64,000 nucleotides of DNA from Streptacidiphilus sp. ASG 303 (lineage in GTDB: Bacteria > Actinomycetota > Actinomycetes > Streptomycetales > Streptomycetaceae): contig NZ_JAJLRA010000007.1 of the NCBI RefSeq assembly GCF_020991365.1, positions 124,001-188,000 of the forward strand, read 5' to 3'. A program made the position numbers and the translations under genes. The notes beneath the pieces are model-generated. The model ran no database searches. It was not told the origin of the DNA and saw nothing but the letters and a program-made list of their open reading frames with translations. This document shows, piece after piece, positions 1 to 64,000 of this stretch (positions are counted from its first letter, which is position 1; each line of letters starts with the position of its first letter).

Positions 1-67
1 GGTCGACCAGCCCGGCGCCGCGGACCTCGGCGTCGCCGTGGTGCCGCAGGTCCGGGCCGCTCCGTGA
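1..67 (+). CDS. 3' end of a plus-strand gene, partial
   Basis: An open frame enters from the left edge and stops with TGA at 65-67. The last residues read GVAVVPQVRAAP. A small-residue strand followed by VVP close to a C terminus is often seen in LysR-type effector domains, but 21 residues are too few to assign a family. It converges on cbiX, whose stop lies 7 bases further on, so the corrin-ring operon ends here. Confidence 0.4.
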   Translation, partial: VDQPGAADLGVAVVPQVRAAP

Positions 68-74
68 CGGGGCG

Positions 75-1043
75 TCAGTGCGCATGCCGGCCGTCCCCGT
101 GCCCGCCGTGCCCGTCGTGGTGCCCGTGCCTGTCATGGTGTCCGTGCCCGTCGTGGTGCCCGTGCCCGTCGTGGTGGTGGGCGGGGTCGTCCGGGTGGTG
201 GTGGGGCCGCTGGGCGGCGCCGACCTTCCCCTCGAAGCCGGGCATGGCGACCCGGTACACGCAGGTGTCGCAGTTCATCCGCAGGTCGCCGGCGAGGGCC
301 TCGCGGTAGCGCTCCACGACCAGGCCGGCCAGCTCCTCGGCGGCGCCCATCACGGTGGCCCGCCGCACCTCGACGCCAGGGTGCGCCGCCGCCCACGCGG
401 CGGCCTGCCGGTCCACCCGCTCCGGCAGCACCCCCGTGAACAGGAAGTACGGCAGCACCACGACCCGCCGGGCGCCCAGCCGCCGGCACCGCTCCAGCCC
501 TGCGGCCACGTCCGGCGCGGCGAGGGAGACGAACGCGGTCTCCACCCCGGCCAGGCCGCGCCCCTCCCACAGCAGGCGGCCGACCTTGCAGACCTCGGCG
601 TTGGCGTCGGGGTCGGTGGAGCCGCGTCCCACCAGCAGCACGGTCGTCGAGGCGCGGTCGGCCGGGTCCAGCACCTCGTCCAGCCGCCGCTCCAGCACGG
701 CCAGCAGCGCCGGGTGCGGGCCGAGCGGCCGGCCGTAGGCGTACGAGGTGCCGGGGTGGCGCTCCCGCTCCCGGGCCAGCGCCGCCGGGATGTCGCCCTT
801 GGCGTGCCCGGCGGCGACGAGGACCAGCGGCACGGCGGCGAACCGCCGGACGCCGTCCGCCGCGAGGGCCGCGACGGCGTCGGCGAGCGGCGGCGGGGAC
901 AGCTCGATGAAGCCGCCCCCGACCGGTGTGCCGGGGAGCCGGCCGCGCAGGCCGTCGACGAAGCTGCGGAACGCCTCGGCGCCGGCCTCGTCGCGGGTGC
1001 CGTGCCCGACGACGAGCAGCGCGGGGGGCTGGGACGGGGTCAC
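75..1043 (-). CDS. cbiX: CbiX-type sirohydrochlorin cobaltochelatase with His-rich tail
   Basis: This 322-aa protein is predicted to insert Co2+ (or Fe2+) into sirohydrochlorin in the cytoplasm. Two chelatase halves are visible. The first begins LLVVGHGTRDEAG with the metal-binding His at about residue 14 and continues through AGHAKGDIP. The second begins LLVGRGSTDPDAN. After the catalytic domains come MNCDTC (residues 256-261), a match to the MXCXXC motif that houses a 4Fe-4S centre in the long CbiX of Bacillus megaterium, and a tail (about 281-322) with roughly 19 histidines in 42 residues. The GTG start at 1043 is preceded by GGAGG at a 6-base spacing. It is the last gene of the cobI operon. 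Confidence 0.93.
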   Translation of the reverse strand: MTPSQPPALLVVGHGTRDEAGAEAFRSFVDGLRGRLPGTPVGGGFIELSPPPLADAVAALAADGVRRFAAVPLVLVAAGHAKGDIPAALARERERHPGTSYAYGRPLGPHPALLAVLERRLDEVLDPADRASTTVLLVGRGSTDPDANAEVCKVGRLLWEGRGLAGVETAFVSLAAPDVAAGLERCRRLGARRVVVLPYFLFTGVLPERVDRQAAAWAAAHPGVEVRRATVMGAAEELAGLVVERYREALAGDLRMNCDTCVYRVAMPGFEGKVGAAQRPHHHPDDPAHHHDGHGHHDGHGHHDRHGHHDGHGGHGDGRHAH

Positions 1044-1089
1044 GTCGTGCCTCCAGGGGTGCGGGGGAGTGCGTGGGGGAGGGAGGGGG

Positions 1090-2892
1090 TCACTGCTGCC
1101 AGCGGTAGCCGCGCGGCGTGACCATGCGGCCCGCGACGCGGCGCGTGGCGGTGTTGCCGACGGTGACGACGGTGGTCATGTCGACGGTGGTGACGTCCAC
1201 GTCGGCGAGGGTGGTGACGGTGTGCCACTCGCCGGGGCGGGAGACCGCGCGGGCGACGCCGACGGGGGTGCCGGGGGCGCGGTGGGCGGCCAGGATCCCC
1301 AGGGCGGCGGGCAGCTGCCGGTCGCGGCCGCGGCTGCGCGGGTTGTAGAAGGTGACGACCAGGTCGGACTCGGCGGCCGCCCGCACCCGCCGCTCGATGA
1401 CCTCCCACGGGGTGTGCAGGTCGGACAGGGAGATCGCGACGTGGTCGTGCCCCAGCGGCGCGCCCAGCAGCGCGGCCGCGGCGAGGGCGGCGGTGACGCC
1501 GGGCACGCCCACCACGTCGATGTCCTCGCCCGCCTCCGCGAGGGCGGGGGAGGCCATGGCGTACACGCCCGCGTCGCCGCTGCCGACCAGCGCCACGGCC
1601 AGGCCCTCCCGGGCGAGGCGGACCGCGGTGCGGGCCCGCTCCTCCTCGGCGCCCAGGCCCGACTCCTCGGTGCGGGTGCCGGGGCGCAGCAGGTCGCGGA
1701 CCTGGTCGACGTACTGGTCGAGGCCGACGACGACGGAGGCGCGGCGCAGCTCGGCGCGGGCGCGGGGCGTGAGCAGGTCGCGGGCGCCGGGTCCGAGCCC
1801 GACCAGGGCGAGCCTGCCGCGCACGGCGCGGCGGGCGACGGCGGCGGTGCACATGGCCGCCCGGCCGTCGGGGACGGCACCGGGCACCGACGTCGACAGC
1901 CGCTTGGGGACGAGCAGTTCGCCGCCGGGGGCGGAGGCGAGCGCGGCGGCCTCGGCGACGCTGGGGGTGCCGACGGCGGCCAGCGGCGCGGCGGAGGGGT
2001 TGGGGACGGGGACGGCCGCCAGCACCCCGGCCGGGTGGGTGGTGAGCGGGACGCCGAGCGTGCGGGCGGCCTCCACGAGGCCGGGCTCGTCCGCCTTGGC
2101 GTCCACGGTGGAGAGCTCGGCGACGGAGGCGGCGGACAGTCCGGCGTCGGCCAGGGCCGCCCGGACCAGGGCCAGCACCTCGGCGGCGGGCGCGCCGCGG
2201 CTGGCGCCGACGCCGACGACGAGGGAGGCGGGGCGCAGGACGGCCGCGGGGGCGGCGGCGCCGCCGTCCGGACCGCCGTCCGGACCGCCGGCCGGCGGCC
2301 CGTCGGAGGCGCCGTCGGGGCCGCCGCCGGTGGCGCGGTCCGGTCCGCCGGTCCGGTCGCTGATCCGCAGGACGGGGGAGCCGGCGGGCGCGTCGGCGCG
2401 GACGCACGGCGGCAGGGCGGGCAGCGGCCGGGTGCGGTCGGCGTCCAGGCGGACCGGGGACCCGTCGAGGACGGCCCGGGTGACGGCCGCGACGTCGCCC
2501 TCCACGGGCAGGCCCAGGGCGTCGAGGCCGGGGATCCCGGCGGCGTCGGTGGCGGTGGTGACGACCGGCTGCGCGCCCAGGACGTCCGCCACCTCGGCGG
2601 CCAGCGCGTTGGCGCCGCCCGCGTGGCCGCCCAGCAGGGCCACCGCGAAGCGCCGGGCCTCGTCGACGCAGACCACGCCGGGGTCCTCGGCCTTGCCGGC
2701 GAGCAGCGGGGCGACGAGGCGGACGGTGGCGCCGGTGGCCAGGAAGCACACCAGCTGCCCGCACTCGGCGAACGCCCGGCGCACGGCCTCGGCCACCGGC
2801 CCGTCGTACACGGCGGTGCGGCCGGGCCAGGCGGCGGCCAGGTCGGCGGCGGCGCGGCGGCCGGCGGCGGTGGCGGCGACGATGCCGATCAC
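1090..2892 (-). CDS. cobJ: CbiG-CobJ fusion: cobalt-precorrin-5A hydrolase / precorrin-3B C17-methyltransferase
   Basis: This 600-aa bifunctional corrin-ring enzyme starts with the CbiG part (about 1-350). It opens IGIVAATAAGRR, has LGGHAGGANALA and the C-terminal VVGVGASRGAPAAEV segment, and would open the delta-lactone of cobalt-precorrin-5A. From about residue 360 a SAM-dependent tetrapyrrole methylase begins with LALVGLGPGARDLLTPRA and carries LVGSGDAGVYAMASP and VTFYNPRSR, typical of CobJ/CbiH, the ring-contraction methyltransferase. The chosen GTG at 2892 has GAGGAGG at a 9-base spacing and fits where CbiG proteins begin. A GTG at 3075 overlapping the cobL stop (GTGA) is in frame but would add 61 low-complexity residues. 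The gene lies between cobL and cbiX. Confidence 0.9.
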   Translation of the reverse strand: MIGIVAATAAGRRAAADLAAAWPGRTAVYDGPVAEAVRRAFAECGQLVCFLATGATVRLVAPLLAGKAEDPGVVCVDEARRFAVALLGGHAGGANALAAEVADVLGAQPVVTTATDAAGIPGLDALGLPVEGDVAAVTRAVLDGSPVRLDADRTRPLPALPPCVRADAPAGSPVLRISDRTGGPDRATGGGPDGASDGPPAGGPDGGPDGGAAAPAAVLRPASLVVGVGASRGAPAAEVLALVRAALADAGLSAASVAELSTVDAKADEPGLVEAARTLGVPLTTHPAGVLAAVPVPNPSAAPLAAVGTPSVAEAAALASAPGGELLVPKRLSTSVPGAVPDGRAAMCTAAVARRAVRGRLALVGLGPGARDLLTPRARAELRRASVVVGLDQYVDQVRDLLRPGTRTEESGLGAEEERARTAVRLAREGLAVALVGSGDAGVYAMASPALAEAGEDIDVVGVPGVTAALAAAALLGAPLGHDHVAISLSDLHTPWEVIERRVRAAAESDLVVTFYNPRSRGRDRQLPAALGILAAHRAPGTPVGVARAVSRPGEWHTVTTLADVDVTTVDMTTVVTVGNTATRRVAGRMVTPRGYRWQQ

Positions 2893-2943
2893 GGCAGGGG
2901 TCCTCCTCGGGTGGGGCGGCGCCCCGGTGGCGGGTCGGGGCGC

Positions 2944-2973
2944 GGCGCGGTCGGTCGCGGCGCGGTCGGTCGC
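2944..2973. repeat. Two identical 15-bp direct repeats in the cobL-cbiG/cobJ gap
   Basis: The unit GGCGCGGTCGGTCGC occurs twice head to tail between the cobL stop and the preferred cbiG-cobJ start. The frame is open through it and would encode a Ser/Thr-poor, Ala/Asp/Arg/Pro-rich linker if the upstream GTG at 3075 were used. Confidence 0.6.
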
Positions 2974-3071
2974 GAACGGGTCGGGCACGGCAGTCCCGGG
3001 TGGCGCGGGCGGGGTCGGGCCGGTCGCGCCGGGCCCGGAGGGCGCGGGCTGCGCCCCCGGTGCGGCACGGG

Positions 3072-4400
3072 TCACGGCAGGACCCCGTCCTGCCGCCGCG
3101 GGGCGCCCGGCCGGTGCCCCCACAGGACGAAGACGGGGTTGGCCGCGGCGAGCCGCACCACGTCGCCGGGCAGCGGCGCGAGCCGGGAGGACTGCAGCAG
3201 GACGCCGCCGTCCTCCAGCCCGGCGGCGCGCAGCGCGGCCCGCACGGCGGGGACCCGGTCGACCGCGGCGAGGGTGACGACCACGGTGCGGCGGGCGCGG
3301 GCGGCGCAGGCGGCGACGACGGCGGGCAGGGCTGCGCCGCCCCCGCCCACGAAGACCGCGTCGGGGTCGGGGAGCGCGGCCAGTGCCCGCGGCGCCTCGC
3401 CGTGCACCACGGAGACGTCCACGCCGTGGGCGCGGGCGTTCGCGGCGATCCGGGCGGCGCCGTCCGCGGTCCGCTCCACCGCGACCGCCGCCGCGCCGAG
3501 GCGGGCGCACTCCACGGCCACCGAGCCGCTGCCCGCGCCGACGTCCCACACCAGCGCGCCCGGGTGCGGCCCCAGCCTGGCCAGGGCCAGGGCGCGGACC
3601 TCGGCCTTGGTGACCATCGAGTCGCGGTGCTCGAACGCGTCCTCCGGCAGCGCCCACCCGGCCGGCGCGGGCGGCGCCCCCGCGAGGGTCCGCATCCCGC
3701 CCGGACCGCCCTCCGGGCCGCTCCCCGGGCCCAGGCAGAGCACCAGGTTGACGCCGGGCCAGGTGCGGGCCGCCGCCTCGGCGGGCGGGACCTCCTCGAC
3801 CCGCTCGTCCGGGCCGCCGAGGTCGGAGGCGACGACCAGCCGCCGCTCGACGCCCGGGGTGCGCAGCAGCGCCGCGCCGATCTCGGCGGGCCCGGCGCCG
3901 GGCGCGGTGAGCACGGCGGCCTTCCGGTGGGCGCGGCAGACGTTGTACGCGGTGTGCGGCGCCCGGCCGTGGGCGCTCACCACCACGGCGTCGTCCCAGG
4001 GCAGGCCGAGCCGGGCGAACGCCGCGGCGACCGAGGGGACGTCGGGCCGCACCTCCAGCCGGCGCGGGCCGAACCGCTCCCCGAGGGCCCGGACGACGCC
4101 GAAGAACCCGGGGTCGCCGGAGGCCAGCACCACGACCCGGCCGCCGTCGCGGGCGGCCTCCGCGGCGACGGCGTCCAGGGCGGGGGCGAGCGGTCCGAGG
4201 ACGACGCGGCGGGCCCGGGCCGGGACCGGCGCGGCCTCCAGGTGGCGGCGGGCGCCGGCCACCAGGGTGGCGGCGGCCAGCAGGGCGGCGTCGCCGGGCG
4301 GCAGCGGGTGCGGGCCCCGGCCGAGCACCGTGATCGGCGCCGGCCCGTGCGGGGGGGCCGGCGGGCCCTCCGGGGGGGCCGGCGGGGTGTGCGGGGTCAT
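3072..4400 (-). CDS. cobL: CobL, precorrin-6B C5,15-methyltransferase (decarboxylating), CbiE-CbiT fusion
   Basis: This 442-aa enzyme methylates C5 and C15 of the corrin ring and decarboxylates the C12 acetate. The N-terminal half (about 20-205) is the CbiE tetrapyrrole methylase, with ITVLGRGPHPLP, VVLASGDPGFFGV and VSAHGRAPHTAYN. The C-terminal half (about 235-440) is the CbiT SAM methyltransferase, with MVTKAEVRALAL, the glycine-rich WDVGAGSGSVAVE and the following VAVER. The ATG at 4400 has GGAGAGGAG upstream. A Pro/Gly-rich first 20 residues and a short Gly/Pro linker near 215-225 are not part of the folds. It sits 54 bases behind cobM in the cobI operon. Confidence 0.95.
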   Translation of the reverse strand: MTPHTPPAPPEGPPAPPHGPAPITVLGRGPHPLPPGDAALLAAATLVAGARRHLEAAPVPARARRVVLGPLAPALDAVAAEAARDGGRVVVLASGDPGFFGVVRALGERFGPRRLEVRPDVPSVAAAFARLGLPWDDAVVVSAHGRAPHTAYNVCRAHRKAAVLTAPGAGPAEIGAALLRTPGVERRLVVASDLGGPDERVEEVPPAEAAARTWPGVNLVLCLGPGSGPEGGPGGMRTLAGAPPAPAGWALPEDAFEHRDSMVTKAEVRALALARLGPHPGALVWDVGAGSGSVAVECARLGAAAVAVERTADGAARIAANARAHGVDVSVVHGEAPRALAALPDPDAVFVGGGGAALPAVVAACAARARRTVVVTLAAVDRVPAVRAALRAAGLEDGGVLLQSSRLAPLPGDVVRLAAANPVFVLWGHRPGAPRRQDGVLP

Positions 4401-4454
4401 GCGGGGGCGTCTCTCCTCTCCGAGGGTGCGGCGGGCGTCAGGGGGGAGGGGCGG

Positions 4455-5321
4455 TCAGCCGTCGGACGGCGGCGGGGCGCCCGTGCCCCCGGCGCGCAGC
4501 GCGCGCCGCGCCCGCCGGTCGGCCCGGCGGAAGGTGTGGAAGTGCCCGGGGTGGTAGAGGTGCGAGCGGGTGCCCTCGGCGGCGAGGGCCGGACCCACCA
4601 GGAACAGGGTGTGCTTCCACAGCCGGTGCGCTTTGACGGTGGCCTCCAGGGTGCCGACCGTGCAGTGCACCACCAGCTCCTCGGGCCAGGTCACCTGGTG
4701 GGCGACCACCACGGGGGTGTCCTCGGCGTACCCGCCCTCCCGCAGCTCGGCCGCCAGCTGCCCGCTGCGGGCCGCCGACAGGAAGACGGCCATGGTGGTG
4801 CCGTGCCGGGCGAACTCCCGCACCTCCTCGCCGGGCGGCATCGGGGTCCTCCCGCCGCCGAGCCGGGTGAGGACGACCGACTGGGCGACCTCCGGGACCG
4901 TCAGCTCCCGCTGCACGGCCGCCGCCGCCGCCGAGAAGGACGACACGCCGGGCACGACCTCCGTCTCCAGGCCCAGCGCCCGGCACCGCTCCAGCTGCTC
5001 CTGGACGGCGCCCCACAGCGACGGGTCGCCGGAGTGGATCCGGGCCACCCGCAGGCTGTCGCGGGCGGCCTCCCCGTACACGGCGAGGACGTCCTCCATG
5101 GGCACCAGCGAGGAGTCCACGATCCGGGCGTCCCCGCGGGCGTGCTCCAGCACCTCCTCCTGCACCAGGCTCGCCGCCCACACCACCACGTCGGCCGCGG
5201 CGATCGCCCGGGCGGCCCGGAAGGTCAGCAGGTCCGCGGCGCCCGGCCCGGCGCCCACGAAGACCACCTTCCCGCCGGTCCGTCCGGCCGCCGCCCCCGC
5301 CGTCCCGTCCTGCGCGCTCAC
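4455..5321 (-). CDS. cobM: CobM, precorrin-4 C11-methyltransferase
   Basis: This 288-aa SAM-dependent methylase adds the C11 methyl in corrin synthesis. Motifs include KVVFVGAGPGAADLLT near residue 20, VVWAASLVQEEVL, IHSGDPSLWGAVQEQ (the ADP-ribityl loop of CobM/CbiF), VPGVSSFSAAAA and VVLTRLGGGRTPMP. The GTG start at 5321 overlaps the cobI stop as GTGA, implying translational coupling. The C terminus has an extra Arg-rich segment after FHTFRRADRRARR. Confidence 0.95.
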   Translation of the reverse strand: MSAQDGTAGAAAGRTGGKVVFVGAGPGAADLLTFRAARAIAAADVVVWAASLVQEEVLEHARGDARIVDSSLVPMEDVLAVYGEAARDSLRVARIHSGDPSLWGAVQEQLERCRALGLETEVVPGVSSFSAAAAAVQRELTVPEVAQSVVLTRLGGGRTPMPPGEEVREFARHGTTMAVFLSAARSGQLAAELREGGYAEDTPVVVAHQVTWPEELVVHCTVGTLEATVKAHRLWKHTLFLVGPALAAEGTRSHLYHPGHFHTFRRADRRARRALRAGGTGAPPPSDG

Positions 5322-6055
5322 AGCTTCCCTCCCCGGGTGCCGCGGCGGGCGGGGCAGATCAGGGTGGAGAGGTACGGCTGCGGGCCGGAGCCGAGCTCGG
5401 CGGCCGGGCGGATCGACTCGCCCGGCAGTCCGAGCGAGGACCCCCACACGGCGCCGTCCGTGCGCCCGGTCTCCCGCAGCACCGCCGCCACCTCGTCCGC
5501 GACCCGGCCGAACTTGTAGGCCACCACCGTGCCGGTCCCCGCCAGGGCCTGCCGCAGCACGGCGGCGCCCGCGGTGACCGGCACCAGCGTCAGCGGCTCG
5601 GCCCCCTCGGCCAGGACGGTGCCGCTGCGCGCGGCGAGGTCCTGCATGGCGGTGATCCCGGGGACGGTCTCCACGACCGTGCCGGGCACGGCCTGCCGCA
5701 CCGTCAGGGCCAGGTAGGTGAAGGTGGAGTAGACGCCGGGGTCGCCGAGGGTGGCGAAGGCGACGGTGCCGCCGTCGCCGGCCGCGCGCAGCAGGGCGGC
5801 GACGCGCTCCCCGGCGGCGTCCCAGGCCGCCTCGCGGCGGGCGCGGTCCTCGCGCTCGTTCAGGGCGAAGACCACCCGGACGACCTTCTCCGGGCCGGTG
5901 TGGTGGAGCACGGTGGCCTCGGCGCGGCCCGCGCCGCCGCCGTCCATGACCGGCACCACCACGTACCGGGCCTCGCGCAGCACGCGCACGCCCTTGACGG
6001 TGACCAGCTCCGGGTCGCCCGGCCCCATGCCCACCCCGACCAGGCGGGGGCTCAC
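5318..6055 (-). CDS. cobI: CobI, precorrin-2 C20-methyltransferase
   Basis: This 245-aa enzyme is first in the operon. It transfers methyl from SAM to C20 of precorrin-2. LVGVGMGPGDPELVTVKGVR is the family opening, followed by FATLGDPGVYSTFTYL, VPGITAMQDLAARSG and YKFGRVADEV. The only in-frame initiator before an upstream stop is the GTG at 6055. No Shine-Dalgarno precedes it. The GTG instead overlaps the stop (GTGA) of a 43-codon leader ORF that does have one, so translation is probably coupled. The downstream cobM start overlaps the cobI stop. Confidence 0.95.
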   Translation of the reverse strand: MSPRLVGVGMGPGDPELVTVKGVRVLREARYVVVPVMDGGGAGRAEATVLHHTGPEKVVRVVFALNEREDRARREAAWDAAGERVAALLRAAGDGGTVAFATLGDPGVYSTFTYLALTVRQAVPGTVVETVPGITAMQDLAARSGTVLAEGAEPLTLVPVTAGAAVLRQALAGTGTVVAYKFGRVADEVAAVLRETGRTDGAVWGSSLGLPGESIRPAAELGSGPQPYLSTLICPARRGTRGGKL

Positions 6056-6183
6056 CGGCGCGGGCCGACGGGGGAGGGGGCGGCGGGCCGCCGTGCCGCG
6101 GGGAGGTGCCCCGCGGGGAGGGGGGAGCCCGGGGTGCGTCCGGGCGCGGGGGGCCGCTGCGCGGCGGCATGCGGAACACGCAT
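6052..6183 (-). CDS. Leader ORF between cobalamin riboswitch and cobI (43 codons)
   Basis: The ATG at 6183 lies 6 bases after GTGAGGAC, the only good Shine-Dalgarno sequence between the riboswitch and cobI. The ORF encodes a Pro/Ala/Arg-rich 43-residue peptide starting MRVPHAAAQRPP, with no recognisable domain, and its TGA overlaps the cobI GTG as GTGA. The same layout recurs before cobD. I infer that ribosomes loaded here are handed to cobI and that the riboswitch controls this loading. The peptide itself need not have a function. A chance ORF in GC-rich DNA remains possible. Confidence 0.45.
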   Translation of the reverse strand: MRVPHAAAQRPPAPGRTPGSPLPAGHLPAARRPAAPSPVGPRR

Positions 6184-6189
6184 GGCGGA

Positions 6190-6214
6190 GTCCTCACTCG
6201 GGGTCCTCGCCCCG
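6190..6214 (-). promoter_or_regulatory. Expression platform of riboswitch 1: hairpin plus Shine-Dalgarno
   Basis: On the minus strand a small hairpin (CGGGG, loop CGAGGA, CCCCG; 6199-6214) directly precedes AGTGAGGAC (6190-6198). The same stem with a one-base loop change precedes the same GTGAGGAC in the cobD leader. It probably links B12 binding to access of this ribosome site; I did not model the alternative pairing. Confidence 0.5.
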
Positions 6215-6221
6215 GTCGACG

Positions 6222-6412
6222 TGACGGCGGCCGGAGTCTCCTGGCTCCCGGATCGACGCACCCCCGGGCCTTCCAGCCGCGCGTTCGCGGCCGTGGCCGG
6301 CTCCCGCGGACGGACCGCGGGGTCGGGGGCACTCCCCGGTGACAGTGGCGGGACCGCGCCGGATTCGCACCGGACTTCCTCGTCATTGCCGCCGTGTGTG
6401 GCCCGGGAATCC
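6222..6412 (-). ncRNA. Cobalamin riboswitch 1 (cobI operon leader)
   Basis: The minus strand shows the cobalamin-aptamer landmarks in order: GGTGCGAATCCGG, the GCGGTCCCGCCACTGTCACC box (B12 box within it at 6338-6349) and, at the 3' side, GAGCCAGGAGACT (6235-6247). Binding of adenosylcobalamin is expected to shut off the cobI-cobM-cobL-cbiG/cobJ-cbiX operon. The ends are approximate. Confidence 0.93.
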
Positions 6413-6762
6413 CATCACGCCCCGCCCGCCCGGTCAACAGCGCCCCCGCCGCCCGCACCGCGGCCCGCCGCGCCGCCCGGCCGGGCGCGTGACGTGCGGC
6501 ACACCGGGGCCCGCCGGGCGGGGGCGCCCGCGATCCGCACCGGGGCCGCCGGGCGGCGCGGAAGCCCAGCGTGCGCGGGGTCCCGGGGGTGCGGGGGGTT
6601 GACGGGCGGTTGGGCCGCACGGGTGAATCCGGTAACCCGTCCGGGTGTCCCGTTCCTCCCGGTCGGAACCCGGATGCCCCCTCGGGCGTCCTCTCCTCAG
6701 GCGCGGCCCCGAACCGGTACGTCGAAGGACGGCGGGGGCCTCCGCCGGAAGGGCCTGTGGGG

Positions 6763-8001
6763 ATGGAGCTGACGAGCGGGGCGTTCCTCGCGCTCATCAC
6801 GGCGGTGCTGGTGCTGCTCACCGCGCTGGTCCTGGCCACGTGGAACCGGATACCGGGACCACGGGCCGTCCGCCACGGCGGCAGACTCGGCCTGCTCCTG
6901 CTCAACCAGGCCGCGGCCGTCCTGGTCGCCCTGGTGTGGCTGAACAACACCTACGCCTTCTACGAGAACTGGGACGACCTCCTCGGCAACAACGGCAACC
7001 AGGTCGCCCTCGGCCCGGACGGCGGCGGCCGGCCCCTGCCCGCCTCCCTCGCCGGACGGCCGGGCGGGCCGCGCCCGGTCCTGACCTTCGGCCCGTTCAC
7101 CCGCGACGTGATGGCGGCGACGGCGGTCGGGCCGCGCTCCCGCCTGCGCGGCGAGCTGTACGTGTGGCTGCCGCCGCAGTACCGCGAGCCCGCCTACCGG
7201 AACACGGCCTTCCCGGTCGTCGAACTGCTGCCCGGCCAGCCCGGTTCGCCGCGCACCTGGTTCGGGGCCATGGCCGCCGACCGCACGCTCGCCGGCCTGA
7301 TCGCCGCCCAGCGGGCCCGCCCGTTCATCCTCGTCTCGGCCACCATGAACTACACCGGCACCAAGGACACCGGGTGCGTGGACGTCCCGCACGGGCCCAG
7401 GGTCGACACCTGGCTGTCGAAGGACGTCCCCTGGCTGGTCGAGCACAGCCTGCGCGCCGCCCACGGCCCCCGGCACTGGGCCGTGATGGGGTACTCCGCG
7501 GGCGCCTACTGCGCGGTCGACCTCACCGTCAAGCACCCCGGCGTCTTCCACGCCGCGGTCAGCCTCTCCGGCTACAACGCCCCCGAGTCGCCCTTCGTCG
7601 TCCGCGACCCGGCGCTGCGCGCCGCCAACAGCCCGCTGCTGCGCCTGCGGCGCATGGCCGTGCAGCCCGACATCGCCCTGCTGATGGCGGGCAGCCTCCA
7701 GGACGGCCGGACGGTCGCCGACGGCCGGGCGCTGCTGGCGCAGCTGTCCCTCCCCGCCCACGGGACCACGCTCACCGTCGCCCGCGGCGGCCACAACACC
7801 TCGGTGTGGCAGGCGATGCTGCCCACCGCCCTGGAGTGGCTGACCCGCAACACGGCCGGCCCCGTGCCCGTCGCGGGCGGTCCCCCCGCGCCGCCGCCCC
7901 TGCACGCCCGGCCGCTGCGCAAGGAGGTCCACGCGGCCCCCGCCCCCGGTCAGGTCACCACGGCGCCGCCCCCCGCCGCCGCCGCCCCCCGCCGCCACTG
8001 A
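6763..8001 (+). CDS. Membrane-anchored esterase-D / mycolyltransferase-like alpha/beta hydrolase
   Basis: The 412-aa protein begins with two or more hydrophobic segments (AFLALITAVLVLLTALVLA and LGLLLLNQAAAVLVALVWL) and then an extracellular hydrolase of the putative-esterase (EstD/antigen 85) type. The nucleophile motif is MGYSAGAY near residue 245. Acid and base are likely in the segments after LLMAGSLQDG and at RGGHNTSVWQ. The last 60 residues are Pro/Ala-rich. ATG 6763 follows GGAAGGG; the in-frame GTG at 6757 is an alternative. It is the only plus-strand gene inside the B12 locus and converges with cobB. A B12 role is not shown by the sequence. Confidence 0.8.
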   Translation: MELTSGAFLALITAVLVLLTALVLATWNRIPGPRAVRHGGRLGLLLLNQAAAVLVALVWLNNTYAFYENWDDLLGNNGNQVALGPDGGGRPLPASLAGRPGGPRPVLTFGPFTRDVMAATAVGPRSRLRGELYVWLPPQYREPAYRNTAFPVVELLPGQPGSPRTWFGAMAADRTLAGLIAAQRARPFILVSATMNYTGTKDTGCVDVPHGPRVDTWLSKDVPWLVEHSLRAAHGPRHWAVMGYSAGAYCAVDLTVKHPGVFHAAVSLSGYNAPESPFVVRDPALRAANSPLLRLRRMAVQPDIALLMAGSLQDGRTVADGRALLAQLSLPAHGTTLTVARGGHNTSVWQAMLPTALEWLTRNTAGPVPVAGGPPAPPPLHARPLRKEVHAAPAPGQVTTAPPPAAAAPRRH

Positions 8002-8004
8002 GGC

Positions 8005-8072
8005 GGGCCGGCGGCCCGTCCGGCGGCGCGGGCCGGCCCCTCGGCGGGGACGGACCGGTCCGCCGCCCCGCC
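8005..8072. terminator. Inverted repeats between the convergent esterase and cobB genes
   Basis: Two GC-rich hairpins fill the gap: GGGCCGGC/GCCGGCCC (8005-8012 with 8032-8039) and GGCGGGG..CGGACCGGTCCG..CCCCGCC (8043-8072). There is no T tract, as usual in high-GC actinomycetes. They probably stop transcription from both sides. Confidence 0.45.
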
Positions 8073-8080
8073 GCAGGCCC

Positions 8081-9466
8081 TCAGCCGGGCCCGTGCGCCG
8101 GGCGGGCCGCCGCGTGCCGGGCCAGCCGCAGCGCCGCGCCGGGCACCCCCGCCCAGTGCAGGTGGAGGTAGGAGGCGTGCACCGAGGGCCCGGTGAACCC
8201 CTCGGTGGACGGCCCGGACCGGGTCCGCCACCCCCAGGCGGGGGAGGGCCCGGCCGCCGGCGTGCAGACCGTGCGGTGGAACTCGTGCCCCCGCACCCGC
8301 GTCCCCGTCTCCGCCAGCGGCCCGTCGCCCAGCGCCACCGCCTCCCGGTAGCCCAGCACCAGCCTTCCGCCCATCCGCGCCTCGGCGTCCAGCACGCCGC
8401 ACATCGGCAGCCCGTCCAGCGACCGGGCGAGGTACAGCAGCCCCGCGCACTCCGCCGCCACCGGCGCCCCCGACGCGGCCAGCGCCGCCACGGCCCGCCG
8501 CAGCGGCCCGTTGGCCGACAGCTCCGCCGCGTACACCTCGGGGAAGCCCCCTCCGACCACCAGGCCCGCGGTGCCCTCCGGCAGCGCCTCGTCGCGCAGC
8601 GGGTCCACGGGCACCACCTCCGCCCCGGCGGCGGCCAGCAGCTCCGCGTTCTCCGCGTACGAGAACGAGAACGCCGCGCCGCCGGCCAGCGCGATCCGGG
8701 GCCGCCCGGCGACCGGGCCGCCCGCCGCCGCGGTCTCCGCCGCCGGGTCCCACGGCGCGTCGGGCAGCGGCGGGGCGGACCGGGCCAGCGCCAGCACCGC
8801 GTCCAGGTCCACCCCGGCGGCGACCAGGGCGCCCATGTCCCGCACCGCGCGCACCGCCTCCGCGTCCCGCTCGGCGGCCGGGACCAGGCCGAGGTGCCGC
8901 GAGGGCGTCGCCACCGCGCCGCTGCGCCGCACCGCGCCCAGCACCGGCACCCCCGAGCCCTCCTCCAGGGCCTCCCGCAGCAGCTCCTCGTGCCGGTCGG
9001 AGGCCACCCGGTTGAGGACCACCCCGCCGAGGCGCACCTCCGGGTCCCAGGAGGCGAAGCCGTGCACCAGCGCCGCCACCGACCGGCTCTGCGCGGAGGC
9101 GTCCACCACCAGCACCACCGGGGCCCGCAGCAGCTTGGCGACATGCGCGGTGGAGGCCAGCTCGCCGTGGCCCGCCGCGCCGTCGAAGAGCCCCATCACC
9201 CCCTCGACCACGGCGACGTCGGCCCCGGCGGCGCCGTGCAGGAGCAGCGGGGCGATCCGCTCCGGCCCGCACAGGAAGGCGTCCAGGTTGCGGCCGGGCC
9301 GCCCGGTGGCCAGGGCGTGGTAGCCGGGGTCGATGTAGTCCGGGCCGGCCTTGTGCGGGGAGACGGCCAGGCCGCGCGCGGCGAGCGCGGCCATCAGGCC
9401 GGTGGCGACGGTGGTCTTGCCCGACCCGGAGGCCGGGGCGGCGACGACGATGCGGGGGACGTCCAC
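8081..9466 (-). CDS. cobB: CobB, cobyrinate / hydrogenobyrinate a,c-diamide synthase
   Basis: This 461-aa ATP- and glutamine-dependent amidotransferase amidates the a and c acetates of the corrin ring. The N-terminal DTBS-like ATPase has PRIVVAAPASGSGKTT (P-loop near residue 15) and HKAGPDYIDPGYH. The C-terminal class I glutaminase has the nucleophile in AAECAGLLYLAR (Cys about 340) and a His in YLHLHW. The GTG at 9466 is 10 bases after the cobO stop. It is the last gene of the cobD operon. Confidence 0.95.
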   Translation of the reverse strand: MDVPRIVVAAPASGSGKTTVATGLMAALAARGLAVSPHKAGPDYIDPGYHALATGRPGRNLDAFLCGPERIAPLLLHGAAGADVAVVEGVMGLFDGAAGHGELASTAHVAKLLRAPVVLVVDASAQSRSVAALVHGFASWDPEVRLGGVVLNRVASDRHEELLREALEEGSGVPVLGAVRRSGAVATPSRHLGLVPAAERDAEAVRAVRDMGALVAAGVDLDAVLALARSAPPLPDAPWDPAAETAAAGGPVAGRPRIALAGGAAFSFSYAENAELLAAAGAEVVPVDPLRDEALPEGTAGLVVGGGFPEVYAAELSANGPLRRAVAALAASGAPVAAECAGLLYLARSLDGLPMCGVLDAEARMGGRLVLGYREAVALGDGPLAETGTRVRGHEFHRTVCTPAAGPSPAWGWRTRSGPSTEGFTGPSVHASYLHLHWAGVPGAALRLARHAAARPAHGPG

Positions 9467-9476
9467 GGCTCCGCGG

Positions 9477-10073
9477 TCACCACTCGATGCCGGGCTGGCC
9501 CTTGCGGCCCGCGTCCATGGGGTGCCTGACCTTCGCCATCTCGGTGACCAGGTCGGCGGCGTCCAGCAGCGCCTGCGGGGCGTGCCGGCCGGTGACGACG
9601 ACGTGCTGTGAGCCCGGACGGCCGTGCAGCACGCGGACCACCTCCTCGGTGTCGATCCACCCCCAGTGCAGGGGGTAGGTGAACTCGTCCAGCACGTACA
9701 GCCGGTAGGTCTGCGCGGCCAGGTCCCGCCGGACCTGCGCCCAGCCCTCCCGGGCGGCCTCCTCGCTCGACCCCGGGTCGCGCTGCACCCAGGACCAGCC
9801 CTCGCCCATCTTGTGCCACGCGACCGGGCCGCCCTCGCCGGAGGCGCCGAGGACACGCAGGGCGCGCTCCTCGCCCACCCGCCACTTGGCGGACTTGACG
9901 AACTGGAACACCCCGATGGGCCATCCCTGGTTCCAGGCGCGCAGCGCCAGGCCGAACGCGGCGGTGGACTTGCCCTTGCCGGGGCCGGTGTGGACGGCGA
10001 GGACGGGGAGGGTGCGGCGCTGACGGGTCGTCATCCCGTCGTCGGGCACGGCGGACGGCTGTCCCTGCGGCAT
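9477..10073 (-). CDS. cobO: CobO, corrinoid (cob(I)yrinate a,c-diamide) adenosyltransferase
   Basis: This 198-aa enzyme transfers the adenosyl group of ATP to cob(I)alamin-type corrinoids. The P-loop TGPGKGKSTAAFG is at about 29-41, followed by FQFVKSAKWRVGEE, YVLDEFTYPLHWGW and VVVTGRHAP, all typical of the CobA/CobO/BtuR family. ATG 10073 lies 4 bases after the chelatase stop; a second ATG 13 codons in (MTTRQ) is also possible. Confidence 0.95.
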   Translation of the reverse strand: MPQGQPSAVPDDGMTTRQRRTLPVLAVHTGPGKGKSTAAFGLALRAWNQGWPIGVFQFVKSAKWRVGEERALRVLGASGEGGPVAWHKMGEGWSWVQRDPGSSEEAAREGWAQVRRDLAAQTYRLYVLDEFTYPLHWGWIDTEEVVRVLHGRPGSQHVVVTGRHAPQALLDAADLVTEMAKVRHPMDAGRKGQPGIEW

Positions 10074-10077
10074 CGTC

Positions 10078-12248
10078 TCAGGCCGCCTTCCTGCTCGGAG
10101 GGGTGGGGAGGTCGGGGAGCCCGGTCCGGCCGGGGGAGGCGGGCAGTCCGGCGGAGGCGGCGCGGGCCGAGCGGACCAGGGCGGCCACGCCCTCGGCCCG
10201 CAGCTCCTCCAGGGCCACGACGGGCGCGCCCAGGGCCGCGGCGACCACCGCCGCCAGCCCGAGCCGCACCGGCCCGGACTCGCAGTCCAGCACCACGGCC
10301 GCGGTGCCCTGCGCCGCCAGCAGCCCGGCGGCCCGGAGGGCGTCGCCCAGCGGGTCGGCGCCGCCGGTGGCGCGGCCGTCGGTGACCACGACCAGCAGCG
10401 GGCGCCGCCTCGGGTCGCGCAGGCGCTCCAGCCGCAGCACCTCGCGGGCGCGCAGCAGCCCGGCCGCCAGCGGGGTGCGGCCGCCGGTCGGCAGCGCCTC
10501 CAGCCGCGCCGCACCCGCCTCCACCGACGAGGTCGGCGGCAGTGCCAGCTCGGCCCCGGAGCCCCGGAAGACCACCAGGCCGACCTTGTCGCGGCGCTGG
10601 TAGGCGTCGGTCAGGAGGGAGAGCACGGCGCCCCTGACGGCGGCCGTCCGCTGCCGGGCCGCCATGGAGCCGGAGGCGTCCAGCACGAAGAGGACGAGGT
10701 TGGACTCCCGGCCCTCGCGCACCGGCTCCCGCAGGTCGCCGCGGCGCAGCACCAGGGCCGTGCCGGTGCGGCCCCGGGCGCGCTGGTGCGGGGCGGCGGC
10801 CCGCAGCGTCGCGTCCAGGTGCAGGCCGGCGAGCGGCCCGGCGGGCCGCCGGGCCCGCACGGTGCGGCCGCCGCCGGTCTCGGCGCGGGAGCGGCGGCCC
10901 TGCGTCCCCCGGCCCAGGCCGGGCACGCGCAGCACCCGGGTGCGGTAGGGCTCCCCGGCGGGGGCGGGGGACGCCTCCCGCGGGGCGTGGCCCGGGCCCC
11001 GCCCGCCCTCGGCGGGGGTGCCGGCCCCGGCGGGGGTGCCGCCGAGGGCGGAGGCGCCGGCCGGGGACTCCGCGGGCGCCCCGTCCTGCGGGCCGCCGTC
11101 CCGCTCCCCGCCGCCAGGTCCGCCGTCCGACCCGCCGACCGGCCCGTCCGGCCCGCCGCCCGACCCGTCCGGCCCGTCAGGTCCGCCGCCCGGTCCGCCG
11201 GGCCCGTCGGGGTCCGGGTCCGGCTCGTCGTCCCCGTCTGCGTGCTGCCGCAGGGTCTCGTCGAGCCTCTCCTCGTCCAGCCCCGGCGCGTCGAAGGGGT
11301 TGCGGCGGCGCCGGTGCGGGAGCGCCAGCCGGGCGGCGGTGCGGACGTCCTCGGCGGCCACCCGGGTGCGGCCCGCCCAGGCGGCCAGCGCGACCGCGGT
11401 GCGGGCCGTCACGATGTCGGCCCGCAGCCCGTCCACCTCGAAGGCGGCGCACACGGCCGTGACCTGGCGCAGCGCCGCGTCGGTCAGCACCACCCGCGGC
11501 AGCAGCTCCCGGGCGGCGGTGATCCGCCCGGCCAGGGCCCGCTCCTCCTGCTCCCAGCGGGCGGCGAACCCCTCCGGGTCGGCGTCGTACGCCAGCCGCC
11601 GCCGCACCACCTCGGCCCGCTCGGCCGGGTCGCGGGTGGCGGCCACCTCCACGGTGAGGCCGAAGCGGTCCAGCAGCTGCGGCCGCAGCTCGCCCTCCTC
11701 CGGGTTCATCGTGCCGACCGGCAGGAAGCGCGCCGCGTGCTGGACGGAGACGCCCTCCCGCTCCACGTGGGAGCGGCCCATGGCGGCGGCGTCCAGCAGC
11801 AGGTCCACGACGTGGTCCTGGAGCAGGTTGACCTCGTCGACGTAGAGGACGCCGCGGTGGGCCGCGGCCAGCAGGCCCGGCTCGTACGCCTTCACGCCGT
11901 CGGCCAGCGCCCGCTCCAGGTCGAGCGAGCCGACGATGCGGTCCTCGGAGACGCCGACCGGCAGCTCCACCAGGGGCGTCGGGCGCACCTCGGCGGCCGC
12001 CCCCGGGCCGTGCGGCCCGTCCGGGCACCGCGGGTCCGGCGCCGCCGGGTCGCAGGCGAACCGGCAGCCCGCCACGACGGCGACCGGCGGCAGCAGCGCG
12101 GCCAGCGCCCGCACCGCCGTCGACTTGGCCGTGCCCTTCTCGCCGCGCACCAGCACGCCGCCGACGGCCGGGGACACCGCGTTGAGCAGCAGCGCCAGCC
12201 GCAGGTCGTCCAGGCCGGCGATCGCGGTGAACGGGTACCTCGCGTCGC

Positions 12249-12252
<4 letters not shown>
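10078..12252 (-). CDS. ChlI/ChlD-fused AAA+ / VWA chelatase subunit, probable CobN partner
   Basis: The 724-aa protein combines a ChlI/BchI-like AAA+ domain and a ChlD-like von Willebrand A domain. Walker A is GEKGTAKST (about 37-45), followed by CRFACDP, Walker [12 protein letters not shown] and the sensor region [20 protein letters not shown] long acidic Asp/Gly/Pro-rich linker (about 345-470) leads to the VWA domain with the MIDAS motif [10 protein letters not shown]. In magnesium and cobalt chelatases such subunits power the large subunit by ATP hydrolysis. Its start overlaps the cobN stop (ATGA). No separate cobS/cobT is present, so it is the natural motor for CobN. Confidence 0.9.
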
Positions 12253-15995
<3,743 letters not shown>

Positions 15996-16067
15996 GGCGG
16001 CCTCCCCAGGGTCTCGGGTCGCAGCGGGATCAGCGGTGCCGGCCGTGTCGGCGGTGCGGCCGGGCCG

Positions 16068-16121
16068 GGCGGTGCGGGCGGGTCCGGCGGTGCGGGCGGG
16101 TCCGGCGGTGCGGGCGGTGCC
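16068..16121. repeat. Three 18-bp tandem repeats upstream of cobN
   Basis: The unit GGCGGTGCGGGCGGGTCC is present twice exactly and a third time with small changes, between the cobQ stop and the preferred cobN start. The phase is a multiple of three, so the reading frame stays open through it. Confidence 0.75.
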
Positions 16122-16162
16122 GCCGTGGCCGGCGGCGGGGGCGGGGCGGTCGGGCCCGGTGC

Positions 16163-17668
16163 TCACGGGGCGCCCGGCGGCACGAAGGGCGGCGCCACGG
16201 CGGGCAGCCCCTCCTCGACGATCCGCCACAGCGCGTCCGTGTCGGCGTGCTCCTCGACCAGGTCGCCGAGCCGGTCCAGCCGCGCCTCGCGGGCGGTGGC
16301 GAAGCAGGTGTCCGGGGCGGGGGTGAAGGCGCGGTTCGCCAGGCGCGCCACGTCCCGCAGGAAGGCGCGGCGGAAGCCGTCGTTCTCCAGTGCGCCGTGC
16401 CAGGTCGTCCCCCACACCGACCCGGCCCGGCAGCCGTCGAGGAACGGCTCGCCGCCCTCCACCGCGACCACGCCGTGGTGGATCTCGTACGCCTCCACCC
16501 GCTCCCCGTACGCCTCGCCGACCGGCCGGCCCAGCGTCTTCTCCCGGGCGAACGCCACCCGCGCCGGCAGCAGCCCCAGCCCCGGCACCTCCCCGGCCCG
16601 CGACTCCACCGTGTCCGTGATCAGCCGCCCCAGCATCTGGAAGCCGCCGCAGACGCCCAGCACGGGCAGCCCGGACCGCGCCCGCTCCACGACGGCGCCG
16701 GCCAGGCCCCGCTCGCGCAGCCAGGCCAGGTCGGCCACCGTCGCCCGGGTGCCGGGCAGCACCACCAGGTCCGCGTCGGCCACCTCCTCCGGCCGTGACG
16801 CCCAGCGCACCAGCACGCCGGGCTCCTGCGCCAGCGCGTCCAGGTCGGTGAAGTTCGACAGCCGCGGCAGGCGCACCACGGCGACCCGCAGCACCTCCGC
16901 CCCGTACGGGCCGGGGGTGCCGACGGCGCCGCGGTCGGCGGCCCGGTCCAGGTCGAGGGAGTCCTCGGCGTCCAGGTGCAGGCCGGACAGCATCGGCAGC
17001 ACGCCGAGGACCGGACGGGACGTCAGCCGCTCCAGCATCTCCAGCCCCGGCTGCAGCAGGCGGACGTCGCCGCGGAACCGGTTGACGAGCCAGCCCGCCA
17101 CGTGCCGCTGGTCCTCGGCGGAGAGCAGCGCCAGCGTCCCGTACAGGGACGCGAAGACCCCGCCGCGGTCGATGTCGCCGACGACCACCACCGGCAGCCC
17201 GGCGGCGGTGGCCAGGCCCATGTTGGCGATGTCGCGGTCGCGCAGGTTGACCTCGGCGGGGGAGCCGGCCCCCTCGCAGACGACCACGTCGAAGCGGCGC
17301 CGCAGGTCGGCCAGGCACGCCAGGGCCTGCTCCAGCAGCAGCGGCTTGCGCTCCCGGTAGTCCAGCGCGCCCACCTCGGCGACCGGGCGGCCCAGCAGCA
17401 CCACCTGGCTGCGGCCGTCGCCGCCGGGCTTGAGCAGCACCGGGTTCATCGCCGCCTCGGGCTCCACCCGGGCGGCGGCGGCCTGCATCGCCTGGGCGCG
17501 GCCGATCTCGGCGCCGTCGGCGGTCACGAAGGAGTTCAGCGACATGTTCTGCGCCTTGAACGGCGCCACCCGCACCCCCTGCCGGACCAGCCAGCGGCAG
17601 ATCCCGGCCGTCACCACGCTCTTGCCCGCGTCGGAGGCCGTCCCCGCGACCAGCAGCGCCCCGCTCAC
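16163..17668 (-). CDS. cobQ: CobQ, cobyric acid synthase
   Basis: This 501-aa amidotransferase amidates the b, d, e and g side chains of adenosylcobyrinate a,c-diamide. The N-terminal ATPase shows LLVAGTASDAGKSVV (P-loop), FKAQNMSLNSFVT, GRAQAMQAAAARVEP, MNPVLLKPGGDGRSQVV and the CEGAGSPAEVNLRDRDIANM segment. The glutaminase half has VLGVCGGFQMLG with the catalytic Cys and a late GTTWHGALEND His. The GTG start at 17668 overlaps the cobD stop (GTGA). Confidence 0.96.
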   Translation of the reverse strand: MSGALLVAGTASDAGKSVVTAGICRWLVRQGVRVAPFKAQNMSLNSFVTADGAEIGRAQAMQAAAARVEPEAAMNPVLLKPGGDGRSQVVLLGRPVAEVGALDYRERKPLLLEQALACLADLRRRFDVVVCEGAGSPAEVNLRDRDIANMGLATAAGLPVVVVGDIDRGGVFASLYGTLALLSAEDQRHVAGWLVNRFRGDVRLLQPGLEMLERLTSRPVLGVLPMLSGLHLDAEDSLDLDRAADRGAVGTPGPYGAEVLRVAVVRLPRLSNFTDLDALAQEPGVLVRWASRPEEVADADLVVLPGTRATVADLAWLRERGLAGAVVERARSGLPVLGVCGGFQMLGRLITDTVESRAGEVPGLGLLPARVAFAREKTLGRPVGEAYGERVEAYEIHHGVVAVEGGEPFLDGCRAGSVWGTTWHGALENDGFRRAFLRDVARLANRAFTPAPDTCFATAREARLDRLGDLVEEHADTDALWRIVEEGLPAVAPPFVPPGAP

Positions 17669-18615
17669 GCCCGCCTCCCCGCGAGCGCCCCCGCCGTCCA
17701 CCGGGCGGCGGCGACCGTGCCCAGGGCCAGCAGCCCCACCCGGCGCGACAGGCGGCAGGCCCGTTCGACGTCGGCGGGCGCCGGCGGCCGCAGCTCCGCG
17801 CCGAGCACCGGGCGGTGCTCCACCCGGCTCCCGTACGCGAGGGTGCCGCCGAGCCGCACCCCGAGCGCGCCCGCGAACGCGGCCTCGGCCTGGCCCGCGT
17901 TGGGGCTCGGGTGCGCCGAGCCGTCGCGCCGCCACACCCGCCACGCCCGGCGCGGCCGCGGCGCCGCGGCGACCGCCAGCAGCGCGGTGAGCCGCGCGCC
18001 GGGCCACCCGGCGGCGTCGTCGAGGCGGGCGGAGGCCCAGCCGAAGCGCAGGTGGCGCGGTGAGCGGTGGCCGACCATGGCGTCCAGGGTGTTGACCGCG
18101 CGGAAGGCCAGCAGGCCGGGGGTGCCCGCCAGCGCGCCCCAGACGAGGGCGTTGACGACGGCGTCCGCGGTGTTCTCGGCGACCGACTCCACCACGGCGC
18201 GGGCCAGCTGGTCGCGGTCCAGGTGCCGTGGGTCGCGGCCGCACAGGTGCGGCAGCCGGGCCCGGGCGGCCGCGAGGTCGCCGGCCTCCAGGGCGGCGGC
18301 GACCGTGCGGGCCTCGCGGACCAGGGAGGCGCCCCCCAGCACGGTCCAGGTCGCGGCGGCGGCCAGCAGCGCCCGGCCCGCCGGGCCGCGGCCCAGGGCG
18401 CGGTCGGCGGCGGCGGCCCCGGCGGCGACCGCCCCGGTGCACAGGGCGGTGAAGACGGTGCCGGCGCCCCGGTGGTCGCGCCACAGGCGGCGCTCCAGGG
18501 CGGCGGCGGCCGAGCCGAAGGCGGCGACGGGATGGCCGCGGCGGGGGTCGGCGAGCAGCGCGTCCGCGGCGTACCCGGCGGCCGCGCCCACCGCCCAGGC
18601 GGTGTGCGGGCGCAC
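17665..18615 (-). CDS. cobD: CobD, adenosylcobinamide-phosphate synthase
   Basis: This 316-aa integral membrane protein attaches the aminopropanol arm (or its phosphate) to adenosylcobyric acid. Family landmarks are DALLADPRRGHPVAAFG near the N terminus, ARAVVESVAENTADAVVNA in the middle, AFRAVNTLDAMVGH, and SPNAGQAEAAFAGALGVRLGG. Several Ala/Val-rich membrane segments are present. The start is GTG 18615 with no Shine-Dalgarno of its own. A short leader ORF ends 5 bases upstream, suggesting translational coupling to the riboswitch-controlled ribosome site. It is the first gene of the second B12 operon. Confidence 0.95.
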   Translation of the reverse strand: MRPHTAWAVGAAAGYAADALLADPRRGHPVAAFGSAAAALERRLWRDHRGAGTVFTALCTGAVAAGAAAADRALGRGPAGRALLAAAATWTVLGGASLVREARTVAAALEAGDLAAARARLPHLCGRDPRHLDRDQLARAVVESVAENTADAVVNALVWGALAGTPGLLAFRAVNTLDAMVGHRSPRHLRFGWASARLDDAAGWPGARLTALLAVAAAPRPRRAWRVWRRDGSAHPSPNAGQAEAAFAGALGVRLGGTLAYGSRVEHRPVLGAELRPPAPADVERACRLSRRVGLLALGTVAAARWTAGALAGRRA

Positions 18616-18620
18616 CCCGG

Positions 18621-18677
18621 TCAGCCGAGGCGCGCGGAGGTCGGCTTCGGGGGGAGGGGCGGGGGAGCTGCCTGCAT
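18621..18677 (-). CDS. Leader ORF between cobalamin riboswitch 2 and cobD (18 codons)
   Basis: The ATG at 18677 follows GTGAGGAC with a 9-base gap and opens an 18-residue Pro-rich peptide (MQAAPPPLPPKP...) that stops 5 bases before the cobD GTG. The position, ribosome site and preceding hairpin match the leader ORF before cobI, although length and sequence differ. I infer a role in translational coupling rather than a functional peptide. Confidence 0.42.
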   Translation of the reverse strand: MQAAPPPLPPKPTSARLG

Positions 18678-18686
18678 GGCGTGCGT

Positions 18687-18711
18687 GTCCTCACTCGGGG
18701 TCCGCGCCCCG
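18687..18711 (-). promoter_or_regulatory. Expression platform of riboswitch 2: hairpin plus Shine-Dalgarno
   Basis: The hairpin CGGGG, loop CGCGGA, CCCCG (18696-18711) is followed by AGTGAGGAC. It is the same arrangement as at 6190-6214, with the stem kept and only the loop changed. Confidence 0.5.
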
Positions 18712-18718
18712 GGTCGAC

Positions 18719-18910
18719 GAGACGGGGGCGAGAGTCTCCTGGCTCCCGGATCGACGCACCCCCGGGCCTTCCAGCGGCCGTTCCCGGCTGCCGTGGCCAT
18801 CGGTCGAGGGCGCTCCCCGGTGACAGTGGCGGGACCGCGCCGGATTCGCACCGGCTTCCTCTCCATGCCTCCGTTGGTGGCGCAAGGATCCCACCACGGG
18901 CCCGGTCGCA
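18719..18910 (-). ncRNA. Cobalamin riboswitch 2 (cobD operon leader)
   Basis: The aptamer landmarks are GGTGCGAATCCGG, the CCGCCACTGTCACC box (18819-18830 region) and GAGCCAGGAGACT (18732-18744). Two blocks of about 40 bases each are identical to riboswitch 1, so the pair looks paralogous. It should repress cobD-cobQ-cobN-chlID-cobO-cobB when B12 is plentiful. The ends are approximate. Confidence 0.93.
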
Positions 18911-19003
18911 GCGTCAACACGGCCCGGGGGAGGGGCGGGTCACACGCTGCGGCCGGGCCCGTGGTGGGGGCGCCGCGCCGGACGGGGTCCGGGTGAGGGA
19001 GGG

Positions 19004-19279
19004 TCAGGCGGCCTGCCGGACGGCCGCCGGGCCCGGCAGCGGGCCGGGGACGGCGCGGAGCACCGGCCCGGGAGCCTTGACGGAGGGCGCCTGCACGGAG
19101 GAGGCCTGCACCGAGGGGGCCTGCACGGAGGGCGCCCCGACGGAGGTCGGGCGGCCGGCGGGCGCCGCCTCGCGCGGCGCGCCGGCGGCGGGGGCGAACG
19201 TCCGGTCCTCCAGCCAGGACATGCCCAGCAGAAGGAGCATCAGCAGGGGAGGGACGAGCAGTCCGAGGATGATGATCAT
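19004..19279 (-). CDS. Small single-span membrane protein of unknown function
   Basis: This 91-aa protein opens with one hydrophobic helix (MIIILGLLVPPLLMLLLLGM), then SWLEDRTF, then a Pro/Ala/Ser tail with a short repeat (APSVQAPSVQ, ASSVQAPSVK). ATG 19279 follows AGGCGG at a 5-base spacing. It is divergent from the DUF4235 gene and upstream of the cobD riboswitch on the same strand. I recognise no family. The repetitive tail suggests an exposed disordered segment. Confidence 0.6.
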   Translation of the reverse strand: MIIILGLLVPPLLMLLLLGMSWLEDRTFAPAAGAPREAAPAGRPTSVGAPSVQAPSVQASSVQAPSVKAPGPVLRAVPGPLPGPAAVRQAA

Positions 19280-19523
19280 GGGTACCGCCTGGGCTCGGGG
19301 AGCGTACGGCCGCCGCGTACCTGCGCCGCCGTCGGCCGTAGGCCGCTCCGGGAGCCCCACGCCCCGCAGCGCGGCCTTCTCTGCGGCTTGCCGCCCGCCG
19401 CCCCCGCAAACCCCTCCGGACGGCGGGTCCCGCAGTGCGTCCCGCCCCGGGGTCCGGGGTTTCGCCGGGCGGGGGGCGGGGGCAGGCGAGCGGGGCGGGG
19501 GACGGAAGCGAGGAGTGGATGCG

Positions 19524-19793
19524 GTGAACAAGGCGAAGGTGGTCTACAAGCCGGTCGGCGTCGTGGTCGGCATGGCCGGCGGCGCTCTGGCGACGGCGGT
19601 GTTCAGCCGGATCTGGGGGCGGGTGGGGTCCGGCGACGAGGCCCCCGAGCCGCTGCAGCGCGACCGCGGCTGGGGCGAGGTGCTGCTCGCCGCGGCGCTC
19701 CAGGGGGCCGTCTTCGGCCTCGTGCGGGCCGTCGTCGAGCGCGGCGGCGCCGAGGGCTGGAGCCGGGTCACCGGCAGCTGGCCCGGGGACTGA
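19524..19793 (+). CDS. DUF4235-family small membrane protein
   Basis: The 89-aa protein has two likely membrane segments, PVGVVVGMAGGALATAVFSRIW and EVLLAAALQGAVFGLVRAVV, separated by a short acidic loop. This is the DUF4235 layout common in actinomycetes, whose function is unknown. GTG 19524 has AGGAG at an 8-base spacing. It lies about 100 bases before the YihY/BrkB gene on the same strand and may share its transcript. Confidence 0.8.
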   Translation: MNKAKVVYKPVGVVVGMAGGALATAVFSRIWGRVGSGDEAPEPLQRDRGWGEVLLAAALQGAVFGLVRAVVERGGAEGWSRVTGSWPGD

Positions 19794-19895
19794 GCGGCGG
19801 GCCCGTGAGGGCCCTGCACGCGGGCGTGCCCCGGTGGACGGGCCGGAGGGCGTACCCGGGGGACGACCCGACCGATCGAGCGGAGGAGTGAGGGC

Positions 19896-21116
19896 ATGGC
19901 GGCGACCCCGGACGAGGGCGTGGCGGGCAGAGGGCGTACAGGCGGACACCCGGTCGGCGCGGACGGGACGGACGGCGCGGACGGGACGGAAGGGTCCGGC
20001 GTCGGCCCGTCGCGTACGGACGAGGCCCGGACGGACAAGGCCCGGACGGACAAGGCCCGGACGGGGCGCTCCTCCGCGGACGAGGCCCGCGGCGCCCGGC
20101 CCGGCCCCCCGGAGCGGCAGGAGGAGGACGCGCCCCGGGTCGGCCCGTCCCCGGCCGTGCAGGAGGCGGCACCCGACGAGCTGACCGCCCTGCGCGCCCG
20201 CTCCTGGTGGGCCGTGATGCGGCGCACCCTCAAGGAGTTCACCGACGACGAGCTGGCCGACCGCGCCGCCGCCCTCACCTACTACGGCGTCCTCGCGGTC
20301 TTCCCCGGCCTGCTGGTGCTGGTGTCGCTGCTCGGGGTGGTCGGCGAGTCCGCGACCCGGAGCATCCTGGACAACGTCCAGCAGCTGGCCCCCGGCGCCG
20401 CCCGCGACATCCTGAGGAACGCCGTCACGCAGCTGGGCGGCACCGCCGGCACCGGCGGCGTGCTCGCGGTCGTCGGCCTGGCCGGAGCCTTCTGGTCGGC
20501 CTCCGGCTACGTCGCCGCCTTCATCCGCGCGTCCAACGCGGTCTACGACATCCCCGAGGGCCGACCGGTCTGGAAGATCCTCCCGATCCGCCTCGCGGTC
20601 ACCTTCGTCCTCATGGTGATGCTCTGCGTGAGCGCGGTCATCGTCGTCTTCACCGGCTCGCTGGCCGACCGGGCGGGCCAGGCGCTCGGCATCGGCTCGG
20701 CCGGCGTCACCGCCTGGTCGATCGCCAAGTGGCCGGTGCTGGTGCTGCTGGTCGTGCTGATGGTGGCCCTGCTGTACTGGGCCGCCCCCAACGCCCGGCA
20801 GCCGGGCTTCCGCTGGATCTCGCCCGGCGGCTTCATCGCGGTGGCGCTGTGGCTGCTGGCCTCGGCGGGCTTCGCGCTGTACGTCGCCAACTTCGGCTCG
20901 TACAACAAGACCTACGGCACCCTGGCCGGTGTGATCGTCTTCCTGGTGTGGCTGTGGATCTCCAACCTGGCGATCCTGCTGGGCCTGGAGTTCGACGCCG
21001 AGACGGCGCGGCAGCGCGCCGTGCTGGGCGGCCTGCCGGTGGACGAGGAGCCGTACGTCGAGCCGCGCGACACCCGGAAGTTCCCCCGCGAGGCCGCGCG
21101 GCGCCCGACGGCGTGA
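19896..21116 (+). CDS. YihY/BrkB-family membrane protein
   Basis: This 406-aa integral membrane protein has a charged, disordered N terminus of about 95 residues containing a tandem repeat (TDEARTDKARTDKART, encoded by a 15-bp repeat near 20030-20060). The membrane domain follows, with the family entry segment FTDDELADRAAALTYYGVLAVFPGLLVL and later WSASGYVAAFIRASNAVYDI and NKTYGTLAGVIVFLVWLWISN. YihY proteins were once called RNase BN; that activity is not accepted for them now. A strong Shine-Dalgarno (GGAGGAG) precedes ATG 19896. Confidence 0.88.
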   Translation: MAATPDEGVAGRGRTGGHPVGADGTDGADGTEGSGVGPSRTDEARTDKARTDKARTGRSSADEARGARPGPPERQEEDAPRVGPSPAVQEAAPDELTALRARSWWAVMRRTLKEFTDDELADRAAALTYYGVLAVFPGLLVLVSLLGVVGESATRSILDNVQQLAPGAARDILRNAVTQLGGTAGTGGVLAVVGLAGAFWSASGYVAAFIRASNAVYDIPEGRPVWKILPIRLAVTFVLMVMLCVSAVIVVFTGSLADRAGQALGIGSAGVTAWSIAKWPVLVLLVVLMVALLYWAAPNARQPGFRWISPGGFIAVALWLLASAGFALYVANFGSYNKTYGTLAGVIVFLVWLWISNLAILLGLEFDAETARQRAVLGGLPVDEEPYVEPRDTRKFPREAARRPTA

Positions 21117-21352
21117 CGCCGCCGGTGCCGCCCGCGGCGTGACGCCGGGGCGGCACCGGGAGCGCACCGCGCGGGCCACCGACTCCCGCCGGGCGGGCCG
21201 GCACCGGCCCCCGCCCGGCGGGACCGCCGTGTGCGGACCCGCCCGGACCCGTCCGGACCCGTCCGGACCCGGCGGGGGAGCCCCGGCCCCGTTCCGTCCC
21301 GCGCCGTCCCCCGGGGTGGCCGGGCGGACCGCCGCCCGGCATGCTGTGCGGC

Positions 21353-22414
21353 ATGGACACGACCTGGATGCTGTACGGGGCCAACGGCTACACCGGCCGC
21401 CTCATCGCGCACCTCGCCGCCGCCCGCGGGCAGCGCCCGGTCCTCGCCGGGCGGTCCGCGGCCCCCGTCGCCGCCCTCGCCGCCGAACTCGGCCTGGAGC
21501 ACCGGGCCTTCGACCTCGCCGACCCCGGGGCCGTGCGCGCCGCCCTCCACGGCGTCGGCGCGGTCGCCCACTGCGCCGGGCCGTTCTCCACGACCGCCGC
21601 GCTCATGGTCGACGCCTGCCTGGCGACCGGCACCCACTACCTCGACATCACCGGCGAGATCGACGTCTTCGAGCGGATCCACGCCCGCGACGCCGAGGCC
21701 CGCGCTGCAGGAACGGTTCTGCTGCCCGGTGCCGGCTTCGACGTGGTGCCCACCGACTGCCTCGCCGCCCTGGTCGCCGCCGAGGTCCCGGGCGCCGACC
21801 GCCTGGACCTCGCCATCATGCCCGGCCGCAACCTCAGCCCCGGCACCGCCAAGACCGCCCTGGAGGGCCTCGCCCTCGGCGGCCGCGCCCGCGTCGGCGG
21901 CCGCATCGTGCCCGTACCGGCCGGCTGGCGCACCCTGAGCGCGGGCTTCCCCTCCGGCCCGCGCACCGTCACCTCCATCCCCTGGGGCGACGTCTCCACC
22001 GCGTACCACTCCACCGGCGTCCCCGGCGTCACCACCTACACCGTCCTGCCCGGCGGCGCCGCCGTCCGCGGCCTCCAGGCCCTCGCCGGGCCGCTGCTGC
22101 GCCGCCCCGCCGTCCGCCGCGCCGCCGGACGGGTGATCGACCGGCTGGTGCCCGGCGCGGACGCCGCCCGCCGCGCCGGGGCCCGCGCCGAGGTGTGGGC
22201 GCGGGCCACCGCTCCCTCCGGGGCGTCCGCCACCGCCGCACTGACCTGCCCGGACCCCTACGACCTCACCGCCGACAGCGTCGTGCGCGCCGTGGCCCGC
22301 CTCCTCGCCGACGAGGTGAAGCCGGGCGCCCACACCCCCTCCACCGCCTTCGGCCCCCGCTACGTCGCCGACCTCGACGGCGTCGTCCTCACCGGGCCCG
22401 CCCGGACGGCCTGA
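21353..22414 (+). CDS. Saccharopine dehydrogenase-like / trans-acting enoyl reductase-family oxidoreductase
   Basis: This 353-aa NAD(P)-binding protein begins WMLYGANGYTGRLIA (Rossmann fold, GxxGxxG type) and continues with RAFDLADPGAVRAAL, VAHCAGPFSTTAAL, THYLDITGEIDVFE and LLPGAGFDVVPTDCLA, the set seen in actinobacterial trans-acting enoyl reductases and putative saccharopine dehydrogenases. The substrate is unknown. No Shine-Dalgarno precedes ATG 21353. A CATGCT hexamer ends 7 bases before it, so a leaderless transcript is possible. An alternative ATG lies at 21341. Confidence 0.82.
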   Translation: MDTTWMLYGANGYTGRLIAHLAAARGQRPVLAGRSAAPVAALAAELGLEHRAFDLADPGAVRAALHGVGAVAHCAGPFSTTAALMVDACLATGTHYLDITGEIDVFERIHARDAEARAAGTVLLPGAGFDVVPTDCLAALVAAEVPGADRLDLAIMPGRNLSPGTAKTALEGLALGGRARVGGRIVPVPAGWRTLSAGFPSGPRTVTSIPWGDVSTAYHSTGVPGVTTYTVLPGGAAVRGLQALAGPLLRRPAVRRAAGRVIDRLVPGADAARRAGARAEVWARATAPSGASATAALTCPDPYDLTADSVVRAVARLLADEVKPGAHTPSTAFGPRYVADLDGVVLTGPARTA

Positions 22415-22459
22415 CCCCGCCCGGACGGCCCGACCCGGTCCGGACGGCCCGACCACGCC
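22403..22459. repeat. Three copies of a 14-bp motif at 19-bp period
   Basis: CGGACGGCCYGACC occurs at 22403, 22422 and 22441. The first copy contains the stop codon of the upstream gene, so the array runs from coding into the convergent intergenic gap before the FAD oxidoreductase stop at 22531. Confidence 0.6.
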
Positions 22460-22530
22460 CGCGCGCCCCGGGCCGGGCCCCGGCCCCGGTGCCGCCCTTC
22501 TCCGTGCCGCCCGCCCCGGTGCCGACCGCC

Positions 22531-23940
22531 TCAGTGCCGCCCGGCGACCAGGTCGGCGGCGCGGGCCAGCGGCGAGGTCGAGGACCGGCCGCCGGCCTCC
22601 TGCCGGTCGGCGGCGTGGTACGCGGCGTACAGGCCGTGCACGCCCAGCCAGCGCAGCGGCTCGGGCTCCCAGCGGCGCACGGTGTGGCCGACCCAGGGCA
22701 GCCGGGTCAGCTCGGTGTCCTCGCCCAGGACCAGGTCGCGCAGGGTGCGCCCGGCCAGGTTGGCGGTGGCGACGCCGCTGCCGACGTACCCGCCGGCCCA
22801 GCCGAGCCCGGAGGCGCGGTCCAGCTCCACCGTGGAGCACCAGTCGCGCGGCACCCCCAGCACGCCCGCCCACGCCTGCTCGATCCGGGCGTCCGCCGCC
22901 GCGGGGAAGAACCGGGCCAGGATCCGGCGGAGCTGCCGCACGGTCCGCTCCTGCGTGCCGCCGTCGGCGTCCGTGCGGGAGCCGAACCGGTACGGCACGC
23001 CGCGCCCGCCGAGCGCGATCCGGTCGTCCGCCGTGCGCTGCGCGTACATGTAGGCGTGGGCGAGGTCGCCCAGTGTCTCGCGGCCCTCCCAGCCGACCTC
23101 CGCCCAGAACGAGGCGGGGAGCGGCTCGGTGGCGACCATGGCGGAGTTCATGGGCAGCCAGGTGCGCCGCTCGCCGTGCAGCCCGGCCGTGAAGCCCTCG
23201 GTGGCCCGCAGCACGAACCGCGCCGACACCGCCCCGTGCGGGGTGACCGCCCGGGCCGGGGCGCCGCCCGCCGCGGGCCGGATCCCCGTCACCGGCGTCC
23301 CCTCGTGGATCCGCACGCCCAGCGCCTCCACGGCCGCCGCCAGCCCCCGGACCAGCTTGGCGGGCTGGATCCGGGCGCCGTGCGGCGTCCAGGTGCCGCC
23401 GAGCGCGCCCGCGACGCGGATCCGGGCCGCCGTCGCCTCCGCGGTGAGGAGCAGCCGCTCCGTGTCCCCGAAGGCCCGCTCCTCCTCGACGAGGGCCGCC
23501 AGCCGGGCCAGCTGCGCCGGGGTGCGGGCCACCTCCAGGACGCCGCCCTCGGCCACGTCCGCGTCGATGCCCTCCGCGGCGGCGGCCCGGACGACCTCCC
23601 GCACGGTCCCGTCCATGGCCCGCTGCATGGCCTGCGCCCGCTCGTGCCCGTACCGGCGGGCGAAGGCGCCGCGGCCGGCGAAGCCGTTGTACAGCCAGCC
23701 GCCGTTGCGGCCGGAGGCGCCGTACCCGCAGAAGCGGCGCTCCAGCACGGTGATCCGCAGCCCGGGGTCGGCCTTCTTCAGGTAGTACGCCGTCCACAGC
23801 CCGGTGAAGCCGCCGCCGACCACGCAGACGTCGGCGTCGGCCGGGCCCGGCAGGGCGGGCCGCGGCTCGGGGAGCCCGGCCTCGGAGTACCAGAAGGAGA
23901 CCCCGCCGTTGCGGAGCGGACCGGAGCCGGTGGGGACCAC
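22531..23940 (-). CDS. FAD-dependent oxidoreductase (DAO / GMC-like amine oxidase family)
   Basis: The 469-aa protein has the dinucleotide-binding motif VCVVGGGFTGLWTAYYL near residue 40, an ELER continuation (ITVLERRFCGYGASGRNGG) and a C-terminal FAD segment GYVGSGVATANLAGRTL. These are features of the D-amino acid oxidase/glycine oxidase/PuuB-like family that oxidises secondary or polyamine-type amines; the exact substrate is not shown. GTG 23940 is preceded by AAGGCAGG. Longer in-frame starts run into the CCGCCCG repeat and were rejected. It is convergent with the enoyl-reductase gene. Confidence 0.85.
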   Translation of the reverse strand: MVPTGSGPLRNGGVSFWYSEAGLPEPRPALPGPADADVCVVGGGFTGLWTAYYLKKADPGLRITVLERRFCGYGASGRNGGWLYNGFAGRGAFARRYGHERAQAMQRAMDGTVREVVRAAAAEGIDADVAEGGVLEVARTPAQLARLAALVEEERAFGDTERLLLTAEATAARIRVAGALGGTWTPHGARIQPAKLVRGLAAAVEALGVRIHEGTPVTGIRPAAGGAPARAVTPHGAVSARFVLRATEGFTAGLHGERRTWLPMNSAMVATEPLPASFWAEVGWEGRETLGDLAHAYMYAQRTADDRIALGGRGVPYRFGSRTDADGGTQERTVRQLRRILARFFPAAADARIEQAWAGVLGVPRDWCSTVELDRASGLGWAGGYVGSGVATANLAGRTLRDLVLGEDTELTRLPWVGHTVRRWEPEPLRWLGVHGLYAAYHAADRQEAGGRSSTSPLARAADLVAGRH

Positions 23941-24083
23941 GGGTACCTGCCTTGCCTCGTGCTGCCTGCGTGCCCGCCGCGCGTCCGTGCGCGCCGGTGC
24001 CGGGAGGCTATCCCCGCCCCGGGGGCCGGGCAACGGACACAGTGGCAGGCATGCGGGAGCGCGCCCTGCACACCGTCGGCCCG

Positions 24084-24153
24084 CCGCCCGCCGCCCGCCG
24101 CCCGCCGCCCGCCGCCCGCCGCCCGCCGCCCGCCGCCCGCCGCCCGCCGTCCG
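24084..24153. repeat. Tandem heptanucleotide repeat (CCGCCCG)9 plus one variant
   Basis: Nine perfect copies of CCGCCCG are followed by CCGTCCG in the gap upstream of the FAD oxidoreductase (minus) and the alpha/beta hydrolase (plus). Because 7 is not a multiple of 3 the repeat opens long reading frames on both strands, which I take as artefacts. Length variation among strains is likely. Confidence 0.95.
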
Positions 24154-24272
24154 CAGGCCTCCCGCCCCGGCCCGCCGTTCGTCCGGAAGAACCCGCACCG
24201 ATGGCCGGGCCCCGCCGCGGGTAGTGGACTGACGACAAGAGGAGTCGGCGAGGCACGAGACCGGGGAGCGAC

Positions 24273-25385
24273 ATGCGATGGGGAACCCTGGCGGCCGTGG
24301 CGGCCGCCACCGCGGTGGGCGCCGGAGCGGCCGCGCTGGCCGCCGGGCGCGTGGTGTCCGACCTGGCGGTCCGCCCCCGCGGGCCGGGCGCCGGGACCGG
24401 GGGGCTGCGGGTGCACTCCACCGCGGCCGGCCGGGTGGCGCTGACCCGCGCGACCGAGACCGCCCGGCGGGGCACCTACGGCCTGGAGTGGCCGGGCGGC
24501 CACGCCGTGGTCGGGGAGGTGCTGGAGACCACCCCGCAGACGGTCGTGCGCCGCCTGGAGCGGGTCGACGGCACCCCGCCCGTCCCGGGCGAGCGCGTCG
24601 CCCTCACCCCGCGGGTCCTCACCGGGGACCCCCGCACCGCCCTCGGCCTGGACTTCACCGAGGCGTGGGTGCGCGGCGAGCTGGGCCCGATGCCCGCCTG
24701 GTACCTGCCCGGCGTGCGCGACCTGTGGGTGGTCGCCGTCCACGGCCCCGGCGCCGACCGGCAGCAGGTGCTGCCCGTCCTGCCGCTGCTGCACTCCTTC
24801 AAGCTCCCGGTGCTCGCGGTCACCTACCGCAACGACGAGGGCGCCCCGCGCTCGCCGGACGGCATCGGGCACTTCGGCGAGACCGAGTGGCGCGACGTGG
24901 AGGCGGCCATCCGGCTGGCCCTGCAGGCCGGCGCCGCCCACGTCCTGCTCTACGGCTGGTCGCTCGGCGCCACCATGTGCCTGCAGGCGGCGGACCGCTC
25001 CTCCTGGCGCGACGCGGTGCGCGGCCTGGTCCTCGACTCCCCGGTCCTGGACTGGCACGCCACCGTCCGCGGTCAGGCCGTCCGGCGCGGCGTGCCCTCG
25101 CCCCTCGCCGAGCTCGGCGTGCGCGCCGCCGCCGGGCGCTCGGGCGTGGACCTCGACGCGTTCGCCCGGCTGGGCCGCGGCGAGGGCCTGGAGGTGCCCG
25201 CCCTGGTCCTGCACGGCCCGGACGACACCGCGGCGCCGCTGCGGGCCTCCCAGCGGCTGGCCGACGCCCGCGATGACCTGGTCACCCTGCACACCGTGCC
25301 GGGCGCCGAGCACGCCGTCCTGTGGAACGCCGACCCGCGCGGGTACGAGGAGGCCCTGCGCCGGTTCCTCACCCCGCTCGTGTAG
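24273..25385 (+). CDS. Membrane-anchored or secreted alpha/beta hydrolase
   Basis: This 370-aa protein has a hydrophobic N-terminal segment (LAAVAAATAVGAGAAALAA). The alpha/beta hydrolase fold carries the nucleophile elbow LLYGWSLGATM near residue 232, an acid in LVLHGPDDTAAPL and a His in VPGAEHAVLWN. YRNDEGAPRSPDGIGHFGETE resembles peptidase S9/BAAT-like hydrolases. Substrate unknown. The Shine-Dalgarno GGGGAG precedes ATG 24273. It is divergent from the FAD oxidoreductase. Confidence 0.85.
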   Translation: MRWGTLAAVAAATAVGAGAAALAAGRVVSDLAVRPRGPGAGTGGLRVHSTAAGRVALTRATETARRGTYGLEWPGGHAVVGEVLETTPQTVVRRLERVDGTPPVPGERVALTPRVLTGDPRTALGLDFTEAWVRGELGPMPAWYLPGVRDLWVVAVHGPGADRQQVLPVLPLLHSFKLPVLAVTYRNDEGAPRSPDGIGHFGETEWRDVEAAIRLALQAGAAHVLLYGWSLGATMCLQAADRSSWRDAVRGLVLDSPVLDWHATVRGQAVRRGVPSPLAELGVRAAAGRSGVDLDAFARLGRGEGLEVPALVLHGPDDTAAPLRASQRLADARDDLVTLHTVPGAEHAVLWNADPRGYEEALRRFLTPLV

Positions 25386-25625
25386 GGGCGGCCCGGCCCG
25401 TCCCGCGCGCCCGAACGGTTCCCCCGTCGGCCGGGTCTGCCCGTCCGGCCCGCCCGTCCTGCCCGCACGGTCCGCCCGGCCGGGCCGTCCGCAGGCGCGA
25501 CACCGCCCAGGAGTGGTTGATATGTCCCTACACGTCATCCTTTGCCTACCGGGACGCCGCCCCCCGGCGGCGGTGCGACGCGGGCGATGTGACAGAAGGC
25601 GTGTCCACGGGGAAGACTGCACGGC

Positions 25626-27308
25626 GTGACGTCTCGGAACCCGCGCGACCGTGATGCTTCGCTTCCCCCAGCACGCCGGCCCGAACGCCCCGCCGCGGAA
25701 CCCGCGGGGGGACCGGCCGCCGGCGACCGGGCCGCCGTCCGCCCCGGTGCGGCCGGCGACGGACCGGCCCGGCCGGCCGCGTCCCCCGCCCCCGCCGGGC
25801 GCCCCGGCGCGTCCGCCCCCGGACGCCGCACCGGCGCCACCGTCACCCGCCTCCCCGGCGCCGCCGGGCCCCGCCGCCCCGTCGCCGGCCCCCCGGACCG
25901 GCCCGGGCGCCAGGCCCCCGCCCGCCGCCCCGGGGGCCGCACCCGCGCCCCCGTCCCCGAGGGCTTCCCGGTGCCCGCCGAACTCGCCCCCCTGGCCCGC
26001 CGGATACTGGCCGACGCCGTCCGCGTCGCCCGCTGGGCCGGCGAGCTCGGCCGCGTCGGCAAGCGCGGCGAGCTGCTGCCCGAGGACGCCCGCGCCGCCG
26101 GCCGCGCCCTGGCGATGACCGTCGGCGCCGCCGCCAAGGCCTGGGGCCAGGCCCTGCTCACCGGCCTCGTCGAACTCCGCGACGGCGGCGCCGGACCCGG
26201 CTGGCGCCTCCACGCCTGGGAGCACGACGACGAGGCCGTGGTCCGCGGCTGGGCCGCGCTCTTCGACGCCTGGACCCTGCTGGCCCCGGTGCCGCCCGCC
26301 GCCCTGCGCGGCGTCTTCGCCGTCCTCGCCGGGCAGGCCGTCGACCAGGCGCCGCAGCTGCTCTCCTTCCTTCACCTGGTGGACGGGCCGGTGCCCGACG
26401 GCGAGCTCATGGAGCTGCTGCGCCGGGGCCTGGACGAGCGCCGCCACGGCGCCGGCGCCGGCCTGGCCGCCCTCTCCCCGGTGCCGCACGCCGCCTCCGC
26501 CGTCTCCGCCGTGCGCGGCAGCGGGCCGCGCACCGCCGACGGTCCGGAGGCCGACAGCCCGCCCCCCGCGCCGTCCGACGTCGCCGCCGTCCTGGAGTGG
26601 ATGGTCGACGGGCTGCTCGCGGTCGGCGCGGTCGTCCGCGAGCCCGGCGCCGCCGAGCCGTCCGTGCGGCTCTCCCCGCTCGGCCACTGGGCCGTGCGGG
26701 CGAAGCTGGAGGAGATCTGCACGGTCGCGCAGACCGCCGCCGGGCACATCGAGCAGAGCGCCCGGGAGCTCCTCACCGCCTGCTCCCGCTACTCGCCCGG
26801 CCCGGCCCGCGCCGAGTACCGGGCCTGGGTCGCGGCCCGTCCCGCCGACCGTGCCGTCTCCGAGCTGCTGGAGGCCGCCCGCGGCGACGACGCCCTGCTG
26901 CGCGGCCTCGCCTTCGAGGCGCTGCGGGTGGCGGGCGGCACCGCCGAGCAGGCCGTGCGGGCCGCCGCGGAGGAGCCGGTGCTGCGCCCGTACGCCCTGC
27001 TGTGGCTGGCCGAGCAGTCGGACGAGGGCGGCGTGGTCCCCGCCGACGTGCTCAGCCGCGAGGACGCCGCCTGGCTGTGGGTGGACACCGGCGCCGCCGT
27101 GCTGGACCACGCCGACACGGCGCTGCTCGCCGGGCACGTGGAGGCCGCCGCGGCCGGCGACCCGGTGCGGCTCTTCGCCCGGGCCCGCCAGTCCGGGCAC
27201 CCGCGGGCCGCGTCGGTGCTGACCGCCGTCGCCGCCACCCACCCCGACCCGGCGGTCGCCCGCGCCGCCCGCCGCTCCGCCTTCAGCGTCCACGACGGCG
27301 GCGCCTGA
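25626..27308 (+). CDS. Hypothetical 560-aa protein with disordered N terminus
   Basis: The first 110 or so residues are Pro/Ala/Gly/Arg-rich and probably unstructured. From about residue 118 the protein becomes a well-folded, helical, Ala/Leu-rich sequence (ELAPLARRILADAVRVARWAG). The C-terminal third (ALLRGLAFEALRVAGG, AVRAAAEEPVLRPYALLWLAE, HPRAASVLTAVAATHPDPAVARAARR) looks like HEAT-type helical pairs, suggesting a binding scaffold. No catalytic motif or membrane helix is seen. GTG 25626 is the start used; an internal start near residue 110 cannot be excluded. The downstream gap is 372 bases, so it is probably a single-gene unit. Confidence 0.7.
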   Translation: MTSRNPRDRDASLPPARRPERPAAEPAGGPAAGDRAAVRPGAAGDGPARPAASPAPAGRPGASAPGRRTGATVTRLPGAAGPRRPVAGPPDRPGRQAPARRPGGRTRAPVPEGFPVPAELAPLARRILADAVRVARWAGELGRVGKRGELLPEDARAAGRALAMTVGAAAKAWGQALLTGLVELRDGGAGPGWRLHAWEHDDEAVVRGWAALFDAWTLLAPVPPAALRGVFAVLAGQAVDQAPQLLSFLHLVDGPVPDGELMELLRRGLDERRHGAGAGLAALSPVPHAASAVSAVRGSGPRTADGPEADSPPPAPSDVAAVLEWMVDGLLAVGAVVREPGAAEPSVRLSPLGHWAVRAKLEEICTVAQTAAGHIEQSARELLTACSRYSPGPARAEYRAWVAARPADRAVSELLEAARGDDALLRGLAFEALRVAGGTAEQAVRAAAEEPVLRPYALLWLAEQSDEGGVVPADVLSREDAAWLWVDTGAAVLDHADTALLAGHVEAAAAGDPVRLFARARQSGHPRAASVLTAVAATHPDPAVARAARRSAFSVHDGGA

Positions 27309-27608
27309 CCACCCGGACCCGCCCAGGCCGCCCGGGGTGCCCGGACAACCCAGGCCGCCCGGACCGCCCGGGACAACCGACCGCCGGGACCGCCCGACGG
27401 CCGGGCCGGGCAGGTCCGCCCGGCCCCGGCCGCCCCCGCGGTGCCCGCCGGGGCCACCCGGCCGAGCGCGGGCCCCGCGCAGCCGCACCCCGCCGCTCCG
27501 CGGTCCCGTCCCTCGGTGGTCCCGTCCGCCAGTGGTCCCGTCCGGCAGGGGCCGGCCTGCCGGGCCCCGGCGGCCGCACCCCGCCGGTCCGCGTGATCAC
27601 CCGCTGGG
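27309..27608. other. Long intergenic gap with a 16-bp-period repeat
   Basis: No credible gene is seen. GGTCCCGTCC occurs three times at exact 16-bp spacing (27502, 27518, 27534). The rest is C/G-rich low-complexity sequence. I identified no convincing promoter hexamers. Confidence 0.6.
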
Positions 27609-27624
27609 CGGGTTCCGGAACCCG
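27609..27624. promoter_or_regulatory. 16-bp perfect palindrome upstream of the glutamine-synthetase-like gene
   Basis: CGGGTTCCGGAACCCG is a perfect inverted repeat 56 bases before the ATG at 27681. It could be an operator. It is too short with no loop to be a good terminator. Confidence 0.4.
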
Positions 27625-27680
27625 GCCCGGCGGGAAACCATGGCAGGGACCCCCGAACCGGCGAAGGGACACCGGGTGCC

Positions 27681-29081
27681 ATGGATGCCGTGGACGAGGA
27701 GCTCCGCCCGCGCGACCGGGCAGCCCGGGCCGAGGAGGCGCGGCAGACCGCCGCGCGGCTGCACGCCGAGGGCGCCGGCGGGGTGCTGCTGACCTGGGTC
27801 GACAACGCGGGTGTCACCCGGGTCAAGGGCGTGCCCACCCTCCGGCTGGAGCACGCGGCCGCCTGGGGCGTCGGCGCCTCCCCGGTCTTCGACGTCTTCC
27901 TCGTCGACGACTCCGCCACCTCGGGACGCTTCCTCGGCGGCCCCGTCGGCGACCTGCGGCTCCTCCCCGACCTCGACCGCGCCGTGCCGCTCGCCGCCCA
28001 GCCCGGCTGGGCCTGGGCGCCCGTCGACCGGTACGACCAGGACGGCACCCCGCACCCCGGCTGCCAGCGCCTCTTCGCCCGCCGCATGGCGGAGCGGGCA
28101 CGGGCCCGCGGCCTGGAGCTCCGCTGCGCCTTCGAGGTCGAGTGGGTCGCCGCCCTCGCCGGCGCGCCCGACGAGGACCCGGTGCCCCCCGTCCCCGGCG
28201 CCGCCTACGGCATGGACCGGGTCATCGGCCTCTCCGACTGCCTGCGGGACCTGCTGCGGGCCCTGGACGAGCAGGGCGTCGCCGTCCACCAGCTCCACCC
28301 CGAGTACGCCGCCGGCCAGTACGAGCTGTCGGTGGCCGCGGAGGACCCGGTGGCCGCCGCCGACACCTGCGTGCTGGTCCGGCAGACCGTGCGGGCCGTC
28401 TCCGCCCGGCACGGCCTGCGGGTCTCCTTCGCCCCCGCGGTGGAGGCCGGCCGGGTCGGCAACGGCGGCCACCTGCACCTCTCGCCCTGGCGCGACGGTG
28501 CGAACCTCTGCCACGGCGGCCCCGGGCCGTACGGGCTCACCGCCGAGGGGGAGGCGTTCCTCGCCGGGGTCCTCGCCGAGCTGCCCGCCCTCACCGCGGT
28601 CGGCGCACCCGGCCCGGCGAGCCCGCTGCGGCTGGTCCCCGACCGCTGGGCGGGCGCCTACCGCTGCTGGGGCCGGGAGAACCGCGAGGCCGCGCTGCGC
28701 CTGGTCACCGGCTCGGCGGGCGAGGAGGCGGAGGCGGCCAACGCCGAGGTCAAGTGCTTCGACGGCTCGGCCAACCCCTACCTCGCGGTCGGCGCGGTGA
28801 TCGCCGCCGGCCTCGCCGGGGCCGACGCCGGGCTCACCCTGCCGCCGGAGGTCCGCGGCGACCCGGCCGCACCGCCGGAGCCGGGCTCCGGACCGGCCCC
28901 CGAACGCCTGCCGCAGACCGCGGCCGAGGCGCTCGCCCGCTTCGAGGACTCCGCCGTGCTGCGGGAGGCCATGGGCGAGGTCCTGCACGACACCTTCCGC
29001 GCGGTCCGGCAGGCCGAGGCCCGCCTCTTCGCCGGCGCCGCCCCCGATCAGGTCGCCGCCGCCACCCGCTGGCGGTACTGA
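27681..29081 (+). CDS. Glutamine synthetase-like gamma-glutamyl ligase
   Basis: The 466-aa protein has the glutamine-synthetase fold. VLLTWVDNAGVTRVKGVP opens the beta-grasp domain, and the catalytic domain shows AFEVEWVA, QLHPEYAAGQYELSV, GNGGHLHLSPW, SPLRLVPDRWAGAY, GRENREAALRLV and AEVKCFDGSANPYLAVG. It is shorter and more divergent than true ammonia-assimilating GlnA. Streptomyces homologues of this kind (GlnA2/3/4) glutamylate polyamines or ethanolamine, so an amine other than ammonia is likely. It is followed after 3 bases by an amidohydrolase, the same pair of domains that is fused in fungal FluG. Confidence 0.87.
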   Translation: MDAVDEELRPRDRAARAEEARQTAARLHAEGAGGVLLTWVDNAGVTRVKGVPTLRLEHAAAWGVGASPVFDVFLVDDSATSGRFLGGPVGDLRLLPDLDRAVPLAAQPGWAWAPVDRYDQDGTPHPGCQRLFARRMAERARARGLELRCAFEVEWVAALAGAPDEDPVPPVPGAAYGMDRVIGLSDCLRDLLRALDEQGVAVHQLHPEYAAGQYELSVAAEDPVAAADTCVLVRQTVRAVSARHGLRVSFAPAVEAGRVGNGGHLHLSPWRDGANLCHGGPGPYGLTAEGEAFLAGVLAELPALTAVGAPGPASPLRLVPDRWAGAYRCWGRENREAALRLVTGSAGEEAEAANAEVKCFDGSANPYLAVGAVIAAGLAGADAGLTLPPEVRGDPAAPPEPGSGPAPERLPQTAAEALARFEDSAVLREAMGEVLHDTFRAVRQAEARLFAGAAPDQVAAATRWRY

Positions 29082-29084
29082 CCG

Positions 29085-30230
29085 GTGGCCGCCGCCGGGC
29101 ACGCCCTCGTCGACCACCACTGCCACAGCGTGCTCGGCCGCGACCTCGACGCGGGCGCCTTCGCCGCGCTGCTCACCGAGTCCGACCGCCCGGCCGCCCC
29201 CGGCACCTCCTTCCTCGACAGCCAGCTCGGCTTCGCCGTCCGCCGCCACTGCGCCCCCGTCCTCGGCCTGGAGCCGCACTGCCCGCCCGGGGAGTACCTG
29301 GCCCGCCGCCGCGACCTGGGCGCGCCCGAGGCCGTCCGCCGCCTGCTGCGCGCCGCCGGCCTGGAGACCCTGCTGGTCGACACCGGGCTGGAGGCCATCC
29401 CCGGCGCCGGGCCGCTGCTGCCGCTGCCCGACCTCGCGGCGGCGGCCGGCGCCGCCGTCCGCGAGGTGGTGCGGCTGGAGTCCGTCGCGGAGCGCGTGGC
29501 CGCCGGGCGGGTCTCCGCCCGCTCCTACCCGGACGACTGCGTCCGGGCCCTCGCCGAGGCGGTCCGCGACCGCGACGCGGTGGCCGTGAAGTCCGTCCTC
29601 GCCTACCGCCACGGCCTCGACGTCGACCCCCGCCCGCCGTCCGCCGCCGAGACGGCCCGCGCCGCGGGGGAGTGGCTGGCCCGCCTGGACCGGCACGGCG
29701 GCCCGCCCCGGCTCACCCACCCCGTCCTGCTGCGCCACCTGCTGTGGGCGGCCGTCGAGCTGCGGCTGCCCCTCCAGCTGCACACCGGCTTCGGCGACCC
29801 CGACCTGACCCTGCACCGCGCCGACCCGTCGCTGCTCACCGGCTTCGTCCGGGCGGCCGAGCCGTACGGGGTGCCGCTGGTGCTGCTGCACGCCTACCCG
29901 TACCACCGCCAGGCGGCGCACCTGGCCGCGGTGTACCCGCACGTGTACGCGGACGTCGGCCTCGCCCTCGCCCACACCGGCGCGCGGGCCGGCGCCGTGC
30001 TGGCGGAGGTCCTGGAGACGGTGCCCTTCGGCAAGGTGCTCTTCTCCACCGACGCCTACGGCCTGCCCGAGCTGTACCTGGTCGGGGCCGCGCTCTTCCG
30101 CGGGGCGCTGGCGTCCCTGCTGGACGGCTGGACCGCGGACGGCTCCTGGTGCGCCGCCGACGCCGACCGGGTGGCAGCGATGGTCTCCGCGGGCAACGCC
30201 CGGCGCCTCTACGGCCTCCGCGCGCCCTGA
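29085..30230 (+). CDS. Amidohydrolase, FluG N-terminal-domain type
   Basis: This 381-aa metal-dependent hydrolase of the amidohydrolase/TIM-barrel superfamily has the metal ligands HxH in LVDHHCHSV, a Lys in AVKSVLAYRHGL, His in LQLHTGFGD, His in LLHAYPYHRQ and Asp in LFSTDAYGLPE. GTG 29085 starts 3 bases after the stop of the glutamine-synthetase-like gene, so the two are surely co-translated. The likely job is to cleave or release an amide or glutamylated amine handled by its partner; this is inferred from pairing only. Confidence 0.85.
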   Translation: MAAAGHALVDHHCHSVLGRDLDAGAFAALLTESDRPAAPGTSFLDSQLGFAVRRHCAPVLGLEPHCPPGEYLARRRDLGAPEAVRRLLRAAGLETLLVDTGLEAIPGAGPLLPLPDLAAAAGAAVREVVRLESVAERVAAGRVSARSYPDDCVRALAEAVRDRDAVAVKSVLAYRHGLDVDPRPPSAAETARAAGEWLARLDRHGGPPRLTHPVLLRHLLWAAVELRLPLQLHTGFGDPDLTLHRADPSLLTGFVRAAEPYGVPLVLLHAYPYHRQAAHLAAVYPHVYADVGLALAHTGARAGAVLAEVLETVPFGKVLFSTDAYGLPELYLVGAALFRGALASLLDGWTADGSWCAADADRVAAMVSAGNARRLYGLRAP

Positions 30231-30356
30231 CCGGTGCGGCGCCCCTCCCGCCTTGTGGGGGTCCGCGCCCCGCGGGATGCTGGGGGCGGGGGACAGCCGG
30301 CAGGGGGACGGGCGGCAAGGGGGACAGGGGGCCGGGCACCGACGCGGAGGTGCGGG

Positions 30357-31430
30357 ATGACTGTCGACATGACCACGGTGGACCAGGCCCGGCTGGAGGA
30401 GCTGCTCGGCAGGGTGGTCGCGGACCTGGGCGCGGTCGGCGCCGGGACCCTGGTGGTGCTGGGGGAGCGGCTCGGCCTCTTCCGGGCCCTGGCCGACGGC
30501 GGCCCCGCCACCCCGGCGGAGCTGGCGCGGCGCACCGGCACGGTGGAGCGGAACGTCCGGGAGTGGCTCGCGGCGATGGCCGCGAGCGGCTACGTGGCGC
30601 ACGACGGCGGCGTCTTCCGGCTCGACCCGGAGCAGGAGGCGGCCTTCGCCGACGAGCAGGGCCCGGCCTTCGTCGCCGGCGGCTTCCAGCTGCTGACGGC
30701 CGCCGCGCGCCCCGACACCCGCGGCCTGCTGGAGCGGGCCTTCAGGGACGGCCGCGGCCTCGACTGGGGGGAGCACCACCCCGACCTGTTCACGGGCACC
30801 GCCCGGTTCTTCCGGCCCGGGTACGCCGCGCACCTCGTGCAGGACTGGCTGCCCGCCCTGGAGGGCGTGGTGGAGCGCCTGGAGGCGGGCGGCGCGGTCG
30901 CCGACGTCGGGTGCGGCCTGGGCCTGTCCACGCTCCTCATGGCGCAGGCGTTCCCCGCCGCCCGCCTCACCGGGTTCGACTCCCACGCCCCGTCGGTGGA
31001 CGCGGCCCGCAGGCAGGCCGCCGCGGCCGGTCTGGGCGACCGGGTCGCCTTCCGGCCGGCGGCGGCCCTGGACTTCGACGGCGGCCCCTACGACCTGGTG
31101 GCGTACTTCGACTGCCTGCACGACATGGGCGACCCGGTGGGCGCGCTGCGCCACGCCCGGGGGCTGCTGGCCCCCGGCGGCACGGTGATGCTGGTCGAGC
31201 CGTACGCGGAGGACACGCTGGAGGAGAACCTGAACCCGCTCGGCCGCCTCATGTACACGGCCTCCACGCTGATCTGCACCCCGGTGTCGCAGGCCCAGGA
31301 GGTCGGCCTGGCGCTGGGCGCGCAGGCGGGCGAGACGGCCACCCGGGCGGTCGCGGAGGAGGCCGGGTTCCGCCGGTTCCGGCGCGCCGCCGGGACGCCG
31401 ACCAACCTGGTGTACGAGGTCCGGGTCTGA
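30357..31430 (+). CDS. Class I SAM-dependent methyltransferase with N-terminal winged helix
   Basis: The 357-aa protein starts with a helical and winged-helix domain (LGLFRALADGGPATPAELARRTGTVERNVREWLAAM) and then a Rossmann methyltransferase core with VADVGCGLGLSTLLMAQAFP (about 182-200), LTGFDSHAPSVDAARRQA, YDLVAYFDCLHDMGDP and GGTVMLVEPYAED. The architecture resembles small-molecule or arginine-N-methyltransferase-like enzymes of actinobacteria; the substrate is unknown. GGAGG lies 6 bases before ATG 30357. It converges with pssA across a strong hairpin. Confidence 0.85.
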   Translation: MTVDMTTVDQARLEELLGRVVADLGAVGAGTLVVLGERLGLFRALADGGPATPAELARRTGTVERNVREWLAAMAASGYVAHDGGVFRLDPEQEAAFADEQGPAFVAGGFQLLTAAARPDTRGLLERAFRDGRGLDWGEHHPDLFTGTARFFRPGYAAHLVQDWLPALEGVVERLEAGGAVADVGCGLGLSTLLMAQAFPAARLTGFDSHAPSVDAARRQAAAAGLGDRVAFRPAAALDFDGGPYDLVAYFDCLHDMGDPVGALRHARGLLAPGGTVMLVEPYAEDTLEENLNPLGRLMYTASTLICTPVSQAQEVGLALGAQAGETATRAVAEEAGFRRFRRAAGTPTNLVYEVRV

Positions 31431-31452
31431 GCCGGGGCGCCGGCCGGGAACG

Positions 31453-31491
31453 CCGGAGGGGCCCGGTCCGCGGTGGACCGGGCCCCTCCGG
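31453..31491. terminator. Bidirectional terminator hairpin, methyltransferase / pssA
   Basis: A perfect stem (CCGGAGGGGCCCGGTCC with its complement, 17 bp) around a 5-base loop sits between two convergent genes, 22 bases after one stop and 14 after the other. Confidence 0.85.
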
Positions 31492-31505
31492 GGCGTCTGC
31501 CGTGC

Positions 31506-32387
31506 TCAGCCGAGGCGGGACTCCGCGCGGCGGGCCCGCACGTCGCACACCTTCTGGTTGACCTTGCGGCGGATGACCAGCAGCGGCGCCATGGCCGCCA
31601 GGCCGATCTGCGCGGTGGCGCCCACGTGCAGCAGCACGTCGCCGCCGGGGACCCCGGCCGCCCAGGCACCCAGGCAGCCGATGGAGACCACGATCCAGCA
31701 GAGCGTCGCGGTGGCGAGCAGGCCCTGCGGCTTCGGGTACTCGATGCGGCTGACCATGAGGTACGCCACGCCGAAGATCGCGATCATCGCGGGGATGAAC
31801 GGCGGGTCCAGCAGCACGATGGCGATCACCGTCATGGCGCCCATCGGGCACGGCATGCCCTGGAAGACGCCCGGCCGCATCTTGACCGCCGAGAAGCGGG
31901 CGAGGCGCAGCACCACGGCCAGCAGCACGGTCAGCGCGATGAACGCCGACACCCGCTGGTCGCCGTCGGGCGACACCATGCCCCACACCGCGACGAAGTA
32001 CGCCGGCGCGATGCCGAAGCTGGTGAGGTCCGCGAGGTTGTCCAGCTCGGCGCCCAGCGCGGAGCTGCGCAGCTTCCGCGCGACCAGTCCGTCGAACAGG
32101 TCGCACATCGAGCCGAGCAGCAGCAGCGTGACCGCCATGGCGGCGCTGTGCCGGTTGGTGGGCGCGGAGCCGTCCCCGGTGATGTGCGGGATCAGCACGC
32201 CGGTGGTCATGGAGTAGATGGCCAGGAAGCCGCAGACGGCGTTGCCCAGCGTGAGGAAGTCCGCGGTGGAGAGCGTCTGCGGCGAGCGGGGCGCCCGCAG
32301 TTCGCGGTCGCGCGCCCAGCGGCGGCGGCGGATCGCCGTCTCGGCGTCCTCTTCCAGGCCCAGTGTCTCAGGATCAGTCACGGTCAA
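31506..32387 (-). CDS. pssA: PssA, CDP-diacylglycerol-serine O-phosphatidyltransferase
   Basis: This 293-aa integral membrane enzyme makes phosphatidylserine from CDP-diacylglycerol and serine. The CDP-alcohol phosphatidyltransferase signature is at about 96-120: CDLFDGLVAR ... GAELDNLAD, with the metal-binding aspartates D96, D99, D116 and D120. About eight hydrophobic segments follow and precede it. ATG 32387 lies inside the end of psd (14-base overlap), so the product is passed to Psd made from the same message. Confidence 0.95.
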   Translation of the reverse strand: MTVTDPETLGLEEDAETAIRRRRWARDRELRAPRSPQTLSTADFLTLGNAVCGFLAIYSMTTGVLIPHITGDGSAPTNRHSAAMAVTLLLLGSMCDLFDGLVARKLRSSALGAELDNLADLTSFGIAPAYFVAVWGMVSPDGDQRVSAFIALTVLLAVVLRLARFSAVKMRPGVFQGMPCPMGAMTVIAIVLLDPPFIPAMIAIFGVAYLMVSRIEYPKPQGLLATATLCWIVVSIGCLGAWAAGVPGGDVLLHVGATAQIGLAAMAPLLVIRRKVNQKVCDVRARRAESRLG

Positions 32388-33066
32388 GGCGTGTCACCCC
32401 GGCAGTCGTCTTCTGGCCGACCTCGACGCCGACCTCGACGCCGGCCGGCAGGTACGTGTCGACGCGCGAGCCGAAGCGGATCAGGCCGACCCGCTCCCCC
32501 TGCTCGACCTTGGCGCCGGGCTCCAGGTAGGGGACGATGCGGCGGGCGACGGCGCCCGCGATCTGCACCATCTCGATGTCGCCGAGCTCGGTGTCGAAGT
32601 GCCACACCACGCGCTCGTTGCGGTCGCTGTCCTTGTTGAACGCCGGCACGTACCCGCCGGGGACGTGGTCGACGGAGGTGACCGTGCCGGGCAGCGGGGC
32701 GCGGTTCACGTGGACGTTGAGCGGGCTCATGAAGATCGCCACGCGGGTGCGGCCGTCCGGCCAGGCGTCGATGGACTGCACCACGCCGTCGGCAGGGGAG
32801 ATCACGCGTCCGGCGCCGATCTCGCGCTCGGGGTCGCGGAAGAACCACAGCATGCCCGCGCTCAGCGCGGACAGCGGCACCGCCGCCAGGGCCCAGCGGC
32901 CGCTGCGCCGGGTGAGGGCGGCGGTGGCGGCGGCGGAGGCCACGGTGGGGAGGAGCCAGGGCGAGGCGCCGCGCGCGAGGGTCGCGCGGGGACGCCGGGC
33001 GTTCTCCGGGGAGCCGTGGGCATCGCGGTCCGCTGCGGAGGGCTGGGGGGACGGGCTGTAGGGCAT
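32374..33066 (-). CDS. psd: Psd, phosphatidylserine decarboxylase proenzyme
   Basis: This 230-aa membrane-associated enzyme decarboxylates phosphatidylserine to phosphatidylethanolamine. It is of the short type (PssD2-like). PADGVVQSID, FMSPLNVHVNRAP and the self-cleavage site in LIRFGSRVDTYLP (Gly199-Ser200) are visible; the Ser becomes the pyruvoyl group. The first 35 residues are polar and variable, followed by a hydrophobic stretch. AAAGG precedes ATG 33066 at a 6-base spacing. It is first in the psd-pssA unit. Confidence 0.95.
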   Translation of the reverse strand: MPYSPSPQPSAADRDAHGSPENARRPRATLARGASPWLLPTVASAAATAALTRRSGRWALAAVPLSALSAGMLWFFRDPEREIGAGRVISPADGVVQSIDAWPDGRTRVAIFMSPLNVHVNRAPLPGTVTSVDHVPGGYVPAFNKDSDRNERVVWHFDTELGDIEMVQIAGAVARRIVPYLEPGAKVEQGERVGLIRFGSRVDTYLPAGVEVGVEVGQKTTAGVTRLDRD

Positions 33067-33133
33067 CGAAGACCTTTGTCGCGGGGGGCACCGCGGGGAC
33101 GAGTGGTACGGGGGACGGCAGCTGTCCCGGTGG

Positions 33134-33164
33134 ATGCTATCGGCAGCAGGTGGTGAGTGGGCAA
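33134..33164 (-). promoter_or_regulatory. Candidate psd-pssA promoter
   Basis: The minus strand has TAGCAT (33139-33134) as a -10 of the TANNNT type and TTGCCC 19 bases upstream. The spacing is slightly long and the -35 is weak. Confidence 0.3.
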
Positions 33165-33491
33165 GCGCCGGAATCCGGAACCCGCCTGCCCCTCGCTGCG
33201 CTACCCCTGCTCTGTGTACGACCGTAGCGGGTGCCCCGCCGGTTCCCCAAGTGGGAGGTGAAAGGGCGTGAGGCGCGTCTCAGGGGTGTTCCGGCGGGTG
33301 TGCGGGGGTGTGGCGGCGGCCGCAGGGCGCGGGCACCGCGCCGGGAGCCCCGGCGGTGCGACGTGCGCTCCTGCGGCCGCCGCGGCCCCCTCCCGCCGGT
33401 GTCGGGAGGGGGGCCGTCCGGCCGGGACCCGCACGTCCCGGCCGGCTCTTCCGGTGGCTGGAAATCTTCGCAATCAGGCTTAATTCGACCA
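33165..33491. other. Intergenic gap between psd and the acyl-CoA dehydrogenase gene
   Basis: No supported gene is seen. Short ORFs here lack a ribosome site and protein-like composition. The right part is unusually A/T-rich for this window (around 33460-33490). Confidence 0.5.
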
Positions 33492-33515
33492 GTCGGCGGT
33501 CAGCCGACCGCCGAC
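33492..33515. terminator. Hairpin downstream of the ethylmalonyl-CoA operon
   Basis: A 10-bp stem (GTCGGCGGTC / GACCGCCGAC) with loop AGCC lies 48 bases beyond the acyl-CoA dehydrogenase stop on its strand. There is no long T tract. Confidence 0.55.
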
Positions 33516-33562
33516 CGCGGCACCCCGGTGGCGCGCCTGCGGCGCCCGGGGCCGCCCGGGGG

Positions 33563-34765
33563 TCAGTCGGCGATGCGGTACTCCTCCAGCAGCCGGCGGC
33601 CCACGATCATCTTCTGGATCTCCGCAGTGCCTTCACCGATCAGCAGCATCGGGGCCTCCCGGTACAGCCGCTCGATCTCGTACTCCTTGGAGAAGCCGTA
33701 GCCGCCGTGGATGCGGAAGGAGTCCTCCACGACCTCCTTGCAGTACTCGGAGGCCAGGTACTTCGCCATGCCGGCCTCCAGGTCGTTGCGCTCCCCGGAG
33801 TCCTTCTTGCGGGCCGCCATCACCATCATCTGGTGGGCCGCCTCGACCTTGGTCGCCATCTCGGCCAGCTTGAACTGGATCGCCTGGTGCTGGGCGATCT
33901 GCTTGCCGAAGGTGTGGCGCTGCTGCGCGTACCGGATGCCCAGCTCGAAGGCGCGGCGTGCCACGCCGCACCCGCGGGCGGCGACGTTGACCCGGCCCAC
34001 CTCGACGCCGTCCATCATCTGGTAGAAGCCGCGGCCGGTGGTCCCGCCGAGCACCCGGTCGGCGGGGACGCGGACGTCCTCCAGCACCAGCTCGGTGGTG
34101 TCGACGCCCTTGTAGCCCATCTTCTCGATCTTGCCCGGCACGGTGAGGCCGGGGACCTTGGGGTTGGGGCCGAAGCCCGGCTCCTTCTCGATCAGGAAGG
34201 TGGTCATGTTGCGGTGCGGGGCGTCGTGGCCCTCGTCGCTGCGGCACAGCACCGCGACCAGGGTGGAGGTGCCGCCGTTGGTCAGCCACATCTTCTGGCC
34301 GTTGATGACGTAGTCGTCGCCGTCCCTGACCGCCTTCGTCCGGATCGCGGAGACGTCCGAGCCCAGGCCCGGCTCCGACATCGAGAAGGCGCCGCGGACC
34401 TCGCCGGCCGCCATCCGGGGCAGGAAGTAGTCCTTCTGCTCCTGGGTGCCGTGCGCGTTGATCATGTGCGCGACGATGAAGTGGGTGTTGACGATGCCGG
34501 ACACCGACATCCAGCCGCGGGCGATCTCCTCCACCACCAGGGCGTAGGTCAGCAGCGACTCCCCGAGGCCCCCGTACTCCTCGGGGATGGTGAGGCCGAA
34601 AAGGCCGAGCTGCTTCATGCCCTCGACGATCTCGGCCGGGTACTCGTCCCGGTGCTCCAGCTCGGTGGCGACCGGGATGATCTCCTTGTCGACGAAGTCC
34701 CGCACCGTGGCGAGGATGTCCCGCTGGATCTCGGTGAGGCCGTCGGTCTGTGCGAGGCGTCCCAT
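33563..34765 (-). CDS. mcd: Acyl-CoA dehydrogenase, probable (2S)-methylsuccinyl-CoA dehydrogenase
   Basis: This 400-aa flavoprotein has the acyl-CoA dehydrogenase landmarks GAFSMSEPGLGSDVSAIRT, YVINGQKMWLTNGG, RQHTFG-like RHTFGKQIAQHQAIQF, and IHGGYGFSKEYEIERLYREAPMLLIGEGTAEIQ. The catalytic base is in the LYREAPMLLIGEGTAE region. In the ethylmalonyl-CoA pathway Mcd oxidises methylsuccinyl-CoA to mesaconyl-CoA; the assignment rests on its place after ccr, meaA, mcl and mch. ATG 34765 has GGAG 7 bases upstream; GTG 34783 is an alternative. Confidence 0.88.
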   Translation of the reverse strand: MGRLAQTDGLTEIQRDILATVRDFVDKEIIPVATELEHRDEYPAEIVEGMKQLGLFGLTIPEEYGGLGESLLTYALVVEEIARGWMSVSGIVNTHFIVAHMINAHGTQEQKDYFLPRMAAGEVRGAFSMSEPGLGSDVSAIRTKAVRDGDDYVINGQKMWLTNGGTSTLVAVLCRSDEGHDAPHRNMTTFLIEKEPGFGPNPKVPGLTVPGKIEKMGYKGVDTTELVLEDVRVPADRVLGGTTGRGFYQMMDGVEVGRVNVAARGCGVARRAFELGIRYAQQRHTFGKQIAQHQAIQFKLAEMATKVEAAHQMMVMAARKKDSGERNDLEAGMAKYLASEYCKEVVEDSFRIHGGYGFSKEYEIERLYREAPMLLIGEGTAEIQKMIVGRRLLEEYRIAD

Positions 34766-34804
34766 GGCGCGGCTCCGAATCACGTGAAGAGGGTGGTGAG
34801 GGGG

Positions 34805-34839
34805 CGGGGCCCCGCGGGCGTGGTCTCCGCGGGGCCCCG
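34805..34839. terminator. Hairpin between mch and mcd
   Basis: A 13-bp perfect stem (CGGGGCCCCGCGG with its complement) and 9-base loop lie in the 160-base gap after the mch stop. It may end or weaken the ccr transcript before mcd, so mcd could have its own promoter or lower expression. Confidence 0.6.
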
Positions 34840-34925
34840 GGGTCCGGCGGCGGGCGGCCGATGACGGCGGCCGCCCCTGCCGGGGTCCGGGCGGCCCGGA
34901 GCGGCTCCGGGCGGCGTCGGACGGC

Positions 34926-35444
34926 TTAGGCGCGGGGCTCCGGCTCGCGGAGCTCCGGGCGGCCGGGCTGCTCGCCGCCGCGCGCCGCGGTGTACTTCTC
35001 CGTCGGCACCATCACCTTGCGGCGGAAGACGCAGACCAGCGTGCCGTCCTGCTTGTATCCCTTGGTCTCCACGTGCACGATGCCGCGGTCGTCCTTGGAC
35101 TTCGACGGCCACTTGTCGAGCACGGTCGTCTCGCCGTAGACCGTGTCGCCGTGGAAGGTCGGCGCCACGTGCCGCAGCGACTCGATCTCCAGGTTGGCGA
35201 TGGCCTTGCCCGAGACGTCGGGGACCGACATGCCGAGCAGCAGGGAGTAGACGTAGTTGCCCACCACCACGTTCCGGCCGAAGTCGGTGGTCCGCTCCGC
35301 GTAGTTCGCGTCCATGTGGAGCGGGTGGTGGTTCATGGTGAGGAGGCAGAAGAGGTGGTCGTCGTACTCGGTGACCGTCTTGCCGGGCCAGTGCCGGTAG
35401 ACGGCCCCGACCTCGAACTCCTCGTAGGTGCGTCCGAACTGCAT
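34926..35444 (-). CDS. mch: MaoC-family hydratase, probable mesaconyl-CoA hydratase
   Basis: The 172-aa hot-dog-fold protein has FGRTYEEFEVGAVYRHWPGKTVTEYDD... at the N terminus, the hydratase motif NHHPLHMDANYAERTTDFG, VVVGNYVYSLLLGMSV and HVAPTFHGDTVYGETTVL. The hydratase would add water to mesaconyl-CoA to give beta-methylmalyl-CoA, the substrate of the Mcl encoded just upstream in the operon. It ends with TAA, rare in this window. GAGGA precedes ATG 35444. Confidence 0.88.
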   Translation of the reverse strand: MQFGRTYEEFEVGAVYRHWPGKTVTEYDDHLFCLLTMNHHPLHMDANYAERTTDFGRNVVVGNYVYSLLLGMSVPDVSGKAIANLEIESLRHVAPTFHGDTVYGETTVLDKWPSKSKDDRGIVHVETKGYKQDGTLVCVFRRKVMVPTEKYTAARGGEQPGRPELREPEPRA

Positions 35445-35476
35445 GGTGGTGTCCTCGGGGGGTGGGAGGGCCGGGG

Positions 35477-36439
35477 TCAGGACTGCGGGGGCTCGAACTT
35501 GGACGTCCGCTGCATGCCCGCGGCACGGCCCTTGCCCGCGATGACCAGGGCCATCTTGCGGGACGCCTCGTCGATCATCTCGTCGCCGAGCATGGCCGAG
35601 CCCTTGGCGCCGCCGGCCTCCGAGGTGCACCAGTCGTAGGCGTCCAGGATCAGCTCGGCGTGGTCGTAGTCGTCCTGCGTCGGCGAGAAGACCTCGTTCG
35701 CCGCGGCGACCTGGTCCGGGTGGAGCACCCACTTGCCGTCGAAGCCGAGGGCGGCGGCGCGCTGCGCGACCTCCCGGTAGCCCTCCTGGTTGCGGATCTG
35801 CAGGTAGGGGCCGTCGATCGCCTGCAGGTCGTGGGTGCGGGCCGCCATGAGGATGCGCATCAGGATGTAGTGGTAGGCGTCGGCCGGGTAGCCGGGCGGC
35901 TGCTCCCCGACGACCAGCGACTTCATGTTGATGGAGGCCATGAAGTCGGCCGGGCCGAAGATGATCGTCTCCAGGCGGGGCGAGGAGGCCGCGATCTCGT
36001 CGACGTTCACCAGGCCCTTGGCGTTCTCGATCTGGGCCTCGATGCCGATCCGGCCGACCTCGAAGCCCATCGTCTTCTCGATCTGGGTGAGGAGCAGGTC
36101 CAGCGCCTTCACCTGGGTGGCGTCCTGGACCTTGGGGAGCATGATGCAGTCCAGGTTGGGGCCGGCGCCCTCGACGACGGTGACCACGTCGCGGTAGGTC
36201 CAGTGGGTCGTCCAGTCGTTGACCCGCACGACGCGGGTCTTGCCGCTCCAGTCGCCGTTGTTCAGGGCGTCGACGACGGTGTGGCGGGCGCTCTCCTTGA
36301 CCAGCGGCGCGCAGGCGTCCTCGAGGTCCAGGAAGACCTGGTCGGCGGGCAGGCCCTGCGCCTTCTCCAGGAAGCGCGGGTTGCTGCCGGGCACGGCCAG
36401 GCAGGAGCGGCGGGGGCGCAGGCGGTTGACAGCGGTCAT
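35477..36439 (-). CDS. mcl: HpcH/HpaI aldolase family, L-malyl/beta-methylmalyl-CoA lyase
   Basis: This 320-aa citrate-lyase-beta-like enzyme has RRSCLAVPGSNPRFLEKAQ, VFLDLEDACAPLVKESAR (metal-binding acidic residues), RVNDWTTHWTYRDV, LDCIMLPKVQ, IGIEAQIENAKGLVNVDEIA, IIFGPADFMASIN and GFDGKWVLHPDQVAAANEVF. It splits beta-methylmalyl-CoA to glyoxylate and propionyl-CoA in the ethylmalonyl-CoA pathway. The ATG at 36439 is 35 bases from the mutase stop; the GAAGGA ribosome site is rather far away. Confidence 0.92.
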   Translation of the reverse strand: MTAVNRLRPRRSCLAVPGSNPRFLEKAQGLPADQVFLDLEDACAPLVKESARHTVVDALNNGDWSGKTRVVRVNDWTTHWTYRDVVTVVEGAGPNLDCIMLPKVQDATQVKALDLLLTQIEKTMGFEVGRIGIEAQIENAKGLVNVDEIAASSPRLETIIFGPADFMASINMKSLVVGEQPPGYPADAYHYILMRILMAARTHDLQAIDGPYLQIRNQEGYREVAQRAAALGFDGKWVLHPDQVAAANEVFSPTQDDYDHAELILDAYDWCTSEAGGAKGSAMLGDEMIDEASRKMALVIAGKGRAAGMQRTSKFEPPQS

Positions 36440-36474
36440 GGGGTTCGGTTCGTCCTTCCCGGAGGGTGGGGTCG

Positions 36475-38532
36475 TCAGCGGGCGGCGGGTGCGGGGTCCG
36501 CCGCCTCCCGCCAGGGCCGGAGCCGGTTGGCGAGGCGGATCTCGTCGACGATGCGGCCGATGATGGTGGTGATGGAGAAGTCCTTCGGGGTGAACACCGC
36601 GGCCACCCCGGCGGCCCTCAGCGCCTCGCCGTCCGCTGCCGGGATGATCCCACCGGCGATCACCGGCACGTCCTCCACCCCGGCCCGGCGCAGCCGCCGC
36701 AGCACGTCGGGGACGAGCTCGGCGTGCGCGCCCGACAGGATCGACAGTCCCACGCAGTGGACGTCCTCCGCGACCGCGGCGGCCACGATCTGCTCGGGGG
36801 TCAGCCGGATGCCCTGGTAGACCACCTCGAAGCCGGCGTCGCGGGCGCGGACCGCGATCTGCTCGGCGCCGTTGGAGTGGCCGTCCAGGCCCGGCTTGCC
36901 GACCAGCATCCGCAGCTTGCCCGCGCCCAGCTCCTCGGCGGTGGCCGCCACGGCCTCGCGCACGGCGGCCAGCTCGCCGCCCGGCTCGGCGGCGACCGCC
37001 ACCGGGGCGCCGCCGACACCGGTGGGCGCCCGGTACTCGCCGAAGACGTCCCGCAGGGCGAAGGACCACTCGCCGGTGGTGACCCCGGCGCGGGCGCACT
37101 CCAGGGTCGCCGCCATGAGGTTGACGCCCTCGGCCGCCGCGTCGGCCTTCAGCCGCTCCAGGGACGCCTTGACGGCGGCCTCGTCGCGCTGCCCGCGCCA
37201 GGCCTCCAACGAGGCCAGCACGGCCCGCTCGGCGGCCGGGTCGACCTGCTGGATCGCGGCGTCGAGGTCGGCGGTGAGCGGGTTGGGCTCGGTGGTCTCG
37301 AAGCAGTTGACGCCGACCACCCTGTCCTCGCCGGACTCGATGCGGGCCCGGCGGGCGGCGTGCGAGGCCACCAGCTGCGCCTTGAGGTAGCCGGACTCGA
37401 CCGCCGGGATCACGCCGCCCATCCCCAGCACCTTGGCGATCTCCGCCTCGGCGCCGGCGAGCAGCTCGGCGGTCTTGGCCTCGACGACGTGCGAGCCGTC
37501 GAAGAGGTCGCCGTACTCCAGGAGGTCCGACTCGTAGGCGAGCACCTGCTGGATGCGCAGCGACCACTGCTGGTCCCAGGGCCGGGGCAGGCCGAGTGCC
37601 TCGTTCCAGGCCGGCAGCTGCACCGCCCTGGCCCTGGCGTCCTTGGAGAGGGTGACGGCCAGCATCTCCATGACGATCCGCTGGACGTTGTTCTCCGGCT
37701 GGGCCTCGGTCAGGCCCAGCGAGTTGACCTGCACGCCGTACCGGAAGCGGCGCTGCCTCGGGTCGGCGATGCCGTACCGCTCGCGGGTCACCGTGTCCCA
37801 GAGGCGGGCGAAGGCCCGCATCTTGCACATCTCCTCGACGAAGCGGACGCCCGCGTTCACGAAGAAGGAGATGCGGGCGACCACCTCGCCCATCCGCTCC
37901 TGCGGCACCTGGCCGGAGTCGCGGACGGCGTCCAGGACCGAGACCGCCGTGCACATCGCGTACGCGATCTCCTGCACCGGGGTCGCCCCGGCCTCCTGCA
38001 GGTGGTAGCTGCAGATGTTGATCGGGTTCCACTTGGGGATGTGCGCGACCGTGTAGGCGATCATGTCGGTGGTGAGCCGCACCGACGGGCCGGGCGGGAA
38101 GACGTGCGTCCCGCGCGACAGGTACTCCTTGACGATGTCGTTCTGGGTGGTGCCGGTGAGCAGGGCGATGTCCGCGCCCTGCTCCTCGGCGACCACCTGG
38201 TACAGCGCCAGCAGCCACATGGCGGTGGCGTTGATCGTCATGGAGGTGTTCGTCTTCTCCAGCGGGATGCCGTCGAAGAGGGTGCGCATGTCGCCCAGGT
38301 GCCCGACCGGGACGCCGACCCGGCCGACCTCGCCGCGGGCGAGGACGTGGTCGGCGTCGTACCCGGTCTGCGTGGGCAGGTCGAAGGCCACCGACAGGCC
38401 GGTCTGGCCCTTGGCGAGGTTGCGGCGGTAGAGCGCGTTGGACTCCTTCGCGGAGGAGTGCCCCGCGTAGGTCCGCATGAGCCACGGCCGGTCCCGCTGC
38501 GGCCTGGGCTGCTGCCCGTTCGACTCGGTCAT
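36475..38532 (-). CDS. meaA: Ethylmalonyl-CoA mutase (MeaA/Ecm), B12-dependent
   Basis: This 685-aa adenosylcobalamin enzyme interconverts ethylmalonyl-CoA and methylsuccinyl-CoA. The substrate TIM barrel (about 15-520) shows RPWLMRTYAGHSSAKESN, LSVAFDLPTQTGYDADH, NTSMTINATAMWLLALY and KWNPINICSYHLQEAG. The C-terminal B12-binding domain has the DxHxxG motif at KPGLDGHSNGAEQ (D550, H552), GLSILSGAH and VIAGGIIP. Presence of MRTYAGH and its place directly after ccr favour ethylmalonyl- over methylmalonyl-CoA mutase. It lies 15 bases behind ccr. Confidence 0.93.
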   Translation of the reverse strand: MTESNGQQPRPQRDRPWLMRTYAGHSSAKESNALYRRNLAKGQTGLSVAFDLPTQTGYDADHVLARGEVGRVGVPVGHLGDMRTLFDGIPLEKTNTSMTINATAMWLLALYQVVAEEQGADIALLTGTTQNDIVKEYLSRGTHVFPPGPSVRLTTDMIAYTVAHIPKWNPINICSYHLQEAGATPVQEIAYAMCTAVSVLDAVRDSGQVPQERMGEVVARISFFVNAGVRFVEEMCKMRAFARLWDTVTRERYGIADPRQRRFRYGVQVNSLGLTEAQPENNVQRIVMEMLAVTLSKDARARAVQLPAWNEALGLPRPWDQQWSLRIQQVLAYESDLLEYGDLFDGSHVVEAKTAELLAGAEAEIAKVLGMGGVIPAVESGYLKAQLVASHAARRARIESGEDRVVGVNCFETTEPNPLTADLDAAIQQVDPAAERAVLASLEAWRGQRDEAAVKASLERLKADAAAEGVNLMAATLECARAGVTTGEWSFALRDVFGEYRAPTGVGGAPVAVAAEPGGELAAVREAVAATAEELGAGKLRMLVGKPGLDGHSNGAEQIAVRARDAGFEVVYQGIRLTPEQIVAAAVAEDVHCVGLSILSGAHAELVPDVLRRLRRAGVEDVPVIAGGIIPAADGEALRAAGVAAVFTPKDFSITTIIGRIVDEIRLANRLRPWREAADPAPAAR

Positions 38533-38547
38533 GTCGGCGGCCCCCGC

Positions 38548-39885
38548 TCAGACGTTCCGGAAGCGGTTGATGGCGGGCAGGTGCTTCTCGCGCAGCTCCG
38601 CGTCGCGCACGCCCAGGCCCTCCTGCGGGGCCAGGCAGAGCACGCCGACCTTGCCCTGGTGGACGTTGCGGTGCACGTCCAGCGCCGCCTGGCCGGTCTC
38701 GTCCAGGGAGTACACCTTGGAGACGGTCGGGTGGATCTTCCCCTTGGCGATCAGGCGGTTGGCCTCCCACGCCTCGCGGTAGTTGGCGAAGTGCGAGCCG
38801 ACGATGCGCTTGAGCGACATCCACAGGTAGCGGTTGTCGTACTGGTGCATGTAGCCGGAGGTGGAGGCGCAGGTGACGACGGTGCCGCCCTTGCGGGTGA
38901 CGTAGACCGAGGCGCCGAAGGTCTCGCGGCCGGGGTGCTCGAAGACGATGTCGACGTCCTCGCCGCCCGTCAGCTCGCGGATGCGGGCGCCGAGGCGCTT
39001 CCACTCCTTGGGGTCCTGGGTGTGCTCGTCCTTCCAGAACCGGTAGTCCTCGGCGCTGCGGTCGATGATCGCCTCGGCGCCCATGGCGCGGCAGATGTCG
39101 GCCTTCTGGTCGTTGGAGACCACGCAGATCGGGGTGGCGCCGCCGGCCAGGGCGTACTGGGTGGCGTAGCTGCCGAGGCCGCCGCTGGCGCCCCAGATGA
39201 GGACGTTGTCGCCCTGCTTCATGCCGGCGCCGTTGCGCGAGACCAGCTGGCGGTAGGCGGTGGAGTTGACCAGGCCCGGGGAGGCGGCCTCCTCCCAGCT
39301 GAGGTGCTTCGGCTTGGGCATGAGCTGGTTGGTCTTCACCAGGGCGATCTCGGCGAGGCCGCCGAAGTTGGTCTCGAAGCCCCAGATGCGCTGCTCGGGG
39401 TCGAGCATGGTGTCGTTGTGGCCGTCGGCGCTCTCCAGCTCCACCGACAGGCAGTGGGCGACGACCTCGTCGCCGGGCTTCCAGGCGTTGACGCCGGGTC
39501 CGGTCCGCAGCACCACGCCGGCCAGGTCGGAGCCCAGGATGTGGTACGGCAGGTCGTGACGGGCCGTCAGGGGGGAGAGCTTCCCGTACCGGCGCAGGAA
39601 GGAGAAGGTGGAGACCGGCTCGTAGATCGAGCTCCACACCGTGTTGTAGTTGACCGCGCTGGCCATGACGGCGACCAGGGCCTCGCCCGGGCCGAGTTCG
39701 GGGACCGCGACCTCGTCCACGTGCAGGGACTTGCGCGGGTCCTTGTCCCGGCTGTCGAGGCCGTCGAACATCTCCTCCTCGTCCTTGTGGAGCGTCACCG
39801 CCCGGTAGGACTCCGGCAGCGGCAGTGCGGCGAAGTCCGCGGCCGTGGTGCCGGGGTTGAGGATCGCGTCGAGGATTTCCTTCAA
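38548..39885 (-). CDS. ccr: Crotonyl-CoA carboxylase/reductase
   Basis: This 445-aa NADPH-dependent enzyme reductively carboxylates crotonyl-CoA to ethylmalonyl-CoA. It is a medium-chain dehydrogenase/reductase with YHILGSDLAGVV, GDNVLIWGASGGLGSYATQ (NADPH site) and VVTCASTSGYMHQYDNRYLW. The four CO2-pocket residues described for the Kitasatospora enzyme fall at the same numbers here: N81 (VNYN), F170-E171 (WGFE) and H365 (IVGSH), so carboxylation is well supported. The start is a TTG at 39885 with GGAGG at a 5-base spacing. It opens the ccr-meaA-mcl-mch(-mcd) operon. Confidence 0.97.
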   Translation of the reverse strand: MKEILDAILNPGTTAADFAALPLPESYRAVTLHKDEEEMFDGLDSRDKDPRKSLHVDEVAVPELGPGEALVAVMASAVNYNTVWSSIYEPVSTFSFLRRYGKLSPLTARHDLPYHILGSDLAGVVLRTGPGVNAWKPGDEVVAHCLSVELESADGHNDTMLDPEQRIWGFETNFGGLAEIALVKTNQLMPKPKHLSWEEAASPGLVNSTAYRQLVSRNGAGMKQGDNVLIWGASGGLGSYATQYALAGGATPICVVSNDQKADICRAMGAEAIIDRSAEDYRFWKDEHTQDPKEWKRLGARIRELTGGEDVDIVFEHPGRETFGASVYVTRKGGTVVTCASTSGYMHQYDNRYLWMSLKRIVGSHFANYREAWEANRLIAKGKIHPTVSKVYSLDETGQAALDVHRNVHQGKVGVLCLAPQEGLGVRDAELREKHLPAINRFRNV

Positions 39886-40055
39886 GGCTGCCTCCGAAGG
39901 CGTACCTGCGTGAGGGCGCAGGGCGTCTGGGGGAGCCGGGAGCGGACACCGGCTTGTTCGTGGTCGGGGTGGAGCTGTCGTCCCCGGGTTGCGGGGACGG
40001 CGTCCGGGAACGGCGCGCCGAGGTGGGGAGCCGCGGCGCCGCGACCGGTGGACTC

Positions 40056-40099
40056 ACCGTACTGGCACGCTGTGCCACTCGTAAAGACACCGCGTGCCA
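40056..40099 (-). promoter_or_regulatory. ccr promoter with paired palindromic operator
   Basis: On the minus strand TTTACG (40085-40080) and TACGGT (40061-40056) form -35 and -10 with an 18-base spacer. A perfect palindrome TGGCAC-GCT-GTGCCA (40063-40077) fills the spacer. An imperfect second copy (TGGCACGCGGTGTCT, 40099-40085) touches the upstream edge of the -35, 22 bp centre to centre. This is the layout of a repressor site, and the TetR gene next door is the obvious candidate. The implied 5' leader to the TTG is about 160 bases. Confidence 0.6.
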
Positions 40100-40174
40100 T
40101 CAGTTTCGTCCAGCGTCACCCCGCGGACACGCCCCCGCAACACGGGCCCCGGGCGTCCCCGCCGCACGCACGCG

Positions 40175-40210
40175 CAGGGGCCCGTCCCGCGGTTGCGGAA
40201 CGGGCCCCTG
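40175..40210. terminator. Terminator hairpin after the TetR gene
   Basis: A 16-bp stem with one mismatch (CAGGGGCCCGTCCCGC / GCGGAACGGGCCCCTG), loop GGTT, lies 22 bases past the regulator stop. Confidence 0.75.
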
Positions 40211-40231
40211 GTAAGGCTCCGACCTGGTCTT

Positions 40232-41167
40232 TCAGTGGGACTGTGCGTCCTGGCGCCCCTCGGCCGGGCGGCCGAGCGCGGTCCGGACGGCGTCCAGCAC
40301 CTGCTCCAGCGGGGCGTCCGTGCGCGCCACTGTGATGAGCACCTCACCCCCGGGCGTGGCACTGACCGTGCTCCCCACCGCGTGCTCCAGTGCCGCCTGG
40401 GACTCCTGCATGGCACTGGGTGCCAGCGGGGTTCCCCGGCGGCGGGCGGCCGCCGGGGCCTGCGCCCAGAAGGTCTCCCGGATCACGTCGAAGGCGTGGT
40501 CCAGCTGCGCCTCCACGTCGCCCCGACCGCCGGCCCGCAGCCAGCGCCGCAGCACGTGGTTGTGGGCCGCGACCACCGCCGCCGCCGACACCTCGGCCAG
40601 CATCGGGTCGTCGTCCCCGCCGCGCTCCCACGTCGGCGACAGCTCGGCCGCCGCGTCGAAGCGGCCCAGCAGGTAGCGGGTGAAGAGCCGCTCGTAGCGG
40701 GCCACCACCGCGATCTCCCGCTCCCGCAGCGTCGGCACCTGGCGGATCAGCCGGTAGCGGGCCACCGACACCGCCGGGGTGGAGGCGTACATCCGCAGCA
40801 CCTCCTTGATCCCGCGGCACACCACGTCCAGCGGGTGCTCCTCGGGGTCGGCGCTGGCCAGCAGGTCGGCCACCCGGACCAGGGTGTCGTCGTGGTCCGG
40901 GAAGATCGCCTCCTCCTTGGACCGGAAGTAGCGGAAGAAGGTCCGCCGCGCCACACCGGCCGCGGCGGCGATCTGGTCGACCGTCGTCTCCTCGTACCCC
41001 TGGTTCGCGAACAGCTCCATCGCCGCGCCCGCCAGGTCCTGCCGCATCTGCTGCCGCTGGGCGGTCGCCCGGCGCCCGCCCGTCGCGTGGCCGCCGGTCC
41101 CGTGGCCGCCCCCGGCGGCCCCGCCCCCACCCGTCTCCTGCTGCCCCGCGGCACGCTCCCGATCCAT
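40232..41167 (-). CDS. TetR-family transcriptional regulator
   Basis: The 311-aa protein has a Gly/Ala/Gln-rich N terminus of about 45 residues. The TetR helix-turn-helix follows (MRQDLAGAAMELFANQGYEETTVDQIAAAAGVARRTFFRYFRSKEEAIF, about 47-95) and then a long helical ligand domain. It is immediately upstream of ccr on the same strand and probably controls that operon through the TGGCAC palindromes at 40063-40099. No Shine-Dalgarno precedes ATG 41167. TAGCGT ends 7 bases upstream, fitting a leaderless mRNA. The ligand is likely an acyl-CoA or related metabolite (inference). Confidence 0.9.
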   Translation of the reverse strand: MDRERAAGQQETGGGGAAGGGHGTGGHATGGRRATAQRQQMRQDLAGAAMELFANQGYEETTVDQIAAAAGVARRTFFRYFRSKEEAIFPDHDDTLVRVADLLASADPEEHPLDVVCRGIKEVLRMYASTPAVSVARYRLIRQVPTLREREIAVVARYERLFTRYLLGRFDAAAELSPTWERGGDDDPMLAEVSAAAVVAAHNHVLRRWLRAGGRGDVEAQLDHAFDVIRETFWAQAPAAARRRGTPLAPSAMQESQAALEHAVGSTVSATPGGEVLITVARTDAPLEQVLDAVRTALGRPAEGRQDAQSH

Positions 41168-41174
41168 GTGTGGA

Positions 41175-41180
41175 ACGCTA
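41175..41180 (-). promoter_or_regulatory. -10 hexamer TAGCGT for a leaderless TetR transcript
   Basis: On the minus strand TAGCGT is followed by 7 bases and then the ATG at 41167, the spacing expected when transcription starts at the A of the ATG. No clear -35 was seen. Confidence 0.45.
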
Positions 41181-41331
41181 CACGCCCCGGCGCGCCCGGC
41201 GTCCGGCCCGGTGGGCCGCCCGGCGTCCCGTCCGGCGGCCGGAACCCGCTGGTCGGGCCGGACGGCCGGCCGCGGCCACCGGGACGCCACCGCCCCGGCG
41301 CCGACGGACGGCCGGCCGCCCCCGGTCCCGG

Positions 41332-43107
41332 TCACCGGCGCGCGTGGTCGCGGAACCCGCGGCCGGTCTTGCGGCCCAGGCAGCCCGCCGCCACCAGGTG
41401 CTCCAGCAGCGGCGCCGGCGCCAGGCCCGGCTCGCGGAACTCCTGGTGCAGCACCTTCTCGATGGTCAGCGACACGTCGAGGCCCACCACGTCCAGCAGC
41501 TCGAACGGCCCCATCGGGTAGCCGCAGCCCAGCTTCATCGCGGTGTCGATGTCGTCGACCGTCGCGTAGTGCTCCTCCAGCATCCGCACCGCGTCGTTCA
41601 GGTACGGGAAGAGCAGGGCGTTGACGATGAACCCGGCCCGGTCGCCGCACTCCACCGCGTGCTTGCGGACCTTCCCGCACACCTCCAGCACGGTCGCGGT
41701 GACGTCGTCGGCGGTCAGCACCGTGGAGACCACCTCCACCAGCTTCATCGCCGGGGCCGGGTTGAAGAAGTGCATGCCGACCACGTCCTGCGGCCGGGAG
41801 GTGGCGGTGGCGCACTCCACCACCGGCAGGCTGGAGGTGGTGGTGGCCAGCACCGCGCCCGGCCGGCAGATCTTGTCCAGCGAGGCGAAGAGCTCCCGCT
41901 TGACCGCCAGGTCCTCCGCGACGGCCTCCAGCACCAGGTCCACCGCGTCCAGGTCGGTGAGCAGCCCGGTGGGGACCACCCGGCCGAGCGCCGCGTCGCG
42001 GGCCGCCTCGTCCAGGCGGCCCTTGGCCACCGAGCGGTCCAGCGACCGCGCCAGGGCGGCCTTCGCCCGGTCCGCCTTCTCCTGGCTGCGCGCCACCAGC
42101 ACCACGTCGTACCCGGCCTTGGCGAACACCTCGGCGATGCCCGTCGCCATCGTCCCCGAGCCGCAGACGCCGACCGACCGCACCCCGCGGCCCGGCACGC
42201 GCGCCGCGGCGGCCGGCGAGGACCCCGCCGCCAGGTGGGAGGAGCCGGGCGCCTCGTAGGTGTAGAAGCCGCGGCCGGTCTTGCGGCCCAGCAGCCCCGC
42301 CGCCGCCAGCTGGCCCAGGATCGGCGCGGGCGCGTGCAGCCGGTCGTGGGACTGCGCGTACATCGCCTCCAGCACCGTGCGGGCCGTGTCGATCCCGATC
42401 AGGTCCAGCAGCGCCAGCGGGCCCATCGGCAGGCCGCAGCCCAGCCGCATCGCCGCGTCGATGTCCTCGCGGGTGGCGTACCGGGACTCGTACATCGCGG
42501 CGGCCTGGTTGAGGTACGCGAAGAGCAGCCCGTTGACGATGAACCCGGCCCGGTCGCCCGCCGCCACCGGCGTCTTCCCCAGGTCCCGGGCGAACTCCGC
42601 GACCTCCTCGGCGACCTGCGGCGAGGTCAGCACCGTGCGGACCACCTCCACCAGCTTCATGGAGTGCACCGGGTTGAAGAAGTGCAGGCCCAGCACCCGC
42701 TCCGGGCGGGCCGTGGCCGAGGCGATCCGGGTCACCGACAGCGCGGTCGTCCCGGTCGCCAGCACCGTCCCCGGCGGGCAGACCCGGTCCAGCTCGGCGA
42801 AGACCTCCCGCTTCAGCTCCAGGTCCTCCGGCACCTCCTCCACCACCAGGTCGGCGGCGGCGGCGTCCGCCAGCCGGTCGGTGTACGCGATGCGCCCCAG
42901 CAGCGCGGTGCGCTCCTCCGCGGTGATCCGCTCGCGGGCCACCGCGCGGGCCGTGGACTCCTCGATGCGGGTCCGGGCGGCCTCGGCGGCGGCGCCGTCC
43001 AGCTCGATGCCGACGACCCGGCGGCCGCTGCGGGCCGCCGCCACGGCGATGCCGGCACCCATGGTGCCCAGGCCGACGACGGCGACGGTGGGGAAGGGAC
43101 GGTCCAT
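41332..43107 (-). CDS. Tandem-fused 3-hydroxyacyl-CoA (3-hydroxybutyryl-CoA) dehydrogenase
   Basis: The 591-aa protein consists of two complete copies of the short 3-hydroxybutyryl-CoA dehydrogenase, joined by an Ala/Ser linker (near 290-305). Copy 1 has VAVVGLGTMGAGIAVAA, LATGTTALSVTRIA and LGLHFFNPVHSMKLVEVV. Copy 2 has VGVCGSGTMATGIAEVF, ATTTSSLPVVECA and VGMHFFNPAPAMKLVEVV. Both keep the NAD glycine motif, the HFFNP histidine and the GRKTGRGF ending. It would oxidise or reduce 3-hydroxybutyryl-CoA, feeding crotonyl-CoA to Ccr. AGGAG precedes ATG 43107. Confidence 0.93.
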   Translation of the reverse strand: MDRPFPTVAVVGLGTMGAGIAVAAARSGRRVVGIELDGAAAEAARTRIEESTARAVARERITAEERTALLGRIAYTDRLADAAAADLVVEEVPEDLELKREVFAELDRVCPPGTVLATGTTALSVTRIASATARPERVLGLHFFNPVHSMKLVEVVRTVLTSPQVAEEVAEFARDLGKTPVAAGDRAGFIVNGLLFAYLNQAAAMYESRYATREDIDAAMRLGCGLPMGPLALLDLIGIDTARTVLEAMYAQSHDRLHAPAPILGQLAAAGLLGRKTGRGFYTYEAPGSSHLAAGSSPAAAARVPGRGVRSVGVCGSGTMATGIAEVFAKAGYDVVLVARSQEKADRAKAALARSLDRSVAKGRLDEAARDAALGRVVPTGLLTDLDAVDLVLEAVAEDLAVKRELFASLDKICRPGAVLATTTSSLPVVECATATSRPQDVVGMHFFNPAPAMKLVEVVSTVLTADDVTATVLEVCGKVRKHAVECGDRAGFIVNALLFPYLNDAVRMLEEHYATVDDIDTAMKLGCGYPMGPFELLDVVGLDVSLTIEKVLHQEFREPGLAPAPLLEHLVAAGCLGRKTGRGFRDHARR

Positions 43108-43439
43108 GTCCTGGCTCCTCGGGGTGGCCCCGCGCGGCGCGCTCCCCGGCACGGGGAGGAGGGTCGCGGGCGACGGGGGAAGGGGAGGGTGACGGCTGCC
43201 GCACCCCACCGGGAGGCCGTTCCGCTCCGGCCGGAACCCGGTGGTGACGTGGTGCGGGGGCGGTGCTGTCGTCCCGCCGCAGGAAGCCCGCGAACAGGCG
43301 GGGCCGGGGGCGGGGCCCCCGGTGGACCGCGGAGGCGGTGACGGGAGCAGGCACGCCGACCCGCCCTGGGCCGCGCGGTGGCGCGGCGGACGGGACCCCG
43401 CCGGTGCGGCTCCCGAGGCCCGGCGGTGGTGCTCCCGCC

Positions 43440-43469
43440 ACTGTAGCCCCGGTTACCGCCCGGTAGGAA
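43440..43469 (-). promoter_or_regulatory. Candidate promoter and palindrome upstream of the fused dehydrogenase
   Basis: The minus strand has TACAGT (-10, 43445-43440) and TTCCTA 18 bases upstream. The inverted repeat TACCG-CC-CGGTA (43454-43465) lies in the spacer against the -35. The remaining gap on either side (43108-43640) shows no gene. Confidence 0.35.
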
Positions 43470-43640
43470 GAGGTGCGCGGCGATCCGCGGCGGGCCGCAG
43501 CGCACCCCCCGGTCCCGTCCCCGGCCCGGTTCCGAACCCGGGGGGCGGGGCCAGGGACGGCCGTCCCCCTGCTCCGGCCCCCGCCGGGCCGGGACGATGC
43601 GGGGACCGCCCGTACCGTCCGCGCAGGGAGGCCGTCCCCG

Positions 43641-44219
43641 GTGACCGCAGCCGCAGCCCCGACCTCAGCCCCGACCGCAGCCCCGACCGTGACCGCCGTG
43701 AGCAGCGGTGCCGGGCACGCCTTCAGCAAGCCGTCCCGCGACCGCATCCGGCTGCTCGCCGGGCTCGGCGTGGAGGGCGACGCCCACCTCGGCACCACCG
43801 TGCAGCACCGCTCCCGGGTCGCCCGGGACCCCTCGCAGCCCAACCTCCGCCAGGTCCACCTCCTCCACGCCGAGCTCCACGCCGAGCTGCGGGAGGCCGG
43901 TTTCGACGTGCCGCCCGGCGGGATGGGCGAGAACGTCACCACCCTCGGCGTCGACCTGCTCGGCCTGCCCGCCGGCACCCGGCTGCGCCTCGGCGCGGAC
44001 GCCGTCGTCGAGGTCACCGGCCTGCGCAACCCCTGCCCGCAGATCGACGGCTACCGGCCTGGGCTGCTCAGGGCCGTCCTCGGCCGCGACGAGCGGGGCC
44101 GCCCGGTCCGCCGGGCCGGTGTGATGGCCGTCGTCCTCGCCGGGGGCGAGGTCCGCCCCGGCGACCCCGTCGCCGTCGAGCTCCCGCCGGAGCCCCGCCG
44201 GCCCCTCGCGCCGGTCTGA
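43641..44219 (+). CDS. MOSC-domain protein
   Basis: The 192-aa protein is built almost wholly of a MOSC domain, the sulfur-carrier domain found in molybdenum-cofactor sulfurases and YiiM-type reductases. AGLGVEGDAHLGTTVQHRSR, RQVHLLHAELHAEL, MGENVTTLGVDLLGLPAG and CPQIDGYRPGLL (with the conserved Cys) are visible. GTG 43641 has GGGAGG at a 9-base spacing; a later GTG at 43689 would remove an Ala/Pro/Thr repeat. Physiological partner unknown. Confidence 0.88.
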   Translation: MTAAAAPTSAPTAAPTVTAVSSGAGHAFSKPSRDRIRLLAGLGVEGDAHLGTTVQHRSRVARDPSQPNLRQVHLLHAELHAELREAGFDVPPGGMGENVTTLGVDLLGLPAGTRLRLGADAVVEVTGLRNPCPQIDGYRPGLLRAVLGRDERGRPVRRAGVMAVVLAGGEVRPGDPVAVELPPEPRRPLAPV

Positions 44220-44272
44220 GCCGTCGCCGGTCCGCGGCGGCCCGGCCCCCGCGGCCCCCGCGGCCCGCCGCG

Positions 44273-44947
44273 TCAGCCGCCGGCGGACGCGGCGGCCGCC
44301 TCCGGCTGCCGCCCCGCGGCCACCGCCACCGGCACCCCGCCGGCCGCGGCGCGCAGCGCCCGGGCGAAGGAGTCCGACGCCGCGGCCGCGGCGGGCGCCT
44401 CCACCCGCAGGCCGGAGGCGTCGGGCGCCGGGGCGATCGTGTACAGGTCGTAGGGCAGCCGGTGGGCCTTCGCCGCCGCGAGCAGCGCGTCGACGGCCGC
44501 CTCCAGCCGCCGCTCCGCGTACCGGCACGGCCGCACCGCGACCGCCGTGCGGGCCGTGGCGGGGTGCGCCCGCCGGACGGCCGCGACGAGCTGCCGCCCG
44601 CGCTCCGCGTCGACGGCGTACAGCACGACCCGGCGGTGCGGAGCGTCCACGGCCACCGAGCCGTAGGTGTCGGCGAAGCGGACTCGGCCCTCCTCGTCGA
44701 GGGCCGCGGCGGCCGCGTCCAGGCCGGGCGGATCGGCCGGCGTGGGGCCGGTCCCGGGTGCGCCGGACCGGGGCGGGTCGACCGGCAATGGGCTGCCGGG
44801 CAAAGGCGGGGCGGACCGGGGCGGGTCGACCGGCAGCGGGCCCGGCGAGGTGCGGGTCCGGAGCAGGTCGGGTCCGGAGGTGCAGCCCGCGCAGAGCGCG
44901 AGGGCGAGCGCGAGGAGGCCGGCGGCTGCGGAGCGGCGGAGCGTCAT
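44273..44947 (-). CDS. Putative lipoprotein of unknown function
   Basis: This 224-aa protein has a signal peptide and a lipobox (ALALALCAGC, Cys about 22). A Pro-rich spacer with a duplicated PLPVDPPRS follows, then a small folded domain with GSVAVDAPHRRVVLYAVDAERG and a conserved-looking Cys in RPCRYAERRLEAAV. No family recognised. It is downstream of nothing on its strand except benE, about 120 bases away. Confidence 0.7.
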   Translation of the reverse strand: MTLRRSAAAGLLALALALCAGCTSGPDLLRTRTSPGPLPVDPPRSAPPLPGSPLPVDPPRSGAPGTGPTPADPPGLDAAAAALDEEGRVRFADTYGSVAVDAPHRRVVLYAVDAERGRQLVAAVRRAHPATARTAVAVRPCRYAERRLEAAVDALLAAAKAHRLPYDLYTIAPAPDASGLRVEAPAAAAASDSFARALRAAAGGVPVAVAAGRQPEAAAASAGG

Positions 44948-44989
44948 GTGGGGAACCCCTGTCTCGACGGCGTGCGCATGGGACGGGGG

Positions 44990-45059
44990 CCGGGGCCGCC
45001 GGGTTCCGTGTGCGCGGCGGTCCCGGGTGCCCGTGCGAGCCGCGGGCCGGCGGCCCCGG
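44990..45059. terminator. Long-loop inverted repeat downstream of benE
   Basis: A 13-bp stem (CCGGGGCCGCCGG / CCGGCGGCCCCGG) with a 44-base loop that can itself fold lies just beyond the benE stop. Confidence 0.35.
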
Positions 45060-45067
45060 CGAACCCC

Positions 45068-46315
45068 TCACGGCCTGGCGCCGAGCTCCGTCGTCCCCTC
45101 CTCCGTCCTCCCCTTCTCCGTCGCCCTCCCCTCCGCCGCCCCCTCCTCCGGGGGCGCGGCCCGCCGCCGCCCGCCGCCGAGGAGGGCGTGGAAGGCGAGT
45201 CCGGCCAGCAGCCCCCACAGGGCGGACCCGGCGCCGAGGGGGGCGACGCCGGAGGCGGTCACCACCAGGGCGGCCACCGAGGCGTCCCGCACCGCCGGGT
45301 CCGCGACGGCGGCCCGGAGCGCCGAGCCCAGGGTGCCCAGCAGGGCCAGGCCCGCGACGGTCTCGACGAGCAGCGGCGGCGAGGAGGCCGCCAGCGACAC
45401 GGTCACCCCGGCGCCGAGGCCGAGCAGCAGGTGGACGGCGCCGCCGGTGACGGACGCGATCCAGCGCCGGTCCGGGTCCGGGTGGGCGTCGGGCCCGGCG
45501 GCGAGTGCGGCGGTGATGGCGGCCAGGTTGACGGCGTGCGCGCCGAAGGGCGCGCCGGCCATGGTGGCGAGCCCGGTGGTGGCGAGGACCGGCCGCAGCG
45601 GCGCCCGGTAGCCGAAGGAGGCGAGCATGCTCACCCCGGCGATGTTCTGCGAGGCCATGGTGACGACGAAGAGCGGGACCGCGATGCCGGCGACGGCGCC
45701 CGCGGAGAGGGCGGGCGCCGTCGCCGTGAGGGAGGGGAGCAGCGGTGTCCCGTGCGCCGGGTGGTGCCGGGTGAGCAGGAGGACCGCGGCGCAGGCGGCC
45801 AGGGCGCCCGGTACGGCCCAGCGGCGGGCGAGGCGGTGCAGGACGGCCCAGACGGCGACCACCGGGGCCGCCGCGGCGGGCAGTTCCACGACGGCCCGGA
45901 CCGGTGCCAGGCAGAGCGGCAGCAGCACCCCGGCGAGCATGGCGGAGGCCAGCGGGGCGGGGATCGCCTCCAGCAGCCGCGTGAAGCGCCGCGACAGCCC
46001 GGCCAGGAGCAGCAGCAGGCCGGTGACGAGGAAGGCGCCCAGGGCCTCGCGGTAGCCGTGCTGCCGGTGGCCCGACGCGGCCAGCAGGGCGGCGCCCGGC
46101 GTGGACCAGGCGATGCTGAGCGGCATCCGGTACCGCAGGCCGAGGACGATCGCGGTGGCGCCCATCGCCAGGCAGAGCGCCAGCAGGCCGGACGCCGCCT
46201 GCTCCTCGTCGGCGCCGACGGCCCGCAGCCCGGCGAGCACCACGGCGAACGAGCTCGCGAAGCCCACCACGGCGAGGACGGTGCCCGCGAGGACGGGCTG
46301 CAGGACGCGTTCCAC
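45068..46315 (-). CDS. benE: BenE-family benzoate / aromatic acid:H+ symporter
   Basis: This 415-aa integral membrane protein has about 12 hydrophobic segments. It begins VLQPVLAGTVLAVVGFASSFAVVLAGL and contains SIAWSTPGAALLAASG, FVVTMASQNIAGVSMLASFGYRAP and GAPFGAHAVNLAAITAAL, the BenE signature regions. The C terminus is Glu-rich and cytoplasmic. It is divergent from an XRE-cupin regulator. Two perfect operators cover its promoter. GTG 46315 has AGGAGG upstream. The substrate may be benzoate or another small acid. Confidence 0.9.
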   Translation of the reverse strand: MERVLQPVLAGTVLAVVGFASSFAVVLAGLRAVGADEEQAASGLLALCLAMGATAIVLGLRYRMPLSIAWSTPGAALLAASGHRQHGYREALGAFLVTGLLLLLAGLSRRFTRLLEAIPAPLASAMLAGVLLPLCLAPVRAVVELPAAAAPVVAVWAVLHRLARRWAVPGALAACAAVLLLTRHHPAHGTPLLPSLTATAPALSAGAVAGIAVPLFVVTMASQNIAGVSMLASFGYRAPLRPVLATTGLATMAGAPFGAHAVNLAAITAALAAGPDAHPDPDRRWIASVTGGAVHLLLGLGAGVTVSLAASSPPLLVETVAGLALLGTLGSALRAAVADPAVRDASVAALVVTASGVAPLGAGSALWGLLAGLAFHALLGGGRRRAAPPEEGAAEGRATEKGRTEEGTTELGARP

Positions 46316-46330
46316 TCCGCACCCCTCCTT

Positions 46331-46381
46331 CGTTCCGTAAACGGAACGGAAGTCTAGGCGGGCCGTTCCGAAAACGGAACG
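46331..46381. promoter_or_regulatory. Two 18-bp operators between benE and the XRE regulator
   Basis: CGTTCCG-TAAA-CGGAACG (46331-46348) and CGTTCCG-AAAA-CGGAACG (46364-46381) are perfect inverted repeats whose centres are 33 bp apart, three helical turns. The benE -10 (TAGACT, minus strand 46356-46351) lies between them, so bound protein would cover both the -35 side and the start site. The XRE regulator is the natural ligand. Confidence 0.75.
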
Positions 46382-46401
46382 CCATCACGGATACTGGTCC
46401 C

Positions 46402-47061
46402 GTGGAGGAGAACCCGGAGCCCTTCGCCGCCCAGGTCGGCCGCCGCGTGCGGCGGCTGCGCGCCGAACGCGGCCTGTCCCTGTCGGAGCTTGCCCTGCGT
46501 GCGGGCGTCGGCAAGGCCACCCTCTCCGGACTGGAGGCGGGCACCCGCAACCCGACCATCGAGACCCTCTACGCGGTCACGGCCCAGCTGCACGTCCCGC
46601 TCGCCGCCGTCCTCACGGGCCCCGGCGGCCCCGGCGGCGCCCCGGAGCCCCCCGCCCCCGTCCACGGCGCGGCCGTCTCCGCCGTCCTGCTGGAGACCTT
46701 CGCCGACGGCCCGGTCACCACCGAGCTGTACCGGCTGCGTATCCGCCCCGGCCGCGTGCAGACCTCGCCCGCCCACCCGCTCGGCGCCACCGAGCACCTC
46801 ACCGTCTTCTCCGGCACGGCCCGCGTCGGCCCGGCCGGCGCGCCCGTCACGGTCCCGCCCGGCGGCCACGCGCGCTGGGTCTCGGACGTGCCGCACGTCT
46901 ACGAGGCCCTGGGCGGCGAGGAGGTCGCCGCCTCCCTGCTGATCCGCCACCACGCCCCGCCCGCGGACGGCCCGGCCGGCCCCGGCGGCCCGGACGGTCC
47001 GACCGGCCCCGGCGGTCCGGCCCGGCCCGGCGGCCCGGCGGGGGAGGAGCGGGGCCGGTGA
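46402..47061 (+). CDS. XRE-family regulator with C-terminal cupin domain
   Basis: The 219-aa protein has a helix-turn-helix (FAAQVGRRVRRLRAERGLSLSELALRAGVGKATLSGLEAGTRNPTIETLYAV region, about 8-60) followed by a cupin (LRIRPGRVQTSPAHPLGATEHLTVFSG, GAPVTVPPGGHARWVSDVPHVYEAL), the layout of small-molecule-sensing SutR/PuuR-like regulators. The tail is a Gly/Pro repeat. GTG 46402 follows GATACT by 6 bases, compatible with a leaderless mRNA. It overlaps the alkA start (GTGA) and is divergent from benE, its likely target. Confidence 0.9.
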   Translation: MEENPEPFAAQVGRRVRRLRAERGLSLSELALRAGVGKATLSGLEAGTRNPTIETLYAVTAQLHVPLAAVLTGPGGPGGAPEPPAPVHGAAVSAVLLETFADGPVTTELYRLRIRPGRVQTSPAHPLGATEHLTVFSGTARVGPAGAPVTVPPGGHARWVSDVPHVYEALGGEEVAASLLIRHHAPPADGPAGPGGPDGPTGPGGPARPGGPAGEERGR

Positions 47062-48032
47062 GGCACGCGTTCTCCCTCGGGCTCCCCTTCCGGGCCCCCC
47101 TTCACCCCGGCAGCCTCTTCGGCCACCTGGCGGCCACCGCCGTCCCCGGCGTGGAGGAGTGGCGCGACGGCGCCTACCGGCGGACGCTGCGCCTGCCGGG
47201 CGGCCCGGCCGTCGCCGCGCTCCGCCCGGAGCCCGGCCGCGTCGGCTGCCGGCTCCTCCTGGCCGACCCGCGCGACCTGCCCGCCGCGGCCGCCCTGTGC
47301 CGCCGGCTCCTCGACCTGGACGCCGACCCCGCGGCCGTGGACGGCCTCCTGCTCCGGGACGGCGTCCTGGCCCCGGTCGTGCGCGCGGCCCCGGGCCGGC
47401 GCGTGCCCGGCGCGGTGGACGGCGCCGAACTCGCCGTCCGCACGGTCCTCGGGCAGCAGGTCTCCACGGCGGCGGCGCGCACCCACGCGGGCCGCCTCGC
47501 GGACCGGTACGGAGAGCCGGTCGAGGACCCGGAGGGCGGGCTCACCCGCCTGTTCCCCGCGCCCGCGGCGCTGGCCGCCCTGGACCCGGAGCACCTCGCG
47601 CTGCCGCGTGCCCGGCGCGCCACGCTGGCCGCCCTGGCGGCGGCCCTGGCCGGGGGGCGGCTGGACCTGTCGCCGGGGGCCGACCGGCGGCGGGCCCGGC
47701 AGCAGCTCGCCGACCTGCCCGGCGTGGGGCCGTGGACGGTGGAGACCGTCGCGATGCGGGCGCTCGGCGACCCGGACGCGTTCCTCCCCGGCGACCTCGG
47801 CGTGCGGCAGGCGGCCGTCCGGCTCGGCCTCCCCGCCACGCCCGCGGCCCTCGCGGCGCGGGCCGAGGCCTGGCGGCCGTGGCGGGCCTACGCCGTGCAG
47901 TACCTCTGGGCGACCGGCGGCCACGCGGCCACCCGCCTCCCCGGACCCGCGCCGGACGGGGCGGCGCCCGCCGCCCGGCCCGCCCCGGAAGGGCGCCGCG
48001 CCCGGCGCGGGCGCGGGGCGTCCGCGGAGTGA
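47058..48032 (+). CDS. alkA: DNA-3-methyladenine glycosylase 2 (AlkA-type)
   Basis: This 324-aa base-excision repair enzyme of the HhH-GPD superfamily has LAVRTVLGQQVSTAAART and the hairpin-helix-hairpin plus catalytic region DLPGVGPWTVETVAMRALGD ... FLPGDLGVRQA, where the Asp of PGDLGV is the catalytic residue. The N-terminal AlkA domain (LGLPFRAPLHPGSLFGHLAATAVPG) is present, while the Ada DNA-binding part found in some fusions is absent. Its GTG overlaps the regulator stop, so it is translated with it. Confidence 0.92.
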   Translation: MRHAFSLGLPFRAPLHPGSLFGHLAATAVPGVEEWRDGAYRRTLRLPGGPAVAALRPEPGRVGCRLLLADPRDLPAAAALCRRLLDLDADPAAVDGLLLRDGVLAPVVRAAPGRRVPGAVDGAELAVRTVLGQQVSTAAARTHAGRLADRYGEPVEDPEGGLTRLFPAPAALAALDPEHLALPRARRATLAALAAALAGGRLDLSPGADRRRARQQLADLPGVGPWTVETVAMRALGDPDAFLPGDLGVRQAAVRLGLPATPAALAARAEAWRPWRAYAVQYLWATGGHAATRLPGPAPDGAAPAARPAPEGRRARRGRGASAE

Positions 48033-48159
48033 CGCGCCGCCGGGACGGCGGTGCCCGCGCCGGTGCGTCCGGCGCGCGCCCCGGGCCTGCACCGGCGGGC
48101 GGGGGCCGGGGGCCGGGGCGCGGCCGGCGGTGACGCGCCGGCGGGGATCCGACGGTCCA

Positions 48160-49131
48160 TCAGGAAACCACGTCGCGCGGCGTGCGGCCCTCCAGCCAGG
48201 CCGCGGCGTTGCCGATCGCCGCCAGGGCGATGCGGACCAGCGTCTCGCGGGTCACCCCGGCGATGTGCGGGGTGAGGACGGTGTTCGGCGCCCGCAGCAG
48301 CCGCAGGCCGGCGGCGGGCGGCTCCGGGTCGAAGACGTCCAGGCCGGCCCCGGCGAGGCGGCCCGCCTCCAGGGCGTCGGCCAGTGCCTCCTGGTCCACC
48401 AGCGCCCCGCGGGAGGTGTTCACCAGGAACGCGGTGGGCCTGAGCATCGCCAGCCGCCCCGCGTCCAGCAGGTGCCGGGTCCCGGGGGTCAGCGGCAGGT
48501 GGAGGGAGACGTAGTCGGCGCTGCGCAGCAGCTCCTCCAGCCCCACCCGCCGGGCGCCGTACCGCTGCTCGGCCTCCGGCCGGGCGGTGCGGGCCGTGTA
48601 CAGCACGGTCATGTCGAAGGCGGCGGCCCGGCGGGCGACCTGCTGCCCGATCTCCCCGAAGCCGACCAGGCCGAGGGTCCTGCCGGTCAGTTCGGTGAGG
48701 GCGGGCTGCAGCCGGCGGGCGGCCCACTCGCCGGCGGCCAGGGCGGTGTGCGCGGGGACGACCTGCTTGGCCAGGGCCAGCATCAGGGCGAAGGTGTGCT
48801 CGGCCACGTCGTGGTGCTCGGCGCCGCTGGAGCCGATGGTCGCCACCGTGACGCCGCGGCTTCGGGCGGCCGCCACGTCCACGTAGTCGAAGCCGTGGCT
48901 GGCGCACTGGACGAACTCCAGCCCCGGCGCGGCCGCGAGGTCCTCCGCCGTGACCGGCGCCAGCGCGGTGAGCAGCACGCGGGCGCGGGCCAGCGCCGCC
49001 GGGTCCTCGCCGGCGGACTCCACCACGGTGACCTCCGCCCGGTCGGCGAGGGCCGCGGCGAGCCCGGCGCCGACCTCCCGGCCGCCGAGGTGGGCGGGGA
49101 CGACGGCCAGCAGGTCCGTGCGGTCGGTCAT
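48160..49131 (-). CDS. D-isomer-specific 2-hydroxyacid dehydrogenase
   Basis: This 323-aa NAD-dependent dehydrogenase has the nucleotide-binding motif LGLVGFGEIGQQVARRA (about 147-163), the catalytic Arg in LVNTSRGALVDQEAL, the Glu in GLDVFDPEPP and the His in LTPHIAGVTRE. It interconverts a 2-oxo acid and a D-2-hydroxy acid; the exact substrate is open. It starts 11 bases after the stop of the lactate-oxidase-like gene, so the two probably act on related 2-hydroxy acids. Confidence 0.9.
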   Translation of the reverse strand: MTDRTDLLAVVPAHLGGREVGAGLAAALADRAEVTVVESAGEDPAALARARVLLTALAPVTAEDLAAAPGLEFVQCASHGFDYVDVAAARSRGVTVATIGSSGAEHHDVAEHTFALMLALAKQVVPAHTALAAGEWAARRLQPALTELTGRTLGLVGFGEIGQQVARRAAAFDMTVLYTARTARPEAEQRYGARRVGLEELLRSADYVSLHLPLTPGTRHLLDAGRLAMLRPTAFLVNTSRGALVDQEALADALEAGRLAGAGLDVFDPEPPAAGLRLLRAPNTVLTPHIAGVTRETLVRIALAAIGNAAAWLEGRTPRDVVS

Positions 49132-49142
49132 CGGGTGCTCCT

Positions 49143-50318
49143 TCAGGCGCCGTGCCGGACCAGCACGTCGCGGGTCAGCTCCGCCGGCCGGGTGTGGCCG
49201 GAGAGCGCCATGGTCAGGTCGAACTCGGCGAGCAGGCTGCGCAGCACGTGGGTGACGCCCGCCTCGCCGTCCAGGCCCAGCCCGTAGGCGTACGGGCGGC
49301 CCAGCAGCACGCCCCGCGCGCCGAGCGCCAGGGCCTTGAGCACGTCGTCGCCGGTGCGCACGCCGCTGTCGAAGAGCACGGTCAGCCGGTCGCCGACCGC
49401 GTCCGCGACGCCCGGCAGCGCGTCGGCGGCGCCGACGGCGCCGTTGACCTGCCGCCCGCCGTGGTTGGAGACGACGACGCCGTCCATGCCGGCGTCGGCC
49501 GCGCGGCGGGCGTCGTCGGGGTGGAGGACGCCCTTGAGGACGATCGGGCCCTCCCAGTGCTCGCGCAGGAAGGCCAGGTCCTCCCAGGTCTTGCCGGGGT
49601 CGGCGAACATCTGCGCCCAGTGCAGCACGGCGGCCCGCGGGTCCTCCTCGACCGGCTTGGCCAGCCCGGCGCGGAAGGCGGGGTCGGAGAAGTAGTTGGC
49701 GGTGCCGACGCCGTGCAGGAACGGCAGGTACGCCCGGTCCAGGTCGCGCGGCCGCCACGCCAGCAGCCAGGTGTCCAGGGTGACGACCAGCGCCGTGTAC
49801 CCGGCGGCCTTCGCCCGGGCGAGGAAGGAGCGGCACACGTCGCGGTCCTTCGGCCAGTACAGCTGGAACCAGCGCTCGGCGCCCTCGCCCATCGCCTCCG
49901 CGACCTGCTCCAGGGTGGTGCTCGCGGCGGAGGAGAGGGTGAACGGCAGGCCCAGGGCGGCCGCGGCCCGCGCCGCCGCCGGCTCGGCGTCCGGGTGCAT
50001 GATCGACAGGACGCCGACCGGGGCCAGCGCCACGGGGGCGGGCAGCCGCCGCCCGAACAGCTCCACGCCCATGTCGCGCTCGCGCACGTCGCGCAGCATC
50101 CGGGGCACGATCGCCCAGCGGTCCAGCGCCTCCCGGTTGGCCCGCTCGGTGCGGCCGCTGCCGGCGCTCCCGGCGACGTAGCCCACCGGGCCGGGGGCGA
50201 GCCGCGCCGCGGCCAGCTCCTCCAGCCGGGTCAGGTCGGTGGGCAGGCGGGGGACGGTGCCGTCCATCCCGTTCAGGTAGACCTCGAACTGGAACGCCGA
50301 CCAGTCCCGTCCCTGCAT
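49143..50318 (-). CDS. FMN-dependent alpha-hydroxy-acid oxidase, lactate 2-monooxygenase-like
   Basis: The 391-aa TIM-barrel flavoenzyme has GYVAGSAGSGRTERANREALDRW, PVGVLSIMHPDAEPAAA, FQLYWPKDRDV, LVVTLDTWLLAWRPRDLDRAY, the active-site VVSNHGGRQVNGAVG and FDSGVRTGDDVLKALALGARGVLLGRPYAYGL. The long loop around LDRAYLPFLHGVGTANYFSDP is seen in lactate 2-monooxygenases, which turn L-lactate into acetate, CO2 and water. ATG 50318 has GGAGG at a 9-base spacing. It is first in a two-gene unit with the 2-hydroxyacid dehydrogenase. Confidence 0.88.
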   Translation of the reverse strand: MQGRDWSAFQFEVYLNGMDGTVPRLPTDLTRLEELAAARLAPGPVGYVAGSAGSGRTERANREALDRWAIVPRMLRDVRERDMGVELFGRRLPAPVALAPVGVLSIMHPDAEPAAARAAAALGLPFTLSSAASTTLEQVAEAMGEGAERWFQLYWPKDRDVCRSFLARAKAAGYTALVVTLDTWLLAWRPRDLDRAYLPFLHGVGTANYFSDPAFRAGLAKPVEEDPRAAVLHWAQMFADPGKTWEDLAFLREHWEGPIVLKGVLHPDDARRAADAGMDGVVVSNHGGRQVNGAVGAADALPGVADAVGDRLTVLFDSGVRTGDDVLKALALGARGVLLGRPYAYGLGLDGEAGVTHVLRSLLAEFDLTMALSGHTRPAELTRDVLVRHGA

Positions 50319-50445
50319 GGCGCCCGCCCTCCGCTCGCTCCGGCCGCCGGACCGTCCCGGCCGCCGGACCATGATCCCCGCAACGGGATCCTCGTACGGG
50401 CCGCCCGCCCGGGTCCAGGGGGCGGCTCAGCGCCGACGGTCCCGC

Positions 50446-50462
50446 TTGTCACCGGGTGACAA
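50446..50462. promoter_or_regulatory. 17-bp palindrome upstream of the lactate-monooxygenase-like gene
   Basis: TTGTCACC-G-GGTGACAA is a perfect inverted repeat 128 bases before the ATG at 50318. FadR/LldR-type GntR proteins bind TNGTNNNACNA-like palindromes, which this resembles loosely. No regulator is encoded beside it. Confidence 0.5.
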
Positions 50463-50516
50463 ACCGGTGCGGCGCCGTGGCGGCCCGCGGCGGCGCCGGG
50501 ACGGCCCCTCCGGGTG

Positions 50517-51362
50517 TCAGCCGCGGACGTGCTGGAGCCAGGCCGGGCGCCCCGCCAGGGTGGCGGCGGTGCGGCGGGCCTCGGCGGCGCGCAGCTGCTC
50601 GGGGGTGGCGAAGCCGTCGGGCAGCCACAGCTCCGAGGCGGCGGCGCGGGCGGCCAGGTGGGCCACGTACGCCTCGCGCAGCTCCTCCGCCGAGCCGAAG
50701 CCGGGCTCGCCGGCCAGCCACTCCTCCGGCACCAGGGCCACGACCTCGCGCAGCAGCTCCTCGGTGACGAGCGGTGCCAGCGCCGCGTCGGCGGCCGCCA
50801 CGTCCGGGCCGAAGACGCCGAGGGCGTGGTCGGCCAGGGAGTAGCGGCGGGTGACGGCGGCCGCGGCGTCGGCCCAGCGGTGCTGGAAGACCAGCGCCGC
50901 GCCGTGGTCGATCAGCCAGAGCGAGCCGTGCCAGACCATGAGGTTGGGGTTGCGCCAGGTGCGGTCGACGTTGGCGGTCAGGGCGTCCAGCCAGACGACG
51001 CGCCCCGCCTCGACCGGGTCGACCCGCAGGGCCTCGGGGGCGAAGTCGCGGGCGCCGGGGAGGAAGTCCATGCCGAGGTTGAGGCCGGCGCTGGCGCGCA
51101 GGATGTCCTGAACCTCCTGGTCCGGCTCGTGGGCGGCCACCGCGGGGTCGAAGCGCACCCGCACCAGGTCGGGCACGCGCAGGCCGAGCCGCCGCGCCAG
51201 CTCCCCGACGACCACCTCGGCCACCAGCGCCTTGCGGCCCTGCGCGGCGCCCGCGTACTTGACCACGTAGGTGCCCAGGTCGTCGGTCTCGGTCACCCCG
51301 GGCACCGAGCCGCCGGCGCGCAGCGGCTCCAGGTAGCGCAGGGCGGTCACCTCGTTCAGCAC
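50517..51362 (-). CDS. HipA-like kinase family protein
   Basis: This 281-aa protein of the short HipA-like kinase type has GTYVVKYAGAAQGRKALVAEVV with a likely ATP-binding Lys, and DALTANVDRTWRNPNLMVW followed by LWLIDHGAAL, matching the catalytic Asp/Asn and the metal-binding DHG. Unlike true HipA toxins there is no HipB partner. It is 23 bases behind the Rv2578c-family gene and likely co-transcribed, which would place it under the same LexA-like box. Substrate unknown. Confidence 0.82.
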   Translation of the reverse strand: MLNEVTALRYLEPLRAGGSVPGVTETDDLGTYVVKYAGAAQGRKALVAEVVVGELARRLGLRVPDLVRVRFDPAVAAHEPDQEVQDILRASAGLNLGMDFLPGARDFAPEALRVDPVEAGRVVWLDALTANVDRTWRNPNLMVWHGSLWLIDHGAALVFQHRWADAAAAVTRRYSLADHALGVFGPDVAAADAALAPLVTEELLREVVALVPEEWLAGEPGFGSAEELREAYVAHLAARAAASELWLPDGFATPEQLRAAEARRTAATLAGRPAWLQHVRG

Positions 51363-51385
51363 CCGGCCAGCCTAACCGGGGTCCG

Positions 51386-52432
51386 CTACAGCAGGGTGAG
51401 CTGCACCGGTCCCGCGGCGGCGGCCGGCCCCGCGGCGGCCGGGGGGATCCGCCGCGGGCCGCCGGGCCCGGCCGGGCCGCAGCCGTACGCGGCGGCGATC
51501 TCGTGGACGGCCCGGGTGATCCGCCGCTGGTACCAGCGCGGCGCGTAGGCGGAGTCGCCGTACAGGGCCTCGTACCGGGGGAGCAGCCCGGGGTGGTGGC
51601 GCCGCAGCCAGGCCGTGTACCACTCGCGGGCGCCCGGCCGCAGGTGCAGCACCAGCGGCGTGACGGAGACCGCGCCGGCCTCGGCCACCGCCCGCACGGT
51701 GGCCCGGAGCTGCTCGGGGGAGTCGCTGAGGTAGGGGAGCACCGGGGCCATCAGCACCCCGCAGGGGACGCCCGCGTCGGTGAGCGTGCGGCAGACCTCC
51801 AGCCGCTTCTGCGGGGAGGGCGTGCCGGGCTCCGCGCCGCGCCACAGCTCCCGGTCGGTGAAGCCGACCGAGACGTTGACGGAGACGTCGGTGACGGCCG
51901 CGGCCTGCCGCAGCAGCTCCAGGTCGCGCAGGATCAGGGAGCCCTTGGTGAGGACGGAGAAGGGGTTCGCCCGGTCGCGCAGCGCCTCCAGGATGCCTGG
52001 CATCAGCCGGTAGCGGCCCTCGGCCCGCTGGTAGCAGTCGACGTTGGTGCCCATGGCGACGTGCTCGCCGCGCCAGCGCGGGGAGGCCAGCTCGCGGCGG
52101 AGCAGTTCGGCGGCGTTGACCTTGACCACGACCTGGGTGTCGAAGTCGCGCCCCGCGTCCAGGTCGAGGTGCTCGTGGGTGCGGCGGGCGAAGCAGTACA
52201 CGCAGGCGTGGGTGCAGCCCCGGTACGGGTTGACCGTCCATTCGAACGGCATCCGCGACGCGCCAGGCACCCGGTTGAGGATCGAGCGGGCCCGCACCTC
52301 GTGGAAGGTGACGCCGCGGAACTCGGGCGTGTCGAACCGCCGGACGACCGTGCCGGCGCCGAAGAGGGCGGCCGGTCCGGCGGGGGCGGGGCCGTCGGCC
52401 GGGGGGTCGTTCCGCAGGTCGTCCCAGCGCAT
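51386..52432 (-). CDS. Rv2578c-family radical SAM protein
   Basis: This 348-aa radical SAM enzyme has the 4Fe-4S cluster motif CxxxCxxC in GCTHACVYCFARRTHEHLD (about 72-90), preceded by MPFEWTVNPYRGC. SVLTKGSLILRDLELL and SVGFTDRELWR are typical of the spore-photoproduct-lyase-related subgroup to which Rv2578c belongs. Its substrate is not known. GAGGAGG precedes ATG 52432, and a LexA-like box overlaps the likely -10. Downstream is the HipA-like kinase gene. Confidence 0.9.
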   Translation of the reverse strand: MRWDDLRNDPPADGPAPAGPAALFGAGTVVRRFDTPEFRGVTFHEVRARSILNRVPGASRMPFEWTVNPYRGCTHACVYCFARRTHEHLDLDAGRDFDTQVVVKVNAAELLRRELASPRWRGEHVAMGTNVDCYQRAEGRYRLMPGILEALRDRANPFSVLTKGSLILRDLELLRQAAAVTDVSVNVSVGFTDRELWRGAEPGTPSPQKRLEVCRTLTDAGVPCGVLMAPVLPYLSDSPEQLRATVRAVAEAGAVSVTPLVLHLRPGAREWYTAWLRRHHPGLLPRYEALYGDSAYAPRWYQRRITRAVHEIAAAYGCGPAGPGGPRRIPPAAAGPAAAAGPVQLTLL

Positions 52433-52471
52433 CGTGTGGTCCTCCTCGCCGGTTGCGGTGCCCAGGGAACC

Positions 52472-52491
52472 AGATTAGAACAGATATTCGA
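52472..52491 (-). promoter_or_regulatory. LexA-like SOS box over the Rv2578c-family promoter
   Basis: TAGAAC-AGAT-ATTCGA (52476-52491) matches 10 of the 12 defined bases of the actinobacterial SOS box TCGAAC-N4-GTTCGA. On the minus strand it overlaps TAATCT (52477-52472), a good -10 for the radical SAM gene. It also lies upstream of the divergent SRPBCC gene. Confidence 0.5.
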
Positions 52492-52591
52492 AGATCGGTT
52501 GTGGTTGGCTGTCCACCGGGCGGCCGCCGCGGCCGCCGCGGCCGCCCGGGACGCGTCCCGCGCGCAACGACGAGCCATGAGGAGCAGCCAG

Positions 52592-53032
52592 ATGTCGCAG
52601 GTGTACGCCGTCACGGAGCGGGTGGTGGAGGCCTCGCCCGAGCGGGTCTACGAGGCCCTGGCCGACTACGGGCAGGTCCGGCCCCGGCTGCTGCCCGCCC
52701 AGTACAGCGAGTACGAGGTGCGCCGGGGCGGCACCGGCGCCGGCACGCAGGTGCACTGGAGGCTCCAGGCCACCGAGAAGCGGGTGCGCGACTGCCTCTT
52801 CACCGTCTCCGAGCCCTCCCCGGGGCGCCTGGTGGAGACCGACGCCAACTCCAGCATGGTGGTCACCTGGACGGTCACCCCGGCGGGCGAGGGCCGGGCC
52901 AAGGTCGTCGTGGAGACGACCTGGCAGGGCGCGGGCGGCATCGGCGGCTTCTTCGAGCGCACCTTCGCGCCCAAGGGCCTCAACCGCATCCACGGCGAGG
53001 TGCTGGACCGCCTCGCCGCCGAGGTCCGCTGA
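52592..53032 (+). CDS. SRPBCC-family (polyketide cyclase/START-like) protein
   Basis: The 146-aa protein folds as a single SRPBCC ligand-binding domain: VYAVTERVVEASPERVYEALADYGQVRPRLLPA at the N terminus, VHWRLQATEKRVRDCLFTVSEP, a run of strands (SSMVVTWTVTPAGEGRAKVVVETTW) and a closing helix (LNRIHGEVLDRLAAEV). The ligand is unknown. AGGAG 7 bases before ATG 52592 decides the start over the ATG at 52577. It is divergent from the radical SAM gene and ends at a strong terminator. Confidence 0.85.
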   Translation: MSQVYAVTERVVEASPERVYEALADYGQVRPRLLPAQYSEYEVRRGGTGAGTQVHWRLQATEKRVRDCLFTVSEPSPGRLVETDANSSMVVTWTVTPAGEGRAKVVVETTWQGAGGIGGFFERTFAPKGLNRIHGEVLDRLAAEVR

Positions 53033-53053
53033 CGGCCCGTGCGGCCGCGGACG

Positions 53054-53100
53054 CGGCGGCGCCCCCGTCCCGGTTCCGGCCGGGGACGGGGGCGCCGCCG
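53054..53100. terminator. Bidirectional terminator, SRPBCC gene / gntP
   Basis: A perfect 18-bp stem (CGGCGGCGCCCCCGTCCC with its complement) around an 11-base loop lies between two convergent genes. Confidence 0.88.
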
Positions 53101-53119
53101 CTGTGCGGGGCCGCCGGGG

Positions 53120-54550
53120 TCAGACCACCAGGCCCAGCAGCAGGATGAGGACGATCGCGACCACGGAGATCACGGTCTCCATCGCCGACCAGGACTTGAA
53201 GGTCTGGCCGACGCTCATCCCGAAGTACTCCTTCACCAGCCAGAAGCCGGCGTCGTTGACGTGGGAGAGGAAGAGCGAGCCCGCGCCGACGGCGAGCACC
53301 AGCAGCGCCGCGTGGGTGGAGCTCATCTCCGCCGCCAGCGGGGCGACGATGCCGGCCGCGGTGACGGTGGCGACGGTGGCCGAGCCGGTGGCCAGGCGGA
53401 TGCCGACCGCCACGAGCCAGCCGAGCAGCAGCGCGGAGATGTGCCAGGAGTCCGACCAGTCGGCGATCACGTTGCCGATGCCCACGTCGACGAGGGTCTG
53501 CTTGAAGCCGCCGCCGGCGCCCACGATGAAGACGATGCCGGCGATCGGGGCCAGCGAGCGCTCGATGGTGGTCGAGATGCGGGCCTTGGTGAAGCCGGCC
53601 GCCCGGCCGAGGGTGACCATGCCGAGCAGCACGGCGGCGAGCAGCGCGACGAGCGGGGAGCCGGCGAAGTCGAAGATCCGCTGGGCCATGGCGTCGGGGT
53701 TGTCGACCACCACGTCGCACAGGGCCTTGGCGAGCATCAGCACCACGGGCAGCAGGATGGTGGCCAGCGTGGCGCCGAAGCTCGGCACCCGCACGCCGTC
53801 GCGCTCGCGGGCCGCCTGGTCCTCGTCGGAGGTGATGTTCCGCTCGGGGATCTCCAGCGGGCCGACCCAGCGCTCGGCCACCCGGGCGAAGAGCGGACCG
53901 GCGACGACCACGGTGGGGACGGCGACCAGCAGGCCGAGGGCCAGGGTGGTGCCGAGGTCGGCGTGCAGGGCGTCGATGGCCACCAGCGGGCCCGGGTGCG
54001 GCGGGACCAGGCCGTGCAGCACGGACAGGCCGGCCAGGGCGGGTATGCCGACGCGCATGAGCGGCAGGTTGCCGCGGCGGGCGACCAGCAGCACGATCGG
54101 GATCAGCAGGACGACGCCGACCTCGAAGAAGAGCGGCAGGCCGAGCACGGCGGCGACCAGCGCCATCGCCCAGGGCAGCGACCGCGGCCCGGAGCGGGAC
54201 AGGATCGTGTCGGCGATCCGGTCGGCGCCCCCGGAGTCGGCCAGCAGCTTGCCCAGCATGGCCCCCAGGGCGATCAGCACGCCGACGCCGGCGACGGTGG
54301 TGCCCAGGCCGGTGGTGAAGCTGGAGGTCAGCTTGTCGAACGGCACGCCGGCGACCGCGGCGAGCACCCCGGAGCCCAGGGTGAGGGCCAGGAAGGGGTG
54401 CATCTTCAGCCGGGTGATCAGCAGCACGATGACCGCGATGCCGACCAGCATGGCGGCGACGAGTCTGCCGGAGCTGCTGCTGTGGGGCAGGGTCTCCTGG
54501 GCCGCGGCCAGCAGGGAGGCCGCCCCGGGAGTGGCGAGGGAGAGGGTCAC
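53120..54550 (-). CDS. gntP: GntP-family gluconate:H+ symporter
   Basis: This 476-aa integral membrane transporter has about 12-14 hydrophobic segments and GntP hallmarks: FLALTLGSGVLAAVAGVPFD, LGKLLADSGGADRIADTI, LFFEVGVVLLIPIV, LVPPHPGPLVAI, GSATVATVTAAGIVAPL and SHVNDAGFWLVKEYFGMSV. It imports D-gluconate. GTG 54550 overlaps the gntK stop as GTGA, so kinase and permease are co-translated. Confidence 0.95.
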   Translation of the reverse strand: MTLSLATPGAASLLAAAQETLPHSSSSGRLVAAMLVGIAVIVLLITRLKMHPFLALTLGSGVLAAVAGVPFDKLTSSFTTGLGTTVAGVGVLIALGAMLGKLLADSGGADRIADTILSRSGPRSLPWAMALVAAVLGLPLFFEVGVVLLIPIVLLVARRGNLPLMRVGIPALAGLSVLHGLVPPHPGPLVAIDALHADLGTTLALGLLVAVPTVVVAGPLFARVAERWVGPLEIPERNITSDEDQAARERDGVRVPSFGATLATILLPVVLMLAKALCDVVVDNPDAMAQRIFDFAGSPLVALLAAVLLGMVTLGRAAGFTKARISTTIERSLAPIAGIVFIVGAGGGFKQTLVDVGIGNVIADWSDSWHISALLLGWLVAVGIRLATGSATVATVTAAGIVAPLAAEMSSTHAALLVLAVGAGSLFLSHVNDAGFWLVKEYFGMSVGQTFKSWSAMETVISVVAIVLILLLGLVV

Positions 54551-55089
54551 GCGAGGTCTCCATTGACGGGCCGGGGCACGGCGGCCACGGCCATCTCGAC
54601 GAGGTGTTCCGTGCCCGGTCCGGCGTCGAGCGAGGCGCCGCGCTCGTCCGGTCCGAGGGGTTCCAGCGCCGCCAGCTGGGAGTCCAGCAGGGACGCGGGC
54701 ATGAAGTGGCCGCTGCGGTGGCCGATGCGGTCCGCGACGAGCGCGCGGTCCGCGGTCAGGTGCAGGAAGAACACGCCGGGCGACGCCGCCCGCAGGGTGT
54801 CGCGGTAGCGCCGCTTCAGCGCCGAGCAGGTCACCACGCCGCCCGTGCCCGCGGTGTCGCGGTCGTGCAGCCAGCGGCCGATGGACTCCAGCCACGGCTG
54901 CCGGTCCGCGTCGTCCAGCGGCACGCCGGCCGACATCTTGGCGACGTTGGCGGCCGGGTGGAAGTCGTCCGCCTCGGCGAAGGGGACGTCCAGCCGCTCG
55001 GCGAGCAGGCGGGCGACGGTGGTCTTGCCGACCCCTGACACGCCCATCACGACGATGCACGAGGGGTGGTTCTCGGCGTTGAGACCCAT
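54547..55089 (-). CDS. gntK: GntK, gluconokinase
   Basis: This 180-aa kinase phosphorylates gluconate to 6-phosphogluconate with ATP. The P-loop is VVMGVSGVGKTTVARLL (about 10-25), then FAEADDFHPAANVAKMSAGVPLDDADRQPWL, CSALKRRYRDTLR and GHFMPASLLDSQLAALEPL, all characteristic of GntK. AGGAG lies 7 bases before ATG 55089. It is first in the gntK-gntP unit, divergent from gntR. Confidence 0.96.
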   Translation of the reverse strand: MGLNAENHPSCIVVMGVSGVGKTTVARLLAERLDVPFAEADDFHPAANVAKMSAGVPLDDADRQPWLESIGRWLHDRDTAGTGGVVTCSALKRRYRDTLRAASPGVFFLHLTADRALVADRIGHRSGHFMPASLLDSQLAALEPLGPDERGASLDAGPGTEHLVEMAVAAVPRPVNGDLA

Positions 55090-55166
55090 GGTGGTGCTCC
55101 TGACGGTGTCCGACCGGTGCGGGACTGTCCCGCGGGGCCGCTGCCCCGTGCCCGGCTGCACGGAAC

Positions 55167-55217
55167 TATGACGCCAAAGATATGACTTATTCAAGACGCC
55201 GAGACGTAATCGTCATA
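55167..55217. promoter_or_regulatory. gntK promoter with three TATGAC hexamers
   Basis: The A/T-rich gap has TATGAC at 55167-55172 and 55181-55186 and its complement GTCATA at 55212-55217. On the minus strand a -35 TTGAAT and -10 CATAGT, 18 bases apart, overlap the first two copies, so a protein bound at TATGAC pairs would block gntK-gntP. The GntR gene next door is the likely regulator. Confidence 0.5.
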
Positions 55218-55240
55218 TGAATGTGGTCTCAGCCGCCCTC

Positions 55241-55246
55241 TAGGCT
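55241..55246 (+). promoter_or_regulatory. -10 hexamer TAGGCT for a leaderless gntR transcript
   Basis: TAGGCT is followed by 6 bases and the GTG at 55253, with no Shine-Dalgarno between, the usual spacing for leaderless Streptomyces mRNAs. Confidence 0.5.
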
Positions 55247-55252
55247 GGTCGG

Positions 55253-55987
55253 GTGGACACCTTCAACGGCACGGGCGACGGCACGGGAGGCGGCGCGGGG
55301 CAGGGGCTGCACGGCCGCCTCCTCGCCGAGCTCGGCCCCGCCATCGCCTCCGGCACGATCCCCGGGGGCGCCGTGCTGCGCATGGAGGAGCTGGAGGTCC
55401 GGTACGGCGTCTCGCGCACCGTCGTCCGGGAGGCCGTCCGGGTCCTGGAGGCCATGGGCATGGTCGCCTCCCGCCGCCGGGTGGGGATCACGGTGCAGCC
55501 CCGCTCCGCCTGGGACGTCTTCGACCCCCTGGTGATCCGCTGGCGGCTGGCCGGCCCCGACCGCCCCGCCCAGCTGCGCTCGCTGGGCGCCCTGCGCGCG
55601 GCCGTCGAGCCCGCCGCCGCCGCCCTCGCCGCCGACCGGGCCACCGACGACCAGCGCCGCCGGCTGAGCGCCCTCGCGGTGGAGCTCACCGTCACCGCCC
55701 GCGCCGGCGACCTCGCGGTCTTCCTCGGGCACGACATCGCCTTCCACCGGCTGGTGCTGGAGGCGTCCGGCAACGAGATGTTCGCGCACCTGGGCGAGGT
55801 GGTGGCCGCCGTCCTCACCGGCCGCACCGAGCACCACCTGATGCCGCACCACCCGCAGCCGTACGCCGTCGCCCGGCACCGCGAGGTGGCGGAGGCGGTC
55901 TGCGCGGGCGACGCGGCGCGGGCCGAGCGGGCGATGCGGGACATCGTCACCGGGGCCATGGAGGAGCTGGAGTCCACCCTGGGCTGA
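55253..55987 (+). CDS. gntR: GntR/FadR-family regulator of the gluconate genes
   Basis: This 244-aa regulator has an N-terminal winged helix (GLHGRLLAELGPAIASGTIPGGAVLRMEELEVRYGVSRTVVREAVRVLEAMGMV region, about 18-75) and an FCD ligand domain with the metal and ligand histidines in FLGHDIAFHRLVLEASGN, HREVAEAV and HHLMPHH. Position next to gntK-gntP identifies it as their repressor, probably released by gluconate or 6-phosphogluconate. Confidence 0.9.
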   Translation: MDTFNGTGDGTGGGAGQGLHGRLLAELGPAIASGTIPGGAVLRMEELEVRYGVSRTVVREAVRVLEAMGMVASRRRVGITVQPRSAWDVFDPLVIRWRLAGPDRPAQLRSLGALRAAVEPAAAALAADRATDDQRRRLSALAVELTVTARAGDLAVFLGHDIAFHRLVLEASGNEMFAHLGEVVAAVLTGRTEHHLMPHHPQPYAVARHREVAEAVCAGDAARAERAMRDIVTGAMEELESTLG

Positions 55988-56258
55988 CCGTGGCCCGGAG
56001 CGGCGCCCCGCGGCCCCCGTGTCGCGGGCCCCCGCCCGGCCGCCCCCGGCCGCGGCCGCCCCCGGCCGCCGCGGACCGCGCGCCCCGTTCACCCGGTCGG
56101 GCGCCGGTCGGGGCGCGGACACGGCCCCCGGCCTCCCCGTGCGGGTGAAACCGCGGCGCCCCGGGGCGGCCGAAAGCGGCATCCGCGCCGGTCGCGGCGG
56201 TAAGCCCGACGATACGACCGGTTCGGGGAGCGTGCCGCCGGCTGCCATCATCCACGGC

Positions 56259-58769
56259 ATGTCCGTGATGGAGGCCGCACCCCAGGCACCGGCGGTCCGC
56301 CCGCCCGAGACCGCCGCCGAGACGATGACGCCCCGTCAGGTGCGCCTGGTCTTCGCCGGCCTGATGCTCGCCCTGCTGCTGGCCGCCCTCGACCAGACCA
56401 TCGTCGCCACCGCCCTGCCGCGGATCGTCGGCGAACTCCACGGCCTGGACCGCATGTCGTGGGTGGTCACCGCCTACCTGCTGGCCTCCACCGTCGTCCT
56501 GCCCCTCTACGGCAAGCTCGGCGACCTCTTCGGCCGGGCCCGGGTCTTCCGGTTCGCCATCGCCGTCTTCGTCGCCGGCTCCGCCCTCGCCGGCTGGTGC
56601 GGCACCATCGACCAGCTCATCGCCTTCCGCGCCGTCCAGGGCGTGGGCGGCGGCGGCCTCATGATCGGCGTCCAGGCGATCATCGCCGACATCGTGCCCC
56701 CGCGGGACCGCGGCCGGTACATGGGCCTGATCGGCGCCGTCTTCGGCATCTCCTCCGTGGCCGGGCCGCTGCTGGGCGGCTGGTTCACCGACGGGCCCGG
56801 CTGGCGCTGGTGCTTCTGGGTCAACATCCCGATCGGGGCGGTGGCCCTGCTCGTCGCCCTGGTCGGACTGCGGGGCCTGGCCCGGCCCGCCCGCCGGCCC
56901 CGGCTCGACGTGGCCGGGGCGCTGCTGCTGGCCGCCGCCTCCACCTGCCTGGTCCTCGCCACGAGCTGGGGCGGCACCGAGTACGGCTGGACCGACCCGG
57001 TGATCCTCGGCCTCGGCGGCGCCACCCTCGGCTGCCTGGCGCTCTTCGTCCTCGCCGAGCGCGCCGCCGCCGAGCCCGTCATCCCCATGCGCCTCTTCCG
57101 CGACCCCGTCTTCACCGTCGCCGGGGGCATCGGGGTGGTGGTCGGCGTGGCGCTGTTCGGCGCCGCCAGCTACCTGCCCAGCTTCCTGCAGATGGTGGAC
57201 GGCGCCAGCGCCACCCGCTCCGGGCTGCTGATGCTCCCGATGATGGGCGGCATCGTGCTCGCCTCCATCGGCTCCGGCCAGCTGATCAGCCGCACCGGCC
57301 GCTACAAGGCCTACCCGGTCCTCGGCGGCGCGCTCTCCACGGCCGGCATGGCCCTGCTGGGCCTACTGCTGCGCGAGGACACCCCGTACGCGGTCACCGC
57401 CGGGGCCATGGCCGTCCTCGGCCTCGGGGTCGGCCTGTCGCTGCCCGTCCTGGTGCTGGCCGTGCAGAACTCCGTGCCCCCGCGCCAGATCGGCACCGCG
57501 ACCTCCGCCAACAACTACCTGCGGCAGATCGGCGGCTCGGTCGGCGCGGCGGTCTTCGGCTCCCTCTTCCACGCCCGGCTCACCGACCGCCTCGCGCACG
57601 CCCTGCCCGCCGCCGGGACCGGCGGCCCCGCGCTGCCCGACACCGACTCCATCACCCCGGAGCTGGTCCGGGCCCTGCCGGCGCCGCTGCACCACGCGTA
57701 CGTCGCCGCGTACGCCGACGCCATGCCGCGGATCTTCCTGTACCTGGTGCCCGTCCTGGCGCTGGGCCTCGTCCTCGCCTTCCTGCTGAAGGAGAAACCC
57801 TTGGCCATGCAGCCGGCCCCCGGTTCCGCCGTGCCGTCCCAGGCCGCCGAGCCCGTCCCCGCCGTCCCGGCCGCCGACCACGGCACCGGCCGCGAAGCCG
57901 GTGGGCACACCGGCCGTGACACCGCCGGGGACACCGTGCGGGCGGCCGTCCGGGCCGCGACCGCCCTCTCCGGCGCCGACCGCGCCGCGCCCGACGCGGG
58001 GCACCCCTCGCCGGGCGTGCCGCTGCGCGGCACCGTCCGCGAGCCGGACCGGTCCGCCGTGCCCGGCGCCGTCCTCACCCTGATCGACCGGGACGGCCGC
58101 CAGGCCGCCCGCGCCGTCGGCGGCCCCGACGGCGGGTGGGCCATGGCCGCCCCCCGCCCGGGCCACTACGTGCTGATCGCCGCCGCGTCCGGGCACCAGC
58201 CGCAGGCCGTCACGGTCGCCGTGGGCAGCCGTCCCGTCGACCTGGACGTGGTGCTCGGCGGCACCGGCCGCCTCGGCGGCGCGGTCCGCAGCACCGAGGG
58301 CGCCCCGGTGGCGGGCGCCGCCGTGGTCCTCACCGACCCGCGCGGCGAGGTCGTCGCCACCGGCCACACCGACGACGACGGCGCGTACCACTTCCGCGAC
58401 CTGGTGGCCGGCGACTACACCCTGGCCGTCAGCGCCCGCGCCTACCGGCCCGCCGCGCTGGCCGTCGCGGTCGCCCCCAGCGGCGAGACCCGCCAGGACG
58501 TGGCCCTCGCCGGCAGCGGGACCCTGCGCGGCACCGTCCGCACCTCCGGCGGCCACCCCGTCGCCGACGCCCGCGTGACGCTGCTGGACCCCGCGGGCAC
58601 GGTCGTCGCGGCGGTCACCACCGGGGCCGACGGCTCCTTCCGCTTCGGCGACCTCCAGCCGGGCGAGTACACCGTGATCGCCAGCGGCTACCCGCCGGTG
58701 GCCACCGCGCTGCGCCTGGAGGACGGCGACACCGAGCGCGACCTCCACCTCTCCCACCGCCCGGACTGA
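56259..58769 (+). CDS. DHA2-family MFS transporter with three carboxypeptidase-regulatory-like repeats
   Basis: In this 836-aa protein, residues 1-520 form a 14-helix drug:H+ antiporter (LLLAALDQTIVATALPRIVGELHG with motif D1, LYGKLGDLFGRARVF motif A, GAVFGISSVAGPLLGGWF motif C). After a Pro/Ala/Thr linker come three homologous beta-sandwich repeats (about 588-671, 672-753, 754-836), each of the form LRGTVR...PVAGAxVxLxDPxGxVVA...DGxYxFxDLxxGxYTLxxSAxGY. Such domains bind surfaces or substrates in carboxypeptidases. In a 14-helix DHA2 protein the C terminus should be cytoplasmic, which makes the fusion unusual. The export substrate is unknown. No clear ribosome site precedes ATG 56259. Confidence 0.88.
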   Translation: MSVMEAAPQAPAVRPPETAAETMTPRQVRLVFAGLMLALLLAALDQTIVATALPRIVGELHGLDRMSWVVTAYLLASTVVLPLYGKLGDLFGRARVFRFAIAVFVAGSALAGWCGTIDQLIAFRAVQGVGGGGLMIGVQAIIADIVPPRDRGRYMGLIGAVFGISSVAGPLLGGWFTDGPGWRWCFWVNIPIGAVALLVALVGLRGLARPARRPRLDVAGALLLAAASTCLVLATSWGGTEYGWTDPVILGLGGATLGCLALFVLAERAAAEPVIPMRLFRDPVFTVAGGIGVVVGVALFGAASYLPSFLQMVDGASATRSGLLMLPMMGGIVLASIGSGQLISRTGRYKAYPVLGGALSTAGMALLGLLLREDTPYAVTAGAMAVLGLGVGLSLPVLVLAVQNSVPPRQIGTATSANNYLRQIGGSVGAAVFGSLFHARLTDRLAHALPAAGTGGPALPDTDSITPELVRALPAPLHHAYVAAYADAMPRIFLYLVPVLALGLVLAFLLKEKPLAMQPAPGSAVPSQAAEPVPAVPAADHGTGREAGGHTGRDTAGDTVRAAVRAATALSGADRAAPDAGHPSPGVPLRGTVREPDRSAVPGAVLTLIDRDGRQAARAVGGPDGGWAMAAPRPGHYVLIAAASGHQPQAVTVAVGSRPVDLDVVLGGTGRLGGAVRSTEGAPVAGAAVVLTDPRGEVVATGHTDDDGAYHFRDLVAGDYTLAVSARAYRPAALAVAVAPSGETRQDVALAGSGTLRGTVRTSGGHPVADARVTLLDPAGTVVAAVTTGADGSFRFGDLQPGEYTVIASGYPPVATALRLEDGDTERDLHLSHRPD

Positions 58770-58939
58770 CCCGCGCCGGCCGGCCGGTCCGCGGCCGCCG
58801 GGGCCCGTCCCCCCGGCGGCCGGGCCGCTCCGGCACGCCGTGCCCCGCCGCCCGCCGCCCGCCGCCGCGTCCGGCCCCCCGGCGCGCCCGCCGGTCCCCC
58901 GTGCGGGTGACGGCGCACCGTCCCGGAGGCGGGCAAACC

Positions 58940-58945
58940 TAGCCT
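58940..58945 (+). promoter_or_regulatory. -10 hexamer TAGCCT for a leaderless glycosyltransferase transcript
   Basis: TAGCCT lies 7 bases before the GTG at 58953; no ribosome-binding site is present. Confidence 0.5.
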
Positions 58946-58952
58946 TACGGAC

Positions 58953-60122
58953 GTGGACGTGACGATCCTTCATGTGTCCCAGCCCGTGGACGGCGGGGTC
59001 GCCCGGGTGGCGGTGGACCTGGTGCGGAGCCAGGCCGCCGAGGGGCACCGCGTGGCCGTGGCCTGCCCGCCCGGCGGGCGGCTGGCCGAGCAGGCGGCGC
59101 GGGCCGGCGCCCGGGTGCTGCCCTGGCCCGCGCGGCGCGCCCCCGGGCCCTCGGTCCCGGCCGAGGCCCGGCGGCTGGGCCGGATCGTCGACCGGGCCCG
59201 CCCCGACCTCCTCCACCTGCACAGCGCCAAGGCCGGCCTCGCCGGGCGCCTGGCCGTGCGCGGCCGCGTCCCGACGGTCTTCCAGCCGCACGCCTGGTCC
59301 TTCGCCGCCGCCACCGGGCCGGTCGCCGCCGCGGCCGTGCGCTGGGAGCGCCTGGGCGCCCGCTGGGCCGACGCCGTGCTCTGCGTCAGCGAGCGGGAGC
59401 GCGGCGAGGGGCTGGCGGCCGGGATCCGGGCCCGGCGCTGGGAGGTGGTCCCCAACGGTGTGGACCTGGACCGCCACACCGCCGCCGGCGAGGCCGACCG
59501 CCGCCTGGCCCGGCGGGCCCTCGGCCTGGACCCGCTCGCCCCGCTCGCCGTCTGCGTCGGACGCCTGTGCCGGCAGAAGGGCCAGGACCTGCTGCTGGCG
59601 GCCTGGCCGCGGGTGCTGGGCCGGGTGCCGGACGCGCGGCTCGCCCTGGTCGGCGACGGCCCCGACCGGCCGGCCCTGGAGGCGCGTGCGGCGCTGCTGC
59701 CCGCGGGCGCGCCGGTCCTGTTCGCCGGGGACGTGCCCGACCCGCGCCCCTGGTGCGCGGCGGCCGACCTGGTGGTGCTGCCCTCCCGGTGGGAGGGGAT
59801 GGCGCTGGCGCCGCTGGAGGCCATGGCGGCGGCCCGCCCGGTGCTGCTGACCGACGTGCCCGGCGCCGCCGAGTGCCTGCCGCCGTGGGAGCTGCCGGGG
59901 GCCCTGGTGCCCCCGGAGGACCCGCCGGCGCTGGCGGACGCGCTGGCCTCGGCGCTCGGCGACCGCGCCGGGTGCGCCCGCCGCGGCGGGCCGGTCCGCG
60001 GCCACGTCGCGGCCCGGCACGACGTGACGCGGACGGCGGCCGGGGTCGGCGCCCTCTACCGCGAGCTGCTGGCGGGCGGCGGCTCGTCCGCCCGGCCCGT
60101 CCCGCCTGCCCCGTCCGGGTGA
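58953..60122 (+). CDS. GT4-family glycosyltransferase
   Basis: This 389-aa retaining glycosyltransferase with the GT-B fold starts VTILHVSQPVDGGVARVAVDLVRSQA. It has LLHLHSAKAGLAGRLA, the junction WEVVPNGVDLDRH, CVGRLCRQKGQDLLLAAW, LALVGDGPDRPALE, DLVVLPSRWEGMALAPLEAMAAARPVL (the EX7E motif, donor nucleotide sugar binding) and VPGAAE. It transfers a sugar to a lipid-linked or growing exopolysaccharide chain. It precedes the glycosylphosphotransferase operon by 555 bases, with an inverted repeat between. Confidence 0.92.
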   Translation: MDVTILHVSQPVDGGVARVAVDLVRSQAAEGHRVAVACPPGGRLAEQAARAGARVLPWPARRAPGPSVPAEARRLGRIVDRARPDLLHLHSAKAGLAGRLAVRGRVPTVFQPHAWSFAAATGPVAAAAVRWERLGARWADAVLCVSERERGEGLAAGIRARRWEVVPNGVDLDRHTAAGEADRRLARRALGLDPLAPLAVCVGRLCRQKGQDLLLAAWPRVLGRVPDARLALVGDGPDRPALEARAALLPAGAPVLFAGDVPDPRPWCAAADLVVLPSRWEGMALAPLEAMAAARPVLLTDVPGAAECLPPWELPGALVPPEDPPALADALASALGDRAGCARRGGPVRGHVAARHDVTRTAAGVGALYRELLAGGGSSARPVPPAPSG

Positions 60123-60255
60123 ACCTCCGTCAGGCCCCGGGCCCGGCCCGCGCCTGATCGGACGGCGTTCCGGGCGGTCGCGGCCCGCCCGGCCGCCCGC
60201 CGCCCGTGTCCCGGCGGCCCGTGTCCCGGCCGCCGTCCTGATCGTTTCTCCAGTG

Positions 60256-60319
60256 CCCGCCTCCGCGAGGGGTGCGCGCGCCCCTGCTGGACGGCGCGCA
60301 CGCCCCCCGGGGAGGCGGG
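60256..60319. terminator. Nested inverted repeat downstream of the glycosyltransferase
   Basis: The outer stem CCCGCCTCC/GGAGGCGGG (60256-60264 with 60311-60319) encloses an inner stem GGGGTGCGCGC/GCGCGCAC(G)CCCC with a 14-base loop. It probably terminates the glycosyltransferase transcript. Confidence 0.45.
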
Positions 60320-60677
60320 CGACGTCCGGCCGGGGCGTGCAGCCGTCCGGCGGCGCCCCCGCGCGCCGCCGGGGGAGGGGCGCGGGTCGGCGGCCGTCCG
60401 GGCGGCGGCGCCGGAGGCCGCCGGGGCGCCGGACCCCGCCGCGCCCGGACCCCGGGAGCGTGCACCGGATGAATGGCAGCCGGGTGAAAGGGCAAGTCAA
60501 CTGACCGCCTGTCCAAAAATCGTCGGTACTGTCTGGAATGTCTGGCTCTGCCGGTACCCGTCCCGCGGCTGCGGCCCGGCGGACGGGGACCGACCGGGGC
60601 GGCGGGTCCCACCCGGGCCGCCCCGGCGGACCGGAGCGACCCGGACCAGGGCACACAGCAGGGGAGTACGTGCGCGG
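60320..60677. other. Leader of the exopolysaccharide operon
   Basis: No gene is seen. A locally A/T-rich stretch (60480-60545) contains TACTGT (60527-60532), a possible -10, with TGACCG 19 bases upstream. If used, the 5' leader would be about 140 bases. No riboswitch class was recognised. Confidence 0.35.
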
Positions 60678-62204
60678 ATGAGCATTGAGAACGAGAGCGC
60701 GCCCCGTTCCGGACGGCTCGCACCGTTCGGCGGCGCCGCCCCCCGGCTCGGCGCCCCGCCCCCCTCCGTGCCCGCCCCGGCCCCCGCGCCCGCCACCGCC
60801 CCGGCCCCCGTCCGCCGCCGCAGCCTCACCGACCGGGCCGAGGCCGCCCTCCCCGCCGTCCTGCTCGCCGCCGACGCCGCGGCGGCCTGCACCGCCGTGC
60901 TCGCCGCCCACTGCCGCCCCTGGACCCTCGCCGACCTGCTGCCCGCGACCGGCGCCCTGCTGTCCGCACTGCTCCTGCTCAACGGCTCCGGCGGACTCCA
61001 CCGCAGCCGCCTGTCGCCCTCCGTCCTCGACGAGCTGCCCGCCCTCGCCGGCCGGGCGGCCGTCGCCGCCGCCCTCACGGCGACCCTCGCCGGCTGCCTC
61101 GGCCGCACGTGGCCGCCGTTCGACACCGCCACCGGACTGCTGCGGCTGCTGGCCGCGTACACCGTCCTCGTCGTCCTCGCCCGCGCCGCCGCCCACGCCG
61201 CCCTGCTGCGGATCCGCCGCCGCGACCCGCGGCCGGTCCTGGTCGTCGGAGCCGGACGGCTGGGGCGGCAGGTCGCCGCGACCCTCCTGGAGCACCCCCG
61301 GTACGGCATGCGGCCCGTCGGCCACCTGGACACCGCCCCCGTGCCGCTGCCCGACGGGCTCCCCGTGCCCGTGCTCGGCGGGTGCGAGGTGCTGGAGCGG
61401 GAGGTCCGGCGCCGCGGGGTGCGGCACCTGGTGGTCGCCGCCGAGGACGCCGACGCCGGAGCCGCCGCCGCGATCCGCGCCGCCGCCCGCCTCGGCTGCG
61501 ACCTGTGGCTGGTGCCCGGGCTGCGCGAGTACGGCGCCCTGCTGCACGGTCAGCGCAGGCCCGCCCAGGGCGACCACCTGTGGGGCTTCCCCTGCCTGCG
61601 GCTCGGCCGGCCCGGCCGCCAGACCGTGCGGCGGGCCGCCAAGCGCGCCCTGGACGTCGCCGCCGCCGCCGTCCTGCTCGTGCTGGCCGCGCCGCTGCTG
61701 GCCCTGTGCGCCCTCGCCGTCCGGCTCGACGACGGTCCCGGGGTCCTCTTCCGCCAGCAGCGGGTGGGGCTCGGCGGGCGGGCGTTCACCCTCCTGAAGT
61801 TCCGCACCCTGCGCCCGGCCGACGAGCACGAGTCCGCGACCCGCTGGAACATCGCCCAGGACCACCGCGTCGGCCGCGTCGGCCGCCTCCTGCGCCGTAC
61901 CTCCCTCGACGAGCTGCCCCAGCTGTGGAACGTGCTGCGCGGCGAGATGAGCCTGGTCGGGCCGCGCCCCGAGCGTCCGTACTTCGTCATGCGCTTCACC
62001 CAGGCCCACCCCGAGTACGCCGACCGGCACCGCGTCCCGGCCGGCCTCACCGGCCTCGCCCAGGTCCACGGGCTGCGCGGCGACACCTCCATCGAGGACC
62101 GCACCCGCTTCGACAACCACTACATCGAGAGCTGGAGCCTGTGGCAGGACGTCAAGATCCTGCTGCGCACGGCCGCCTCGCTGATCCGCCCGGACGGGAG
62201 CTGA
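60678..62204 (+). CDS. Polyprenyl glycosylphosphotransferase (exopolysaccharide initiation)
   Basis: This 508-aa membrane enzyme of the WbaP/WcaJ/CpsE type adds the first sugar phosphate to undecaprenyl phosphate. It has a disordered Ala/Pro N terminus, four hydrophobic helices (about 55-170), a nucleotide-binding middle domain (PVLVVGAGRLGRQVAATLLEH) and the C-terminal catalytic domain with a membrane helix (RALDVAAAAVLLVLAAPLLAL), GPGVLFRQQRVGLGGRAFTLLKFRTLRP and RRTSLDELPQLWNVLRGEMSLVGPRPERP. It starts the EPS operon; the ligase gene follows after 5 bases. Confidence 0.93.
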   Translation: MSIENESAPRSGRLAPFGGAAPRLGAPPPSVPAPAPAPATAPAPVRRRSLTDRAEAALPAVLLAADAAAACTAVLAAHCRPWTLADLLPATGALLSALLLLNGSGGLHRSRLSPSVLDELPALAGRAAVAAALTATLAGCLGRTWPPFDTATGLLRLLAAYTVLVVLARAAAHAALLRIRRRDPRPVLVVGAGRLGRQVAATLLEHPRYGMRPVGHLDTAPVPLPDGLPVPVLGGCEVLEREVRRRGVRHLVVAAEDADAGAAAAIRAAARLGCDLWLVPGLREYGALLHGQRRPAQGDHLWGFPCLRLGRPGRQTVRRAAKRALDVAAAAVLLVLAAPLLALCALAVRLDDGPGVLFRQQRVGLGGRAFTLLKFRTLRPADEHESATRWNIAQDHRVGRVGRLLRRTSLDELPQLWNVLRGEMSLVGPRPERPYFVMRFTQAHPEYADRHRVPAGLTGLAQVHGLRGDTSIEDRTRFDNHYIESWSLWQDVKILLRTAASLIRPDGS

Positions 62205-62209
62205 CCGCC

Positions 62210-63676
62210 GTGCAGGCCGCCGCCACCGCACCCGCGCCGCCCCGGGGCCTCCCGGAGCCGCCCCCCGCGTGCGCCCCCTCCGCACACGCCTCCTCCTCGC
62301 CCGCGCCCACCGTGCACGCACCCGCTCCCGGCCCCCTCCGGGACCTGGCCCTCGACCTGCTGCGCCGGCCCGCCCTGGCCGCCGCCGCGACCGTCCTGCT
62401 CGTCTGCCTCCCCGCCCCCGGCGGGGCGCAGGACGTCGCCGCCGCCGTCCACGTCACCGCCGCCGACGTCGCCTCCCTCGTCCTGGTCGCGCTCACCGCC
62501 GTCCCGCTGCTGCGCGGCCGGTCCCGCACCGCGCCGCCCCCGCTCGCCTGCCTGCTCCTCGGAGGCGTGGCGGCCGCCGCGGCCGCCGCCACCGCCACGG
62601 CCCTCGACCCCGCCGCCGCGCTCACCGGCTTCGTCCGCCTGGTCCAGGTCTTCGTCCTCGTCCCCGCCGCCGTGCTGCTGGCGCTGCGCGACCGGCGCGA
62701 CCTCCATCTCGTCCTCGGGGCCCTCGTCGCCGCCGCGCTGGCCGAGGGCGCCGTCGGCGTCCACCAGTACCTGACGGGCACCGGCGCCTCCTACGCGGGG
62801 CGGCCCGTCCGTGCGGTGGGCACCTTCGGCGCCCTCGACGTCATGGCGATGTCCGGTGTGGTCTCCCTCGGCCTGCTGGCCGCCCTCGGCCTCGCCCTCG
62901 GCCTGCGCGGCACGCCCGGCCACCGGTGGCCCCGCCGCGCCCTGTACGCGGCCGCGGCGCTGCTGACGCTGCCGCTGGCGTTCTCCTTCAGCCGCGGCAG
63001 CTGGATCGCCTGCGCCGCCGCCGTCGCCGTCGTGCTGCTCCGCACCGACGCCCGCCTCGCCCTGCGCGCCGCCGCGTCCGCGGCGGCCGCCGCCACCGTG
63101 CTGCTGGGCGTGTCCGGCGGCGTCGGCGGCGTCGGCGGCGGGCAGGACGGCGTCGGGGCGCGGCTCGCCAGCATCGCCACCGTCTCCGCCGACCCCGACC
63201 AGTCCGTGAGCGACCGCTACGACCTGTGGACCACCGCCGGGCGCATCTGGCTCGACCACCCCGTCACCGGGACCGGCCCCAAGGGATTCCCGCAGGAGCG
63301 CGACGGCCACGCCCCGCTGCGGCTCTCCTCCGGCAGCGACACCGAGGACGCCGCGTCCGGCTTCCGGCGCGAGCCGCTGCTCTCCCCCCACAACATGTAC
63401 CTGCTGGTGCTGAGCGAGCAGGGCCTGCTCGGCCTCCTCGCCCACGCCGCGCTCTGCCTGGTGCTGCTCGTGCGCTGCCTGCGCCGGACCGGCGGCGGCG
63501 TGCGCGGCGCCGCCGGTCCGGCCGCCACCGGGCTGCTGGTCTGGCAGCTCGTGGACTTCCTGTACGCGGACATCGGCGGCACCACCACGGTCCTCACCTC
63601 GGTCGTGCTCGGCCTCGCCGCCCGGTGGGCGCTGCCCGCGGCGCCCGGACCGGCGGGGGAGGACGCCCTCCGGTGA
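62210..63676 (+). CDS. O-antigen ligase / Wzy-type polymerase family protein
   Basis: This 488-aa integral membrane protein has about ten to twelve hydrophobic helices. After an Ala/Pro N terminus it shows the Wzy_C/ligase landmarks LPLAFSFSRGSWIACAAAV, DRYDLWTTAGRIWLDHPVTGTGPKGFP in the large external loop, and PHNMYLLVLSEQGLLGLLAH with the conserved His. It would polymerise or ligate lipid-linked oligosaccharide units. GTG 62210 starts 5 bases after the previous stop; its own stop overlaps the next start (GTGA). Confidence 0.88.
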   Translation: MQAAATAPAPPRGLPEPPPACAPSAHASSSPAPTVHAPAPGPLRDLALDLLRRPALAAAATVLLVCLPAPGGAQDVAAAVHVTAADVASLVLVALTAVPLLRGRSRTAPPPLACLLLGGVAAAAAAATATALDPAAALTGFVRLVQVFVLVPAAVLLALRDRRDLHLVLGALVAAALAEGAVGVHQYLTGTGASYAGRPVRAVGTFGALDVMAMSGVVSLGLLAALGLALGLRGTPGHRWPRRALYAAAALLTLPLAFSFSRGSWIACAAAVAVVLLRTDARLALRAAASAAAAATVLLGVSGGVGGVGGGQDGVGARLASIATVSADPDQSVSDRYDLWTTAGRIWLDHPVTGTGPKGFPQERDGHAPLRLSSGSDTEDAASGFRREPLLSPHNMYLLVLSEQGLLGLLAHAALCLVLLVRCLRRTGGGVRGAAGPAATGLLVWQLVDFLYADIGGTTTVLTSVVLGLAARWALPAAPGPAGEDALR

Positions 63677-64000
63677 CCGCCCGTCCGAACCCGCCCGCGT
63701 CCCCGCTCCCCGTCCCGGCCGCCGCCGGGACGGCCCCGGAGGAAGCCCCGGTCCCGGCACCGGCCCCGGCCCCCGTCCCGGCCGCCGCCCCCGCGCCGGA
63801 GGACGCCGCACCGCCCGCCGCACCCGCCGCCCCCGGCCCGCCGCCCGCCGCCGCGGGCCAGCCCGCGTCCGCCGCCGACCCGGCGGCGTCCGCAGCCCCG
63901 GATCCGGCCGCGCCGACCGCCGGCGCGTCCTTCGTCGCCCGCGCCTTCGGTGTCACCGCGCTGCTGACCGCCGCCGGCTCGCTGCTGGGGATGCTGCGCG
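63673..64000 (+). CDS. Start of a polysaccharide flippase (MurJ/Wzx-like), partial
   Basis: GTG 63673 overlaps the ligase stop as GTGA. The 109 visible codons give a long Ala/Pro-rich cytoplasmic N terminus (about 85 residues) and then FVARAFGVTALLTAAGSLLG, the typical first helix of MurJ/MATE-type lipid-linked oligosaccharide flippases. The gene runs off the right edge. Context with initiator and ligase fits a Wzx role. Confidence 0.7.
   Translation, partial: MTARPNPPASPLPVPAAAGTAPEEAPVPAPAPAPVPAAAPAPEDAAPPAAPAAPGPPPAAAGQPASAADPAASAAPDPAAPTAGASFVARAFGVTALLTAAGSLLGMLR

Follow-up and report, generated by a model that had tools for sequence, protein, structure and literature searches.

A cobalamin riboswitch that may act on cobI through a short upstream reading frame in Streptacidiphilus, and related leaders of cobD and cobN

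The cobI and cobD leaders of the window

The DNA analysed here (the window) is a stretch of 64,000 nucleotides from Streptacidiphilus sp. ASG 303 (contig NZ_JAJLRA010000007.1, positions 124,001 to 188,000). Its minus strand carries cobI behind a cobalamin riboswitch, and between the two lies a short open reading frame (the uORF) which has its own Shine-Dalgarno sequence (SD) and ends in the start codon of the gene (Table 1). This architecture of riboswitch, hairpin, SD, ATG, 43-codon ORF and GTGA overlap had been described in an original prediction made from the letters of the DNA, and both its coordinates and its details were found to be right.

Table 1. Positions of the features belonging to the two cobalamin riboswitch leaders of the window
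Feature	Position	Strand	Score or remark
Cobalamin riboswitch aptamer (RF00174)	6380-6235	-	56.1 bits, E 3.1e-11, gathering score 31.5
B12 box GCCAGGAGAC of the cobI-side aptamer	6245-6236	-	
Hairpin CGGGG-CGAGGA-CCCCG	6214-6199	-	abuts the SD
SD GTGAGGAC of the cobI uORF	6197-6190	-	6 nt before the ATG at 6183; duplex -7.8 kcal/mol
Inverted repeat CATGCG-TGTTC-CGCATG	6184-6168	-	perfect
cobI uORF, 43 codons, peptide MRVPHAAAQRPPAPGRTPGSPLPAGHLPAARRPAAPSPVGPRR	6183-6052	-	TGA at 6054-6052
GTGA stop/start overlap	6055-6052	-	uORF TGA and cobI GTG (6055-6053)
cobI, precorrin-2 C20-methyltransferase, 245 aa	6055-5318	-	TIGR01467 219.9 bits, cut-off 163.25
Second cobalamin riboswitch aptamer	18860-18733	-	70.8 bits, E 1.9e-15, gathering 31.5
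Hairpin of the second leader, CGGGG-CGCGGA-CCCCG	18711-18696	-	
SD GTGAGGAC of the second uORF	18694-18687	-	-7.8 kcal/mol
Second uORF, 18 codons, peptide MQAAPPPLPPKPTSARLG	18677-18621	-	
cobD/cbiB, adenosylcobinamide-phosphate synthase, 316 aa	18615-17665	-	NF002276 425.1 bits, cut-off 381

The calculated duplex energy with the anti-SD is -7.8 kcal/mol at the uORF start and -1.7 kcal/mol at the GTG of cobI. The latter is weaker than the median of random intragenic positions (-3.75 kcal/mol), and cobI thus is without a ribosome site of its own, as had been proposed. An in-frame ATG at codon 10 of cobI scores -8.2, and it is judged an unlikely start because it sits inside a GVGMGPG stretch near the N-terminus of the protein. 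The claim that the only good SD behind the riboswitch is that of the uORF ATG holds in so far as this start is a strong one, but two GTGs at -14 and +4 relative to the ATG score well too (-7.2, within the SD itself, and -7.8). The frames they open are 487 and 481 codons long and both lie in the third reading frame; I take them to have arisen by chance in GC-rich sequence.

The start codon of the uORF lies inside a perfect inverted repeat which is kept in both congeners. The conserved start of the peptide, MRxPHAAA, may be due to this repeat, which could also tune initiation.

When the leader was shuffled and the frame left free, 33% of the draws gave a stop in the GTGA position, and this figure is high because cobI starts with GTGAGC and DNA so rich in GC has few stops. 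The overlap in the window was therefore rejected as evidence when taken alone, and since a single overlap is not beyond chance a comparison across relatives was used. The uORF could be incidental, with cobI initiating independently, at its SD-less GTG or at the ATG of codon 10, and the riboswitch acting on transcription or on mRNA stability. That the overlap arises by chance about once in three and that the codon-10 ATG scores so well both speak for this explanation; against it, no intrinsic terminator-like site was found between 5900 and 6600 of the window.

The second riboswitch of the window precedes cobD and follows the same plan as the cobI leader, with hairpin, SD, uORF and adjoining gene. 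Unlike at cobI there is no overlap, the GTG of cobD starting 5 nt past the TGA of the uORF. Both aptamers match positions 46-168 only of the RF00174 model. The genome has five cobalamin riboswitch matches, four of them above the cut-off, and in the three outside the window the gene is, as far as readable by eye, opened without such a uORF.

Related leaders in the family

Leaders were collected with a 22-nt pattern covering hairpin and SD (GGGCGNGGACCCNGAGTGAGGA); leaders with another SD are missed by it. With at most one mismatch the pattern occurs in 205 of 297 genomes of the window's family, where the reversed-pattern control gave one hit seen (in G026). The family of the surveyed leaders is taken to be Streptomycetaceae. 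The final script allowed up to two mismatches, and the loci consist of a large part of the matches listed together with unlisted ones brought in by other searches; duplicates and sites near locus ends were removed before counting. This left 189 distinct sites, of which 162 could be classified by tblastn as leaders of cobD (146) or cobI (16). The remaining 27 are 16 cobN leaders, treated below, and 11 unassigned sites, probably for the most part chance matches. All but one of the 162 cobD and cobI leaders come from the window's family, the exception (L292) being from another family of the class. Eleven of 11 further leaders scanned matched RF00174.

In a cobD leader with another SD (GGAGG, in L128) a uORF can be seen by eye whose end lies 1 nt upstream of a GTG ahead of cobD; some relays are thus missed by the pattern survey. 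Four family genomes (L108, L151, L152 and L154) show a cobalamin riboswitch followed by an ORF of 21-34 codons which stops about 100-140 nt before an mmsA-like gene, presumably coding for methylmalonate-semialdehyde dehydrogenase; this ORF is a uORF of another, uncoupled kind.

An alignment of cobI leaders across Streptomyces had been suggested as a check of conservation. It was rejected as the main test: among the named cobI loci of the best 80 of 484 relatives the module of hairpin, SD and start was present in only two, both Streptacidiphilus, and most of the other 78, by eye, sit behind the end of another gene. The two congeners of the window's species retain the cobI arrangement, their uORFs being 39 and 21 codons long and their junctions GTGA or ATGA. 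As nearly all named cobI loci are without the module, the cobD leaders became the main comparison set.

Two types of leader were found. In 113 of the 162 (103/146 for cobD, 10/16 for cobI) the module opens a uORF, and in the other 49 (43 cobD, 6 cobI) it opens the gene itself. Homologous leaders that have the riboswitch and no relay had been named beforehand as counter-evidence. They do occur, as these 49 direct leaders, and in them the gene itself starts at the retained ATG or GTG; because so many related leaders do without it, the relay is optional and not essential to the switch.

In 109 of the 113 uORF leaders no more than 10 nt separate the stop codon of the uORF from the nearest possible gene start. 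A dinucleotide shuffle gives an expectation of 51, a high figure (0.45 per leader) that reflects the many gene starts with a stop codon in the overlap; it should be noted that the leaders share descent and are not 113 independent cases. As a control the third reading frame was used, where 9 of 122 stops lie within 10 nt of the gene start. The choice of the nearest start is not the source of the proximity, since leaders with a single possible start give 81/85 and the most upstream start gives 102/113. Inspection by hand of the four misses made three of them conform (an alignment artefact in L287, a broken gene frame in L247 and an alternative ATG in L225); in the fourth, L131, the stop-to-start distance is +16. 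The uORFs are from 13 to 48 codons long with junction offsets from -10 to +10, and each of the eight stop-to-start classes that have at least two leaders contains several uORF lengths. The cobI relays have a 4-nt NTGA overlap in nine of ten cases and a 7-nt overlap in the tenth.

These junctions bear on two further explanations. The first is shielding from Rho: ribosomes on the leader would protect the RNA, and when translation of the uORF is lost in the presence of B12 transcription would end before cobI. Rho is invoked for the metE switch by Kipkorir et al. (2024; PMC11260477), and for a different gene, in S. griseus, a cobalamin riboswitch has been proposed to cause premature ending (PMC8914203). 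Shielding, although compatible with coupling, leaves unexplained why the stop should lie within 10 nt of the gene start, and for ppe2 of Mycobacterium tuberculosis a mutant with the stop removed argued against Rho according to the authors (PMC11260477). We regard it as distinctly unlikely. The second is a frameshift or read-through at the junction, giving a fusion protein of uORF and gene. A minor fusion product has been reported for ppe2 (PMC11260477), and one leader, L233, has the N-terminus of a uORF fused in frame to CobD. With offsets that vary over the whole range from -10 to +10 no single slip would serve all junctions, which makes this explanation very improbable.

The SD strengths separate the two kinds of start. 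The median anti-SD energy is -7.7 at uORF starts and likewise -7.7 at direct gene starts, -3.0 at gene starts behind a uORF, and -3.75 in the background; the uORF start is stronger than the gene start in 110 of 111 relay leaders. Two relay rows with more than 20 nt from stop to start are left out of these medians and of the pairwise count. The cobD starts of the +6/+7 class retain an intermediate SD (median -5.5). To judge from these sequences coupling need not be strict in this class, nor in the cobN relays with an SD of their own.

A side observation concerns the ends of the uORFs: 19 of 113 end in VTAV, VTAG, VTAA or TTAV, and 17 of these belong to one genus, g7 (e.g., L126, L141 and L163). 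Such ends may give the +6/+7 class its intermediate SD-like score, and perhaps they aid reinitiation.

The SD-like sequence kept at some relay cobD starts and at the relay cobN starts speaks for an incidental uORF. Against such a uORF stand the proximity of stop and start through many uORF lengths, the stronger SD at the uORF start in nearly every relay leader, and the 49 leaders in which the gene itself uses the module SD. Taken together with the region devoid of a terminator-like site, they make an incidental uORF unlikely.

Peptide, hairpin and spread of the module

Nineteen pairs of similar uORFs differ by 35, 26 and 43 substitutions at codon positions 1, 2 and 3, respectively, and GC3 is 0.79 in the uORFs against 0.945 in the genes. 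The peptides thus look unconstrained, as even codon positions and a low GC3 argue against a selected peptide. This pattern fits a path for ribosomes whose product is irrelevant, and it fits an untranslated spacer equally well; what speaks for translation is therefore that SD, start and stop position are conserved. The peptide of the cobI uORF in the window gave no match in NCBIfam, the sole library searched with it. By eye it contains no run of one amino acid of the kind used by attenuators, beyond a general richness in Pro, Arg and Ala, and with neither a run of regulatory codons nor a terminator-like site in 5900-6600 the leader does not resemble an amino-acid attenuator. The uORFs of the Streptacidiphilus type before cobI (L061, L074 and L198) begin MRCCAP, with two adjacent Cys codons.

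A regulatory or otherwise functional peptide, causing arrest or attenuation, might be suspected since groups of relatives share similar N-termini (MRxPHAAA, MQAAPPRR, MPGT, MRCCAP). The near-equal change at the codon positions, the low GC3, the differing lengths and C-termini and the lack of an NCBIfam match for the window peptide led us to reject it; it is extremely improbable.

The five pairs of the hairpin before the SD form in all 162 leaders; the search pattern itself covers three of these pairs and one additional base. The one varying pair is A-T in 139, G-C in 19 and G-T in 4. The loop is CGCGGA in 154 leaders and CGAGGA in eight. A B12 box (at most two mismatches) is found within 70 nt upstream in 162/162, and an L5-like sequence, GGTCCCGCCACTGT, in 156/162. 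The hairpin of the cobI leader is a putative P13/L13 partner of the aptamer loop L5; the loop CG(A/C)GGA could pair UCC/GGA with L5. The L5-like sequence stays unchanged when the loop varies, and the A/C change is unmatched in it. A kissing loop between hairpin and L5 is plausible but not backed by covariation. As to the structure that would mask the SD, the two window leaders gave conflicting results when folded singly, and a consensus fold of 56 rows added to the hairpin little more than a weak CUC/GAG pairing.

In a quick CobD tree with 142 rows, 99 of them relay and 43 direct, at least 13 changes between the two types of leader are required, six of them forced by well-supported branches. 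In L233, where the uORF start MQAAPPRR is fused in frame to CobD, near relatives have a stop between the two. If the module has direct control of cobD or cobI in one lineage, then in the other it must act through the uORF, and comparison of the leaders suggests that the stop/start junction is the likely way from module to gene in the relay lineages.

At the level of the class, 296 genomes were searched with at most two mismatches, and 44 had a match, where the reversed control matched in 11. Two further families, f13 and f17, have the module before cobN in 16 leaders, 12 direct and four relayed; the identity of cobN rests on a profile for three of the 16 (partial proteins, below the whole-protein cut-off) and on a shared LLSTSDTDL stretch for the rest. 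All four relays (L319-L322) belong to f17; their uORFs, 14 to 41 codons long, each end in GTGA at the start of cobN, and each of these cobN starts also has a strong SD for itself (-8.4 to -10.5). An exact match of the hairpin-SD pattern, L296, occurs in another family of the class (f46); by eye the gene behind it is chelatase-like, and it would add a fourth to the targets of the module.

On balance we lean towards the view that the platform of Streptomycetaceae, and of one or more further families, is a portable module of hairpin, SD and start, which small insertions and deletions would convert from direct control to a uORF relay and back. With the relay the commoner form among cobD leaders it would then be a general actinobacterial design and not an oddity of ppe2 created by gene invasion, and it may set the gain of the switch.

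Proposed mechanism and known systems

The model postulates that in the absence of B12 the SD GTGAGGAC is free and ribosomes initiate on the 43-codon uORF. They would terminate at its TGA, inside the start of cobI, and restart on the overlapping SD-less GTG. When B12 is present the aptamer would fold, the hairpin adjacent to the SD would dock on it, initiation on the uORF would drop, and expression of cobI would drop too. By analogy with the system of Kipkorir et al. the docking would be that of the hairpin loop on L5. Binding of B12, docking, the actual translation of the uORF and termination-reinitiation as the coupling step are what we infer for this locus. Judged from the sequences compared here, we think it probable that the leader is a translational OFF riboswitch which acts on cobI through a uORF relay.

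The original prediction of a riboswitch-gated uORF with cobI coupled to it is thus supported by the comparison, both by the junctions and by the genes that use the module SD themselves, as to mechanism; as to novelty it is not. It held relays of this sort to be seldom described for cobalamin riboswitches, and one had been shown earlier by mutation. The B12 riboswitch of ppe2 in M. tuberculosis controls a uORF (uPPE2), and mutations show that expression needs translation of this uORF, mainly by termination-reinitiation (Kipkorir et al., 2024; PMC11260477). According to this paper ppe2 has no SD and shares AUGA with the uORF; its authors speak of a relay and suggest that ppe2 has invaded the cobQ/U locus. 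A review from 2025 uses the term "translational relay" (PMC12713380).

It is, in our view, easy to assume that a cobalamin riboswitch acts on whichever annotated gene comes next. In 113 of the 162 leaders examined here, what it controls directly appears to be a tiny ORF, and work on regulation, annotation of start sites and engineering of B12 production in relatives of Streptomyces should allow for such a uORF relay. What the relay is for can be tested directly in pairs of species that carry one and the same leader in a direct and in a relayed form.

The systems closest to the cobI leader differ from it in several respects. With ppe2/uPPE2 it has in common the B12 riboswitch, a riboswitch-proximal SD that serves an out-of-frame uORF, a gene without SD, a 4-nt NUGA overlap and a hairpin at the SD, which is L13 at ppe2 and a putative L13 here (PMC11260477), and the ppe2 operon contains genes for B12 synthesis (cobQ/U), a likeness to the cob loci treated here. 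The ppe2 aptamer is of a subclass with GGAA in J3/4, without UCU in J6/3 and with P1-P3 fused compactly. In that system the uORF precedes ppe2, whereas here the relay leads straight into cobI, cobD or cobN; unlike at ppe2 the relays vary in length and overlap and interconvert with direct control. The dependence on the uORF is mutational for ppe2 (PMC11260477) and deduced from comparison here. The pe20 Mbox of M. tuberculosis is likewise described as a translational riboswitch platform which directly controls a small ORF upstream of an operon; it differs in that it is a Mg2+ Mbox, that its uORF is highly conserved and annotated (rv1805A), and that Rho-dependent termination has been shown (PMC12810186). 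A direct translational cobalamin riboswitch, with the same module and no uORF between switch and gene, is represented by the 49 direct leaders themselves.

In S. lividans an RNA-seq supported cobalamin riboswitch transcript lies ahead of cobD-cobQ-cobN, as the second riboswitch here lies before cobD (PMC8079986). The main text of that reannotation has no occurrence of "uORF" or "small ORF", and it mentions leader peptides that serve amino-acid genes (PMC8079986). Full-text literature searches, covering open-licence papers, found no earlier report of the relay for Streptomyces among the matches listed. The relay is thus known in kind, and what is added here is its presence at cobI and cobD in one family and at cobN in another, its being the commoner form among the leaders examined, and the repeated evolutionary change between the direct and the relayed form.
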